In this document: positions 1 to 64,000 of the stretch, in pieces
Position numbering within the stretch: position 1 is the first letter of the stretch
Layout: every line of letters starts with the position of its first letter
Assembly (NCBI GenBank): GCA_023374025.1
Contig: SIJG01000078.1
Coordinates: forward strand, 311,575-375,574
DNA length: 64,000 nt
Origin: Heterodera schachtii
Taxonomy: Eukaryota > Nematoda > Chromadorea > Rhabditida > Heteroderidae
Direction: 5' to 3'
Made by a program: the position numbers and the translations under genes
The notes under the pieces: model-generated
What the model was told of the DNA's origin: nothing
The model's database searches: none
What the model saw: the letters and a program-made list of their open reading frames with translations, nothing else

Positions 1-146
1 GTGTACGAATTGAAAGGACACCAAATAAAATTTCAAAAAATAATATTCATTCATGGGCATTTAGTCTGAATTTAGTGGACCGTCAATTTAACATTCGGCA
101 CTTAAATTAATTGAATTCGTTTTCTTTATTTATTTATAAATTTCAG

Positions 147-184
147 ACTACGCCAAAGCGGGCCGCAAATTCTACCCAAAGTGA
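147..184 (+). pseudogene. HADHA last exon, copy 1 (partial at window edge)
   Basis: After a TTTCAG acceptor the exon reads [11 protein letters not shown] and a TGA stop. It matches the end of the mitochondrial trifunctional protein alpha subunit (enoyl-CoA hydratase/3-hydroxyacyl-CoA dehydrogenase, fatty-acid beta-oxidation). The preceding intron (1-146) and the 3' UTR (to about 365, with an AATAAA near 350) align with the copy at 16.8-17.2 kb, so this is a segmental duplicate rather than a chance match. The rest of the gene would lie upstream of the window, so I cannot say whether this copy is functional; the pseudogene label follows the broken state of the other copies. Confidence 0.55.
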
Positions 185-409
185 GCGTCCGAAGTTGGAA
201 CTGTGACAACTAAAGAATTGGGATGAATGAGTTCGTTAAATGATCGATGATATATGCTGCCTTTTATTTCAATGTTTATAGCGCAGGACAGATCAAAAAT
301 TTGTATTTAATAATTATTTTATTAGATCATTTCTGGCATTTTGACACCAAAATAAATTTTGTCGGTACGCTGAAAAGTTTGATGAATTTGATTGGGTTGT
401 AAATAGGGT

Positions 410-830
410 AGGCCGGGCCCGGGTTTGAAAAGCCGGGTACCAGAATTTTAAACCGGGTACCCGCTCAAACCGGGTATTGAAAAAATGTTTATTTCCTTCA
501 AAATCATATTTTTACCGAAATTTTTTAATGTAAATAATTACATCACTTTTTTCGGCACGCTTTTTCCAAAAAACTTGGGAAAGGAGGGGGTCCGGCGGTG
601 CCGATAGGCGCCGCCGGAAAATTTTGTAATTTTTAATGCGATTTGTTAAAAAAATCGGCGAATAATTTAGTGCTCATTCAATTGGACCTAACGGTTTCCC
701 AGAAAAATTTTCCCAACCCCCTAGGATTTTGTTCACACTTTTCCTCCTCTCCACCATATGGGCCACGATGTTGATTCCATTCAGCACTTGAAAAAAAAGG
801 GGGGGGGGGAGGGGTTAGGGTTGCAAAAGT
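410..830. repeat. Dispersed repeat with GC-rich palindromic core
   Basis: Positions 410-480 hold short CCGGGTACCC-type repeats. At 591-617 a GC-rich palindrome (core GGTGCCGATAGGCGCC) is followed by an A/T run. The same core recurs at least eleven more times in this window, several times inside hAT-like elements. No coding signal is seen. Confidence 0.6.
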
Positions 831-1189
831 TATAAAATAATAAATTCAAATATTTTTTTTAAAAAATACGGCTCCCGGAAATTCACTTGCGCGCAATCTG
901 ACGACGTTTCGATGCTTTGACCCGCTTTTAGTACTTGTACAATTTGTACCACATTGAAGATTTTTTGTTTTAATGGTAAAAACGTGTTCTCCAAGGGTAT
1001 TCGGGGTCGCTGAACACGAATATGGCATCCATTTCGACCAATTCCGAACTCCGGACTCGAACCAAAGTCGAAAAAAATTTTCACTAAAATCCACCTTTTT
1101 GCCGGAATACCCCTGGAAAACACGTGTGTATTATTAAAAACCAAAAAAAAAAATTATTATTATTTTTTTTATGTGGTCCAAACTGTAGT

Positions 1190-1902
1190 ACCCACCCGAA
1201 CTTGTCACCACGCAACTCAAATTGGACAGTGTTCAAATTGTCGTCCCAATTATCGTCGTTTTCCCATTGAATCGGCGCCGCCTCTTCACTAATTGGACAA
1301 CGCTTCAAAGAAATCAGAATCTGATTCATCATTGTCATCAGTATCAACTTCTCCTTCGTCCGTGCGTTCACCAAATTATCTCTAAAAAACACCTGATATA
1401 ACTTATTTGAAGTGGGTTGGAAGCTGTGAACTCTGATGAGGAAATTGATCAAACATAAAGCGTCATTGTTCTGTTCGTCACTGATCATTTCGTCACTAAG
1501 GAATAATTCTAAAAAATATTAAATAATTATTGAAAATCTTTTTTTTATATATGTTTTATATATTTCACATTGGCTTTCTCGCAAATTACAGACTTAAGTT
1601 TCCGTTTTATTTTCATAAAACGACCAATTGGATTCAACTTCGACAAAGGACCCGGGATCGGATGCATTCACCATAAATTTGTTATAAAGGGATGCTTAAA
1701 GTTTTCAGCGATGTAACATTTCGTTGCCGATTATGAAAATGCGACAGCAAATGGCATTAAAGGGAAAGGTCTTAAGCGCAAATCTCTCTATGTTGATCAA
1801 GACAACAATTTGTGTCAAAATTTTTTTCTGAATTATGCAGAAAGCAGCAGCAGAAAATTCCCATCGATATCTCAGAGCAATATCATTTAGGTCAACAGTC
1901 AA
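1190..1902 (-). pseudogene. Remnant of a nematode-specific gene family (two exon-like blocks)
   Basis: Two minus-strand blocks look coding. The one at 1,190-1,496 includes the stretches NARTKEKLILM, LKRCPISEEAAPIQWEN and NTVQFELRG. The one at 1,705-1,902 includes DLNDIALRYRWEFSAAAF. The spacing of the first (basic stretch, RCPI, acidic W-rich stretch) reminds me of a large family of predicted proteins in cyst nematodes; that is recall, not a search. No start codon with good context or clear splice junction links the blocks, so it is probably a fragment. Confidence 0.35.
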
Positions 1903-1919
1903 ATTCGTGATCAGCGACC

Positions 1920-2440
1920 TCGAAAATCTTATACTCTTTTTAACCCCATGATCTAATTTAATACGACTAGAGCACGGGCAAATAAGTCCCGTCGCAAAAT
2001 AATTACAGTATTATGGCCAGGGAACAGATTATATGTGCCAAAAACCCTCAAATGTATTTTTTTCGTTAAAATTAATAGTTTTTAAATTACTTTCTTCGAT
2101 AAATGTTTAAAAAAGGATTTTGGATTTAGTTACTTTTGTCTAATTTTTCAGGACTTTTTTGGATTTATTTCGTGCTTTTTTTGCATTTTTATGTGACTTT
2201 TTTCATGATTTTTTTTGCATTTTTCGTGACTTTTTGGCGTTTTTTATGACTTTTTCGTGACTTTTTGGCGATTTTTCATGACTTTTTAGAGATTTTTTGT
2301 GACTTAAATTCCCATCCCTAGTAATGTAAAATTGTCTTAGCCTTCTGATCACGAATTTTTACTTCATATTTGTATCATTACAAAATTTAATTCTAGACCA
2401 CCTAAAAAATTTACAAAACCATTTAGATAATATTATTTTA
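1920..2440. repeat. AT-rich repeat tract with GTGACTTTTT units
   Basis: From about 2,130 to 2,310 short irregular units of the type GTGACTTTTTGGCG recur. No ORF or splice-bounded exon is convincing here. Confidence 0.4.
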
Positions 2441-2875
2441 AATTATTGAATATGAGCGAAAATCCGACGGGAAGTACCTTTTGAGGGCGAAGAGACAGCG
2501 GAAGGAAACCAAAGAGGGCCAGAGGTTTGTTTCAAGATGAATTTTTTTTTGATTCTGTTGGAGTTACGTTAACCAATTTCCCAAAATGAATAAGGTTTCT
2601 TGTTTGACCACCACCTATTTCTATTATTTCGAGCAATCGCAAAAGTTGGGTCTTAAAAATTGTTTGAAAATCCCGTGTTCATATATTTTCATGCCTGCAA
2701 ACAAACAAAAAAAATTGCTTGGGGCATCTTCCACGGCAGGGAGAAGAGCCGACCCCGGTTCTCGACCTTTTTGGACCGCTTCCGGGTACCCGTTCCAAAG
2801 TGTTTTTTTGTCGTAGTCGAGTCCCATCCCTGATCTGCTGTGTTTAACAGTTTTTAAATTTGACGTGTATTACAG

Positions 2876-5495
2876 GCGGTTGAAAATGAGCACAATCAAC
2901 CGAATGTGGACCAACAACAACCGCAACAACAGAATGGTGGGTTTTTTGCATATACAATTTGTTTGGTTGTTATAAATTTGGTTCCAAAATTTTGACCCAT
3001 TCGCATGTTCGGAAATGGATGCCATAAATTTTCATTGTATCCAATTTTATTTCAATTATAAAAGTGCTTATATGATGGAACCGACCAGGCCACCGCGCAA
3101 CAACAGAATCAGATTAGATGACACGATCAGAGCACCGCGCAACAACAGAATCAGACAGATGGCACCATCAGACCACCGCGCAACAACAGAACCAGAAGGT
3201 GGCACCATCAGACCACCGCGCAACAACAAAATCTGCGCATCGACCCGCCTACGGGTGCGGACGCCCATTTGAGAAGAGCGCTAGCAAATGCAGCGAACTC
3301 AGTAGGTTCGTGATTTCATTTTGGTTGAGTAATAATAAAAAAGAAGGACTGGGTAATACTGGCAATGATACACCACCTTAGGGGAAAATTTTTTTTTGCT
3401 TCCGATAATTTTTGACCCAAAACGGCCAAAAATAATTCCTTATGCGAAAAGGTCTATGAATTAATGTTTTTTTACTCTCCGGTGCTGAAATTCCAAAAAT
3501 AACATGGAAGAAAAAATTTTGCACCGAAGTACAAAAAGGGACTAATTATAATGACTCCCCCTCTAAAAATTTTCTCTGGCTAAGTAATTAAATGGGATTA
3601 AAAATTTGATGGCTACGAAATTTTTAAAAAGTTTCAAGCGTTTTTTCACTTTTTTTTTTGAAAAATTTGCGCGAAGGGGTTGGGACTTGAAGGGGGTACG
3701 AATAAGGAAAAGCGACGGGGACCCGGCCATGTAAACCGACGATTTTTTACACCAAATTTTGAGGCGAGCTTTCAACTTAAAAAAATGTAAAACAGGAGAG
3801 GCTGGCGGTTTTTTTTTTTGTATTTTATATGTTTGTTCCCTCGACATTTTTGGATGCACCGGTCAAAGAGTCACATTTCCATTTCCGGGCTTGCTTCAAT
3901 TATGCTTAAGCTGGGTTTTTCACAGGGCTGCAAAAAATATGCAAATGCATATTTTTTTCCTAGCTTTCTCATGCTATAAAGAATAGGAAAACACTTTCTT
4001 TTTTGTGTTTGCGTATAAAAACCGCGACTTTTATTTGCATATTTTGCCATTTTTCGTCAACAATTTTCCGATTTGAATATCGCTTAGGAAAAAATTTAAT
4101 TCTGCCTAAAATGAAATCCAAATCTGAATGGATGCGCGAGTGGGTCAACAGTGAGCTTCACTGCCGAAAACTTGAGAAAATTTGATTTGCAATTACAAAA
4201 ACACCAACAAAATTTATGAGGAATAAACTTTTTTAATTATTTTGCACCCCTAATTTTCATGTTTTTTTTTGTGCATATTTTGTGGTTTTTGTGCATATTT
4301 GATGCATATTTGGCAATTTTATTTGCATATATAGGTGCATATTGGGTCATTTTTCGTGCATATTTTTTGCAGCCTTGTTTATAATACTTGTCAGATTCAC
4401 GACCGAACCTGATTTTCTATTACTGCAATTCCCCGTTTTTCAGTGACAAATAGACTTCTTGGTAATTTTGCCGAGCGACTGAACGTTGTTGAAATGCAGC
4501 AACAACAAGCACAAGCGGGTAAGTGCATGAGTTGTCTAATCAATTCTTTTGGAAATCAATCCCGACTCACCCGGGAGAAGCTGCTTTCCCCGGAAAATAA
4601 AAAAAACAAATTTAGAAACTTTCGAAACATTTGTGTGAGTTTTCAAAAAAAAAATTTTTTATAACGTTTTTTCCAAAATTATAGGAAATTACTCAAAAAA
4701 CTGTTTAAATTTTTTTGAAAATTTCGAGAAAATTGGTGGGGGACGATAAGTGGGGAGGAAATGGTGTGCACACTCCCACCCTACCCTCCCCCAATTTTTT
4801 GTTTGTATAAGTTGTGATAAATGCAAGTATTAACATTTTTCAGCACCGACTGTGAACCGGAGTGGTGACCTTGCGGGATATATTGGTAAACATTTCCTAC
4901 ATTGAAATTTCTTGTTTTTTGGTACACGTCGCCCCTGCCCCTTCAGTCGTTTCCCTCTGAGAGTTAAAAAAAACTGATTTCCATTCCCATTTTTTTTGTT
5001 CTTACGGACCTTCGTACCACCCAACCCCTATCTTCCCCATCCGGAGGTATAACTAAATTTAATTGAAATACAATCTGATTCTAATTTCGTGTTCATTTTT
5101 TGATTAAACTGTTAACAAGAATAATTATTCTTACAGCCCAATTCATGAGTTTTCTCGAGGGAAGAATTCGAGCGCTTGAAACTGGTGAAAGTGCGCTGCA
5201 AAGTGCCTCTGAAAGCGGTGTTTTGACAGCAAACATGCAGCAGTCAATTGATTCGATCTTACGTGTGGAGGGTAGAAAACTCCTCGACTTTTATTATGCT
5301 ATTTATAATGCGCTAATCTTTTTTAACGGCCTTGTTAATCATTTGTCTGACCCCAGTTCCTTGCTGTCTTCCGTTCCTGTCATACTTACTTGTCTTTACC
5401 TGGGGACTGACTTTTCTTTGTACACGATCGCCACCCTTTTGATTTCTGCATTTCTTTACTTGTACCATTTTTTAATTTATTTGTTTCGCAAATAA
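2876..5495 (+). CDS. Q/N-rich protein with C-terminal membrane anchor (exons 2876-2938, ~3080-3305, 4444-4518, 4844-4885, 5137-5495)
   Basis: Not recognised. The last four junctions keep reading frame: the exon ending ANAANSV joins TNRLLGNFAERLNVVE, then PTVNRSGDLAGYI, then QFMSFLEGRIRALETGESAL. The N-terminal part is glutamine-rich (QQQPQQQN) and contains about four degenerate ~42-bp repeats encoding TAQQQNQ. The middle has heptad-like character. The C-terminus has two hydrophobic segments (about FYYAIYNALIFF and TIATLLISAFLYLYHFLIYL) ending in FRK, so the protein probably sits in a membrane by its tail. Small frameshifts inside the repeat exon (3,090-3,200) may mean decay or different splicing. 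A second, inverted and broken copy lies at 12.9-15.4 kb. The 5' end is not located. Confidence 0.55.
3923..4377. mobile_element. Small inverted-repeat element in an intron, rich in TGCATATTT
   Basis: The ends are inverted copies (CAGGGCTGCAAAAAATATGC at the left; the right end reads back as CAAGGCTGCAAAAAATATGC). The interior repeats GTGCATATTT. The CAGGG end recalls hAT elements, but no matching flanking duplication is found, so it is either old or truncated. The duplicated gene copy at 13-15 kb appears to lack it. Confidence 0.55.
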
Positions 5496-5559
5496 ATGTG
5501 TCTTGTTTTATTTACCTATGTAAATGTGTGCAATAAAAATGTTTCACTTGTAAAAAATA

Positions 5560-6470
5560 GTAATTTTTTCCAAGTTAAGAGATACACACCTTGCTAATTT
5601 TTGAAAATTTACATTAATCCCAGATGGCGATTGATATTATAAGCAGGGATCATTTTTTATGTAAAAAAAATCGCGAAATATGTAAATAAAAGATGTATAA
5701 AAAATGCTAAAATATGTAAGAAATATGTACAAAAAATCCAAAATATGTATTAAAATATGTAAATAAAAATTTTTTAATGGTTATTTTTTTGGAAAAAATT
5801 CCTCGTAAATAGTGAAATAGCGGACAATAGGAGCCTTAAAAATAGGCTTAGAATCACTTTTTAGTATTTTAATTAATTTTTGATTTCTCATTTTTTGAAA
5901 AAATCGATTTTTTAGGGATACATTTTCAAATAAAAACTTTATTTTTCACGAAAAATTTCTAAATTTCATAAAAAAATTCTATAAATCTCAAAAAATGAAA
6001 ATATGTACGAAACATTGAAAATTTTTGGGTTTTTTTGGAATCTAAAAAATTTTACTTAAAAAATCCTCAATGCAAAATATGTACAAAAAATTGCGAAAAA
6101 GTCCAAAATTTGTACATATGTAATATGTGGAAAAACAAAATTATAATTTTAAGCTGGAAGAGCAACAAAAAAAAGCTCTCCTGATGACCTTACAAAAATT
6201 TTTTCTGGTAACGGACCTGGGGCATGAGTGCATGCAAATGGTGAACAGCAGTGATTCGGGTGCACCAATTTGCGAATGTTTGGCCAACTTTTCAGTATAT
6301 TTCTTTTTTCCGCTTCACCGAACATATTTTTATGAAAAAATAGCTGTTAAAAAAATTTCAATAAATTTTTCAAGTGTATGATTCTTTTTTTTAAATTACT
6401 TGGATTTTTTGTATTTTCTTTTTTTGAAAAAAAATTATTTGGATTTTTTGGAAAATTTCTATATAAATTT
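5560..6470. repeat. AT-rich, AAATATGTA-repeat region without genes
   Basis: The motif AATATGTA recurs about a dozen times between 5,640 and 6,130. I see no exon with plausible splice sites. Confidence 0.4.
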
Positions 6471-7445
6471 TTTGGTAAAATTGAAGAATATTAGTACTTC
6501 ACCAAATTCGTCGAAAGATATATCATTCGACGCCTCTCGGTCTGTAATGCACGAATCCGAAAGAATTTTTTGGCGGAAACCACTTTGGGCCGAGTTGTGG
6601 GCCCGGGACTGAAATGGAAAAATGGCTGTGGGACTGAACCGTCCAAAGCCTTAAAACGCATAAAATGCAACAAAATAGATATCAATCGCTTCCTCTCGGC
6701 ATGTAAAGGATGAATACGAAAGAATTTTTGATCAAAAATAAAACTGAAAAAAGTTATGGGCCCTCAAAACCTCAAAAAATGACACTGATAAAAAAATTGT
6801 AATGGGTCGATTCCTCTTGGTTTATAATTGCCAGGAATCTATTTCTAAGGGCGCGCAGCGCCCGCCTTGGCGAGCATGCGAAGACGGAGCAAGTAGTGGG
6901 GCGAGACGGAGGGCGGAGGAAGCAGTCTGACGAGCGCCACAGGCGGTTGACTGCGGGGCCCGAAGGGCCCCCGCCAATCAGTCAACCGCCTGCGGATCAC
7001 GCGCGGACTTCTTCCGTAGCCCGTAGTCTCGCCCCACCTACTGGCCGCCGTAGTCGAGTGTGCGGTGTTATGGCCAAAATACACTCACCCATTCACTTTT
7101 AATTTGTACACTTAAGTTCATTACACTTTTTTTTATCAGGGTCATTTTTTGAGGACCCATAACTTTTGTAAATTTCCTTTTGGATCAAAAATTCTTTCGG
7201 ATTCATCCTTTACATGCCGAGAGGAAGCGATAGATATCTATTTTGTTGCATTTTATGCGTTTTAAGGCTTTGGACGGTTCAGTCCCACAGCCATTTTTCC
7301 ACTTCAGTCCCAGCCCCATAACTCGGCCCAAAATGGTTTCCGCCAAAAAATTCTTTCGGATTTGTGCCTTACAGACCGAGAGGCATCGAATGATATATCA
7401 TTCGTCGAATTTGGTGAGGTACTAGTATTCTTCAATTTTTCCAAT
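6470..7445. mobile_element. ~1 kb inverted-repeat element with a nested GC-rich insert
   Basis: The arms at about 6,470-6,800 and 7,130-7,445 are inverted copies (for example TTGAAGAATATTAGTACTTC at the left and its near-complement at the right end). Between them 6,850-7,060 is strikingly GC-rich and almost identical to 63,158-63,337. The arms contain ATG-started ORFs that simply mirror each other and are not taken as genes. Ends and target-site duplication are not resolved. Confidence 0.7.
6885..7060. repeat. GC-rich hairpin element, copy 1
   Basis: It begins near AGTAGTGGGGCGAGAC and ends GTCTCGCCCCACCTACT, an imperfect terminal inverted repeat. A central hairpin pairs GGCGGTTGACTG with CAGTCAACCGCC around GGGCCCGAAGGGCCC. 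A twin with only a few differences lies at 63,158-63,337. GC content is far above its surroundings. Confidence 0.7.
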
Positions 7446-7717
7446 TTTTTTAAATTTTTTCATATTGTAAATTACACGGTGGTCGGAAACGAAAAGTGCA
7501 CCCAAAGGTTGGGATTATGGCTGAGTCGACGAAAATTTTTGCCAATTGGGTGGGGGAGGGACTGGATTGCCACTCAAAAAAGCGACCGGTCTAAAATTTG
7601 TCAGGGTGACGACACGAATCTGATTTTCAATTTTTCGTTCGTTCAAATCCTCCAGCGGTTGCTATTTTATTATGCACGGAATAAGGATGAATCCACAAAC
7701 TTTCTGATGCGAAGGCC

Positions 7718-8146
7718 CTCACCAATTGGGGAGAGAAAGAGAGAGAGAGGGGAGGGAGTGCCATGAAGGCCCTCACCAATTGGAGAGAGAAAGAGAGGGA
7801 GGGAGTGCCGCGAAGGCCCTCACCAATTGGGCAGAGAAAGAGAGAGAGGGGAGGGAGTGCCGCGAGAGCCCTCACCAGTTGGGAGAGAAAGAGAGAGAGG
7901 GGAGGGAGTGCCATGAAGGCCCTCACCAGTGAGGGAAAAAGAAAAGGGGAGGGAGTGCCGCGAGGGCCCTCACCAATTGGGGAGAGAAAGAGAGAGAGGG
8001 GAGGGAGTGCCGCGAGGGCCCTCACCAGTTGGGAAAGAAAGAGAGAGAGGGGAGGGAGTGCCGCGAGGGCCCTCACCAGTTGGGAGAGAAAGAGAGAGAG
8101 GGAGGGAGTGCCACGAGGGCCCTCACCAAATGGGGAGAGAAAGAGA
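7718..8146. repeat. Minisatellite, ~55-60 bp unit, about 7-8 copies
   Basis: Units read roughly CCCTCACCAATTGGGGAGAG, then AAGAGAGAGAGGGGAGGGAG, then TGCCGCGAGGG. Because unit length varies, all frames on both strands stay open and produce long spurious ORFs. Confidence 0.9.
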
Positions 8147-8255
8147 AAAATACTTACTCGTTTTCGGTTCGCGCTGTTGTGAGCCGGTTGAAAGGCCAAT
8201 GGAAACACAATTTTGGCCAACGGCACTTTAAAATTCTTATTTTATGTAATTAAAT

Positions 8256-9599
8256 TTATAATTTGAAAACTTTCCAACCTGGTCTCTTTTCGGCATCGGC
8301 TCGTCCACTAATCGATGCGCCGTCTTCTGCATTTTCCTTTCCTTCTTCGCCTTCTGCTCGTGGTGTTGGTGGCGCTGGTGTTGGTGGTGGTGCTGGTGTT
8401 GGTGGTGGTGCTGGTGTTGGTGGTGGTGGTGGTGGTTGTGATGTTGCTGGTGGCGGTGGTGCTGCTGGTGCTGGTGTTGGTGGTGGTGCTGGTGTTGGTT
8501 GTGGTGCTGGTGGTTGTGATGTTGCTGGTGGCGGTGGTGCTGCTGGTGCTGGTGTTGGTGGTCGTGGTGCTGCTGGTGGTGTTGGTGGTGGTGATGGTGG
8601 TGGTGGCGGTGGTGCTGTTGGTGCTGGTGTTGGTGGTCGTGGTGCTGCTGGTGGTGTTGGTTGTGTCGGCGCTAGTGGTGGTGTTGGCGCTTGTGGCGGT
8701 GGTGTCGGCGCCGATGATAGTGATGGCGTTGGTGCTGGTGGTGCGTCGGTTTCTGCTGCTGCTGCTGCCGGTGGTGATGGCGCATCAATCAATGCCTCCC
8801 TTCCTTCCACCAATTCCACCACCGCCTCTCCCTCTGTGGGTGCCACCGCCGCCACCGCCGCTTCAGTCCCGCCATTCGCGTCCAGTGCTACTTTGTTATT
8901 ATTATTATTATTATTATTTTTAATTTATTTTTAAATTAATTTTTACCAAAAATTTGGCGAACCGCCGTGCGCCGCCCAGGATAGGCCCTCTCGGCCTCTC
9001 CCAAGAAGCGCCACTCGCGCTCTTTCTGCTAGTGACGATGGCCGAGATCCGATAGCTGTAGGGGAATTTAAAAAAAAATTAATTAAATCAATTTTAAAAA
9101 AGTCAAATTTTGAAATTTAAAAAAAAATTCTTGACTTACCGGAAATTGTCGCGCAATGTCCGCCGCCCGCGCCCCCTCACCGGCGCCGTGCCTTCCGTCG
9201 TGCCATCATTTGCTGCTGCTGGTGGTGGTGGTGTCTGGGGCTGTCGCACTTCTATAATTTGATTAGTTATTATTTTGGAATTTTTAATTTTTAATTATTT
9301 ATTTTTAATTCATCAAACTCACCGCCTAAAAAGACGATGTCCTCCTCCTGCTCACTGAGGTCTCCAGCGTCGCGCATCAACTGCACCCAGCGCTCTGTTG
9401 GCCGACAATTCTCAGTAATTGTCTCGCTGCGGCACGTGGGGCATTTGCCACCACGCTTGATGAGGTGCTTGGCGATGCACCCCAAGTGGTAGGCCCCCGT
9501 GCACCGGCAGTTGAGGTGGACAACCATTCTCGAACCGTCGGGGGCCTCACCAGGCTCGGGGTACAGAGCGCCAGTGCAAAAGCACGTTTCAGCACCCAT
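8256..9599 (-). CDS. RING-type zinc-finger protein with Pro/Ala-rich tail (exons 9323-9599, 9140-9251, 8947-9055, ~8256-8880)
   Basis: The first exon starts MGAETCFCTGALYPEPG and holds a cysteine/histidine array: CFC, then HLNCRCTGAYHLGCIAKHL, then CPTCRS. This fits a RING or RING-variant finger, a fold usually found in E3 ubiquitin ligases; an enzymatic role is inference. Exons 1-3 join in frame (phase 1, then phase 2) at GT/AG sites. Exon 3 is basic (RGRGRRTLRDNF, SRKSASGASWERPRG). The last segment is a ~200-residue Pro/Ala/Thr-rich repeat ending EKRPGWKVFKL and a stop. I could not find a splice that links exon 3 to this frame, so the tail may belong to another reading or another gene: its GGT/GCT triplet repeats keep several frames open. 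Confidence 0.55.
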
Positions 9600-9859
9600 C
9601 TATAACTTTTTATAAAATCAAAAACTATACAAAATAATAGAAATTTTAAAAAATGGTTGAGATGGGGGGGGGCGAGCAGGTCATAATGACCCTCGGCATC
9701 ACAAGCGAAGGAGGGGAGGCATTGCGAGCGCAGGGCATAACAGCAGTGGAAGGGGAGAGAAAAACGGAGGGGGTTCGGCAATCAATTGGCGTCGCTTTTC
9801 CCCGACCACCTTCCCCACCCCTCCCCCCAACATAAACATTAACTTAACTGACCACCTGT

Positions 9860-10185
9860 TCACCCCCCCCCCCCCATGTGCGCGAAACCCGCGCACATAA
9901 CACCGGTACAGATCCCCATTTGCGCGAAAATTTCACGCACTACGATGGTCCCGACCAATCCCCCAAACCCCTTTGATCCCCCGCCGACACCCTCCCGAAC
10001 TCTTAGCGCGCGAAAATTTCGCGCACTACGACGGTCCCGACCAACCCCCCCCCCCCCCAAACCCCCTTTAATCCCGCCGACACCCACCCCAAACCCTACT
10101 CCCAACGCGCGAAACCCTTTGATCCGCGCCGCAAAAACACCCAAAACCCTGTCGCTAGTGCGCGAACATCTCGCGCGCTACGACG
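9860..10185. repeat. Degenerate tandem repeat with CGCGAAAATTTCGCGC palindromes
   Basis: Three to four irregular units each pair a palindrome (GCGCGAAAATTTCGCGC or a variant) and ACTACGAYGGTCCCGACC with a C-rich spacer (runs of C, CCCGCCGACACC). The block ends directly where the HADHA fragment begins (about 10,200). Confidence 0.65.
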
Positions 10186-10199
10186 GTGTGGCAGGGCTA

Positions 10200-10540
10200 A
10201 CTACTGCGGTCCTTTCCGTTTCGTCGATTTGTACGGGGCGCAGAAATTGATCAAGCACATGGAGCGCTACGGGAACATTTACTCGGCCGTCCAATTCAAA
10301 CCGTGCAAACTGCTGACCGGTGGGACAATCCTACGCCAAAGCGGGCCGCAAATTCTACCCAAAGTGAGCGTTCGAAGTTGGAACTGTGACAACCAAAGAA
10401 TTTGGATGAATGACTTCGTTAAATGATCGATGATATATGCTGCCTTTTCAATGTTTATAGCGCAGGACAGATGGAACATTTGTATTTAATATAATTATTT
10501 CATTAGATCATTTCTGGCATTTTTACACCAAAATAAATTT
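10200..10540 (+). pseudogene. HADHA 3' fragment without the last intron, copy 2
   Basis: The sequence begins abruptly in the exon encoding [16 protein letters not shown] and runs through [15 protein letters not shown] straight into the last exon (TACGCCAAAGCGGGCCGC) with no intron, then into the 3' UTR shared with the copies at 147 and 17,011. One base is missing at the junction, so the last exon is read in the wrong frame. The missing intron suggests a retrocopy or gene conversion from cDNA; 5' truncation and the frame break make it a pseudogene. Confidence 0.75.
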
Positions 10541-10708
10541 TTCGGTCCTCGGAAAAAATTGAAGAATTTGTTGGTGGATCCCAGTCCCCAAACGATTTTG
10601 CTTGCACCGCAAAATCTCCAACTCGTTTTCAAAATTTATTGTTTTTCTAACCTTAACTCCGGATTTTTTTATCTGCAAAATTTTTTCGGGAGGGGCAGTT
10701 GTGACTTT

Positions 10709-11100
10709 GGTAATACTGCCGATGGTTGCCCCCCTTTTTTGATGAAAATTTTTTTTTGTTTTCAAAAGTCATGAAAACATGTTTCCAGGGCTTTCCAGTG
10801 TCGCTGATAATGAATCCGGCATCCATTTTGACCTAGCTATTTTGAACCCCGTACCCGAATTTGAACAAAAAGTCGAAAATTCAAAAAATTTCAAAATTAA
10901 CTTTGGTGTTCTAATCTGTGCAGAATGATTATTTTCTGGTGTTGCAATTGTTTCTAGTTAATTTTGCTTGTTTTAATCTATTTTATAAACAAAAAGCGAA
11001 TTTTGTAATTTTTTAATTTTCGACTTTTTGTTTGATTCGAGCCCGGGTTCGATATAGGTCGAAATGGATGCCGGATACGTGATCAGCAACCCTGGAAAGG
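10709..11100. mobile_element. Foldback element fragment (GGTAATACTGCC family)
   Basis: It starts GGTAATACTGCCGATGG and contains two opposed copies of a TTCGAACAAAAAGTCGAAAA-type core separated by AT-rich sequence. The right terminus expected from the intact relative at 27,090-27,557 is missing. Confidence 0.55.
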
Positions 11101-11675
11101 CCTGGATTTCCCGATTTTTTCGCCCTTATTTACGGCCTTATTTTGGACTTTTTCGCCTTTAAAAATTCTCACCCTAATCAATGTTAAATTTTTAATGATT
11201 AAAAATAAAAAATTTAATGTCTATCTTTAAACTAGTGATTTTTTGAAATTTTTCAATTCGTTATATTGTCGTTGGTTTCTAGTAAATTTTATTGATATTA
11301 GTGAAATTGAAATGAAAAATATTATTTTTGACTGCGCGGCGCAAATTTCCATTTTTGCAGACGGCTCAATGGAATAATTACATAAAACGGGTTGTCAATT
11401 GTTAACAACAACAATTTTATTTGGCTACCAAAAAATAATATTTGGAGCAAAAAACCATCGAAAAAATTAAGCAAAAAATTAAAGAGAAAATGAATCATGC
11501 ATAATCAAAGCTCTGATGCGTGATCAGACTATTTTTTTAACCTCAAATTCATTGATTAAAAACTTCTTTTAATAATTTAAAAAATCGAGAAATCAAGTAG
11601 TTGACGAAAAATCTTAGATAAAAATCAATGATTTTCAAAATCTGAGCACAGGTTGGTGATCAGCGCATTTTAACC

Positions 11676-12670
11676 CTGAAAAAGGCATGAAAAAAGGCAT
11701 TAAAAAATTCTTTCTAAGGTTTTTTAGGGAGCAAAACATGTAAAACTTAACCAAAAACTTAATATTGGTTATTTAAATGATTATTAAATATTTTATAATG
11801 TTTTTAAAATAAGGAAAATTTTTAAACTTAAAATTTTTTATCAAGAAAAAAAATAAAATTTTTGGCTCGTGGTGCGACTTTTGGGGATTTGCAACTTGGG
11901 GACCCGACATTTGGGGACCCGAGTTTTAGGGATCCCGACATTTAGGGACCCGACTTTTGGGGACCCGACACTTAGGGAACCCGACATTTGGGGACCCGAC
12001 ATTTGGGGATCGAACGTCTTTTGGGGATCCGACTTTTGGGGATCGAACGTCTTTTGAGGATCCGACTTTTGGGGAACTCGACATTTGGGGACCCGACATT
12101 TGGGGATTTTAAAACAAAAAAAATTTAAAAATTCACCCAAAATTAGAAAAATTTACGTCTGCTTTAGCCAGAGTTAATTTCATTGGAAGAAAATAAATTT
12201 TTTTTCCCTTACTCACCACAAGGAAGCAGCAAATTTTAGCCCATACTAACCACAACACAATAGACAAATTAGAATATGTTTTATGTACAGTACAACTCTT
12301 TCTAATTTTTTTAAGCGCCTTTCCCAAGGGCCAATAGGAACAGAAATTCGTCAAGGCATTCAAAAAGTTCCATAAGAATATGATCATAAATTTCATAAGC
12401 ATTTCATCATTATTTTGTCGCATTGTTTATGTTTAGAAACCGCAAAAAAGACACCAAAAATTGAAAAAAAAGGCATGAAAAGGCACGAAAACCCTGAAAA
12501 AGGCATGAAAAAAGGCATTAAAAAATTTTTTCTAAGATTTTTTAGGGAGCAAAACATGTAAAACTTAACCAAAAACTAAATATTGGTTTTAAATGATTAT
12601 TAAATATTTTATAATGTTTTTAAAATAAGGAAAATTTTTAAACTTAAAATTTTTTATCAAGAAAAAAAAA
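11676..12670. repeat. Two direct ~180-bp repeats flanking a GGGGACCCGAC minisatellite
   Basis: Blocks 11,680-11,855 and 12,490-12,668 are nearly identical (AAAAAGGCATGAAAAAAGGC through ATTTTTTATCAAG). Between them 11,875-12,110 is a short-unit tandem array, TTGGGGACCCGACATTTGGG with variants. The direct repeats resemble the interior of the hAT-like element at 31,580. Confidence 0.7.
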
Positions 12671-12919
12671 AATTTTGGCGATAAATTTTTTAGGAAATTT
12701 TTCATTTTTCAATTCTTAAGGGTGTATTTTCTGAAAAATTTTCAAGTCATTTCTTAGGGGTGTATTAAGTATGTTCCAAATTAGTATAGTTAATTTCAGG
12801 AATTTTTCCTACACTAAAGTCGCATTCCTAATATGTAATGTCAATCGACTCTTCTGTGATTAGCGTAAATTAGCAATTAACTTTTGTTGGAAAAATTACG
12901 ATTTTTTACAATTGAAAAC

Positions 12920-15060
12920 ATTTTTTTGCACACATTTACATAAATAAAGCAAGGCACATTTATTGCGAAACAAATAAATGTAAAAATGGTACAAGTAAAT
13001 AAATGCAGAAATCAAAGAAGTTGCGATAGGTGTACAAAGAAAAACCAGTCCTCCAGTAAACATAAGCAAGGGAAGATAGGAACGGTATACAGCAAGCAAT
13101 TGGGGTTGGACAAATGATCAATAAGGAGGTTTAAAAACATAAGTGAATAATAAACAGCATAATAAAATCCAATAGTTTTCTTCCTTCCACTCGTAGATTG
13201 CAACCATTGAGTCCATGTTTGCTGTCAAAACACCGCTTTTAGTGGCACTTTCAGCGCACTTTCTTCAGTTTCAAGCATGCGAATTCTTTCCTCGAGAAAA
13301 CTCATTAATTGGGCTGTAAGAATAATTATTGTTGTTAATAGTTTAATCAAAAATGAGCACGGAAAAAATCGGGAAGGGAAACCTGTTTTTTTTTTTTTGC
13401 ATTTTCGAACGAAATATTTTATGTCAAATTAATTGACCTAAATTTTCGTCACCGTAGGGTTGACAATATTTTAAAAAAATCTCAGAAGAAAAGTCAATGA
13501 TTTCCAATAAATTTATTGAGGCACTGTCGTACAATAAAAACTGTTACCCCAATAGCTTTTCACATTAAAACCCAAATCCGTTAAACTCTTATTTATATTA
13601 TTCAATCGAAAACTTTAAAATTTGTTGAACGAAATTATAGAACAAAAATCATGAATTTACTGAATTTTTTATTTTCAAAGGGAACCCGAATAAAGGGGTT
13701 GGGGCTGGGGCGACGTGTACCCAAAAACAAGAAATTTCAATGTAGGAAATTTTTACCAATATATCCCGCAAGGCCGCCGCCACTCCGGTTCACAGTCGGT
13801 TCTGAAAATGTTAGTACGTGCATTATCACAACTTATAAAAACAAAAAATGAGAAGGGGGGGGGGGCGGGAGTGCACACCATTTCCTCCCCACTTATCGTC
13901 CCACACCAAGTTTCTCGAAATTTCAAAAAAATAAACAGTTGGGATTGGCTTCTATTGCAGATGCATGCTTGAAAATCATGAAACTTTACACGAAATTTGT
14001 TGTTCTTGATTATACAATTTTAGGGTCAATGGCAACTCGTACAAAGGCAACTCGTACACAGGCAACTCGTACACAGGCAACTCGTACAATAGGCAACTCG
14101 TACAATTGGCAACTCGTACAATAGGCAACTCGTACAAAGGCAACTCGTACACAGGCAACTCGTACACAGGCAACTCGTACAATAGGCAACTCGTACAATT
14201 GGCAACTCGTACACAGGGCAACTCGTACAAAAAAAATTTTCTAAGAATTTTCAACTAAAACTTAGAATTTTTAGATTAAAAAAATCTAAATGGATTTTTA
14301 GCCTAGAAAAATTTTTTAAAACACTTAAATTTTCAAAAAATTTAAGAAATTAAAAAAAAATCAGCTGAAAATTTAGTAAAAAACTTTAAAAAAATTGTTT
14401 TACAAGTTTTTCTAGGCTAAAAAATTCATTTTGATTTTTTTTATCTAAAAATTCTAAGTTTTAGTTGAAAATTCTTAGAAAAATTTTTTTGTACGAGTTG
14501 CCCTGTGTACGAGTTGCCAATTGTACGAGTTGCCTATTGTACGAGTTGCCTGTGTACGAGTTGCCTTTGTACGAGTTGCCTTTTGTACGAGTTGCCATGA
14601 CACCACAATTTTAATGGGGCTGGAGTAGGTTGAACAACTCCCCCACTTACCAGCTTGTGCTTGTTGTTGCTGCGTTTCAACAACGTTCAGTCTCTCCTCA
14701 AAATTACCAAGACGTTCATTTGTCACTGAAAAACGGCGAATTCAGTCATTAAAATCAGGTTCGGTTGTGACCCACCCTGACAAGTGTTATTAATCAATTT
14801 AAAAAATTTCAATTAATGAACCGGGTCCCCGTTGCTTTTCCTTATTGGTACCCTATTCAAGTCCCTCCCCCTCACGCAAATTTCTCAACAAAAAAATTTT
14901 AAAGAAAAACACTTGAAATTTTTTAAAAATTTGATAGCCATCGAATTTAAAAATCCATTTAATTACTTTGATGCTCTTGTTCATGAACCGCAACTCGTTG
15001 CGCCAGGACATTGAGCGCTGAATTATTTCGCGCAACTCTGCGACAGTCACTTAAAGAGAA
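12920..15060 (-). pseudogene. Inverted, broken duplicate of the 2.9-5.5 kb Q/N-rich gene
   Basis: Minus-strand exons correspond to those of the gene at 2.9-5.5 kb: TNERLGNFEERLNVVE (14,640-14,726), the exon encoding the counterpart of PTVNRSGDLAGYI (about 13,759-13,800), and MSFLEERIRMLETEESAL (13,200-13,318). Just after ESAL one base is missing relative to the other copy, which shifts the frame and splits the C-terminal part into two overlapping ORFs. Intron sequences also match in inverted order (3,340-3,740 against 14,820-15,420), so the duplication was genomic. A possible extra exon (TVAELREIIQRSMSWRNE) lies at 14,975-15,050. Confidence 0.75.
14023..14604. mobile_element. Foldback element with subterminal CAACTCGTACA repeats and 9-bp duplication
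   Basis: It is flanked by ACAATTTTA at 14,014-14,022 and 14,605-14,613, a perfect 9-bp duplication. The left ~210 bp is a tandem array of GGCAACTCGTACA units with 13-15 bp spacing; the right end carries the complementary GTACGAGTTGCC array, and the AT-rich middle is also largely self-complementary. Nine-base duplications are typical of Mutator-like elements, so a non-autonomous foldback MULE is the best guess. No transposase is present. Confidence 0.85.
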
Positions 15061-16109
15061 TACATTTTATTTTATCAGCACTGATTTGAAAATAAATTTT
15101 CAGGTAATTATTTGCTTTACTCACATGGCACTGTGGCTGTTGGCGGCTTTTTCTCAATCCTTGCCAAAAGTGCCGTAATTAGTGGATGCTCTGAAAATTT
15201 ACTTTGTTTTTATTTTGCATTTTTTTCAAAAAAGGTGTCCGGTGAGGCGGAAAAAGGAAATTTTGGCAAATTAAAAAAAATTTATGAGAGGTCCTTTAGC
15301 ACCACGCGCACCCTTACAGCAAGCCCGTAGCCAGAGAAAAATTTCAGAGGAGGGAGTCCTTCGACCTTTTTTTGTACTTCGGGGCAAATTTTTTTTTCTC
15401 CCGTGTTATTTTGGATTTTCAGCGCAAGAGATCAAAAAACAGTAATTCATAGCATTTTTTCGCCAAAAATGGAATTTTTTTGCCGTTTTGGGTCAATTTG
15501 TTAGGGGTGTATATTTGTAAAATTTACAGTAGATTCTTAGGGGTGTATTTTTCGAAAAAACGATCTTATGGGGTGTATTTTTCGTTTTTATTGCATTTTT
15601 GTTAAGGAATTTTCCAAAAAATGTCGAAAAAGTAAAAGCCAAAAAAGTGAATTTTCACTATTTTAAGTGACGAAACGCCAAAATAGTGATTTCTAGTGAC
15701 GAAAAATGACGCCAAATGAAAAAATTTTAACGCAGAAATGCGTTTTTTGAACTCCTTTCATCAAAACAATTGTGCAAAAAAAGTTTTTTCACTAGAAATC
15801 GGGTCCCTACTAATAACTCGAAAAGTAGCTTAACAACCCCTCTTAAAAAATGTTTTTCGTGCGTTTCAGGCTACGGTGAGCTCAGGAAAAAAATAGTGAA
15901 AAACTATAAATATTATCCCTAGTTTAACACAATTTTGTTTCATGGTTTTATTAATTTCATCAATTTCCTATACAAAACATCCGGGCGGTGCTTATGATCT
16001 GCTTCTCATTTTTTCTTAAGGCGACAAAAATTGATTTGTGAATAAATTTTTGCTAGTAAAAAAATAAAGAAAAATAAAACAATTTTAATTTTTCAATTTT
16101 ATTTGTCAG

Positions 16110-17048
16110 GTATTTACACCTATTCGATCGATGGTGACAAAAAGTCGAAGAAAGTGCCAAATGCGAAGGCGCAGGAAATTTTGGCACGCTACAAACTGAG
16201 CCCGTCTGAGGGCGCTTCGTCGGTGGAGAACCAACAAATTCGGGTGGTGTCGCGGTTTGTCAACGAGGCGCTGATTTGTCTGGAGGAGGGCATCATTTCA
16301 TCACCGGTGGGCAATTCAGATTTTTCAATTAAATTAAAATAAATTCGGATTGCCTTTACGAAATTCGGTTATTTTTAATGATTTGGAATTTTTTGTGTGC
16401 ATCACCTAAAAGTTTTTTTTGAAAAAACGGCCCGCAAAAAAACTGAAAAATTATCAAAATCGCCGGCCTACCCCAACCCTTAGCAAAATTGCTGTCGCCC
16501 CACCCCCGTTTAATGTATGCCCCAAACCGAATAATTTAAGTTTCCTATAAAAATAATTCTATATATAATAATCAAGACTTTAAAATAAATAAATTTCAGT
16601 CTGACGGCGATGTGGCCAGCATCGTGTTCGGTCTCGGCTTCCCCCCGTTTTGGGGTGGTCCTTTCCGTTTCGTCGATTTGTACGGAGCGCAGAAATTGAT
16701 CAAGCACATGGAGCGCTACGGGAACATTTACTCGGCCGTGCAATTCGCCAGCTGCTGACCCGTGCGACAATCGAATTTCAAATAATATTTCAATTAACGC
16801 ATTAATTGTTGAAAAAAAATGATCACTGATCACGGTCTCATATGGGGACGAGTGAATTTGTGCCGATGTGCGAATTGAAAGGGCGCTAATTAAATTTCAA
16901 AAAAATATTTTCTTTCATCTGCATGGGGTCTGAATTTAGTGGACGATCGATTGAGCATTCGGCGCTTAAATTAATTGGGTCAATTTTTTAATTTTTTTTT
17001 TAAATTTCAGACTACGCCAAAGCGGGCCGCAAATTCTACCCAAAGTGA
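16110..17048 (+). pseudogene. HADHA 3' end, copy 3 (exons 16110-16306, 16600-16758, 17011-17048)
   Basis: The exons encode YTYSIDGDKKSKK...VVSRFVNEALICLEEGI, then [15 protein letters not shown] and [14 protein letters not shown], then [11 protein letters not shown]: the C-terminal dehydrogenase part of the trifunctional protein alpha subunit. The first junction is in phase. In the second exon about seven bases are missing compared with the 10.2 kb copy (between QF and the LLT codons), which produces an early TGA at 16,756. The expected donor after GACAATC reads GA, not GT. No earlier HADHA exons lie upstream on this strand, so this is a decayed partial gene. Its 3' UTR is shared with the other two copies. 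Confidence 0.8.
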
Positions 17049-17466
17049 GCGTTCGAAGTTGGAACTGTGACAACCAAAGAATTGGGATGAATGACTTCGT
17101 TAAATGATCGATGATATATGCTGCCTTTTATTTCAATGTTTATAGCGCAGGACAGGTGGAAAATTTGTATTTAATAATTATTATTAGATCATTTCTGGCA
17201 TTTTGACACTAAAAATTTTGATGAATTTGTTGGTGGGTTCCAGTCGATTTGCTGGTCCCGCAAAAATCTCCAAATCGTTTTCAAAAGTCCTGTTTTTTCG
17301 GCAGTGCTTTTATTTAATTTTTGAAAATTGTTTTTGCCAACAAAATTTTATTATATTCGTATCATTCAAGGAAACTAAGCTGAGCGATGGGATGCATAAG
17401 AAAGAAAAAATTGAAACTAGAATTTTTTAATGGTTTTATGCAACAAAAAAAGGCCAATGAAAAACA

Positions 17467-18793
17467 CTACTGGGGCTGCTGAGGAGGGAAAAGAATGGGC
17501 ATCGCATCATTCACGTGACTGGTGTATTCGTACACGGTCGGCAGATCTTCAGCCGGAAGCGCTTCACGAATTGCCCAGACTTCTCCAGCATTATCGTCGG
17601 GGAGAAGCACGTGGTTAACACCGGCGCGCCTCGCTCTCAACAACTTCTCCTCAGTGCCGCCGACTTCGGTGACTTGGCCATGGTCACCGAGGATTCCACT
17701 CAGTGCGTATTGCAATGGTGGACGCCCGAGGGCCAGCGACATCAGCGCGACAAATCCGCCGAGTCCGCACGACGGCCCGTTCATCGAGCCTCGGAGTTCA
17801 ACTGAGTTGTCGTGAAACAGTCGAATCTCCGGGTGCACCACTGCCAGCCGCTCATACGCCAGATGGTATGCGAGCGTGAGTGCGGCCTGGCAAAATTGCA
17901 AATTTTATATGCTGCTATATGCATTTGACGTCCAATCGATTGCATCTCATATCCAAATATTATTATTATTATTTTTTAAAATAAATTTTCAAAAAACAAA
18001 CAAAATGGATTTATTATTGCTATGTAGAGAACTTGAAAAACATTGAATTTTTTTAAATAAATTCTTCTAAATAAAATTTTTTGTAGCTTTAGTTGTTTGA
18101 GTTAAAATTTGCTTCATTTCATTCAAATAGTATCTTTTGCACCGAATGATACCAAAATTTATCTATTTTTTTTTATGAAAACAAAGTAAATGTAACGACC
18201 CAATAAGAAACATTAAAATTCTTAACTGTCGACCATTTAATTATAGCTTAACATCCCGAAATTAGTAGCCCCAAAAGCATCACATTCCTCATTAGTAGTA
18301 ATTTTTATTTTTATTACCGTGGCGCGGTCGTCGAACGTGCCGAGCAGCGAGAATGGTGGTCGCTGCTTGACTCGGCGGACTGTGCGCGCTTCCAGCCCCA
18401 GAAGTGGCCCAGATGGGACTAAATTCCTTTTTAATGAAAAATTGGAACAATTATTGCAATAATTTTTGGTATTAGCTCATTTAAAACCCGTTTATTGGGC
18501 ATTTCTTAAATCCGCCAGGGGATAAAAGGAAAGGAGAAATATTACAACACAATTAAGAAACGACCTGAGATGAATTTTCCTTAACCCCCCCCCAAAAAAA
18601 ATCAGTTTTTAAATTTTAATTGCACGAATATTTTTTTTGTCACCGCAAAATTTCTGCGATGCACAAAAACTTACTGCCATCAAAGGTGGACATCACCAAC
18701 GCCTCGCCGACCCCTCCAGCCCTGGGCGGGGGATGGAGGTTGCGCACGTGCCGGTCCAAATTGACCTGGCTCGTGGTCCCGTACGTACACGCA
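17467..18793 (-). CDS. Lon-protease-like C-terminal domain, partial (exons 17467-17886, 18318-18418, 18675-18793)
   Basis: Three exons join in phase to give a Lon-type proteolytic domain. They read GTTSQVNLDRHVRNL, then LLGLEARTVRRVKQ...FSLLGTFDDRAT, then ALTLAYHLAYERL and NGPSCGLGGFVALMSLALGR. The serine of the catalytic dyad is kept (GPS). The lysine expected in the GG-x-K-E-K motif is replaced: the sequence is VGGTEEKLLRARRAGVNH. If the alignment is right, the protein would lack peptidase activity. The AAA+ and N-terminal parts are not found upstream (18.8-20 kb is AT-rich), so the gene is truncated or rearranged. It converges tail to tail with the HADHA remnant. Confidence 0.65.
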
Positions 18794-18799
18794 CTCAAA

Positions 18800-20060
18800 A
18801 TAATTAAAATTTTTATTTTATTTCTCTGTCTAATATTTGCTTATGGAAAAATGTGACTTCATTTTTTAAATGTTTTTTTCGTCTCGTAATGTAAAAAATC
18901 TCAAAGTATGTATTTCATTTTCACATTTGACGCCGGAATTTCGTTATCAATTTAAAAAAAAATATTTTTTAGAAAACTGGAGAAATCCTAAAGGTTTTCA
19001 CATTATGCATATTTGCTATTTTTATGCAAATTTTTCAAAATATACCTTAAAAGATAATCTTCAAAATATCCGAAAATCATTTTATTTTTTAAATTTCTGT
19101 CTAAAATTTCATTGAACTTTTTGAAATTTTAAAAAATCGTAAAAAGTTGAGAACGCTGATCGCGAATATGCATCCATTTTGGCCAATTCCGAACCAATGA
19201 CCCGAACTCGAACCCAAAAAAACGAAATTTATTTTTTTATCCAATTCACATTCAGGAAAAAACGGTTCAAATGTGCACCGTGGTTGGGTACGTTGGGGAT
19301 TAATGGAATTTTCTTCACTGTCCATAACTCATATTCGCAAGCTGAACAGTTTGACGAGATTTTAACAACAACGATTCATTGTGCCACCCCATCATAACGT
19401 GTGTGTGTACGCACTTTGTGAATTTGCGCATATTTTTGACAGGTTCGAAAATTCCCGAAATAAAATTTGCTCAAAAGCGCAAACATTTTGTTGAAAAAAG
19501 CATTGTGCTATAGCTATAACACAAATTTCCAAGAAATTCATTTGCGTCAGCGCTTCTGTGATGGAGAAACTGTTCAATGTGAAATTTTGGTGAAAATGTG
19601 TTTTCGATTTTTTGTTCGAGTTAAGGTCAGGGGTTCATAATTGGCCCAAATGTGTTATTCGCAATCATCGTTCACAAAAATCCCAAGATATATATATACA
19701 TATATAGATTTTTTTCAATTTTGAAAAAATTCAAAATTTTGTCAAAACGATGTGATACAATCGGCGGCCCAGTATTACCCAATTTCTTCTCAATGAAAAT
19801 TTTTTTTTCAAAACTGAAAATTATGCATTAATTTTGTGCGTTAAATGAATTGTCGCTTTTTTCGAAAGTCAAACTCAATTTTAGAAATTTATGTATATTT
19901 TTGTTCTTTTTGTCGACATTTCAGCTTTTTTGTCCATTCCTATATTGTATTAGCCTGCAAAATTTCAACAAAAAAATGCATTGCGTCTAAATCAGAAGAG
20001 CCAAAAAATGCCTAAAAAATTCATTTTTTTTCAATTAGACAAAAATTCATTTTCGCAAAT
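18800..20060. other. AT-rich stretch with repeat fragments, no gene seen
   Basis: Only half of a foldback-family core (19,153-19,230, CCAATTCCGAACC...GAACTCGAACCC) and a terminal CAGTATTACC block near 19,764-19,778 are recognisable. Confidence 0.4.
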
Positions 20061-20104
20061 GTCGCCTTTTTGTGTCATATTTCAATTTTATTTGAAAGAC
20101 CTGC

Positions 20105-20263
20105 ATCTGAATGGCGAATTTTTTCTGATGCAGTGTGCGACTGGGCTTGGTGGCGGTCCAACTGCTTTGCAGTGTCGAAACCCTGCGCACAGAAGACCAT
20201 TTGCTCCGTCAGCTGGACAGACAAACGGCTTCCCCTGGGGGCCAGTTCCACGCTTAAAATTGT
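20105..20263 (-). pseudogene. Possible C2H2 zinc-finger remnant
   Basis: Two overlapping minus-strand frames each give half of a finger: GKPFVCPADG in one, and FDTAKQLDRHQAQSHT in the other. A frameshift between them would explain this. The spacing is only roughly that of a C2H2 finger, and no splice sites are assigned. Confidence 0.3.
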
Positions 20264-20719
20264 AGTTGAACCCAAATTTTAATATAAAATTCTTAATATG
20301 ATTCGATTGTCCCAAGAATACTCTGTTAGTCTGCAAAATTTCAAAGAATTAGTTCTGTTAAATTTTTATGGTCTTGTATTTTTTTATGGTGGTGTAAATT
20401 ACATTGGAGCAGGGAATTTCCCCTCCGCCGAAATAAAAATTTTTTAAAAAGGCTAAAATTTTTTAAAATTTGACTCATTTATTAAGTGCATTAAAGTTTT
20501 AAAATTTTCCGTGCTGCCAGAAGCCCCATTTTGTCATATTTTTGGAATTTGACTCAAATGGCAAAAAATTAGTCCTATTAAGTGAAAAGGCTAAAAATTG
20601 CTACAAAGATTTTTCTCCAGCGGTTAGACCTTTTTAAATTGGAATTTTTCGCCCCTAAAAATTCGGCCCTAATATAAATTTGTATTTTCTTGGAATGCAA
20701 TTGTTTCTCCAACTAACCG

Positions 20720-22310
20720 GGTTCAGCTTTGACAAACAAATGGCGTGTTCTGCTGGCGTTGATTTTCCTGCGCTTCAGTTGCCCCTCCATTTGGGCGGTG
20801 ATTTGCTTCAGCCGCGGTCCAACGCTTCCTGCTTCGTGTCGACGAGTGTCTGAAATGGAAAAATGGCAAAAAATAAACAAAATTGTTCATACAAAATGTG
20901 CGAATACATTTGGAAAAAATTATTTTATTTTAAATGCACAAATTTTCTAAGCCTTCTTATGGGAATGTGCAAATGTAATAAATGAAAACAATTTTTCTGG
21001 TTTTTTCTTTTTTTGTCGCATTCTCAATTTTCTTATTTCTAAGTGAGGAAAAATGAAAACCGAAGTTCTGGCAAACATTTTAGTGTAGTTAGCCCACCAT
21101 CCACCGGCCCGTTTTTGTAAAAAATTTCAAATTTTTTTTTTGCCACAAAAACAAGTTTCCATGGTTTTTATTGCAATAAAACATGATATAAACCAGTTTT
21201 AGACGAAAAATGCGAAATAAAATTTGAAGTTTCGAGTTTTTGTTCGAATTCGGGCCCGGGGTTCGAAACTAGTCAATATGGGTGCCGGATTAGTGGTCAG
21301 CGACCCCAAAAACCCATGAATTTCAAGAAAACAAAAAATTTTTTTGAAAATAACTCGAAATAAAGCGTTTGCACAGTCAAACCCATTTTTTCCGGCTCAT
21401 GTTTTGAATCTTTTGAAAAATAATAAACTTTAGTTTTTGACTATCTTAGAGGTAGCATTGTTAGTAAATTAATGTTGATTTTTCCACTTGGTGGATTAAA
21501 TTTATTCCATCCCGTTATTTTTGTGTGTGTCCGTCTCACCGGTTTGAATGCCTTTGTCAATGCTGACATTTGCGATGCCAGCGCCCATCAGACCGGCATC
21601 GATGACGCCCAAACGCCTGAAAATGCCCAAAAAATTTACTACAAAATTTACATATTTCTAGTTTCAACGTGAGGAAAAAATAAAAAACCAAATTTCTGGC
21701 AAAAACTTGAACCCGGCCTCCTTTATATTATTAGTGACTATCAAAAAATCGAATAAAAAATCATTAAAAAACAGCATTTTTGCAACAAAAAAAGTTCAAA
21801 AACCAGCACTTCTACTCTTTACCAATCCGATTAAACCAAAAAACAATATTAAAAAAGAAAATTTTCCACCAGCCAACTCACTCCGTTTTGCGCGCCTCGC
21901 CGTGTTTGTTCTTTTTGCACTCGGTTTGCCCTGAAGCGTGAAATTGATCAATTAACTAAGCAACCAAATTGGTGGGTTAATATGCCTTTGAAGAGTCCGA
22001 TGAGCGCCTCCGACTGTGTGGTTTGGGTCAGATAGCCAAACTCCTTGAGAAACGGGGAGAGGGGCATAGAAAAAGTTGGAATTTCTAATTTTTGAAACGT
22101 TTGTCTTTTTGCTTTCATTAAAATATTTGACCAACAATTTTCCAAAAAGGCGAATTGTCGTGAAAATTTGGCCAAATGTGCGAAATTGGGGTCCCTGAAT
22201 CGTGTGCACCATTTGCCGGTGAATGCCCTTGTCAATGCTCACATTTGCGATGCCATCGTCCATCACAGACCGGCACCGATGACGCCAAAACGTCTGCTGA
22301 ACAGTCCACA
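20720..22310 (-). pseudogene. Broken HADHA middle exons (two copies of the NAD-binding exon)
   Basis: Minus-strand blocks follow HADHA order: FGYLTQTTQSEALIGLFKG (21,984-22,050), CKKNKHGEARKT (about 21,885-21,935), GVIDAGLMGAGIANVSIDKG (about 21,540-21,620) and RLKQITAQMEGQLKRRKINA (about 20,730-20,850). In the nucleotide-binding loop the first glycine of GAGLMGAG is Asp. A second, more damaged copy of that exon (22,200-22,305) has lost its frame between VIGAGL and GIANVSIDKGIH. Family knowledge places these blocks between the hydratase and dehydrogenase domains. With the 3' exons on the other strand at 16-17 kb, this locus has been shuffled. Confidence 0.65.
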
Positions 22311-22394
22311 ATTTAAATTAAAAATTTCGCTAAAATTTAAAATTGGACACTGATCTGCTTTTTTGGGGTCACTGTAGAAATCATACATTAAAGG

Positions 22395-22414
22395 GGGGGG
22401 GGGGGGGGGGGGGG
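22395..22414. repeat. Poly-G run of about 20
   Basis: An uninterrupted G run of about 20 bases in otherwise AT-rich sequence. Its length should be treated as approximate in any assembly. Confidence 0.8.
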
Positions 22415-22697
22415 TCAAACGAAATTTTTGCGAAGGGGTCCGGCCATGTAATTAACGCGACCTTTTTTGCTTATCTAACCGCTTTTTTACGGCGCGGTTT
22501 TTTCAAATTTTTGGGGGAACAGGCGGAGTCCGGCGGTGCCGTTTTTGAGGGGCGGGATCCCACTCACTGCATGGACGGTAAAAAAAAAACAGAAAAATTT
22601 TGTCAAACAATTTTTTTATGGATCATTATAGAATCTGGCGTTCTGTTATTTTTTCTTTTTATGTTTCAATTGTATGTACTACAGTCATAGTCATATG

Positions 22698-23346
22698 CAG
22701 GGCTCCCAAATCTGAGGATTTTATCCTGATTTTGTGGCTTTTTGATAGGTCAATGAGGTTTTTTTGGAAAATGAGGATTTGAGGATTTTTGTGGCTTTTT
22801 GAGAAATTTTGAGGATTTTTGAGGCTTTTTGGGGAAAATCCTCAGAATCTTTTAAATTTTGATAAATTAACATAATGTTTGAGAATTATTTGTAATTGTG
22901 TTTTTAATAGAGCATCAAAACGAAAATCTCACCAATTTTTCCCCCGGCGGCGCCTATCGGCACCGCCGGACCCTAAAAATCCTTTATTTTCTTAAAAATT
23001 TGCTCAAAACGCAAATTTTGACCATTTTTGTGGACAAATCTGTTAACAAATCGAATTAAAAAGCACCAAATTTTTTCCCGGCCGTGCTATCGGCACCGCC
23101 GGACCCTCTCCTTGTTCCCCAAAAGTCTTTTGGAAAAGCGCCGCAAAAAAATCAACTTCGATTTTCCTGCTCAGAATTTCACAAAATGCTTATTTCTAAC
23201 AAAAAATTGATCATGGAAAATCAAAAATATAACACGAACATTTTAACGTGTTTTGAATAAATTTTGTAAAAATGAGGCTTTTTGACTCAAAGTAAGGCTT
23301 TTGCCTGCCAAATGAGGCTTTTGAAAATTTTGATCTGGGAGCCCTG
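22698..23346. mobile_element. Non-autonomous hAT-like element (649 bp)
   Basis: The ends are CAGGGCTCCCAAATC and its complement ...GATCTGGGAGCCCTG. The perfect 8-bp duplication GTCATATG lies at 22,690-22,697 and 23,347-23,354. Inside are GAGGCTTTTTG-type repeats and two GC-rich palindromes near 22,945 and 23,085. There is no coding capacity. CAGGG ends with an 8-bp duplication are the hAT signature. Confidence 0.9.
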
Positions 23347-23359
23347 GTCATATGTTTAG

Positions 23360-24260
23360 CATCAGTGCTAATAATGGGCTAAAATTTTATAAATTTATCC
23401 ATAAAATCTTTTAACAGAGAACAAATGCCAAGTATATCATACCGATCGATAGCATATTCAAGCGGCTTTCAAATGATACAAAAAAGGTCCAAATCCATTA
23501 CCCTCAGCTAATATGCGATCAGGCAAATTGTACCTAAAAATGGCTTGAAACCCGGAAAATTTTCGAAAAAAATTACAAGAGAATTGAGAATTTTTTGGTA
23601 ATTTTGAATAGGCCCATTGGAACGAGCATTGAATTGTTTACCGAATTGACTTTTGAATGTTGGGTCTACGACTTATACCCGCTGAGAATATGGCCCTAGG
23701 ATAGAAGCTTTAAAATTTTTTTTCTATTCTTACCGTATAAATATGTAAATGGTACTGTAAATTAAGGCAATTTAACTTTTTTGAGAGTTTCAATGTTTAG
23801 ATTTATCTTGGAATTGACATTTTGTTAAATCTTCAGCAAACATTTTATTTTATTTATTCAATTTTACATTTAGATAATTGACTTTTTTAAATTTTCCATA
23901 TTTTTTTTTGCTTATTACAAAACTAATGAATCATCGCCCATCACATCTTTTTCGCTGGTCGTCAGAATTCATAAATATTCCATAACAATTTTTTTTGGAA
24001 CATAAATAAAAATGTCCGTTTTTCCATAATTATGGATGGACTTTTATGAATGTTAAATAAATGAATAAATTGTTAATTCATTTTTTGTTATTAATATTAT
24101 TTTGTATATATTCTTGGCACTTTTAGAACACAAATGGTTTTTGTTATTACAAAAGCATTTTCTCTTTTTATTATGCTTTCCATGTCAACCTTTTGCCATT
24201 TGTCATCAGATCGATCGTAGAAAATGCACTTTAAAATGTTTTGTTTTTTTTAATTTAATT
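23360..24260. other. AT-rich, no gene seen
   Basis: No exon-like block or clear element is visible. Confidence 0.4.
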
Positions 24261-24267
24261 TAAGTGT

Positions 24268-25500
24268 TCATTTGACGAGTGGCGATGGCGGATTCAAAGA
24301 AATACAAATTCATACTTTGGCACAATGCCATGCCAACAATGGATCAAAAGAAACGGCAAATAAGCCTTACGGAATTGAATTTCGTCTGACTCGGCAAGGC
24401 GGAAATTGCGAGGATGGGTAAAAAAAAGAATACATAAATTAATTATTTAAATTCATGGAAATAATTTTCATAACTGTGCCTTTGGGCACAGAATGATTAG
24501 AACGGTAATACATTCGTCAGGGATCAGATTAAGATAATCCACTTTCGAACACTGATCTTGAAATAAATATTAATTTTAATTAAAGCTCTTAAAATAAGGC
24601 CTAAAAATAATGAAGAATGATAGAAATTTGAAGTACAATTAGTTCAATTATTATTTTTAACAACTTATCATTTCAAAATGAGAATATAACAACAATTTTA
24701 AATTGATTTAGCATCCTCATCTGCTATCCGGCACTGTTTCAAAAAGGCAGCAATTTGGACACGAATAGCAATTCTAAAATTTCAAGAAAATTCATTGTCG
24801 ATAATAAAATGGTAAAATGATTAAAAAACATTATTTTTTGTTAAATAATAATTACATAATTAACTGTCTTCAGCAGGGCAATTCTCTTGAAAATGAATGT
24901 GCGCAAAAGATGCCAAAAAATAGTGACAAAAATGGCACAATAATTTGGCGTGGCATCAAACTGCGCACAGTGCCAATGCCAACGTATCAAAACAATGGAA
25001 GCATCATAATTTTGGAGGCATCAATTGCCTCACTAAAAAGGCTAATGTTTTTAATTATTTTAAGCAAAATGCTGAAAAAATTTTTACATTTATTTTATAT
25101 TTTAAAAAACAATTAAAATAAAAATTTTTAAAAATAATTTATGAAGCATTTTTAAGATATAATTTGCATGCATTACAACGCAAATTTCATGTGTTTTTCG
25201 ATTGGAATCAAACAGCTTTACCATTCACTCGCTTTTCCTTGGAGGAAAATGGTAAAAATATTTGTTTTAAATATTTAAATTTGGCATTCTCCACTTTTAA
25301 AAGTGCCATTCTTAGACTTCGATGGCCGTGCCATGCAAAATGATTTCCTCCATTCAAATGGTCCGTCTTTTTTGGCGGATTATGCTGACTTTTGGCTTCT
25401 TGGGCTGGACATGCTGCCGATGGCACACAAAAAAGAAATGAAGATGGAGCTGTTCATCAACCGCAGTTCCAATTGCTTCATGGAATGGGTAAAATAAAGG
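24268..25500 (+). CDS. Unrecognised multi-exon gene or 5' part of the following gene
   Basis: Exon-like blocks with GT/AG borders include LTSGDGGFKEIQIHTLAQ (about 24,268-24,418), LICYPALFQKGSNLDTN (24,712-24,811), GTIIWRGIKLRTVPMPTYQ (about 24,874-25,045), RKFHVFFDWNQTALPFTRF (about 25,165-25,240) and DFDGRAMQNDFLHSNGPSF with FLADYADFWLLGLDMLP (about 25,300-25,495). I do not recognise a domain. The blocks are on the same strand as the glycosyltransferase-like gene and may be its N-terminal half or a separate gene; exact phases were not confirmed. Confidence 0.4.
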
Positions 25501-25639
25501 CAAATCCGATCAGAAGGGACCCAAATTTAAAGGATTTACCTATTTTTATTTTTAAAAACCATAAAATGGAAAATTTTGAAAGAAAATTAGCCATACTTCG
25601 CTGGACATTAACCAAATTTAAAAAACTTGATAACAATCG

Positions 25640-25900
25640 ATAGCTCTAAGTGTTTTCTATTATCATGCAAAATTTCAAAAAAATTCATTATGTTTCAAAA
25701 AAGTTATTGCCTGAGAAATTCAATAAACCAAGTTTTTTTTTTGATTTGGTCATAACTTTGTTGAAAATTAACGAAAATTTTGAAATTTTATAGGCTAATG
25801 AAAACACTTACGAATATCGAATGATATTAAAATCTTAAAATTTTGTTGCTTTTGAGCAAAGTTATATCAAAAAATTATTTCTTTTGATGGTTTTTGACTA
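25640..25900. repeat. Dispersed foldback-type repeat (AAAGTTATG / TATCGAATGATAT family)
   Basis: Two opposed copies of CGATAGCTCTAAGTGTTTTC-like sequence and AAAAAAGTTATTGCC flank an AT-rich centre. Related copies lie at 27.9-28.2, 44.9-45.1, 52.8-53.2, 54.2-54.5 and 57.5-58.1 kb. Confidence 0.5.
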
Positions 25901-25959
25901 ACGTCATAGCACGCACCCATGAGTCCAATTAAACTCAGAATTTTAGAGCTGATATGAAT

Positions 25960-26118
25960 CAGTGATGCCAACCCGAACCCGAGACCCGAAGTTTTTCGCA
26001 CCCCGAAACCCGAACTCGAAATTTTTCGAGTGCCCGACCCGAAACCCGAACTCGAAATTTTTCGAGTGCCCGACCCGAAACCCGAACCCGAAATTTTTCT
26101 CAACCCGCGGCATCACTG
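25960..26118. mobile_element. Tiny hAT-like element made of CCCGAA repeats (159 bp)
   Basis: The ends are CAGTGATGCC and GGCATCACTG; the flanks ATATGAAT and GTATGAAT differ by one base, an imperfect 8-bp duplication. The interior is a ~44-bp tandem unit (CCCGAACTCGAAATTTTTCG plus AGTGCCCGACCCGAAA). Confidence 0.7.
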
Positions 26119-26204
26119 GTATGAATCATTTTGACTAGAATACACGTAAATAATTTTTTTTTAGCATAATTTCAATTTTTTTATTTTCAATTCCCTTTTA
26201 GTTT

Positions 26205-29200
26205 ATCCAACCGATTTTGCCATCAGATCTGAAAATTCAATTCAAATATTGGGCGTGCAAGCAATACCCAAAGGAAGATGAATTTGAATGGTAAAACAAA
26301 ATTGGTCATATTTGTAAGACAAAATTTGACACTTAATATTTTTGTGATGGCACCAAGTTTTAGACAATCGGCTTTTTAAATGATTTTAGGCTTTTCCCTA
26401 AAAATGTCGACAAATATGTTTTCCCGACGAATGGACAATGTTACTCAATTGGCAATCAAATGGTAAATTAAAAAAACAAAAATAAATTAAACACACTATT
26501 CTATCACTTAAATTTACCATTTACCAACCAACATAATATCGGAACGGGACAAAATATCGCCGCTGAAATTTAAAAAAAAATTTTCAAACTGAAATTTCCA
26601 CTTTTAAAATTTAAAATTTTAATAAATTTTGGAAAATAAAAAAAACATCTCCAACGGAATTGAATATTGGATTATTGTAAATCTAAACCTAATAATCATT
26701 TTTTTAGTTCCGTTTTGCCACATTGTACGCCATTGGAAAAGCTTATGGACGGAAGCCAATTTACAAGGACAGTCATAAATGCACTTTTTACGATAATCGA
26801 ATAGAAGAGCATCTTTTCCCGGTCGTTGCCAGCCAAATAAAATATTTTGTAATTTCATTAAACAATTAAATTAATTATTATTTATTTGAATATCCCCTAA
26901 TGAATCATTTTTCAAAAATGTCTTCCGCCTATCGGCACCGCCGGCACTCCTTCCCCAAAAAATTTTGGGAAAATAATGCATAAAAAAATTGAAAATTTGT
27001 AACAGATCACACCTAAATTAAGGAACTTTAGGAGAATTAAATTTAAAAAAAAAATTAAAAAAATTTATAAATTTTGATAAAATAATTTGGGTAATACTGC
27101 CGATGGTCCCCCCCCCCCCCTTTTGGGAAAATTTGTTCTTAAAAGTCGTTAAAACACGATTTATGGGGTTTCTAGGGTCGCTAATCACGAATCTGACATT
27201 CATTTTGACCAATTTCGAATCCCGGACCCGAATTCGAACAAAAAGTCGAAAAGTTAAAATTTTCGTAATTCTTACTTTTGTTCCTAAATTGATCTAAATA
27301 AGTTAAATTTAGTCAAAAACAATTCAAACATAAAAAAATGGTCATTGTGTTCAGGTACGAACATAAAAACCTATTTTGAAAATTTTAAGTTTTCGACTTT
27401 ATGTTCGAATTCGGGTCCGGTATTCGAAACTGGTCAAAATGAATGTCAGATTCGTGATTAACGACCCTAAAAACCCCATAAAACGTGTTTTAACGACTTT
27501 TTAGAACACAAAAAAATTTTCCCAAAAAAAAGGGGGGGGACCATCGGCAGTATTACCATAATTTGTGATAATAAAATGATTCAGAAAATTTTTTGATCAA
27601 ATTTTGAGAATGTTTTAAAAAATTTTAGAAATTTTTCAGTAAAAAAAAATGGCAAATCAATTATTTAGGGCATAAATATTAAAATTATTTTTAATTCTAT
27701 TTTAATTATTTGTGAAATGCATTCAGAATCCGGACGGGAAGCAAAATGAAACATTTTGTATTGCAAATGCTGTTACCGGATGTTCTTCATATGCGGACCC
27801 CAACAAGTTGGTTCCCGTGGTGGGTCTACCGACGAAATGTGCAAATTTGGCGACCGACGAAAATTTTGACTAAATCAACTCATAACTTTTCTCAGACCAA
27901 ATCAAATTGCACAATCTTGGTGTCATACGATAGCCCTTGAATTGCTTTATTAGCTTGCTAAATCTCAAAAATTTTATTAATTTTTCAAAAGTTATGGCAA
28001 TTTTTTCAGTATTTTGGCTAGAACTTTTCAAAAACTTAATAAATTTTTTTGAATTTTATCAAGCTAATAAAGCAACTCAAGGGCTATTGTATGATACCAA
28101 GATTGTACAATTTGGTTGCGTCTAAGCAAAGTTATGAGTTGATTTATTCAAAAATTTGGCAAATTTTGCATTTTTCGTCGGTCGCCCAAATTTGCACTTT
28201 TCGTCGGTTGACATAGCACCACCGTTGGTTCCATTTTATTTTTTCGGTGTGCCTTTCTTTCGTAAATTCATCGGCACACATTTCTTCTATAAATTTAAAA
28301 TTATTTTAAATTTTAGAAATAAATTAAGAACCATTTCTTCGATCACTTTTCAATTTAGAGCAACTATTTTCAGCTATTTTCGCTTATGAAATGTTTTTAA
28401 CAATTATTTTTGCTTATGAAATTAAAAAAAAAATATTTTTTCAACTATTTCTGCTTTTCAACACAAAAATTATGGCGCCCGGAAAATGCGACAGTAGAAA
28501 ATACGTCAGTGAAAATTTTATTGCCATAAAAACAAGTTCCTTGCCTTTTCGGGGGCACTGACTACGAATCCGGTATCCATTTCGGCCAATTCCGAACCAC
28601 AGACCGAATTCGAACAAAAAGTCGATAGAGCAAATTTTCGAATTTAGCATTTTTGGTTCAAAACAGCATAAATGATCTCTTATTACAGGATTGATGGCTT
28701 TTAGTTTGTTTCCGTGTATTTAAACCGATTTTTAAGAAAAAAACCTAGTTTCGAAAATTTTGACTTTTCGACTTTTTGTTCGAGTTCGGGTCCGGAGTTC
28801 GAAGAAGTTTAGGTGCCAATTCTTGATTAGCCCATAAATGAACCCCAAAAAGTGCTTTCACTTGTCAGGATCTTTACATTCTTATGGGGGAGGTGGGACG
28901 GCATAACGGAAAAGTACAGAAAATTTAGTGTTTTCAGAAAATTTGCCAAATTTTTCAAGGGAAGACTCGAGCAAAAAAGTGGCTCATATTTAAAAAAAAA
29001 TAATTAAATTTTACTTTTTCTTTAATCTTGGCGGAATTCCGAAACGCATTTTTTTATTTTGTGCTTAATTTTATAATTTTTAAAGACATGCGATTTCACG
29101 GATCAAACATAAATACTTGGAACTGGATGTAATTTATAAACAACAATAAAATAAATTAATCAACAATTAATTTTAGGGTGATTACGAAAATTGTTTCCTA

Positions 29201-30546
29201 TCGTACAAATATTTTCAAAGTCGAAAGACGGAAATTCGTCATATTTTTCAATTTGATCAAGTGTTCTGTAGAGATGTGACAATGTACAAAAATGGATTAT
29301 TTGGGTTGGTATTTTAAAAAAATGAATAAATTATGTACCCTTCTCCAAAAGTTTTTTGGAAAAACGCGCCGCAAAAAAAAAAGTCACCAGCAGAAGGAAA
29401 GCAAAAAAAAAAAAGAAAAGAAGAAGGTCGTCGCTGGAGAAAAATTTGATTTTTAAAAATGATTTTATTATTCACGACATGCCTTTCAAAAAAATTATGG
29501 CTAAAAAACTATTGAAAAAACGGAAGTTTTTTTTTGCGTTCATTAGGGAACATCTATAAATTTTTATGATTTTAATTAAATTTTTTTCCTGGTAAATAGA
29601 GAAGAACGTTAATTATATAGGTAATTAAAATTTTTTAGGGGAGATTTACAATTCCAATTATTTATTTTAATCCTATTAATATTTGCAGAAGTGATAAAGC
29701 GCACAAATTTTGTGTGCACACACGAAGAACAGAAATTATTGTTGAAGAAGAATGGTACTCGAAAAAAGAACCAACGGAAAAAGGAATTGAATTTGGATTT
29801 GAATATTTAACGGTTGTTTGTTTATGGCGAATTGTCACTTTTAATATTATGAAAATTTTAGGAAAAATATGGAAACATTTCCATTTCTGTTGTTTTGTTG
29901 GGAGAAGAAAAGGAATTTTTGGGGCAATTATCATTCAACCGGCAGGTAAAAAATTAACATATTTTATTATTTAAATCAATTAATATATATACATATATTT
30001 TTTTTTTTTTTGCTTTTTACCAATGTTTACGTGAAGGGACAATCGATAAAGGAAATTGATTTTATGTTTTCCGTGATGGCATGCGATTCGTTGTTTATCT
30101 CGGGAACGGCGTCTGCTTTTGCTTGGTGGATTGGCTATTTAATGCCGGACGATGCGACAATTCTTTACAATTCAGATTTCATTCCGGGTTAGTTTAAAAA
30201 AATATGGAAATTTTGCCGCGTGGGTATTTTGGAAATCTCTTCCATGAATCATAAAAAGAGTGATGAACCAATAAATAGAGAGGTGCAAAGAAAAATACAC
30301 ATCTCTCATTTTGGCGTATTATTTCTTTATCTCTGCTGACATAGAAAAATGAATCATTTCTCTTAAAAAACTTCAAATTTTCCGACATATTTCAAAAAAT
30401 GAGAATTTTTCGAAATTATAAACAATGAATATGTTTATTAGAACTAATTTATATTTGCTTTTAACTTAGGCTTTCATACGCGAGAACATTTTTTGCCTGA
30501 ATGGATACCGATAAAACTGATCAATGGCACAATGACTCTCGATTAA
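26205..30546 (+). CDS. Glycosyltransferase family 11-like protein (alpha-1,2-fucosyltransferase type)
   Basis: Exons are about 26,205-26,293, 26,389-26,462, 26,708-26,855, 27,726-27,835, 29,086-29,128, 29,176-29,305, 29,690-29,811, 29,862-29,945, 30,016-30,188 and 30,469-30,546. A GNQM motif is split exactly at a phase-0 junction and continues FRFATLYAIGKAYGRKP, as at the N-terminus of family 11 enzymes. Later come LSYKYFQSRKTEIRHIFQF, a degenerate HxRR donor-binding motif (HKFCVHTRRTEI), VVLLGEEKEFLGQLSF, and a C-terminal block DFMFSVMACDSLFISGTASA and FAWWIGYL, typical of the family's conserved end. The stop follows INGTMTLD. These enzymes transfer fucose to galactose in the Golgi; no membrane anchor was located, so the N-terminus may be missing. 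HTRRTE instead of HxRRGD is a point to check for activity. The introns hold several foldback elements. Confidence 0.6.
27090..27557. mobile_element. Foldback element, GGTAATACTGCC family (468 bp)
   Basis: The long inverted arms begin GGTAATACTGCCGATGG and end with its complement. The perfect 8-bp duplication ATAATTTG lies at 27,082-27,089 and 27,558-27,565. Each arm has a poly-C/G run and a core with GACCCGAATTCGAACAAAAA. It lies in an intron of the glycosyltransferase-like gene and is the intact reference for the family. Confidence 0.9.
27827..28215. mobile_element. Inverted-repeat element abutting a glycosyltransferase exon
   Basis: The left arm begins CCGACGAAATGTGCAAATTT, where the exon encoding DPNKLVPVVGLPTK runs out; the right arm ends with the complement. 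The interior is of the AAAGTTATG/TGATACCAAGATTGTACAA type. A target-site duplication was not established. The exon may therefore end inside the element or be interrupted by it. Confidence 0.6.
28480..28860. mobile_element. Foldback-family copy with TTCGAACAAAAAGTCG cores
   Basis: Opposed cores at about 28,600-28,625 and 28,765-28,800 surround AT-rich sequence. The left part (GGCGCCCGGAAAATGCGACA) is shared with the copy at 56.8-57.3 kb. It lies in an intron of the glycosyltransferase-like gene. Confidence 0.5.
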
Positions 30547-30559
30547 GCAAAGCGGAGTG

Positions 30560-31570
30560 AAATAGAAACGATTTGAAAATTATTATTTTAATTCTAAAAT
30601 TAACTGTATGAATTTGAAACAAAATATTTTCCTGTGAAATTTTATGTATTAAAAAACTTGCAATTAATTACATAATGACCTTAATGGAATTATCCAACAA
30701 AAGATGTCCATTTCTGTGATCACTTTTGTCTTATTTTTATATCTGAAACGCTTAAAGTATTTTTTTGTCAGATTTGAAGCTTCGGGAATGACCATTTATA
30801 TCCATATTTTATTTAACACTTTATATCCATGGTATTTAAAAAAAACTTTCTTAGAAGGCCCTATGAGCATAATTTATGGCCTCAGAGCGTATTATTTGAT
30901 TCAATATTTTTTAGGAACTTTTTCTCGAGAATTATTTTATGTTTTAAATTTACAAAAATGAGAATTGCTTTAAATTAAACAAAAATTATTTTCACTTTTT
31001 TTCGTTTTTCTTTCTCTAAAGATTATAAAATTAAGTTATTTTGTGTTTATTCTAAAATTAAAATATATTTTTATTTTTTAAAGAGCTTTTCAGTTTGCGA
31101 TCATATTAAGTAATTAAAACTAATTGTAAGACATAAAAAAGCATTAATTATCATTGCATTAATAAAATGTTTTTAATTGGTTTACCTCTTCAATAAAGTC
31201 TAGTTATTGCTATTTACTCAAATCTTTTTCATTTCCTAAATACACAAAATACGGCAAATGCCAATTTGCAATATTTAATTGAACAGTTTAGTTTCAATTC
31301 TAATTTTTCATTTAAACAATATAAAAATTAAATTTTGTATTTGTTTTTTTTAGTTCAAGGAAACTTAAGAAGATAAAAAAATTTAATTATATTATTATTT
31401 CAAAATATATTTAATTTACTTTTGTAATAATTTATTAATACAGTGAATGTTTGCATATTTTCAAAGCAAATGGATAAGTTTTCAAATGTTGTTCAATCAA
31501 ATCATTTCATCCAATTTGAATAAGCAAACGAATTGCCAAAGTAAAAATGAATTGGAAAATATCAAATATA
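30560..31570. other. AT-rich intergenic stretch, no gene seen
   Basis: Very AT-rich sequence follows the glycosyltransferase stop. An 85-codon ORF at 30,704-30,961 has no domain, splice context or compositional support. Confidence 0.5.
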
Positions 31571-31579
31571 TTTTATGCC

Positions 31580-32194
31580 TAGGGCTGGGATTTTAGGCAC
31601 AAAAAATCGCAAAATAGGCACCTAAAAAGGCAGAAAAAAACGCAAAATAGGCATTAAATAAATAGGCACAAAAATCCTCAAATAGGCAAAAATAGGCAAA
31701 TAAATTTTTTTTTTTTTTTTATTAACGCTTTTTAGGCAGCAAAACACATAAAAACTTAACAAATTTTTATTTTTGGTTATTTTAAATGAAATTATGAAAT
31801 ATTTTAAAGTTGTTTTCGATAAAAGATAATTTTTTAAACCAAAATTTTTTTATCCAAAAAAAAATTATTTTTTAGGGAATCAATATTGGGAAATTTTTTT
31901 TTCAATTCTTAGGGGTGTATTTTCTGAAATTTTTCGGGTCGATTCTTAGGGGGTGTATTTTTCATTTTTATTGCATTTTTGTTAAGGATTTTTCCGAAAA
32001 TTCTGAAAAAGACGCCAAAAATGGCGAAATAGGCATTTTGGCATTAAGCACAAAAACCCCAAAATTGGCAAAAATAGGCATTATAAAAGTCATCGTAGAC
32101 ACCCTAAACCAAGCGGAAAATGAGTTTTTCGTGCTTATCTAAGCGTATTAAGTGCGCAGAAATTTTAGGCATTTGCCTAAAAATCCCAGCCTTA
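31580..32194. mobile_element. Non-autonomous hAT-like element (615 bp)
   Basis: The ends are TAGGGCTGGGATTTTAGGCA and the near-complement ...TGCCTAAAAATCCCAGCCTTA (one mismatch and one indel). The perfect 8-bp duplication TTTATGCC lies at 31,572-31,579 and 32,195-32,202. It contains AATAGGCA repeats and the CTTAGGGGTGTATTTT motif also seen near 12.7 and 15.5 kb. Confidence 0.85.
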
Positions 32195-32202
32195 TTTATG
32201 CC

Positions 32203-32300
32203 AAATTGATATTTGTCGCTTCTCAGCCAACAAATCATTTTCACTCGATGCGATAATTTGAATTGCTTTAACAAAGTCACAAATTGATTTTATTTTTCGA
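32203..32300 (-). pseudogene. Fragment of the 60-61.7 kb gene
   Basis: The minus-strand sequence encodes CDFVKAIQIIASSEN and LLAEKRQISIW. It matches DFVKAIQTVASSEIKL and SAEKRQVTIW in the fourth exon of the gene at 60,014-61,718. It is one partial exon directly beside the hAT-like element, so it is a dispersed fragment. Confidence 0.65.
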
Positions 32301-33193
32301 AATTTCAAAATTCTATAATCCCACGCCGGACTCGCGAGTTTTAAATGCGGGATCGCGGGATTAATTTTTGCGGGATCCCGTTCAGTAAGAAAATTTTGAG
32401 TTCCAATCCAGTAACGGGATACGCAGTTATTGCTTTCTTCGAATAGTGCTTGTCCACAAATGCTATCCAAAAACCAGTGATGACTCACCGGTTTATCATT
32501 TTTTGCTTTTTTTGACCGCTCCACTAAAATTTGCCAACACTTTTCCCACGGATCAAAATTTAAAAAAATCAAATCGGCGTTTTGAAGAGTGTAAAACTGT
32601 GATGATTCAATTGGCTTTTTTGCTGCTGCAGCTTTTCACATTTGCTTCCCAATTTTCGCTTTTTCGTAGAAAAAGCATCGCCTTTTTGGCATCCCCCAAT
32701 AAATAGGCGAAGAAAACCAAGCAAAAATCATTCATTTTTCATTCAGACATCCAAACATCCTCTCCCTTTCCCCTCTCTCTCCCATTCACACATTTTCACT
32801 GTTACTTCCTTTCTGCCGAAACGGTCATTTAACCCAAAATTTTAAAATTAATTTGAAATGGTTAATTATTAATTTACAAAACGCAAAATTTCAGAACTCC
32901 AAAAATGAATCATTCCACGCTTCGTGCGTCCATTTTGGTTGTGCTTTTGTGTCACAGCTTTTTGCCAGCAGAAAGTGAGCATCTCTCTCTCTCTCTCTTT
33001 ATCTGTGAACATTTTGAGCCAAATTTTATCTGCCAAATAGTCATTTTCTTAAAGGCTTCTATTTTTACTGGATTATATGTATTAAATAATATGAAATTTT
33101 TGTTTTCTTGGCGGATTAATATGGGCCAGCATCTTTCTGGTATTAAAGCCAGGGTTTGCAAGTGTGCTTATTTCTAAGACTTGTGCTTATTTC

Positions 33194-33561
33194 GGCTCTA
33201 GTGCAACTTTATGAGTCCAATCGACTTTTATGAGTCCAATCAATGGGTTTTATACAATAACTCAAACCCTATCTTTTTGGTATCATTCGAAAGTGCAAAG
33301 TCTAAATAATGTAATAATACGAGAAAACAAGAGAATTCTAACATTTCAAGAAAGTTACAGACGAAAATAATAAGTATTTACTTAATTAATCAAATCTTTT
33401 TTGATAATTGCCTAAACGCTGCGATTTTATATATTTTAACTTCGTTAGACTTTGCACTTTCGAATGATACAAAAAGATAGGGTTTGTTCGAGCATGAACA
33501 AAGTTATTGTATAAAAAGCATGCATTTTCAATTGATTGGACTCATAAAGTGCACTAGAGCC
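33194..33561. mobile_element. Foldback element (368 bp) with 8-bp duplication
   Basis: The ends are GGCTCTAGTGCA and TGCACTAGAGCC. The perfect 8-bp duplication CTTATTTC lies at 33,186-33,193 and 33,562-33,569. Its arms contain TGAGTCCAATC and AAACCCTATCTTTTTGGTAT. It is nested in repeat sequence in the first intron of the secreted gene. Confidence 0.85.
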
Positions 33562-34258
33562 CTTATTTCAGCATAGTGTGCTTATTTGGTGCTTATTTTT
33601 GGATTTGAAAATTAAAAAATGGCCAATTTTCAGTGAAAATCTGTTAAAAAATGGTCAAAATTTCTATTTTTCCTCCGGCGGCGCCTATCGGCACCGCAGG
33701 GCCCCGAAACTTATTTTTTCATAAAAAATAGCCTAAAAACCCAAAAATTGAAAAAAAGAACATTTTTTAATTGTTTTTTTTTCATTTTGAATAAAATTTT
33801 CCAAAATGCTGATTTTTTACTCCAAATGTTGATTTTTTTGTCGGCCAAATACTGATTTTGAAATTTTTCAGTTGGCAGTCCCTTGTTTTTTACGCTAATA
33901 AAATTGTTTTAAATCGATTTTTATTTTTTTATTGCGTTTCCTCGCGCTACATTACTTTTAGAAAAAATCTTATTTTCGGGGTCCGAATCTTAGTTTTTCA
34001 GCCATTTTGTCTTATTTTGGAAAAAAAATACTATAAATAATTAAGTAGTTTTTTTCTTACTCAAAGTAAACTTTGTGATAATTTTGCAAAATACAATTTC
34101 GGTAATTTTTTTTTTGTTTGAATTAAAGCTTTGAAATGTCTGTATGGTTATGAAAATGAGCAGAGCAAGATTGTACCTAAAAGAGAACAAGACATCGACG
34201 ACAGTATTGGGAAATGCGGTGCCATTTTTTGTTCAGCGGATGATGCTAAAAAGAATTA

Positions 34259-34712
34259 GGCAATGGTAAAGAATTGTGGTCCCTAATTTAACTTTTTTAT
34301 TTTTGACTCAGATTCGGTTTTAGGGGGTTTTCGAGGGTGCTGATTACGAAACTGATCTTGAGTTTGCCCAATTCCAAACCCCGGAACCGAATCCGAACAA
34401 AAAGTTGAAAATTTTTTTTTTCAAAAATATAAGTTAAAACCGGTCAAATTTTGGCTCAATTTTTACACATGAAGCATTGTTTTTCATCAAAATAAATAGT
34501 TGTTAAATGAATTAGAAGCTTTTACCCCAGAAAATGCATCTTTGGAAAATTTTTTTTTCAACTTTTTGTTCGAATTCGTGTCAGAGGTTCGGAATTGGGC
34601 AAATCCGTGTTAAGATTCGTAATCAGCACAAAGCCCCTTAAAATTGTTTCAAGCCCAAAATAAAAAATAAAATATTTAAAAATAAATCGGACCACAATTC
34701 TTTACCATTGCC
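34259..34712. mobile_element. Foldback element inserted at the A1 exon (454 bp)
   Basis: The ends are GGCAATGGTAAAGAATTGTG and its complement. The perfect 8-bp duplication AAGAATTA lies at 34,251-34,258 and 34,713-34,720. Internal GAACCGAATCCGAACAAAAA cores make it a relative of the element at 27,090. The left duplication lies within the reading frame after GAIFCSADDAKK, and the insertion creates an immediate TAG stop. Confidence 0.9.
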
Positions 34713-36374
34713 AAGAATTACAATCCAAAAATAAAATCACATAATTACTCAAACATTTAAAAATCAACACACATTTTCAGGCAAATACCAATGGAACGAA
34801 TGGCATAATTTCCAACCTAATTATGACATTGAAAAATGTGCAAAAGATTTGAATGACAAAGTTGTTCGAAATCGTGAAATGCACGGTTTGCACTTGGGAC
34901 TACTGAATGGGTGTGCACGTATCAATTTGGTGCCGAGGGGAAGACCATGATCAATAATGCCTTTGAGCCGCCGACCGAAAGTTAGTAATGAAAAATGAGA
35001 AACTACAAAATTCAACTTTTCGAGTATAATTTTTTGTCTATTGCCTTTAGCTAAAAATAAAGTTATTCAAAAGTTTCTATAAATCTCGAGCTATCGATTG
35101 ATACCAAGAATATAGGTATTGACCAAGTAAGAAAAAAGTTATGGCCTAAGAAACTAAGGATGACCATTCATGGGACGCAGAATACGTCATGGGACGCATA
35201 AAACCGACCAGAACCACTAAAAGTGAGAAAAAATGTCAAAAAGTGACGGACAGTGACATCCGACTTGAAAAAATGCGTTTTTTGAGCCATTTATTCCAAA
35301 TAATTAAGCATATTGAATAAATACTAATTATAAAGAGGGTTGGCAGTTTAGAGCCAATTCCCTTTTTCCATTGACTCAGGATAGCCTAAAAGTTTTCGGG
35401 ATATTCTACTTTCAAACATTCGGCCTTCTATGGAGAGAAGAGGTAGAAGACAATTTAGTCATTCCAACTTTTTAGCAAAATTTCATGCTCTTTATGTATT
35501 AAAAAAAAATTTACTGTATCCAAATTTTTCATTGGCACCTAACTCTGTTTTACGGTAGTTCATCACAAAAAAAAAGTATTTGTTTGGTCCATATATTAAT
35601 CGAAATGTTGGTGGAGTGTTTGTACATAATTTCTATGCAAATTGCATGATTTTTGGTCAAATTTGGCAAATGCCCGGGGATGACCCAAGTCTCATGGGTG
35701 AACAAAAATTTTGATCACTCCAGATCAACCGTAAGGAATGATCTTATCACAGTGGTGCAATTTCATTTTTTTTTGTTTATTATCGAATGTATGTATGCAT
35801 ACCAGAATATTTGTTAAATAATTTTATATTTTATAATGGGTTTCCATTTTGGCGCTATAATTTGTTGCAATAAAATTAATTATGAAAAATGTATACATTT
35901 TTTAAAATTCCTTTTTTAAATTTCAGAAACGAAGTGCAAATACGGCATCGGGAGTGAGTTAGGGATGATGAAAGAAGAAGTACGCGAATGCTTCAATATG
36001 AAATGCGGTGCCACTTTTTTTGTTGGGCGAATGGTGGTAAAAACAATTTTTTTTTTTGTGAGACAGATTAAGCTAAGTTTTCAAAATGATGCATTTGAAA
36101 ATTTTGATTTCAGACAAGGAATATTCTTAAATCGGCAGGGATAATGAAAAAAATATTTAGTCATTTAGAAAACTCAAGGGTCAATGTCAGGGCTAGCAGG
36201 TGTGAGGCTTAGCCTCATTTTGCGCTTTTTGAGAGGCCGATGGGGCTTACATAAATTTTTAAACTGATGTTTTTTTGTGCTTTTTGCGAATTGGTTTCTG
36301 ACAAAAATTTGCTGAAATCGTTATGGATAATGAAAATAAAAATCCTAATCATTTTTTTAATTGATAGATCCATG

Positions 36375-38569
36375 AGTAGTGTAAGGCCCATTAAATGGCC
36401 CCAAAATTTGGCCCCATCCCCTCCACCCCACCCCTCCACCTTTCCCCATCCTTTCTGCTTTTCCAAATTCCACCCCAAATTTAGCCCAATTCCCACCTCC
36501 TTTCCCCATCCTTCCTTTCTGCTTTTCCAAATTCCGCCCCAAATTTGACCCCATTCCCTCCGCCTTTCCCCATCCTTTCTTTCTGCTTTTTAAATTCACC
36601 TCCAAATTCCGCACCCAAATTCTGCCCCTAAGTTGGCCACACCCCCCCCCCCCCTTTAATCCGATCCATCATCCCTTAACTCCGTTCGCCACCCGCCTAT
36701 TTGATCAGATAAATATTATTGATTTGTTGCGAAATTTTTGTGCGTGGCGTTTGCACAAAATGGTGCCACCCGCGCTCCAAGATCGAAATAATTTTTTATG
36801 TGTCAATCAAACTTCGCCGTCGAGAAAATTTAATGCGCGGCAGAGATGCAAAATATTTGCATCACACAAAAAATATTAATTGTCCCAATGCCTATGGTCC
36901 GAAATGTTTTGCTAATAAATATGTCTTGATAAATCAAAGGTAATAATATAGAAACATTGGGGTTTCACATGTATTGCAAAAACCGGTGAAAAGGTAATAG
37001 CAGGTGAAAAATATTGTGATATCAGGTGAAAAAAGGGCAGAACAGGTGAAAAATATTGTCATAGCGGGTGAAAAAAAGGGCATAACAGGTGAAAAATATT
37101 GTGATATCAGGTGAAAAAAGGGCAGAACAGGTGAAAAATATTGTCATAGCGGGTGAAAAAAAAGGGCAGAACAGGTGAAAAAATATTGTCATAGCCGGTA
37201 AAAAAAGGGCATGGGAGGGGTGAAGTCTTTTGATGTTGCCGACTATCCTAAACCTATTGGACTACTCCTATGATGTTGCCGCCAACCAAATCCAATGCCC
37301 CAAATCCTCGCGGGTGTTTTTTTCTGGCCGCACAGCGCCGCGGAGGGCCATCAACCATCCACAAAAGTGAAAGGTGAAGGAAATTCAATTTTCTTTTGCA
37401 AATTAAATCCGAAATCCCTTATCTTTTGGGGCTGTCTATTTTCTCAAATCCTGAGACTATTTTCTGATCTTGAAATTAAAACTCATTTTGAAATTTTGCC
37501 AGAACCGTGCATTTACTCCCTCCCCGCACCCCGTCGATACACCTCTAATCGATATTAATAATACACAAAAGAGCAATAAATTGGGGGATTTTAAATCTTT
37601 TGGGCCATTTTCAAATAGTGGAGAATTTAGCCCAATATCTGGCCCCAAATTTGACCCCATCTCCTCCACCTTTCCCCACACTTTGTTTCTGTTTTTCAAA
37701 TTCAGCCCCAAATTTGCCCCTAATCCCCTCCCTTCCATCCTTCCCCTACCACACTTTTACGCCTAATTTTTGAGAAATTAAAGTTTATTAAAGAGGAGGA
37801 AAATTATGTGAAATTCAATCGACAAATGATGAAAAGTTAAAAGTTGAGATTTATTATTAAAGAAGTTTATGATTTATTATTAAAAAGTTAAAAGTCGTCA
37901 TTTATTATTGAAAAAACAATCACAAAAATAAATGAATAGTAAAAAAAGTTAATAAAGCATTCCGATCTTCAAGTGAAGGTTTAAAAAGCGGATTTAATTA
38001 ATCTTTGTATGAAGCTAAAAAACGATTAACATTGTTAGCCTAATTCAAAAACGGGTAAAGATATATGATGAATCACGGAAAATGTAAAAAAAAAGAGGAT
38101 TTCACCTAATTTGTCAACTAATTCGTTGTCGGCGACAAAGAGACATTAACGCTAGCTTAATTAAGCAGGCAGATGATGAGAGAATGATTATGAAGAACGG
38201 GTTTAGACACTGCTTTTTAGCGTTTATGGCGGATATAACGTGTTTATTAGAAATGGCGAACGTAGATTTGTGTGGTATTTAAACAAAAGTTTTTGATAGG
38301 CTTATTCATATATTAAAATTAAATAATAAATATTTATTGCTAATAAATCCGCGCTAAAATTATGACTACCTACGAAGCAATTGAAGGATCAAAAACGTTG
38401 GTACCCACGGCTGAAGACCTTTCGTCAAAAATTGACGACTTCTTGAACAACATTATCTCCCTGAATATTTTTGGGAAATATGTAGGCCTATTTAAATTTC
38501 GCATCCCTCAAAACTACCAACTTCCGGAATGTAAATTATCGCCGCGGGAGCAGCTTCCTATTCGGTACC
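36375..38569. repeat. Left inverted arm
   Basis: It contains, in order: a CT-rich tract with TTTCCCCATCCTTTCTGCTT units; an ORF at 36,719-36,943; a tandem array at about 36,980-37,205 (GGTGAAAAATATTGTGATAT with AGGTGAAAAAAGGGCAGAAC); and the first exon of the JmjC-like gene (MTTYEAIEGSKTLVPTAEDL, 38,362 on). The arm ends at a GGTACC where the two arms diverge. Confidence 0.9.
36719..36943 (+). pseudogene. ORF in both arms with CCCH-like cysteines
   Basis: The reading ICCEIFVRGVCTKWCHPRS resembles the start of a C-x(7-8)-C-x(3-5)-C-x-H RNA-binding finger, and a later NINCPNAYGPKCF could be a second one. Spacing is off and the flanks are not coding-like, so at most this is a captured and decayed gene fragment. 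The same ORF is read on the minus strand at 43,837-44,061 in the other arm. Confidence 0.3.
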
Positions 38570-40296
38570 TTTTCAGAGGTGCCATGAATAATTTTTAATA
38601 GTTTTTCGATACTATTTTTTGATTATTTATTCGTCCTTTTTTATTCACTAGACTCTGAATAAAACATTATTTCATATTTCTCTACCTAACTCTGTGCACC
38701 AAAAAATAGTATCGAAAAACTATTAAAAATTATTCATGGCACCTCTGAAAAATTATTTATTCGTCCTTTTTTATTCACTAGACTCTGAATAAAACATTAT
38801 TTCATATTTCTCTACCTAACTCTGTGCACCAAAAAATAGTATCGAAAAACTATTAAAAATTATTCATGGCACCTCTGAAAAATATTTTATTCGTCCTTTT
38901 TTATTCACTAGACTCTGAATAAAACATTATTTCATATTTCTCTACCTAACTCTGTGTACCAAAAATAGTATCGAAAAACTATTAAAAATTATTCATGGCA
39001 CCTCTGAAAAATATTTTATTCGTAATTTTTTATTCACTCGACTCTGAATAAAACATTATTTCATATTTCTCTACCTAACTCTGTGCACCAAAAAATAGTA
39101 TCGAAAAACTATTAAAAATTATTCATGGCACCTCTGAAATTTTTTTATTAGTCCTTTTTTATTCACTAGACTCTGAATAAAACATTATTTCATATTTCTC
39201 TACCTAACTCTGTGCAACAAAAAATAGTATCGAAAAACTATTAAAAATTATTCATGGCACCTCTGAAAAATTATTTATTCGTCCTTTTTTATTCACTAGA
39301 CTCTGAATAAAACATTATTTCATATTTCTCTACCTAACTCTGTGCACCAAAAAATAGTATCGAAAAACTATTAAAAATTATTCATGGCACCTCTGAAAAA
39401 TTATTTTATTAATCCTTTTTAATTCACTAGACCCTGAATAAAACATTATTTCATATTTCTCTACCTAACTCTGTGTACCAAAAATAGTATCGAAAAACTA
39501 TTAAAAATTATTCATGGCACCTCTGAAAAATATTTTATTCGTAATTTTTTATTCACTCGACTCTGAATAAAACATTATTTCATATTTCTCTACCTAACTC
39601 TGTGCACCAAAAAATAGTATCGAAAAACTATTAAAAATTATTCATGGCACCTCTGAAATTTTTTTATTAGTCCTTTTTTATTCACTAGACTCTGAATAAA
39701 ACATTATTTCATATTTCTCTACCTAACTCTGTGCAACAAAAAATAGTATCGAAAAACTATTAAAAATTATTCATGGCACCTCTGAAAAATTATTTTATTA
39801 ATCCTTTTTAATTCACTAGACCCTGAATAAAACATTATTTCATATTTCTCTACCTAACTCTGTGCACCAAAAAATAGTATCGAAAAACTATTAAAAATTA
39901 TTCATGGCACCTCTGAAAAATATTTTATTCGTCATTTTTTATTCACTCGACTCTGAATAAAACATTATTTCATATTTCTCTAACTAACTCTGTGCACCAA
40001 AAAATAGTATCGAAAAACTATTAAAAATTATTCATGGCACCTCTGAAAAATATTTTATTCGTCATTTTTTATTCACTCGACTCTGAATAAAACATTATTT
40101 CATATTTCTCTAACTAACTCTGTGCACCAAAAAATAGTATCGAAAAAAAATTATTCATGGCACCTCTGAAAAATTATTTATTCGTCCTTTTTTATTCACT
40201 AGACTCTGAATAAAACATTATTTCATATTTCTCTACCTAACTCTGTGCACCAAAAAATAGTATCGAAAAACTATTAAAAATTATTCATGGCACCTT
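38570..40296. repeat. 130-bp satellite, about 13 copies
   Basis: Each unit contains ATAGTATCGAAAAACTATT (a small hairpin), ATTCATGGCACCTCTGAAA, TTATTCACTAGACTCTGAAT and ATTTCTCTACCTAACTCTGT. The period is about 130 bp. The first ~50 bp (38,575-38,622) is inverted relative to the rest. Copies differ by few bases, and some pairs of neighbouring units share the same variants, which implies block duplication. Confidence 0.95.
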
Positions 40297-40489
40297 CAAG
40301 CTAAAATTCCCTCAACTCCCCTGTATAACATGTACCAGAATAATGGCCATAGATGCTATTTTCCATTGAAGTGCTAGATTTTTTATAAAAATATTACGGC
40401 TAACAGAGTGGGCCTTCACTTTAGACCGTTCCACCCCAGCTAGTCCTAATATCACTTTAATTTTTATTCAACTTTATTTAACAAAAAAA

Positions 40490-40684
40490 TCAATAAAATC
40501 CAAAAGGCATCACATTAAACTCCTCATCGATGATCCCCTTCTGGCATACCGGCCTGTACATTTTGTGCTTCTCCCTCGTCACCACTGAATCCCTCGTCGG
40601 CCTAAATATCGGTATTAATTTGGAAATATTTTTTAAAACTCACCCAAAATCATTCTTGTAGACGAAGAAAGCCGGGCTGTTCAT
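40490..40684 (-). CDS. Small two-exon protein in the Polinton-like element
   Basis: An ATG at 40,684 opens MNSPAFFVYKNDF, a GTGAGT donor interrupts it, and after a short intron ending TTTAG the frame continues PTRDSVVTREKHKMYRP, then IIDEEFNVMPFGFY and a TGA at 40,490-40,492. The product is about 50 residues. The family is not recognised. It lies on the same strand as, and downstream of, the JmjC-like gene. An in-phase splice and clean ends argue for a real gene, but its short length leaves doubt. Confidence 0.45.
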
Positions 40685-40756
40685 CGCTAATTAATGAAAT
40701 TGAAACACCAATTTAAAATTTTAGTATCATCATTTATAAACTGAAAATTTTTGGGA

Positions 40757-40975
40757 ATCGGCCCCCAGTCCCATGGGCACATGCCCATCACCAGACCCCT
40801 AGCCCCATCAGCCCCCAGTCCCATGGGCACATGCCCATCCCGAGACCCCTAGCCCCATCAGCCCCAGCCCCATGGGCACTTGCCCATCACCAGACCCCTA
40901 GCCCCATCAGCCCCCAGTCCCATGGGCCCATGCCCATCACCAGACCCCTAGCCCCATCCGCCCCCAGCCCCCATT
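40757..40975. repeat. ~55-bp tandem repeat, about four copies
   Basis: Units read AGTCCCATGGGCACATGCCC, then ATCACCAGACCCCTAGCCCC, then ATCAGCCCCC. It is CT-rich with an embedded CCCATGGG palindrome. Confidence 0.9.
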
Positions 40976-41098
40976 GACATTTTTTAACAATGTTCGTTGA
41001 AACATTTTATTCGGTTTTTTTAAAGTATGATATCAAAAGGCAAATTAATAATACGATAATCGGGTTCAAATGTATGTTCGGTTAATAGATGAATAGGA

Positions 41099-42419
41099 TT
41101 AACATTCATATATGTTTCCAAACGGGTAGATGGAGTCGAATCCTTCTCCGTAATTGACGATTTCCGCGGTCAGTTCGTTCCATTGTTCTTGTGCTTTTGC
41201 TTCGTCGCCGCCCACTCCTTTTTGTCTCAATACATATTTTTTAATAAGCTCCAGGGTGTCAATGACAGGGTAAAAGAAACCAGAGCATCCTGGCTTGGAG
41301 TCTAACCCATAGGCAGCCCAGCTTAGCGGCCCTACGTTCCAGGCGATGGCGGTGTTAAGGCCAAAAACATGTAAAAGATCCCAAACAACCCGACAATTTA
41401 CGGTTGAAAATCCAAAATGTGCCGCTCGCGGCAAAGTGATTATGCCTTCTCCTTGTCTTTGAACCTAAAACAGACTTTTTTGGATTTGATTACCATAAAA
41501 TCTTACTGTTCGAGTGCAGCGAATATTATTTTGACGTAATATTTCCGGGCTGATCATTATGGTTTTTGCTCGCAGATATTCTGGATCGGCGCTAAACTCC
41601 TTCACAAACACGGATGCCGCTAGGTTCTTGAAGCGGGTAAAATCTGCAGCCGGAATCGAATACCTACGTTACCCTTTCTATATCATTGATTCTTTACAAA
41701 CTCAGACAAACCAGATAGTTAAAGCGTTACAGTCCGATTTTGGTAGCAGCAGACTAATGCTGAACAGCTCCGCATTTTCGGTGTATGGTGGGAAGAAAGC
41801 GCCGGCACGTCTCAGATACATGCAAAAAGACGTCACACCTTCAATCGGTGCATCCATTCCTCCTGAGGCAGCATCCATTGGTTGAAAGGTCAGCAGAGCT
41901 CCAAGTGCTGGTTTCCATTCAGCATCCGCCGGTTCTGGGGCCAATTCCTGTGCGTACTCGAAGACCCATCCCGGCTGATCAATACCCCGCCAAAAAACGC
42001 TAAAACCGAATTTGGTTTTTTCTTTTAATCTCTTAAACCTCTCATATTCGTCGGTTATTCGGTTATTGAGCCAACAGTTCCCCTCCTTAACATACTTCGA
42101 AACCGTCTTAACGGGGTCCGCCTTTTGTACCAGTTTATAAAACCATTTAACGGCATTTTTTCCAATGAAACGGAACTAGAGAAAAATTTTTTTTAATGTA
42201 CCATTATTCGTGGTACCGAATAGGAAGCTGCTCCCGCGGCGATAATTTACATTCCGGAAGTTGGTAGTTTTGAGGGATGCGAAATTTAAATAGGCCTACA
42301 TATTTCCCAAAAATATTCAGGGAGATAATGTTGTTCAAGAAGTCGTCAATTTTTGACGAAAGGTCTTCAGCCGTGGGTACCAACGTTTTTGATCCTTCAA
42401 TTGCTTCGTAGGTAGTCAT
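41099..42419 (-). CDS. JmjC-domain-like protein, cargo of the Polinton-like element (exons ~42224-42419, ~41696-42177, 41507-41643, 41099-41464)
   Basis: Exon 1 begins MTTYEAIEGSKTLVPTAEDL. Exon 2 has FGFSVFWRGIDQPGWVFEYA, then GVTSFCMYLRRAGAFFPPYT and ENAELFSISLLLPKS. Exon 3 has DFTRFKNLAASVF...KTIMISPEILRQNN. Exon 4 continues in phase with VQRQGEGIITLPRAAHFGFS and ends at a stop after FGNIYEC. The order follows the JmjC core of KDM4/KDM5-type demethylases: the ELFSINLLH-type strand, the IMISPEIL helix, and the QxxGEFVxxFPRAYHxGFN block. The expected HxE iron-binding pair reads YTE, while the distal His in PRAAH is kept. An in-frame TGA ends exon 2's frame just before the donor that would join exon 3, and exon 1 joins exon 2 out of frame by the most obvious splice. 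It is either a degenerate or a catalytically altered gene. Confidence 0.6.
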
Positions 42420-44327
42420 AATTTTAGCGCGGATTTATTAGCAATAAATATTTATTATTTAATTTTAATATATGAATAAGCCTATCAAAAACTTTTGTTT
42501 AAATACCACACAAATCTACGTTCGCCATTTCTAATAAACACGTTATATCCGCCATAAACGCTAAAAAGCAGTGTCTAAACCCGTTCTTCATAATCATTCT
42601 CTCATCATCTGCCTGCTTAATTAAGCTAGCGTTAATGTCTCTTTGTCGCCGACAACGAATTAGTTGACAAATTAGGTGAAATCCTCTTTTTTTTTACATT
42701 TTCCGTGATTCATCATATATCTTTACCCGTTTTTGAATTAGGCTAACAATGTTAATCGTTTTTTAGCTTCATACAAAGATTAATTAAATCCGCTTTTTAA
42801 ACCTTCACTTGAAGATCGGAATGCTTTATTAACTTTTTTACTATTCATTTATTTTTGTGATTGTTTTTTCAATAATAAATGACGACTTTTAACTTTTTAA
42901 TAATAAATCATAAACTTCTTTAATAATAAATCTCAACTTTTAACTTTTCATCATTTATCGATTGAATTTCACATAATTTTCCTCCTCTTTAATAAACTTT
43001 AATTTCTCAAAAATTTGGCGTAAAAGTGTGGTAGGGGAAGGATGGAAGGGAGGGGATTAGGGGCAAATTTGTGGCTGAATTTGAAAAACAGAAACAAAGT
43101 GTGGGGAAAGGTGGAGGAGATGGGGTCAAATTTGGGGCCAGATATTGGGCTAAATTCTCCACTATTTGAAAATGGCCCAAAAGATTTAAAATCCCCCAAT
43201 TTATTGCTCTTTTGTGTATTATTAATATCGATTAGAGGTGTATCGACGGGGTGCGGGGAGGGAGTAAATGCACGGTTCTGGCAAAATTTCAAAATGAGTT
43301 TTAATTTCAAGATCAGAAAATAGTCTCAGGATTTGAGAAAATAGACAGCCCCAAAAGATAAGGGATTTCGGATTTAATTTGCAAAAGAAAATTGAATTTC
43401 CTTCACCTTTCACTTTTGTGTATGGTTGATGGCCCTCCGCGGCGCTGTGCGGCCAGAAAAAAACACCCGCGAGGATTTGGGGCATTGGATTTGGTTGGCG
43501 GCAACATCATAGGAGTAGTCCAATAGGTTTAGGATAGTCGGCAACATCAAAAGACTTCACCCCTCCCATGCCCTTTTTTTACCGGCTATGACAATATTTT
43601 TTCACCTGTTCTGCCCTTTTTTTTCACCCGCTATGACAATATTTTTCACCTGTTCTGCCCTTTTTTCACCTGATATCACAATATTTTTCACCTGTTATGC
43701 CCTTTTTTTCACCCGCTATGACAATATTTTTCACCTGTTCTGCCCTTTTTTCACCTGATATCACAATATTTTTCACCTGCTATTACCTTTTCACCGGTTT
43801 TTGCAATACATGTGAAACCCCAATGTTTCTATATTATTACCTTTGATTTATCAAGACATATTTATTAGCAAAACATTTCGGACCATAGGCATTGGGACAA
43901 TTAATATTTTTTGTGTGATGCAAATATTTTGCATCTCTGCCGCGCATTAAATTTTCTCGACGGCGAAGTTTGATTGACACATAAAAAATTATTTCGATCT
44001 TGGAGCGCGGGTGGCACCATTTTGTGCAAACGCCACGCACAAAAATTTCGCAACAAATCAATAATATAGGCGGGTGGCGAACGGAGTTAAGGGATGATGG
44101 ATCGGATTAAAGGGGGGGGGGGGGTGTGGCCAACTTAGGGGCAGAATTTGGGTGCGGAATTTGGAGGTGAATTTAAAAAGCAGAAAGAAAGGATGGGGAA
44201 AGGCGGAGGGAATGGGGTCAAATTTGGGGCGGAATTTGGAAAAGCAGAAAGGATGGGGAAAGGTGGAGGGGTGGGGTGGAGGGGATGGGGCCAAATTTTG
44301 GGGCCATTTAATGGGCCTTACACTACT
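42212..44327. repeat. Right inverted arm
   Basis: This is the inverted copy of 36,375-38,569 with the same sub-features: the JmjC-like exon 1, the tandem array at about 43,575-43,790 and the CCCH-like ORF. It is shorter than the left arm mainly through loss of one CT-rich unit and a ~15-bp deletion near 44,065. Confidence 0.9.
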
Positions 44328-44919
44328 TCCATGTTTTTCATTTTCCATCTGCTAATTACCTTTTTGACACCCGAATGATCGGAAAATCTTTCAAACTACC
44401 ATTTTTAGAATCGTAATCTATCCTTTAATAACGTAAAGTTTTATGCCCTATTTTACAAATTATGTCCATATTTCGCAATTTTATGTTCATTTAATTGGAG
44501 GCCCTAATGACACCATAAATGGTCATTCATGGATAAAAAATTTTTTTACCACCACAAATCAAATATTCATCAATATTGATGGATAAACTTTTTATTTTGG
44601 TGATACAAATCACTTTTTCCAGGTAAATACCAATGGAATAAATGGGATTGTTTCGCCAGTCATCTTAAACAACAAAATTTTGCCGAAATTCAAACCAATG
44701 TTACTGATCAAGAACGTGCCGATCACAATTTGCCGAGTGCGACTGATTGGGAAAGCACCTTCCTGTTTGGTGAATCTTGGAAGGACATGGCCAATACACA
44801 TTTTAAGCCGCCACTGCCGCTACCGACGACGACGCCGGCAGGTGAATCAGAATGCCAATCCCTAATTGCCCAAAATAGGTTTACCTCAGTTCGGCACTAC
44901 GGTTTGGCCTAAGCATGTT

Positions 44920-45170
44920 TTTCCACTATAACTTTTTATCCAAATCCAGCATTTTTGGTTGCGAAAAAAAATCGAAATTTTGAAGTTTTTCCTTAATAAA
45001 ATTTTTTCCAGGCTTGGAAATCCTTTCGCTTTTTGTAAGGCTAATATAGCATGTGAAGAGCTTCCGAATGATACCAACAATGTTGGATTTGGATGACAAA
45101 GAAAAAAGTTATAGTGGAAAAGCATGCTGGGCCGCACCGTGAGGGCCAAACTAAGCGAGTCCGCCAAACA
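44920..45170. repeat. Dispersed repeat (GCATGTTTTTCCACTATAAC family)
   Basis: It shares GCATGTTTTTCCACTATA, GAAGTTTTTCCTTAATAAA and TTTTGTAAGGCTAATA with sequences at 52.8-53.2 and 54.2-54.5 kb. The two ends (CCACTATAACTTTTTATCCA and its near-complement) form an inverted repeat. Confidence 0.6.
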
Positions 45171-45540
45171 TTTTTTATTTTATACATAAATTAGAATTTT
45201 TGACTTTTGGTATATTTCCGTTTTCAAGTACAATTTTGAATACAAGCATGATTTTAATTTCTCATTAAGAGTAATACCCTATTTTGAAGTACGTACTTCC
45301 CATAATGAAAACTATGACAACACTCTGTGTAAAGATTCATTTTTTTATGTTTAATACAGGGAGCCTTCGCTAAAGTGTTGGAATGATGGGACTCATTATT
45401 GGTATATTTTTAAACATTTATTATAAAAATAGAAATGCATTTCGAAATTAGTTTTGCCACTGTTCCGTGCCATTTTGGATCAGCTTAATCACAACTAAAC
45501 ACAGCGTCCGGAAACTGAGCTCCTGTACCAAAAAAGATTT

Positions 45541-45611
45541 GCATGTGTGGCGAAGTGCTTTGTGAGAAGGTCACCAAAGGGGGGGTCCCAGGTTCGATTC
45601 CCAGTGCATGC
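45541..45611 (+). other. tRNA-like sequence (A and B boxes)
   Basis: TGGCGAAGTGC fits a Pol III A box and GGTTCGATTCC a B box, about 35 nt apart. GCATGTG can pair with TGCATGC as an acceptor stem with two wobbles. The T stem has two mismatches and no proper anticodon arm is found, so it is a tRNA relic or a SINE head rather than a working tRNA. Confidence 0.45.
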
Positions 45612-45744
45612 TATAGCTGTATTTCGATGATTTTAATGAAGAAATAAAAGGAAAAGTGACCAAAATGCTTTTAAAAATTGTTGCAAATTTTTAAACATTT
45701 TTATTTGCCACGTGTAATGAAAATGGAAAACCATCAATCCTCGA

Positions 45745-47427
45745 TCAGTCAACGACATCGACGTCAGCTTCTTGATCACTTTCTTCGTTCGTTTTTTCTT
45801 CCTCCAGTTGCTCCCGTCGTTCCTCCTCGCGCTTAATTAGTTGGATAAAATTTTAAATCCCTTCCATCAACTCACCAGCTTCAATTCGTCGAGTCTGCCG
45901 GTGTCCAGCAGCCAATTCGAGACGAAATGATGCTCCAGCTGTTGGCGCATTTGTTCAGCGTCCGGCATCGTCTTCCAAAGCTGCTCAAGTCGCCGCCACA
46001 CGGAATGCAACGCTTCATCTCCTGAAAAATTAGCATCTTACAAATTGAATCCCAAAATTGCGTGTTTCTTGACCCACCCTGCTCATCCAAAAGCCCCAAA
46101 AATTGGTGTTGGCGCGCAAAAGGAACAAAATGATGAAGCAGCAAATGGGCTTTTGTCTTTTTTGAAAGAAGGGTTCGCACCATTGGTTGTTCGTCGAGAA
46201 ATGCCTTGAACTGATCAACTGCCATCTCCAGTCCGTCCAAATCACCTGGAGACAACGGCTGGGCCTTAAAGATGTCGGCACAACAAAATCCGGGCCCGCT
46301 TGGTGTTGAAATTCATCATATTCCAACACCTCACAAATTCTTCGTTTTATTGCGATGACACAAAAAAGCATTGATTAAATATAAATTCACTGAAAAATTC
46401 ACCTTTTCCAACGGTGGCAAAACGTTGAAATTACGGCCAATTAGCCGTAAAGTCGCCTTCAACCGCTTGTACGCCTTTTGTGTCCCAAGTTGGGCGAGCA
46501 GCAGAAGCCCATCCTCAGCGTCCATCCCCTTCTTCCGCTCCTGGCCCTTCTTTGGCGTGTAGTGCGAGAATTTGTGGCGGATTTCTCGATGGATCCGGTC
46601 CAGCGATGCGCGACTCGCGGAACGCGCGCGATCACGATCCACGACGCCCACAATTTGGTCGACGATGTCCCGTCTGGCGCTGCGTTGCAATTCATCTAGC
46701 ATTTTCTTCGGTCTTACTCTGTTTGGTGTCGCTAAAAGTGAATGAAATAGGTTTTTTGAAATTAAAATGAAAAATGAAGATTATTTAAAATTAAAATGAG
46801 AGAGATTTTAACTCACTTTTGCTTGTCGTTGGTGGTGCCATCGGTGGTGCCGTTTGTTTCTCCAGCTGCCGACGCAGATCACTGATCAGCGCTTGTCGGT
46901 TTCGCACCTGCTCGCGCAGAAATTGGATGGTGTCGTCGCGGTCGTTCAGCTCCTTCTCCAGTTGTTCGATGCGCTCTGATCGCTCGTCAATGGCCAGCGG
47001 TGGAGGAGTCGTCTCTCCGGTGTCCATTGGCGCAGTTGGTGTTGACGGAAACGGCACCAAATCGCCGATTGGCGTTGCTGATGTTTATGGCACCAAATCG
47101 CCAAAATCCAAAATTTCATCGTCCATTTCCGGCGTTGGCACAGATGCTGGAGTTGGTGGCGGCGGCTCCATAGCTTCTTCTGTTGATGCAGCAGATGTTG
47201 ACGGTCCTGCTTCGTCCTGCGGTGGCATTTCAGCATTGGGATTCGGCTGTGGAGCGGCTGGAATACAAAAAAATGATTTTTTGAGTAAAAATGGTGAAAA
47301 AACTTACTTCTCTTGGCCAAATAGGCTTGTCTCGCCCTCTCCGTCTGCGCTTTTCTCAGGTCTTGCTTTTGCCAACGCTTTTATGCCGCTTTTTAATTTT
47401 GCAGCTTACTTATTAATTTTCTTTTAG
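45745..47427 (-). CDS. Coiled-coil protein, six or more exons, one in-frame stop
   Basis: Not recognised. From 47,385 down to the TGA at 45,745 five junctions keep phase. Order: basic QDLRKAQTERARQAYLAKR; a Pro/acidic segment (PNAEMPPQDEAGPSTS, DDEILDFGDLVP); a heptad coiled coil (ERIEQLEKELNDRDD, FLREQVRNRQALISDLRRQ); RPKKMLDELQRSARRDIVD and IHREIRHKFSHYTPKK; a helical region (YKRLKATLRLIGRNFNVLPP, FKAFLDEQPMVRTLLSKK, VWRRLEQLWKTMPDAEQM); and an acidic tail (REEERREQLEEEKTNEESDQ). A TAA at about 47,070 falls inside a short tandem duplication of the bases encoding GDLVP, so either the gene is broken there or translation starts downstream. The first exon (MAKRK at 47,427) could not be joined in phase. 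Nuclear function is only a guess from the basic and acidic segments. Confidence 0.55.
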
Positions 47428-47439
47428 CCATAAAATCTA

Positions 47440-48405
47440 TTAAAAATAAAATTTACTAATTTTGAATATATAAATTTTGATCTAGCGCATAAACAAAAAT
47501 ACTTTTTGCATTAATCGATGCAGAATTTTTTTCTCTATCGATTTGCAAAATGGATTTAATAAGCAGGAAAAAAGTTAAACAGGATGAAGTGAATGTTGTT
47601 TTTCCTAATAATGAAAACATTAGATAGTACGCCAAAAGGAGACAAAAAATTAGAGAAAAAAAGATATTGTTTTTCTCTGGCACTCTCTATTTATTGGTAC
47701 ACATCTCGTTTTTTCGGACGCTGTGTAAAGAGGACGATGAAGAAGGGCATTTTGAGAAAAAGAATGGACGAAAATTTTAAATCTCCAGTTGAAGTCATCT
47801 ACCCCATCCGAATATTTAAACATTTTCCGATCAATTTAACCAATTTCCTAATTGTGTCCATCAAATTAGCATTAAAATGCCATCATATAAATATATTTTA
47901 TATTTCAAATATTTTTTAATGTATAATATATATAGATTATTTAATGATCAACACATATCCATGCAAAAATGACCGAATAAGTTTAGGAGTTCACTGGTTC
48001 ACTTAAAATTCAGACTCAGATTTCCGACATTTTTTGGGATTGAAATTCTATTATTTAAAATTGCTTTTAGCAGTTCCAATACTTAATTGCAATTTTAAAA
48101 GGTTTCATGTTCAACTTGGCTACCTCACTATGGGTCAACTCCACTGTGCAGAGAAAAGCCTAGTACTATCTCGTCAATAAAAAATGAAAAATTTTAGCAT
48201 TTTGGTTGGAACCAGTTAACGTTTGAAAATTTTTATTTGTGCCTTAGAAGCCGAGAGTCAGACGCTTTTTATAATGTTTGCAGAAAAATATGGAGTTTTT
48301 CACATTATCTGTGCTTATCCTGAAATCAATTGGCTTCCTTTTTAGGAAAACTATTTACAAAGTCGACCTTTTAAACTTGTGGGATTTCAGCAATTGTAAA
48401 CAAGT
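47440..48405. other. AT-rich stretch, no gene seen
   Basis: A 108-codon ORF at 47,593-47,919 is lysine/isoleucine-rich as expected of chance in this composition, and has no splice context. Confidence 0.4.
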
Positions 48406-48416
48406 TGCCTATCTAC

Positions 48417-49073
48417 CAGGGTGCGGATCGAAAATTTTTCAAAATCAGAACATCGAGCCCAAAAAATCAGATTTTGGGGTAAAAAATCAGAACATTTTGC
48501 AAAATTGCTTCAAATCAGTTATTTTTTACAATTGTTCGATCAAAAATGTATCAAATATTATATTTTTCGTCTCCCATTATCGATTTTAACAATTTTGTGG
48601 GAGAAAATTAGCAAATCATAAATTTTAGCACATTCGGGATCAAAAAATCAAAATATTAACAATTTTCTTGCGGCACATTTTTCCAAAAAACTTTTGGGAA
48701 ATGGGCGAAGGGGAGGGTCCGGTGGTGCCGATAGGCGCCGCCGGAAAAATTTTTGAAAATTTGAGTATATTTTGTTAACAGATTTTGTCCAAAAATTGCC
48801 CAAATTGTGATTTTAAAGCGCAATTTTTAAGAAAACAAAGGATTTTTAGGGTCCGGCGGTGCCGACAGGCACCGCCGTGGAAAATTTTTTGGAATCTGAG
48901 TGACATTACGCCATAAAATTACCAATTTTTGAAGAATTTTACGAAATCAGAACAAATTTTGGTCGCTATCCCGAAATCAGAACATTTCTGTAAATCAGAA
49001 CATTTTTATTTTCTCAGATTTGGAGCCTCTAAATCAGAACATTTCTGATAAATCAGAACAGATCCGCACCCTG
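48417..49073. mobile_element. Non-autonomous hAT-like element (657 bp)
   Basis: The ends are CAGGGTGCGGATC and GATCCGCACCCTG. The perfect 8-bp duplication CTATCTAC lies at 48,409-48,416 and 49,074-49,081. Inside are AAATCAGAACATTT repeats and two GC-rich palindromes (48,719-48,744, 48,853-48,880). Confidence 0.9.
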
Positions 49074-49137
49074 CTATCTACGTCACTCAGACATTCACTT
49101 AAGTTAAAAATTTCTCATTATATGAAATGGGTGCTAG

Positions 49138-49672
49138 GTCGTTCCACAAAAAACTCAGTGATCGATAAAATTAAATAAATAAATTTAATTATTCAATTCA
49201 CAAAACACGGTGCCGTCCGGTTAATACTAATGTACGGCGGGACGCAAGTCATTTTCTAATTTTTTAATTTTTCAATTTTTGACATCACTTCTCGCCAGTT
49301 TTCTCCATTTGTAGTAGACATAGCCTGACGCCATTGATACCCTTTTGTAGAGCTCATCGAGCTGTACAAAAAAGCCGCTGGTACCGGCAAGCTTAGCTTG
49401 CGTTGGCCATCGACAGGGTCGGGGGCGAGGCTGAGGGTCCTCCGGCAGATGTGCCCGACCCATGACGGGCTCCAAGTGAATGGATCAAGAACCGGACCCG
49501 GCCTGGGAGATAGCCCTTGAAAAACTAAACAAAAAATTGTTCTTAACCGGGCCGGTCCGGGTTCCGGATCAGGCACTTTTGGTGCCCCGAACGTGGTGCG
49601 ATAGGCTTCCGGAAAATGACCAATCAATCACTGAGTTTTTTGTGGAACGCCCACACTGAGCTTTTTTGTGGA
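49138..49672. repeat. Inverted-repeat pair GTCGTTCCACAAAAAACTC
   Basis: The left copy at 49,138-49,165 and the right copies at about 49,628-49,672 (two tandem, complementary) flank ~460 bp that include a GC-richer block (49,380-49,600). The ORFs here have no domain support. Confidence 0.5.
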
Positions 49673-50244
49673 ACGACTCACCACGTATGAAATGCATATA
49701 ATTCCGTCTAGGTGCAGGTCGATGCAATAAACCTAAAATGTACGCCTGACAATTGAGCTCTGGTATCAATATGATTATTCTTTTTAAATGCCGCGTGCCT
49801 TTTCTGACAACACAGGAAACTAAACAAATTAAGAAATTATTCATACAAAAAATTAGTGGAAGAAAATAATAGAAAAAATATACATTTTTCATACAAAATG
49901 ACCAGAAAGACCAATCGCTAATGACGTCATTAGGGGTGTAATTAAAAAATTGCTGGGTTTGCCATTTTGCGCTATCGGACAGGGGCCAAATTAGCCACAC
50001 ATTTTATGGCCAAGTTGGGCGGCAGTTCTCCTCTATGCATTTTTTTCGGCGAATGGAGAAAATATTAATTAATAGCGAGTGAAAATGGTACTTTTTGGCC
50101 TCACGATTTGTAAGTCACATTCTGTCCAGCCGACATTCACAGGTATTCAACACATCGAGATGATTGTGGTGATGTTTTAAAAAGTGGGTAATTCAAATTT
50201 AATTGCTTTGGCGTTTCGTCACACGTAATTAGTTATTTTTTTAT

Positions 50245-50330
50245 CGTTTCCCACAATCAACCGAATGCTCTTGCACATGCTGCTGGAGTTGATCGAGAAT
50301 GCCGGCCCCACAATTGTGGCATGTGAAAAA
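50245..50330 (-). CDS. Single exon-like block with C2H2-type residues
   Basis: The minus strand reads EFFTCHNCGAGILDQLQQHV followed by QEHS, with an AG acceptor before it and a GT donor after it. C-x2-C and H-x3-H are present, but the linker is 10 residues instead of 12. No neighbouring exon was found. Confidence 0.25.
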
Positions 50331-50514
50331 TTCTTGTTTTTTGTGTCATTCCGTAAGGCCAGATACCCACAGTAACCCCATTTAAGTTACCGTTTCTGAG
50401 TCAGTCTGGGTAGTTTTCGAATTTTAAGAATAAGATTTATGCATTCAAAATGTTACACAATAATTATGTTACAATGACATTTTAAATTACAATATTCGTC
50501 TTCTATGTTTAAAT

Positions 50515-51256
50515 CAGGGCTGGCAGATGAAAACTTTCAAAAGCATCATTTGGCAGATAAAAAGCCTCATTTTGAGTCAAAAAGCCTCATTTTTACAAAA
50601 TTTATTCAAAACACGTTCAAAATGTTATATTTTTGATTTTACATGATCAATTTGAGCAGTTTTTTGTTAGAAATAAGCATTTTGTGAAATTCTGAGCACG
50701 AAAAATCGAAGTTGATTTTTTGCGGCGCTTTTTTCAAAAACTTTCGGGGAATAAGGGGCCGGCAGTGCCGATAGGCGCCGCCGGGAAAATTTTTGCAGTT
50801 TTTAATGCGATTTGTAACAGATTTGTTCACAAAAATGGCCAAATTTTGTGATTTTGAGCAATTTTAAGAAAGTAAAGGATCCTTTAGGGGCTGGCGGTGC
50901 TGATAGGCGCCGCCAGGGAAAAAATTGTGAATTTTGACCATATTTTTAGCAGGTTTTCATTAAAAAATTATTAATTTTGTGATTTTTTGGGGAAAAAATT
51001 GGTTCTTTTCTGGTTTTTATAAAAAATTTAGAAAAATTTTTTGGAAAATTTGGGTGATATTTTCGTTTTGATTCTCTATTAAAAACCCAAATTATTAAAT
51101 AATTGTAAAACATTATGCCATTTATCAAAATTTAAAAGATTCTGAGGATTTTCCCCAAAAACCTCAAAAATCCTCAAATCATCATTTCAAAAATAAATCC
51201 TCATTGACCTATCAAAAAGCCACAAAATGAGGATAAATCCTCAGGTCTCAGCCCTG
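50515..51256. mobile_element. Non-autonomous hAT-like element (742 bp)
   Basis: It begins CAGGGCTGGCAGA and ends TCTCAGCCCTG. The perfect 8-bp duplication GTTTAAAT lies at 50,507-50,514 and 51,257-51,264. It carries AAGCCTCATTTT repeats (the complement of the GAGGCTTTT repeats in the 22.7 kb element) and two GC-rich palindromes (about 50,762 and 50,893). Confidence 0.9.
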
Positions 51257-51613
51257 GTTTAAATTAAATAAAAAGTTATTATAAAATTATTAATTTATCT
51301 AGAATTGTAATTATTTCAAAAACCAAAAGCAACATTAAATTTACGCCCTTCTGATGACTTTTTTATTTTTTGAATGAACAAATAAATAAACAAAAAAGTG
51401 ATAAGAAAATGTCGAAAATTTGAAATCAATATTTTTGTTAAAGCACAAAAATTTGTAAAAAATAAGCAACAGACAGATGAAGTCACAGCAAATTAATGAA
51501 CTCGTCAGTCAATTAACGCATAAAAAAGACAATTAATTAATGCCTCATTAAACACACACACATATTTCCCTGCAGTTTTTTTCGCCAATTATCCGCCGAC
51601 AAAAGCACAGTGA

Positions 51614-52640
51614 TCACTGCGGCGGGTGGTAAGGAGGATGGCCAGGAAAATAATTGCCCATTTGCCCTTGGCCATAATTGGTTGTAATGCCGTAATTTGG
51701 TGCCAAAGCAGAAGCGGCGGAAGTTGGTGGACGTGCAGCCAAATGATTGCCTGTAAGTTGTGTCACGTTTATCACTGGAAAGACCCGCCGGTGATAAAAA
51801 GGACAAGGACCAGAAGGATGGACAAAGGGGCCATAATTAGTACCGTAACTGGGTGCCAAAGACTGTGCCGGAACAGAAGCGACGGAAGTCGGCGGACGTA
51901 CGGCAAAATGATTGCCTTTAATTTGTAATTAGGTTTACTGATAAAATTAGTGATAAAAAGACCGGAAGCCTGGCCTAAAGGGCCAGAATAAATGCCATAA
52001 TTGGGTGCCAAAGCCTGTGCCGAAACAGACGCGACGGGATTCGATGGACATGCGGGAAAATGAATGCCTGCAATTTGTGTCATATTTATCACTGATAAGA
52101 CAAAGTGCTCAAAGGACCAGAAGGCTGGCCGAAATGGTGATGGCCATAATTAATGCCGTAATTGGCTGCCAGCGCAGAAGAGGCGGAAGTTGGTGTACGT
52201 GCGGCAAAATGAAGGCCCAAGGGTTGCGGGCCATTATTTGTGCCGTAATTGGGTGCCAAAGGCTGTGCCGAAACAGACGCGACGGAAGTTGGTTGACGAG
52301 TGGCAAAACGAATGCCTGAAATTTGTATTAACTTTATCACTGATAAAATTAGTGATAAAAGAACAATGGCCTGATAGGCCAAAATTTGTGCCGGAATTGG
52401 AGGCCAAAGGCTGTGCCGGAGCAGAAGCTGTGGAAGCCGGGGGACCTGCGGCAAAACGACTGTCTGTAAATTCATTTAAATGCCATTACTGTAATTATTT
52501 GGACCTTGGCACTCAACTTTGGCCATTTGTTCATTGTAACGACGATCAATAACGGCTTTTTCATCGTTATAACGGCGACTAATTTCGATCGATTGGCCAA
52601 TGGGAAAAGTTGCAAAAAAAATTTTTTGGCGCTATAATTA
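51614..52640 (-). CDS. Repeat-exon protein, Pro/Ser/Asn/Tyr-rich
   Basis: Not recognised. A non-repeat exon (ISRRYNDEKAVIDRRYNEQM, AKVECQGPNNY) is followed by at least four exons that each encode a variant of one ~45-residue unit. Examples are SRFAAGPPASTASAPAQPLA, IRFATRQPTSVASVSAQPLA with PNYGTNNGP, IHFPACPSNPVASVSAQALA, and NHFAVRPPTSVASVPAQSLA with PSYGTNYGP. The end is YFPGHPPYHPPQ and a stop at 51,614. Introns between units are very short. One repeat has two units fused within one exon, with no intron between them. Low-complexity, tandem-exon proteins of this type occur among nematode structural and secreted proteins, but no signal peptide was located, so the role is unknown. Confidence 0.6.
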
Positions 52641-52739
52641 GGAAAGGACTATGTACAACCAATAAACAAATGGTCATTCATTATAATGAGACTTAGAGAA
52701 TGCTTTTTCTCACAAAACATGGAGGAAAAAAGTAAGGGG

Positions 52740-53170
52740 TCAAATTTAACACAGAAAAACTGTTGCAATTTTGGGAATAAAATGATGTAAATTCTCCGTA
52801 ATTTTTGGATGAATATCTAGAAAATTCCGGCATTTCGGGTCTGGGTCCTTTCGGCGCCAATCCGAGTTTTTGACAGTAACTTTTTTTTTGCCGATCAAAT
52901 CCAACAATCTTCGATCTTTCGAAAGACTTAACATGTTTAGAAACAGTTTCAAAAGATAATACTTGGTAAGTTTACAGTTAGCAAAAAAATTATAACATAA
53001 AAATTGCAAAAGTCGAAATTTTTGAAGTTTTTTCCTAAATACTTTTTTACATGGAAAAACCTTTGCGCTTCTAAGCCAATAGAGCTTGTGAAGGGCTTTC
53101 AAATGATATCAAAATTGTTGGATTTGGTTGACTAACAAAAAGAAGTTATAATGCAAAAACTTTATTCGGC
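52740..53170. repeat. Dispersed inverted-repeat element of the CCACTATAAC/GTAAGGCTAATA family
   Basis: Shares long stretches with 44.9-45.1 and 54.2-54.5 kb, including GAAGTTTTTTCCTAAATAC and TTGTTGGATTTGGTTGACTA. The ORF in it is not coding. Confidence 0.5.
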
Positions 53171-53239
53171 GTTGAAATTAAATACATAATTTTCACACAT
53201 TTTTCAGTGTTGGACTGACGACGGTCGGAGTCGATTAAT

Positions 53240-54230
53240 TAATTCATTAATAGGGTAACACAGCGTCCATTTGTGGGTGGCATCGATTTTCCCTTTGTCC
53301 ACCCCACCACAATTAAGGCATTTTCCCAACGGTTCTTTAGGTTTTGTGAGCACTTGCGAAAAAATTTCAAATAATTGCCTTTTCTAGGCAATTTTTGGAC
53401 GCTGTTCAGTGATCAATTAGGGAACAGATTTATATTTAAAAAATGTCGAAATTTATATAAATATTTAGGAAAAAAAGCCAAAATATTAATGAAAGTATGC
53501 ATTAAATAAGTCAAAATGTTGATGAAAAAAAAAACGAAAAAATTATAAATTCTTGAAAAACTGCCCATTTTAAGTGTGTGTTTTTTTTAAATCGACCCTA
53601 CCCTTACAATTAGGGGCTATTTTTGCATTTCTATTATATTTTTTGAGGATTTTTTTTTATTCGAAAAAAGCGCGAAAAATTTACCAAAATTATTAAAAAT
53701 TCTGAAATATTTAGTTAATTTACGAATTTTTGTGGCGGCAAAATGACAAACGGCGGCAAAACACTGATGAATTTGTGGTTGAATTCTGAGAAAGCCGGGA
53801 TCAGAATTTGGGAAAGATATGATCTCAAGGGAATCAAACCACGAATTTAACGGGATTCTTTTCTGCTCATGATATTCCCATGAAAGGTCGGGAAAAGGAT
53901 CCCGGGAAAATCCATCTCTACTCCTAGCTGGATTTGAAATTTTACGAGATATTACTAATGAGTTAATGCCGTCGACTTAAATTTTTCTTGAAAATTTATG
54001 TGTAAATTCATCATTTCATTCTGCGTAATGTAATTAATTTTATTAAATTTAAATTGTTCTAGCTTATAAAAAAATTTAAGTGAAAAAAAATTGTTATTGA
54101 TAATTTTAAATAAAACAATATTTTTTAAAAACTTAATTAATCTAACAATTAATTAATAACTAAGTAAACTTTTCTCAAACTGAGTAAAAGCAAAATAAAC
54201 TACAGCTCGCACCTCTTCGAAGTGGGTCCA
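53240..54230. other. AT-rich stretch, no gene seen
   Basis: No exon-like block was found. Confidence 0.4.
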
Positions 54231-54486
54231 CTGCGTTTGGGCGCCAGCATGTTTTTCCACTATAGTTCTATAACTTTTTTTAGTGTCATCCAAATCCAAT
54301 ATTTTTGATATCATTAGAAAGCCTAACATGTTTAGAAGCTTTTTCTAAGTTATTGCTTCGCGATTAGACAATTTCCAAAAAAGTTATACATGAAAATTGC
54401 GAAAAGCCGAAATTTTTGAAGTTTTTTCGTAATAAATTTTTTCCAGGCTTGATAATCTTTTTGTTTTTTGTAAGGCTAATAGAAAA

Positions 54487-56078
54487 AAATTCACCCGCCC
54501 GGAGAAATTTAATTATTTTTATCGGTTTTTACCATTACGGCTTACGCTCTGAGCGGCGCAAACAAAAAGGTCAAATGTTGCCAAATTAAAAATGGGCATA
54601 AACAAAACCAAAAATGGAAAAATTATGAAATTCATCTAAAATTAAGCAAATAAACAAAATAATGGGCAACAAATATTGAGTTGAACAAATTTAATTAAGC
54701 TCAACCTTTACCTGGGTTCATGTTTTTCCTGGCTCCAATTACAGGTCATTTTTCAACTTATTTCAATCAGCAAAGACTTGAGTTTTATTGACGAAATTCC
54801 TGTAAAAATTAAAAAAAATGTTTGCATTTTTGTTTCTAAGAAAAAATTAAAATCCCATAAAATTTAAGGTGGGATTTGTAGGATACTCCCTATGGCCTGT
54901 GCCGCAAAAAAAAATTAATTTCAATCCCGCAAAGAATTAGGTTGAATGTTAGGGAGCGTTGTAACGATAATTGTAATGCTTAATCTTGTTTAATTATAAT
55001 AATTTGTTGATCAAATAGCAGGAATAAAAAAATAATTTTTGAAAAATGCCTGTGACTAAAGTTCGAAATTAGAAATTTAAAAAAGAATATCAAAACATTA
55101 AATTAAATAATATGTAAAATAAAGTTCGGGCACATGGGTTCGAACCTTAATGAACGTCACAACACCAAACTGCAGTTTGTACCACTAGACCACAATATTT
55201 CTAGTGAGAAGCCTTACTTTTTTTCTACCAAAAAAATATTTTTGTCCTTTTTTCGCCCAAATTTCGCCTGACGAAAACGAAACACGAAACGAAACGGTTT
55301 GGTCGGGAATTTGATTGTACCGCTGGTATCTCGATATCTGTAATTTAGTATTTTGTTTTGATCACAGCGCCGATAAAATAAAATTTTATAAATAAACTCG
55401 CTAATCGATGGAATTTTTTTCATTACATAGCCAAAATTATATTTTTAGCCAACATTAAAATTAAAGAAAAAGTCAATTAAACATTTTCTATCTTTATTTT
55501 CTAAAAATTTTATTATATTTTTAGCCAACATTAAAATGAAAGAAAGAGTCAATTAAACATTTTCTATCTTTATTATCTATAAAAATTTTATTTATATATT
55601 TTGTTTTAACAAAATTAACACTTCAGCTGTTTATTTTTAGAATATAGAATACATTTTATGCACATAATCCATTAAAATTGCAAAATTTTAGAAATATGAA
55701 ACCAATTCTTCTTTTTCTTCAAATTTTCCTAAGTTTTCTCCGATTTTCCATTTGTGTGCCCTCCCCCTACAAATGGGACCCAATGAACTAGTCCAACAAT
55801 GTTCACACCTTTGCCGAGTTTATGGACGAACTTTACAAAAAGTACAGAAACGAACACGACAAAATGGGTCAGTTTATTGAGATGCGAATAATTTGCTTTT
55901 TTCACATATTTAATTAATTGCGTTCTGGCCGATTCAGACCGTTTTTGATCTTTTTATTGGTTCGCTGATGTCTCATTCCAATGAAAAACACACACTAAAA
56001 TGTGCTAAGTAATTACAAAAATGGTAAAAAACCGATAAAAATAATTAAATTTCTCCGGGCGGGTGAATTTTTGTTTTT
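54487..56078. mobile_element. ~50-bp inverted repeats enclosing 1.6 kb
   Basis: Left: TTCACCCGCCCGGAGAAATT through ATCGGTTTTTACCAT (54,490-54,536). Right: its complement at 56,018-56,072. No flanking duplication is evident. The first exon of the small secreted gene lies inside and its second exon outside, so either the pair is coincidental debris from two insertions or an exon has been enclosed. Confidence 0.5.
55127..55196 (-). other. tRNA-like sequence (A and B boxes)
   Basis: On the minus strand TGGTCTAGTGG (A box) and GGTTCGAACCC (B box) are correctly spaced. The anticodon region is a plain AAACTGCAGTTT palindrome without a seven-base loop, so it is a relic or SINE head. Confidence 0.45.
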
Positions 56079-56565
56079 CAAAGATTTTGCATCAAAGACA
56101 TAACCATAATTGAGATTTTTAGGTAGAAATGGGGTCTCCTATTCCATTTTCAGCACTGTATTGATACACAGTACACTGAATTAAATTTCAGATACGATTC
56201 TGATTGATCCACCAGAGTCATACCACCAAAACAATTATTCGGAGAAGCAAAAACGGACAGTTTTTAATTTGACATTTGTAAAATGTGCGGCAGAAATTGC
56301 CCATTTCCGAGTGATTAGCAAAAACGAAAACTCAAAAGATGGTTTTGTGAATTTAAAGGTCCATAAATACAGTAGAAAATATGCAACAGGTGATGATGAA
56401 TTTGTTGGATTTTTATATTTTGACCAATCGCTTGGCCAGAAAATATCCGAAAAATTCAAAAACAAATTTTTTAACCCGAAACAACAAATTGCCAAAAGTG
56501 TGGTGAACCAAATTATGCAACTGGCATTCTCATTCGCCGTGCGCGTCATCCTTTGCATAATGTAA
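55696..56565 (+). pseudogene. Small secreted protein with an in-frame TAG (exons 55696-55867, 56192-56565)
   Basis: The start MKPILLFLQIFLSFLRFSIC is a clear signal peptide, followed by VPSPYKWDPMN, a TAG at codon 32 (55,789-55,791), and then open frame (NNVHTFAEFMDELYKKYRN). A phase-1 GTCAGT donor joins in frame to DTILIDPPESYHQNN... and the protein ends LAFSFAVRVILCIM. Apart from the TAG everything is intact, so this is a very young pseudogene, an allele, or a sequencing error. The family is not recognised; a secreted effector-like role is inference. Confidence 0.55.
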
Positions 56566-56814
56566 CCGGGAATGGCGCGGAATTCCGACTTCTGACCTTT
56601 TTTTGGGAGGTCCCGGAATCCGACACGCCTCCCTAAATTTTGAAAATTTCGGAAATCATTTCGGTTTATTTTTAAATGCCGACTTGAAAATAACTTCGTT
56701 GGATTAATGTAAAAATCAATCCAAAAAAAAACTCACAATTTGTTAATTTTGGTGCAAGTCTATTAACAAATTAACAAATCTATCCAGGTTTATAAATTTT
56801 TCTTTGACGGCGCC

Positions 56815-57290
56815 TGTGCGTGACCGGAAAATCGGTCAGTAGAAAATGCGTCAGTGATACAAATATTTTAAAATAAAGTTCTATGGCATTAGTATTGTAA
56901 TATAGAAATAACTTCTATAAGAACATCGTTCTGCATTCCGAACCCCGGACCCGAACTCGAACAAAAAGTCGAAAAGTCAAAATTTTCGAAAGTAGGTTTT
57001 TTTAAAAAAACGGTTTAAATACACGGAAGCAAACTGAAACCCATCAATTCTTCAATAAGAGATCATTTATGCAGTTTTTGAGCCAAAAATGCTAAATTCG
57101 AAAATTTGGACTTTCGACCTTTTGTTCGAATTCGGGTCCGGGGTTCGGAATTTGGCCGAAATGGAGACCGGAATCGTGGTCAGTGCCCCCCGAAAACGCA
57201 ATGAACTTGTTTTTATGACAATAGAATTTTACTGACCCATTTTCTACTGACGCATTTTCCACTGACGCATTTTCCGGGCGTCCGCCTGTG
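56815..57290. mobile_element. Foldback-family copy
   Basis: The arms end in GGTCAGTAGAAAATGCGTCA (left) and TTTTCTACTGACGCATTTTC (right), with opposed TCGAACAAAAAGTCGAAAAG cores near 56,955 and 57,125. Related to the copy at 28.5 kb. Confidence 0.65.
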
Positions 57291-57479
57291 CGCCTCGGCC
57301 CCAAAGATTCCAAGAAAACAGAATCGCAAAATGTTATTTTTGGATAAAATCCGTTAACAAATCACAATTAAATTTCCAAATTTTTCCAGTCTCAGCCTAA
57401 TTAAGGGATTTAGAAAAAGTTAAAATTAAAGTGAATTTAAATTTCTCTATTTTATACACCGAAAAATTTTGAAAAAAAA

Positions 57480-58100
57480 ATTCATTTTGCTCAAAAGCAA
57501 CTGAATAATCTTGATATCATTCGATAGCCCTAAATGTGTTCTAATAGCCTGCAAATTCCAAAAAAGATTCGTCAAGTTTGAACAAAGTTATGGCCAAAAG
57601 CACGCAAGGAACCAGGTATTCAAACATTTTTAGTCATAACTTTTTAAACTTAATAAAAATTTTTTGAAATTTTGCAGATTAATAGAGATTACTAAGAGCT
57701 ATCGCTAGGCATCAATCACTTAATTTTGTTGGTTCTAAGAAAGTTTTAAACAGAATTTTTGTTGATCAAATTATTTTATTTCTAATGAAAAATTTTTAAG
57801 TATAAATTATTTATATTTTTATTTTATAAAATAATCCTAAGTCTATCTACTATCCAATTTCAAAAACTTCATTAAGTTTCAAAAAAGTTATGACCAAAAA
57901 TGTTTGAAAACCTGGTTCTTGAGTATTTTTGGCCATAACTTTGTTCAAATTGACGGATTTTTTGAAAATTTGCAGAATAATAGAAAATTTTAGGGCTATC
58001 GAATGATATCAAGATTAAAAATTTAGTTGCTATTGAGCAAAGATGAGTAATTTTTGTTAAAAATTTCATTTGGTCGTTTTTTATATAATTTTCCAGCACT
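57480..58100. repeat. AAAGTTATGGCC foldback repeat pair
   Basis: Several opposed copies of TTGATATCATTCGATAGCCC and GAACAAAGTTATGGCCAAAA. No ORF is convincing. Confidence 0.5.
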
Positions 58101-58837
58101 TAAAGGGAAACGTTTGTTTGACCTTTCTCTTTTCCGCTATTTTTCGCTTAAAATCACAAAAAAAAAAAAAAAAAAAAAATTTGCCAATTTTTCAATTTTT
58201 TCTGCCATTTTGTTACATAAATTGGAACTGATGCTCATGATAATATCCCTAGTGTTTTTTAATAATATTAATATACTCAAAATACTTAGGGTGGAACATA
58301 AATTTTTTTATTAAAAAAATATTTTTAAAATTCAACAAAACAAATCATGATTAAAAATTCCCACCATTAGTCCCGATAATTTCGGCACTTTTTGAGTTTC
58401 ATTTTCGTGTTTCAAAAAATTTTGGTTCGTTTTCATTTTCGGATTTAAAATTTTTAAATTTTCGCCGTATTTTCGTTTTCGAATTTAAAATTGTTAAATT
58501 TTCATTTCATTTTTCGTTTTCGAGTTTATAAATTTTCGTTTCATTTTCATCCGGAGAAATTTGGACGAAAAGACAAAAATATTTGCATCCTTAAGAATGA
58601 CTTTTTTGTAAATATTAAATCTAATAACAAATAGCACTCAAATTTTCAAAAATTTTCCCGGCAACGCCTATCGGCGCCGCCGGACCCATCCCCGGTTCCC
58701 AAATTTTTTTTTTAAATGCACCGCAAAAAACAAAAAATTGTTAAAAATCTGATATTTTTTTCGCCCGATCGCACTGAAATGTACGATTTTCTAATTTCTT
58801 CCCCAAAATCGTTGCATTAAATAATTAAATTTGCATA

Positions 58838-59463
58838 GTTATGGCAAATTGGAGAATAACAGATTTTACGAAGGTTATTTTAAAAAACACGATGACATCG
58901 GAGGATGGCAACTGAAGACGCTTCTTTCTGCCTACAAAATTTTGTGGGAAGAGAACGGTGGCAAAAATGAAATTGGGTAAAAAATCGGAAATAAAATTAT
59001 CAAATATAATTTAAAATTTAGAATATTTCCATTTCAAATTATTCAAATTGACAAAAATGGAAATCATTTTTGGGCTCAATTTTTATGTCCAAACCAAAAT
59101 TTGATGGAAGAAATTTTGAAACAACAGCAGCAATATATTAAAAGTTGGTTTAAAATATTGAATTTTAAGAATATTAATTATATTACCATTATGAATTTTG
59201 TGACCCATTTTAAACTTTAAAATTAATTTGAAATTTTTTCAAAAGTTGAAAATAAATTTCAGGAAATTTTAATTTCATTCTCGAACTCTCTGACCAAAAA
59301 TTGACTTATGGTGAAATTCGTAAAGTGATTGAAACAATTATGTCAAATGAAAAAAGGAGCCCACCAGCAATTTACAAATTTATTGAGGAGAAATTTACTT
59401 CTTTTTTGTCTCCGCCGGTTTCATCATCATTAACGGGACACAGACTGTATGTTCTACAATAAT
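58838..59463 (+). CDS. Unrecognised three-exon gene, 5' end not found
   Basis: Exons encode LENNRFYEGYFKKHDDIGGW and QLKTLLSAYKILWEENGG (about 58,838-58,978), then IFPFQIIQIDKNGNHFWAQF (about 59,023-59,140) and NFNFILELSDQKLTYGEIRK through LTGHRLYVLQ (59,263-59,463). Phases agree at both junctions (GTAAAA and GTTGGT donors). No start codon lies in a plausible place upstream. Composition and exon size resemble the neighbouring 60-kb gene. Confidence 0.45.
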
Positions 59464-59630
59464 AAGCATAAATATATTAATAGGCTAAACAATATTTCAT
59501 GCTAGATTTAATTGAATTTAGAAGATACATTTTTTCAAATAATTAACACCAATTATCATATTTCAACTGAGAAATTTGGTGGTTTTTAATTAATTTTATT
59601 ATTTTTGAAAAAGCCCGTATATTTTAATTC

Positions 59631-59633
<3 letters not shown>

Positions 59634-59668
<35 letters not shown>
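59634..59668. repeat. (GA)n microsatellite
   Basis: About 17 GA units; it makes an artificial R/E-rich ORF. Confidence 0.95.
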
Positions 59669-59672
<4 letters not shown>

Positions 59673-60013
59673 TCCAATCAAAACATTAAATATTCCTCCC
59701 AAGTCATTTTATGCTTACCAGGCTTTTTCGATTCCAAATCACATTTATCTTCTTATCAGTTCAAAGATGCAAATTCTGAATCTCTCTTCGTCATATTTCA
59801 AAAATATTCGATATTTAATCAAAAAATTAACTGATTTCGAAAATTATTTTGTTTCGATAAAATAAATAATTTTATTTTTTTGCTAATTTTGGGTAAAAAA
59901 AAAAACAAAAAACATTACTTACTGAGTTTTCAACCAAATAAAAATCCAATAAAATTGTAGACAATTTAATTATAATAAAATGTTAAAAAAATTCATCAAA
60001 AGAATTTTCTAGA

Positions 60014-61718
60014 ATGAATTATGACAGAAAAATGGACTGCGCATTGGCCAATTTTGGGCGAGAGTTGGCAAAACGATTGCCATTCATCCATCATGACTTT
60101 GAAGATTTTGTAAAGGAAAACAAAAAACATTGCGGCAAAGATGCGCATCGTAAAAATGACCATTCAACCATTGGCGACAACAACACACCGGCAGAAGGGT
60201 ACGGTAGTTACTGTAAAGTTACAGCATCAAAAAAGCATTTTCCAATTTGTTTTATACATTTTTAAATTGAGAAAAATTTAGTTGCAATCAGCTCGAAATG
60301 GAATTGTTCTCTGAACCGTTGTGGAATTATGTGAGAGTAATTGAAATTGATGAAGCTAATGAATACGGAGGTAAATTTAATTATTATTTTAACTGCTATT
60401 TTTATCATTATTATTATTTTATTAATTTGCTATAATCATTTCTGCGCTTGGAATCGAGCGCGGCTTATCCCAACCTTTGTGGTAAGTTAATTAAAAAAGA
60501 ACATTTATTTAGGCGAAAAAATTGGGGTGGGAGGCCGGGTTTGAACCGACACTCGGGGCCACTTATCCGTTTTCTTAGCCACTAGACCACATCCACCGCT
60601 GGGGGGTTGACTGTTGTTTTAGGGCCATCTTTCCTTCATTTGACCCCTGTTGCTTTTGCTCCCATAGCAGCCATTTTAAATTAGCCATTACACAGCTGAA
60701 ATAAATTTTTAATTTAAATGCCAATTTCAAACATTTAAGAAGTGTTACAACATTGTGGTGATCTTAGAACAATGGTCAACTTAGCATTGAAACAGCCATT
60801 AATATACAAGTATAAAATTCAAAATTTGACAAATTTTCATCATTTTGTTATGTTGAAAGAATATGTTAATGACATTGAAGCATTTTATGAAATTGGAAAT
60901 ATTGGCATTTTAGAAAAATTTGTTGTAACATTTGAAAAGAAATCATTTGCTGGAAAAAGAGACTCTTTGACAGAATTGTTGGAAATATTGGACAAAATCC
61001 AATCGGATTACAGCCGTGTAAATCCAATGGAAATAAGCAGCCGAATAAATCTGAGATATCCGAGAGACGAAATTTTAAAATTTGGACAAATTTTATATGA
61101 AACTCTGAAAATGAATTCGGACAATGTGAAATATGACGAAAAGAAGCAATTGTTGACATTCCCATTATCAATGGGCAAACGCATCATTAGGCGACTCAGC
61201 AAATTTATTGAAAGGTAATTAAAAAATTAGGAAAATAACTCTTAAAATAAATACTTTAATCTTAATAAAATAACAATTTTTTAAAGAAATTTTAATAAAA
61301 AAACAAATATTCGTGATGACATTGACTTTGTGAAAGCAATCCAAACTGTTGCGTCGTCGGAAATTAAATTGTCGGCTGAGAAGCGGCAAGTGACAATTTG
61401 GAAAGATATAAATTTTAGATTTTTCAAATTATTTTTTTCTTTGGCAATTCGTTTGCTCATTCAAATTGGACGAAATGATTTGATTGAACAACATTTGCCA
61501 TCATTATTATTCGGTTCAAAACTGTGCAGCGGAATTACAATGACTAGGTAATCAAAAAGGTGGTACTTCACTTTAACAGATCATCAAAAACACTTAATGG
61601 TTCTTAATAGGTCAAGAATTAATAGTGCAAATCTTTTTTTGGTGTAAAAGTAAAAAAATAATAAATAAATTTCAGGAAGAAATTGAAATTTTTACGCAAA
61701 AAAGATTACCAATATTAA
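60014..61718 (+). CDS. Intact five-exon gene of unknown family
   Basis: All four junctions keep phase. Exon 1 (60,014-60,197): MNYDRKMDCALANFGRELAK...DNNTPAE. Exon 2 (60,282-60,370): CNQLEMELFSEPLWNYVRVI. Exon 3 (60,740-61,214): VLQHCGDLRTMVNLALKQPL...MGKRIIRRLSKFIE. Exon 4 (61,287-61,548): RDDIDFVKAIQTVASSEIKL...GSKLCSGITMT. Exon 5 (61,676-61,718): KKLKFLRKKDYQY. The product is about 350 residues, mostly helical, with no signal peptide or recognisable domain. A fragment of exon 4 is found at 32.2 kb, so the gene belongs to a dispersed family. Intron 2 holds a tRNA-like sequence. Confidence 0.65.
60529..60602 (-). other. tRNA-like sequence in an intron (A and B boxes)
   Basis: On the minus strand GTGGTCTAGTGGCTAAG (A box) and GGTTCAAACCC (B box) flank a region without a clean anticodon arm. 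The T arm GTCGG...CCGGC pairs well. Probably a tRNA-derived relic. Confidence 0.5.
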
Positions 61719-62614
61719 TTCTAGGCTTGTAAACAATCATTAAAGCTGTTTTTTTTTGTTTCTTTACTTATAATAAAGTCTAGGCATCAAAAATGATAGG
61801 TAATTAGTGAAGCATTTGAATGACCCTAATTTGGACGGCTTCTTGGTCGCGAGAAAAATCTCGGTTTTTTCTTGATGAGCAAATCTAAAAATCAGAGCAT
61901 GAAGTTGATCTGACGTCAATAAACCGCGTTTTAAACAGATTAAACCCACGATAACTGACTTTAAAATTAGAAAAAAAAACGTGAAAATGAAATTTTTTGA
62001 ACAAAATTGGTGTCAACCGACAGCTCCTCGACGAGACAAATGATCTAGATATATTAAAAGTTTATCAGATGTTATTTTGACAATGGACAACTGAGTACCG
62101 AAGCAAAAAAGACGCCTCAGTACCGGGGCAATCAAACGCAAAACAAATTCAACAATTAAATTTAACAATACTATCCTGCTACGCAAAAAGGAGCATGCGA
62201 AGACGGAGCGGAACTTAAACAGTTTAGGCCACATAAATTTTTTTTTTGTTGTTAAAAGACATAAAAAAGATAACCATGGAGTTTTTGTGGTCGCTGATCA
62301 CGAATATGACATCCATTTCGACCAATTCCGAACCCCGGACCCGGATTCAAACAAAAGAATTATAAGTTATTTTATATATTACGTGTGAACTCTTTTGGAA
62401 TTTATGGATTGTTGCATTTTTATTAGCAGATTTGAATAAATGTGGATTTTGGTGAAAAAAATGAATTTTCGACTTTTGTTCGAATCCGGGTCCGGGGTTC
62501 GAATTAGTCGAAATGGATGTCATATTCGTGTTCAGCGACCCAAAAATCCCATTGTTACATTTTTTGTATCTTTTAACAAAAGAAAAAAGCATGAGGCCTA
62601 AACAGCATATGTAC

Positions 62615-63148
62615 CAGGGATGGGCTTTCGCATTTCGCTTTCGCATATTTCGCTTTTTTTTTTCAAAGTTTTACCTATAAATTGGCTAATTTTCAGTGAT
62701 AACCTGCTTATAAATGATCAAAATTTCCAATTTTTCCCCGGCGGCGCCTATCGGCACCGCCGCGCCCCAAAACTCTTATTTTTCCTCAGAAAAATCATAC
62801 AAAAATCGCAAAATTTGATCATTTTTAATGAAAATTTGCCAACAAATTATTCAAATTTCAAAAATTTTCCCGGCGGCACCTACCGGCGCCGCCTACCCCC
62901 TCTTCCCAAAAAGTTTTTGGAAAAGGCGTGCCTCAAAAAAGCTTTTATCGTTTTTAAAATGTGAAATAAAATTTTACAAAAAATGATTTTGACTATTAAA
63001 AAAGTTTTGTAGAAAAAATTTCGCGTTTCGCAATTTCGCGTTTTTTGGAATTTCGCGTTTCGCATTTATTTTCATTTCGCATTTTTTACTTTCGCAAATT
63101 TCGCGTTTCGCGTTTCGCATTTTATTTTTTTGATTTGGCCCATCCCTG
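62615..63148. mobile_element. Non-autonomous hAT-like element (534 bp)
   Basis: The ends are CAGGGATGGGC and GCCCATCCCTG. The perfect 8-bp duplication ATATGTAC lies at 62,607-62,614 and 63,149-63,156. It contains two GC-rich palindromes (about 62,737 and 62,868) and TTTCGCGTTTCGCATT repeats. Confidence 0.9.
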
Positions 63149-63157
63149 ATATGTACC

Positions 63158-63337
63158 GACGGAGTAAGTAGTGGGGCGAGACGGAGGGCGGAGGAAGCAG
63201 TCTGACGAGCGCCACAGGCGGTTGACTGCGGGGCCCGAAGGGCCCACGCCAATCAGTCAACCGCCTGCGGATCACGCGCGGACTTCTTCCGTAGCCCGTA
63301 GTCTCGCCCCACCTACTGGCCGCCGTAGTCGAGTGTC
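63158..63337. repeat. GC-rich hairpin element, copy 2
   Basis: Nearly identical to 6,885-7,060 over about 175 bp: same AGTAGTGGGGCGAGAC start, GGGCCCGAAGGGCCC centre and GTCTCGCCCCACCTACT end. It lies directly beside the 8-bp duplication of the hAT-like element. Confidence 0.8.
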
Positions 63338-63524
63338 TGGTTTTAGCGAAATAAATTAAACTCTAGTTTTTTAATTTCATTATATTCTTAACAATTCATA
63401 TTTATGAATTACCATGTTTACTGAATAATAGTGTTAGTTGCGTTTGATTGCCCGGGTACTGAAGCGTCTTTTTTGGTTCGGTACTCAGTTGTCCGTTGTC
63501 AAAATAACATCTGCTCAACTTAAG

Positions 63525-64000
63525 TTTCCGCACAAATTTTTTCTGCCAAATTCAAAATTTCATAACTCCTTAATTTAGTTTTTATTTTACTAATACTTTT
63601 TTTTATTTGTCATTGTCTTCTCTTTCATTGCCTACCATCGTTTCACTTTTTATTTGCTTTATCGATTTCTTTCAGCCTTTTTTCCCGACCATACCAAAAT
63701 TAGAAATTCGCCCACTAATTTTTCTCGAATTTTTTATGCCCAAAAATGAAAGTTGGTATAACAAAACGAAGTTTTTTCTCTATAATTTAGACCAGTAGAA
63801 TCCGAATATGGCCTTAAATATAACCTGTTTTGGCTACATAATTGTACTTCTTCAACTCTATGCATGAAGTTGGAGCTGTACAGGTTTAGTAAAAACCCAG
63901 AGACCAAATATAAGGCCATATTTGGACTCAGCGTGATCGATTTACTCAGTTTAATTAAATTCGGAATTTCCAAGGTCACTTCTAAAACATTTTGTTACGT
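63525..64000. other. AT-rich window end with an inverted pair, no gene seen
   Basis: AATCCGAATATGGCC near 63,800 and its counterpart GGCCATATTTGGACTC near 63,925 form a short inverted repeat. No exon is convincing. Confidence 0.35.

Follow-up and report, generated by a model that had tools for sequence, protein, structure and literature searches.

Incomplete adenovirus genomes are protein-primed linear DNAs in which one end is duplicated in inverted orientation; these molecules are packaged into virions rather than integrated. Adeno-associated virus (AAV), a parvovirus, replicates by hairpin priming. Its snap-back defective genomes can be symmetric or asymmetric, and the asymmetric ones contain an unpaired loop (PMC8235507). 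Among Polinton/Maverick elements, vertebrate Mavericks end in (AGT)2...(ACT)2 and are flanked by perfect 6-bp duplications, and intact copies have terminal repeats of 46-1,447 bp (PMC8097293). The virus-like genes of Polintons are already known (PMC4028283), and weevil Mavericks are described as carrying bacterial genes (PMC13419823).

In this study, we analyzed an element of this type in the nematode Heterodera schachtii. It lies in a 64,000-nucleotide stretch of contig SIJG01000078.1 (positions 311,575 to 375,574), hereafter the window, where it spans 36375-44327 (7,953 bp) and has AGTAGT...ACTACT ends (Table 1). Its first 41 bases, starting at 36375, are an exact inverted match of 44287-44327, and this terminus has no other match in the window even when 3 mismatches are tolerated (0 in 100 shuffles). 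The TCCATG target duplication is perfect at 6 bp, and the flanks differ if 4, 5, 7 or 8 bp are compared. The left and right arms align over 2.1 kb and differ by 4 substitutions and three indels (64, 14 and 1 bp); the unpaired centre between them occupies 38570-42211.

Table 1. Features of the window element (positions are those of the window)
Feature	Position	Strand	Remark
Target duplication TCCATG, left copy	36369..36374		6 bp
Left terminus AGTAGTGTAAGGCCC...	36375..36415	+	41 bp, identical to inverted right terminus
Left arm, 2,195 bp	36375..38569	+	inverted copy of right arm, with truncated cargo exon 1
Cargo exon-1 copy in left arm	38362..38564	+	ends just within following intron
Inverted 52-bp piece of satellite unit	38570-38621		precedes satellite copies
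130-bp satellite	38570..40295		12.9 copies from 38622; at inner edge of left arm
PAZ-like gene scrap, last 31 residues	40282..40371	+	58% identity to C16, E 2.6e-8
Conserved internal Polinton segment	40296..40480		88-93% identity, 17 other places
polB scrap, 17 residues	40628..40678	-	88% identity to C-terminal part of C16 polB ORF, E 6e-6
50-bp tandem repeat	40757..40971		also adjoins cargo in C26
Cargo last-exon remnant	41099..41362	-	splice acceptor AG absent; about 170 bp of 3' sequence deleted vs C26
Cargo exon 4 (predicted)	41402..41464	-	second metal-ligand His (AAHFGF)
Cargo exon 3 (predicted)	41507..41663	-
Cargo exon 2 (predicted)	41712..42175	-	1-bp deletion vs C26; His-to-Tyr near 41785
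Right arm, 2,116 bp	42212..44327	-	inverted counterpart of left arm
Cargo exon 1 (predicted), begins MTTYEAIEGSKTLVPTAEDL	42217..42419	-
Right terminus	44287..44327	-	left terminus inverted
Target duplication TCCATG, right copy	44328..44333		6 bp

A search pattern for the terminus, derived from the first copies encountered, had 82 exact matches in the genome (178.5-Mb assembly, 356 contigs), versus 6 for the reversed control pattern. Fifty of the 82, the left end of C56 included, had no opposite-orientation partner within 20 kb by the exact pattern and were left out of the pairs. Fifteen opposite-orientation end pairs were compared, 12 with perfect 6-bp duplications, each site having its own 6-mer, and three (C197, C113 and C122) with none; an alternative left end of C1 and an alternative right end of C113, both without duplication, were excluded from this count. 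Two further elements were found via inverted copies of the DNA polymerase B gene (polB): C13, which is duplicated (CATATT), and C56, which is not and whose termini are just 80-85% alike. Altogether, perfect duplications flanked 13 of the 17 end-mapped pairs, all 13 of them 6 bp long, and C197, C113, C122 and C56 made up the remaining four. When left and right flanks were swapped between elements as a control (266 pairs), none reached 5 bp, the longest match being 4 bases. C77, whose left end is only a mutated remnant, and C195 and C84, with one clear end each in the sequence examined, stand outside the 17. At the C1 locus (2709769), host flank recurs inverted beside an element end.

Integrase, adenovirus-type protease and polB were detected in three elements with these ends, all with perfect duplications (C16, C1 and C18), and a packaging ATPase in one of them (C16). 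Pfam matches in C16 (16.7 kb, duplication ACCAGA) included Pox_A32 (E 6.5e-8) and Adeno_IVa2 (2.5e-5) for the packaging ATPase, the rve integrase core (1.6e-9) and DNA_pol_B_2 (5.5e-12); its protease match falls just under the cut-off. Matches to integrase, protease and polB lie between the ends of both C1 (17.5 kb, GCCATC), where the polB match crosses two stops, and C18 (15.8 kb, GTTGTT). As a candidate for a double jelly-roll major capsid protein, a 453-aa ORF of another relative, C26, matched DJR-like_dom at E 0.096, weaker than the cut-off, and its sole solved-structure match was an antibody fragment (E 1.2).

No working polB, integrase, protease, ATPase or capsid gene was found in the window element. 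Fifteen of the 17 ORFs of C16 and C26 (JmjC piece excluded) had no match in 36375-44327 at E 0.01, and the other two matched as scraps only, namely 17 residues of polB and 31 residues of a PAZ-like gene. The segment 40296-40480 was matched over at least 181 of its 185 bases at 17 other places, including C16, C1, C18, C26, C141 and C122. Neither Rfam nor tRNA scans gave a match in the window. Since its ends also bound Polintons in the same genome, the window element is a non-autonomous Polinton derivative; without working core genes, it is not a Polinton proper. A first-pass annotation had reported the exact complementary ends, the 6-bp duplication and the near-identical 2.1-2.2 kb arms, with coordinates that proved exact to the base. 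Its assignment to the Polinton type held, as did the proposed loss of polymerase, integrase and capsid genes. The genome search with the ends, which it had called for, returned the same termini on elements with polB and integrase, and other copies showed no duplication length except 6 bp.

The origin of the arms could be examined by comparison with C26, which has integrase and protease matches beside a JmjC gene, a TBP match, and an ATPase match under the cut-off in a piece cut at the end of the stretch. Both window arms match the JmjC end of C26 to about 1 kb past its own terminal repeat, at 95-96% identity; the opposite C26 end matches them within the terminal-repeat part only. Indels aside, C26 and the right half of the window element align collinearly between about 1.1 and 4.0 kb inside the latter (88-96% identity). 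The collinear stretch ends at 40296, where it abuts the satellite, and the satellite continues up to the left arm's inner edge. As indicated by the C26 match over the inner 1 kb of the arms, both derive from one parental end. The element is thus not a simple internal deletion, which would retain two different parental ends. The left arm is the copied side, because its cargo exon 1 stops within an intron. What the alignment describes is one 4-kb parental end whose inner side is fused to a shorter, inverted duplicate of the same end.

C26 is a relative and not a proven parent, given that the outermost 1.1 kb of the window arms match it in 73-84% patches only, that its left terminus was sought and not found (a one-base N lies at that place), and that it yielded no polB. 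Of four polB pieces from C16, none matched the C26 interior at E 1e-10, and no polB match was among those listed at C26, C141 or C122 in the genome search. The JmjC gene in C26 adjoins the end that bears polB in C16. In the window element, a polB scrap lies immediately inward of the JmjC gene, which suggests that the JmjC gene replaced polB.

The cargo gene of the window element runs on the minus strand (42419-41099) in a reading guided by its C26 relative. Pfam gave no match on the separate exon pieces from the window, and the JmjC assignment was made via C26 with exons joined by hand. There, the predicted spliced product has 466 aa and matches Pfam JmjC at E 3.2e-20; its closest solved structures are RPH1 (E 1.7e-18) and KDM4/KDM4D (about 1e-16), the match spanning the JmjC core. 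A His-x-Glu...His metal triad is the KDM4-type JmjC pattern, and a His-Thr-Glu...His pattern of metal ligands is present in the C26 cargo, which departs at what we take to be the 2-oxoglutarate contact positions (Asn and Lys after the HxE motif). In the window copy, the 1-bp gap causes a frameshift in exon 2, the last acceptor AG is missing, 3' sequence is deleted, and the His-to-Tyr change falls on the first metal ligand; this copy is therefore predicted to be an inactive pseudogene, a passenger relic that does not keep the metal triad and open frame of an active KDM4-type enzyme. The exon-1 copy in the left arm has an open frame to 38598, entering the satellite.

The only database homologue returned for the cargo was a Heterodera trifolii protein (88% identity, 76% of the query covered). 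About 16 places in the genome match as relatives of the JmjC gene, many as fragments; those at C122 and C141, like the one at C26, adjoin Polinton-type ends. The earlier suggestion of a chromatin-enzyme-like cargo is upheld, as a JmjC gene recognized via C26 and damaged in the window copy. As for the cargo-carrying derivative inferred there, the cargo was probably not its own acquisition but inherited from a JmjC-bearing Polinton lineage (C26, C141, C122).

Palindromic organization was common among these elements. As sampled, seven of the 17 end-mapped elements (C34a, C40, C95, C13, C56, C28 and C30) were near-complete palindromes, and all of them except C56 had a perfect 6-bp duplication. C34a, C40 and C95 were self-compared almost throughout, C13 and C56 at the centre, termini and inverted polB pairs, and C28 and C30 at the termini and with mirrored 1-kb probes only, which were 100% and 99.7% complementary, respectively. 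Inner arms were 98% alike in C34a (12.7 kb) and in C77, itself a near-complete palindrome, and the arms of C95 (15.3 kb) were 98-99% alike; C40 (10.9 kb) is a palindrome with a larger unpaired centre. Outer arm portions diverged more (92% alike in C34a, 94% in C40). Inverted polB pairs with palindromic centres occur at C13, C56 and C195, and polB is present in each arm of three palindromes (C95, C13 and C56). Centres were unpaired in C34a, C40, C95, C13 and C56, as well as in C77 and C195 from outside the 17. Measured from the midpoint to either side, the unpaired centre covers 318 alignment columns in C40 and 19 to 51 in the other six. Of the other elements, the window element is a partial palindrome and five have short terminal repeats (0.95 kb in C16; less than 0.2 kb in C5, C34b, C197 and C49), in a comparison of arm lengths that covers 13 of the 17, all except C1, C18, C113 and C122.

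The parental end differs among the palindromes, being the polB end in C95, C13 and C56, the JmjC end in the window element, and an end with a TBP fragment (weak matches) in C34a and C40. A TBP gene was observed near one end in several elements. Palindromes at different loci can be close to one another: C34a, C77 and C40 are about 93-96% alike. Sequence is common within two groups (C34a, C77 and C40; C13, C195 and C95), so the number of independent palindrome origins is at least about three, a lower bound only. Both the single parental origin of the window arms and the frequency of whole-element palindromes had been missed in the first-pass annotation.

We propose that both arms of the window element arose from one Polinton end by snap-back of a replicating extrachromosomal copy, which was then inserted, likely by an integrase acting in trans; we assign this reading a probability of about two thirds. 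We infer all the steps that precede integration. The parent would be a linear genome copied from its inverted ends by a protein-primed polymerase B. Strand displacement would expose a single strand, and the growing end could switch template to its own complement. The product would be an asymmetric molecule of hairpin type, one arm being 4.0 kb long (44327 to 40296) and the other 2.2 kb (36375 to 38569). Its fold-back junction would now be occupied by the 130-bp satellite, which masks the original fold-back point. Because both ends of such a molecule would be the same functional terminus, integration would stay possible, and the integrase of an intact Polinton could still join it to a target with a 6-bp stagger. 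Integration as one unit agrees with the location of the 6-bp duplication beyond the arms; by itself, the duplication is compatible with a palindrome formed either before or after insertion. The whole-element palindromes would have formed in the same way, with a symmetric product. By analogy with defective virus genomes, Polinton genomes in this nematode would repeatedly snap back in replication, and the resulting palindromes would then integrate.

Alternatively, an ordinary deleted Polinton may have inserted and acquired its arms later in the chromosome, when a break was repaired from the opposite end by inverted gene conversion or break-induced replication. Such repair would preserve the target duplication, and it would suit the near identity of inner arms within elements (4 substitutions between the window arms), though the elements themselves differ by several percent. 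However, it needs eight separate events, one for each of the seven palindromes and one for the window element, and the likeness of C34a, C77 and C40 across loci fits movement as palindromes. Later conversion is the main rival reading, though unlikely. That the palindromes are assembly artefacts, such as a missed adapter read through, is very improbable: an artefact would mirror the flanks, whereas six of the seven palindromes have unlike flanks together with a 6-bp duplication, arms are mostly about 1-8% different and the examined centres are asymmetric, even if the inverted host flank at the C1 locus and the 100% identity of the C28 arms in the sampled 1 kb would agree with it.

Two further readings concern the nature of the element. 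It might be a selected cargo carrier whose JmjC protein aids it by erasing silencing chromatin marks, as the 466-aa predicted gene retained in C26, with JmjC domain and metal triad, and the relatives at about 16 places, many fragmentary, could suggest; but the frameshift, acceptor loss, 3' deletion and metal-site His-to-Tyr change in the window copy make this highly doubtful. Foldback-type elements resemble the window element in their long arms and internal tandem repeats, which speaks for an unrelated class of DNA transposons with long inverted repeats (Foldback, Ginger or similar). Yet elements with polB, integrase and protease have these same ends, and the internal segment and the polB and PAZ-like scraps are common to full-length Polintons and the window element, leaving such a class a near-negligible chance.

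Under the snap-back reading, palindromes with clean duplications would be the expected footprint of template switching in free protein-primed genomes. Free, virus-like linear replication of Polintons becomes testable, since the palindromes predict extrachromosomal self-complementary DNA. They also suggest a route by which a large self-synthesising element may drop genes yet remain mobile. In addition, a JmjC gene at the polB end is suggested for a Polinton lineage without detected polB. It is possible, and we offer it tentatively, that nematode Polintons yield transmissible palindromic defective genomes, a self-complementary class with the same genes in each arm and the same terminus at both ends, whose copying and integration would come at a cost to full-length elements and which would by now make up a large part of the family here. 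Among the titles and abstracts examined, none describes palindromic Polintons or a Polinton that carries a JmjC or TBP gene; the palindromes bounded by target duplications, the JmjC gene of a lineage without detected polB, and the TBP gene near one end of several elements appear to be new relative to that literature.

Compared with known systems, the window element resembles Polintons/Mavericks in its ends and 6-bp duplication, and its relatives in their integrase, packaging ATPase, adenovirus-type protease and polB. It differs in having no working core gene and in its arms, which both come from one end and measure 2.1-2.2 kb, versus the 46-1,447 bp given for intact vertebrate copies (PMC8097293). 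With regard to KDM4/RPH1 JmjC demethylases, the C26 cargo is alike over the JmjC core, and the window copy is without the first metal-ligand His. Incomplete adenovirus genomes share the inverted duplication of one end; in contrast, the Polinton copies described here are integrated. The nearest documented parallel is provided by AAV snap-back genomes, in which one parental end is likewise repeated in inverted orientation around an unpaired centre (PMC8235507), whereas the copies in this nematode are known as integrated DNA with 6-bp duplications and protein-primed replication is expected for them.

The end-mapped Polinton C16, which carries integrase, protease and polB, also contains a gene for a TATA-binding protein (TBP). 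Sequence matches in the genome placed relatives of this gene at 14 other places, with 85-96% identity, and one internal stop was present in many of them. TBP copies were also detected inside the mapped elements C18 and C122, as weaker matches than these 14 relatives. In the C1 element (C1:2707124-2724670), the host flank of the right end recurs in inverted orientation beside the element end at 2709769, reflecting either a rearrangement or an assembly fold-back.

The 3.0-kb C49 derivative is a simple small non-autonomous form that coexists with palindromic ones. In the interiors of the near-complete palindromes C34a, C40 and C77, small ORFs were repeated across both arms, and no polB or integrase was found among the matches listed. 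An AT-hook-like motif (E 0.028) was present in one repeated ORF, and a FLYWCH-like appearance, judged by eye, was noted in one.

Both edges of the 130-bp satellite block in the window element are inverted copies of one 45-52 bp sequence, as if the satellite had grown within a small inverted-repeat element. Satellite-related matches (73-74%) were scattered across 15.6 kb at C84:146691-162273, just inside another AGTAGTGTAAGGCCC end.

Coordinates of satellite, derivative and gene features
Feature	Location	Remarks
130-bp satellite block	window 38570-40295	
Further locus entered with the satellite	C28:980480-980611	
C49 derivative	C49:604462-607458	ends as in window element; duplication GGCATG; short terminal repeats
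TBP gene	L033:65-688 (C16)	near one element end; Pfam TBP E 7.3e-36
TBP relatives	C59, C116, C36, C1, C119, C208, C61, C26, C46, C80, C149, C2, C82, C44	
PAZ-like domain	L034:864-1256 (C16)	adjoins conserved internal Polinton segment; E 4.7e-6, just below cut-off
PAZ-like scrap, 31 residues	window 40282-40371	inside window element

Sequence related to the PAZ-like domain of C16 was also present in C26, the relative with a JmjC gene. Such a domain is not expected in a Polinton.
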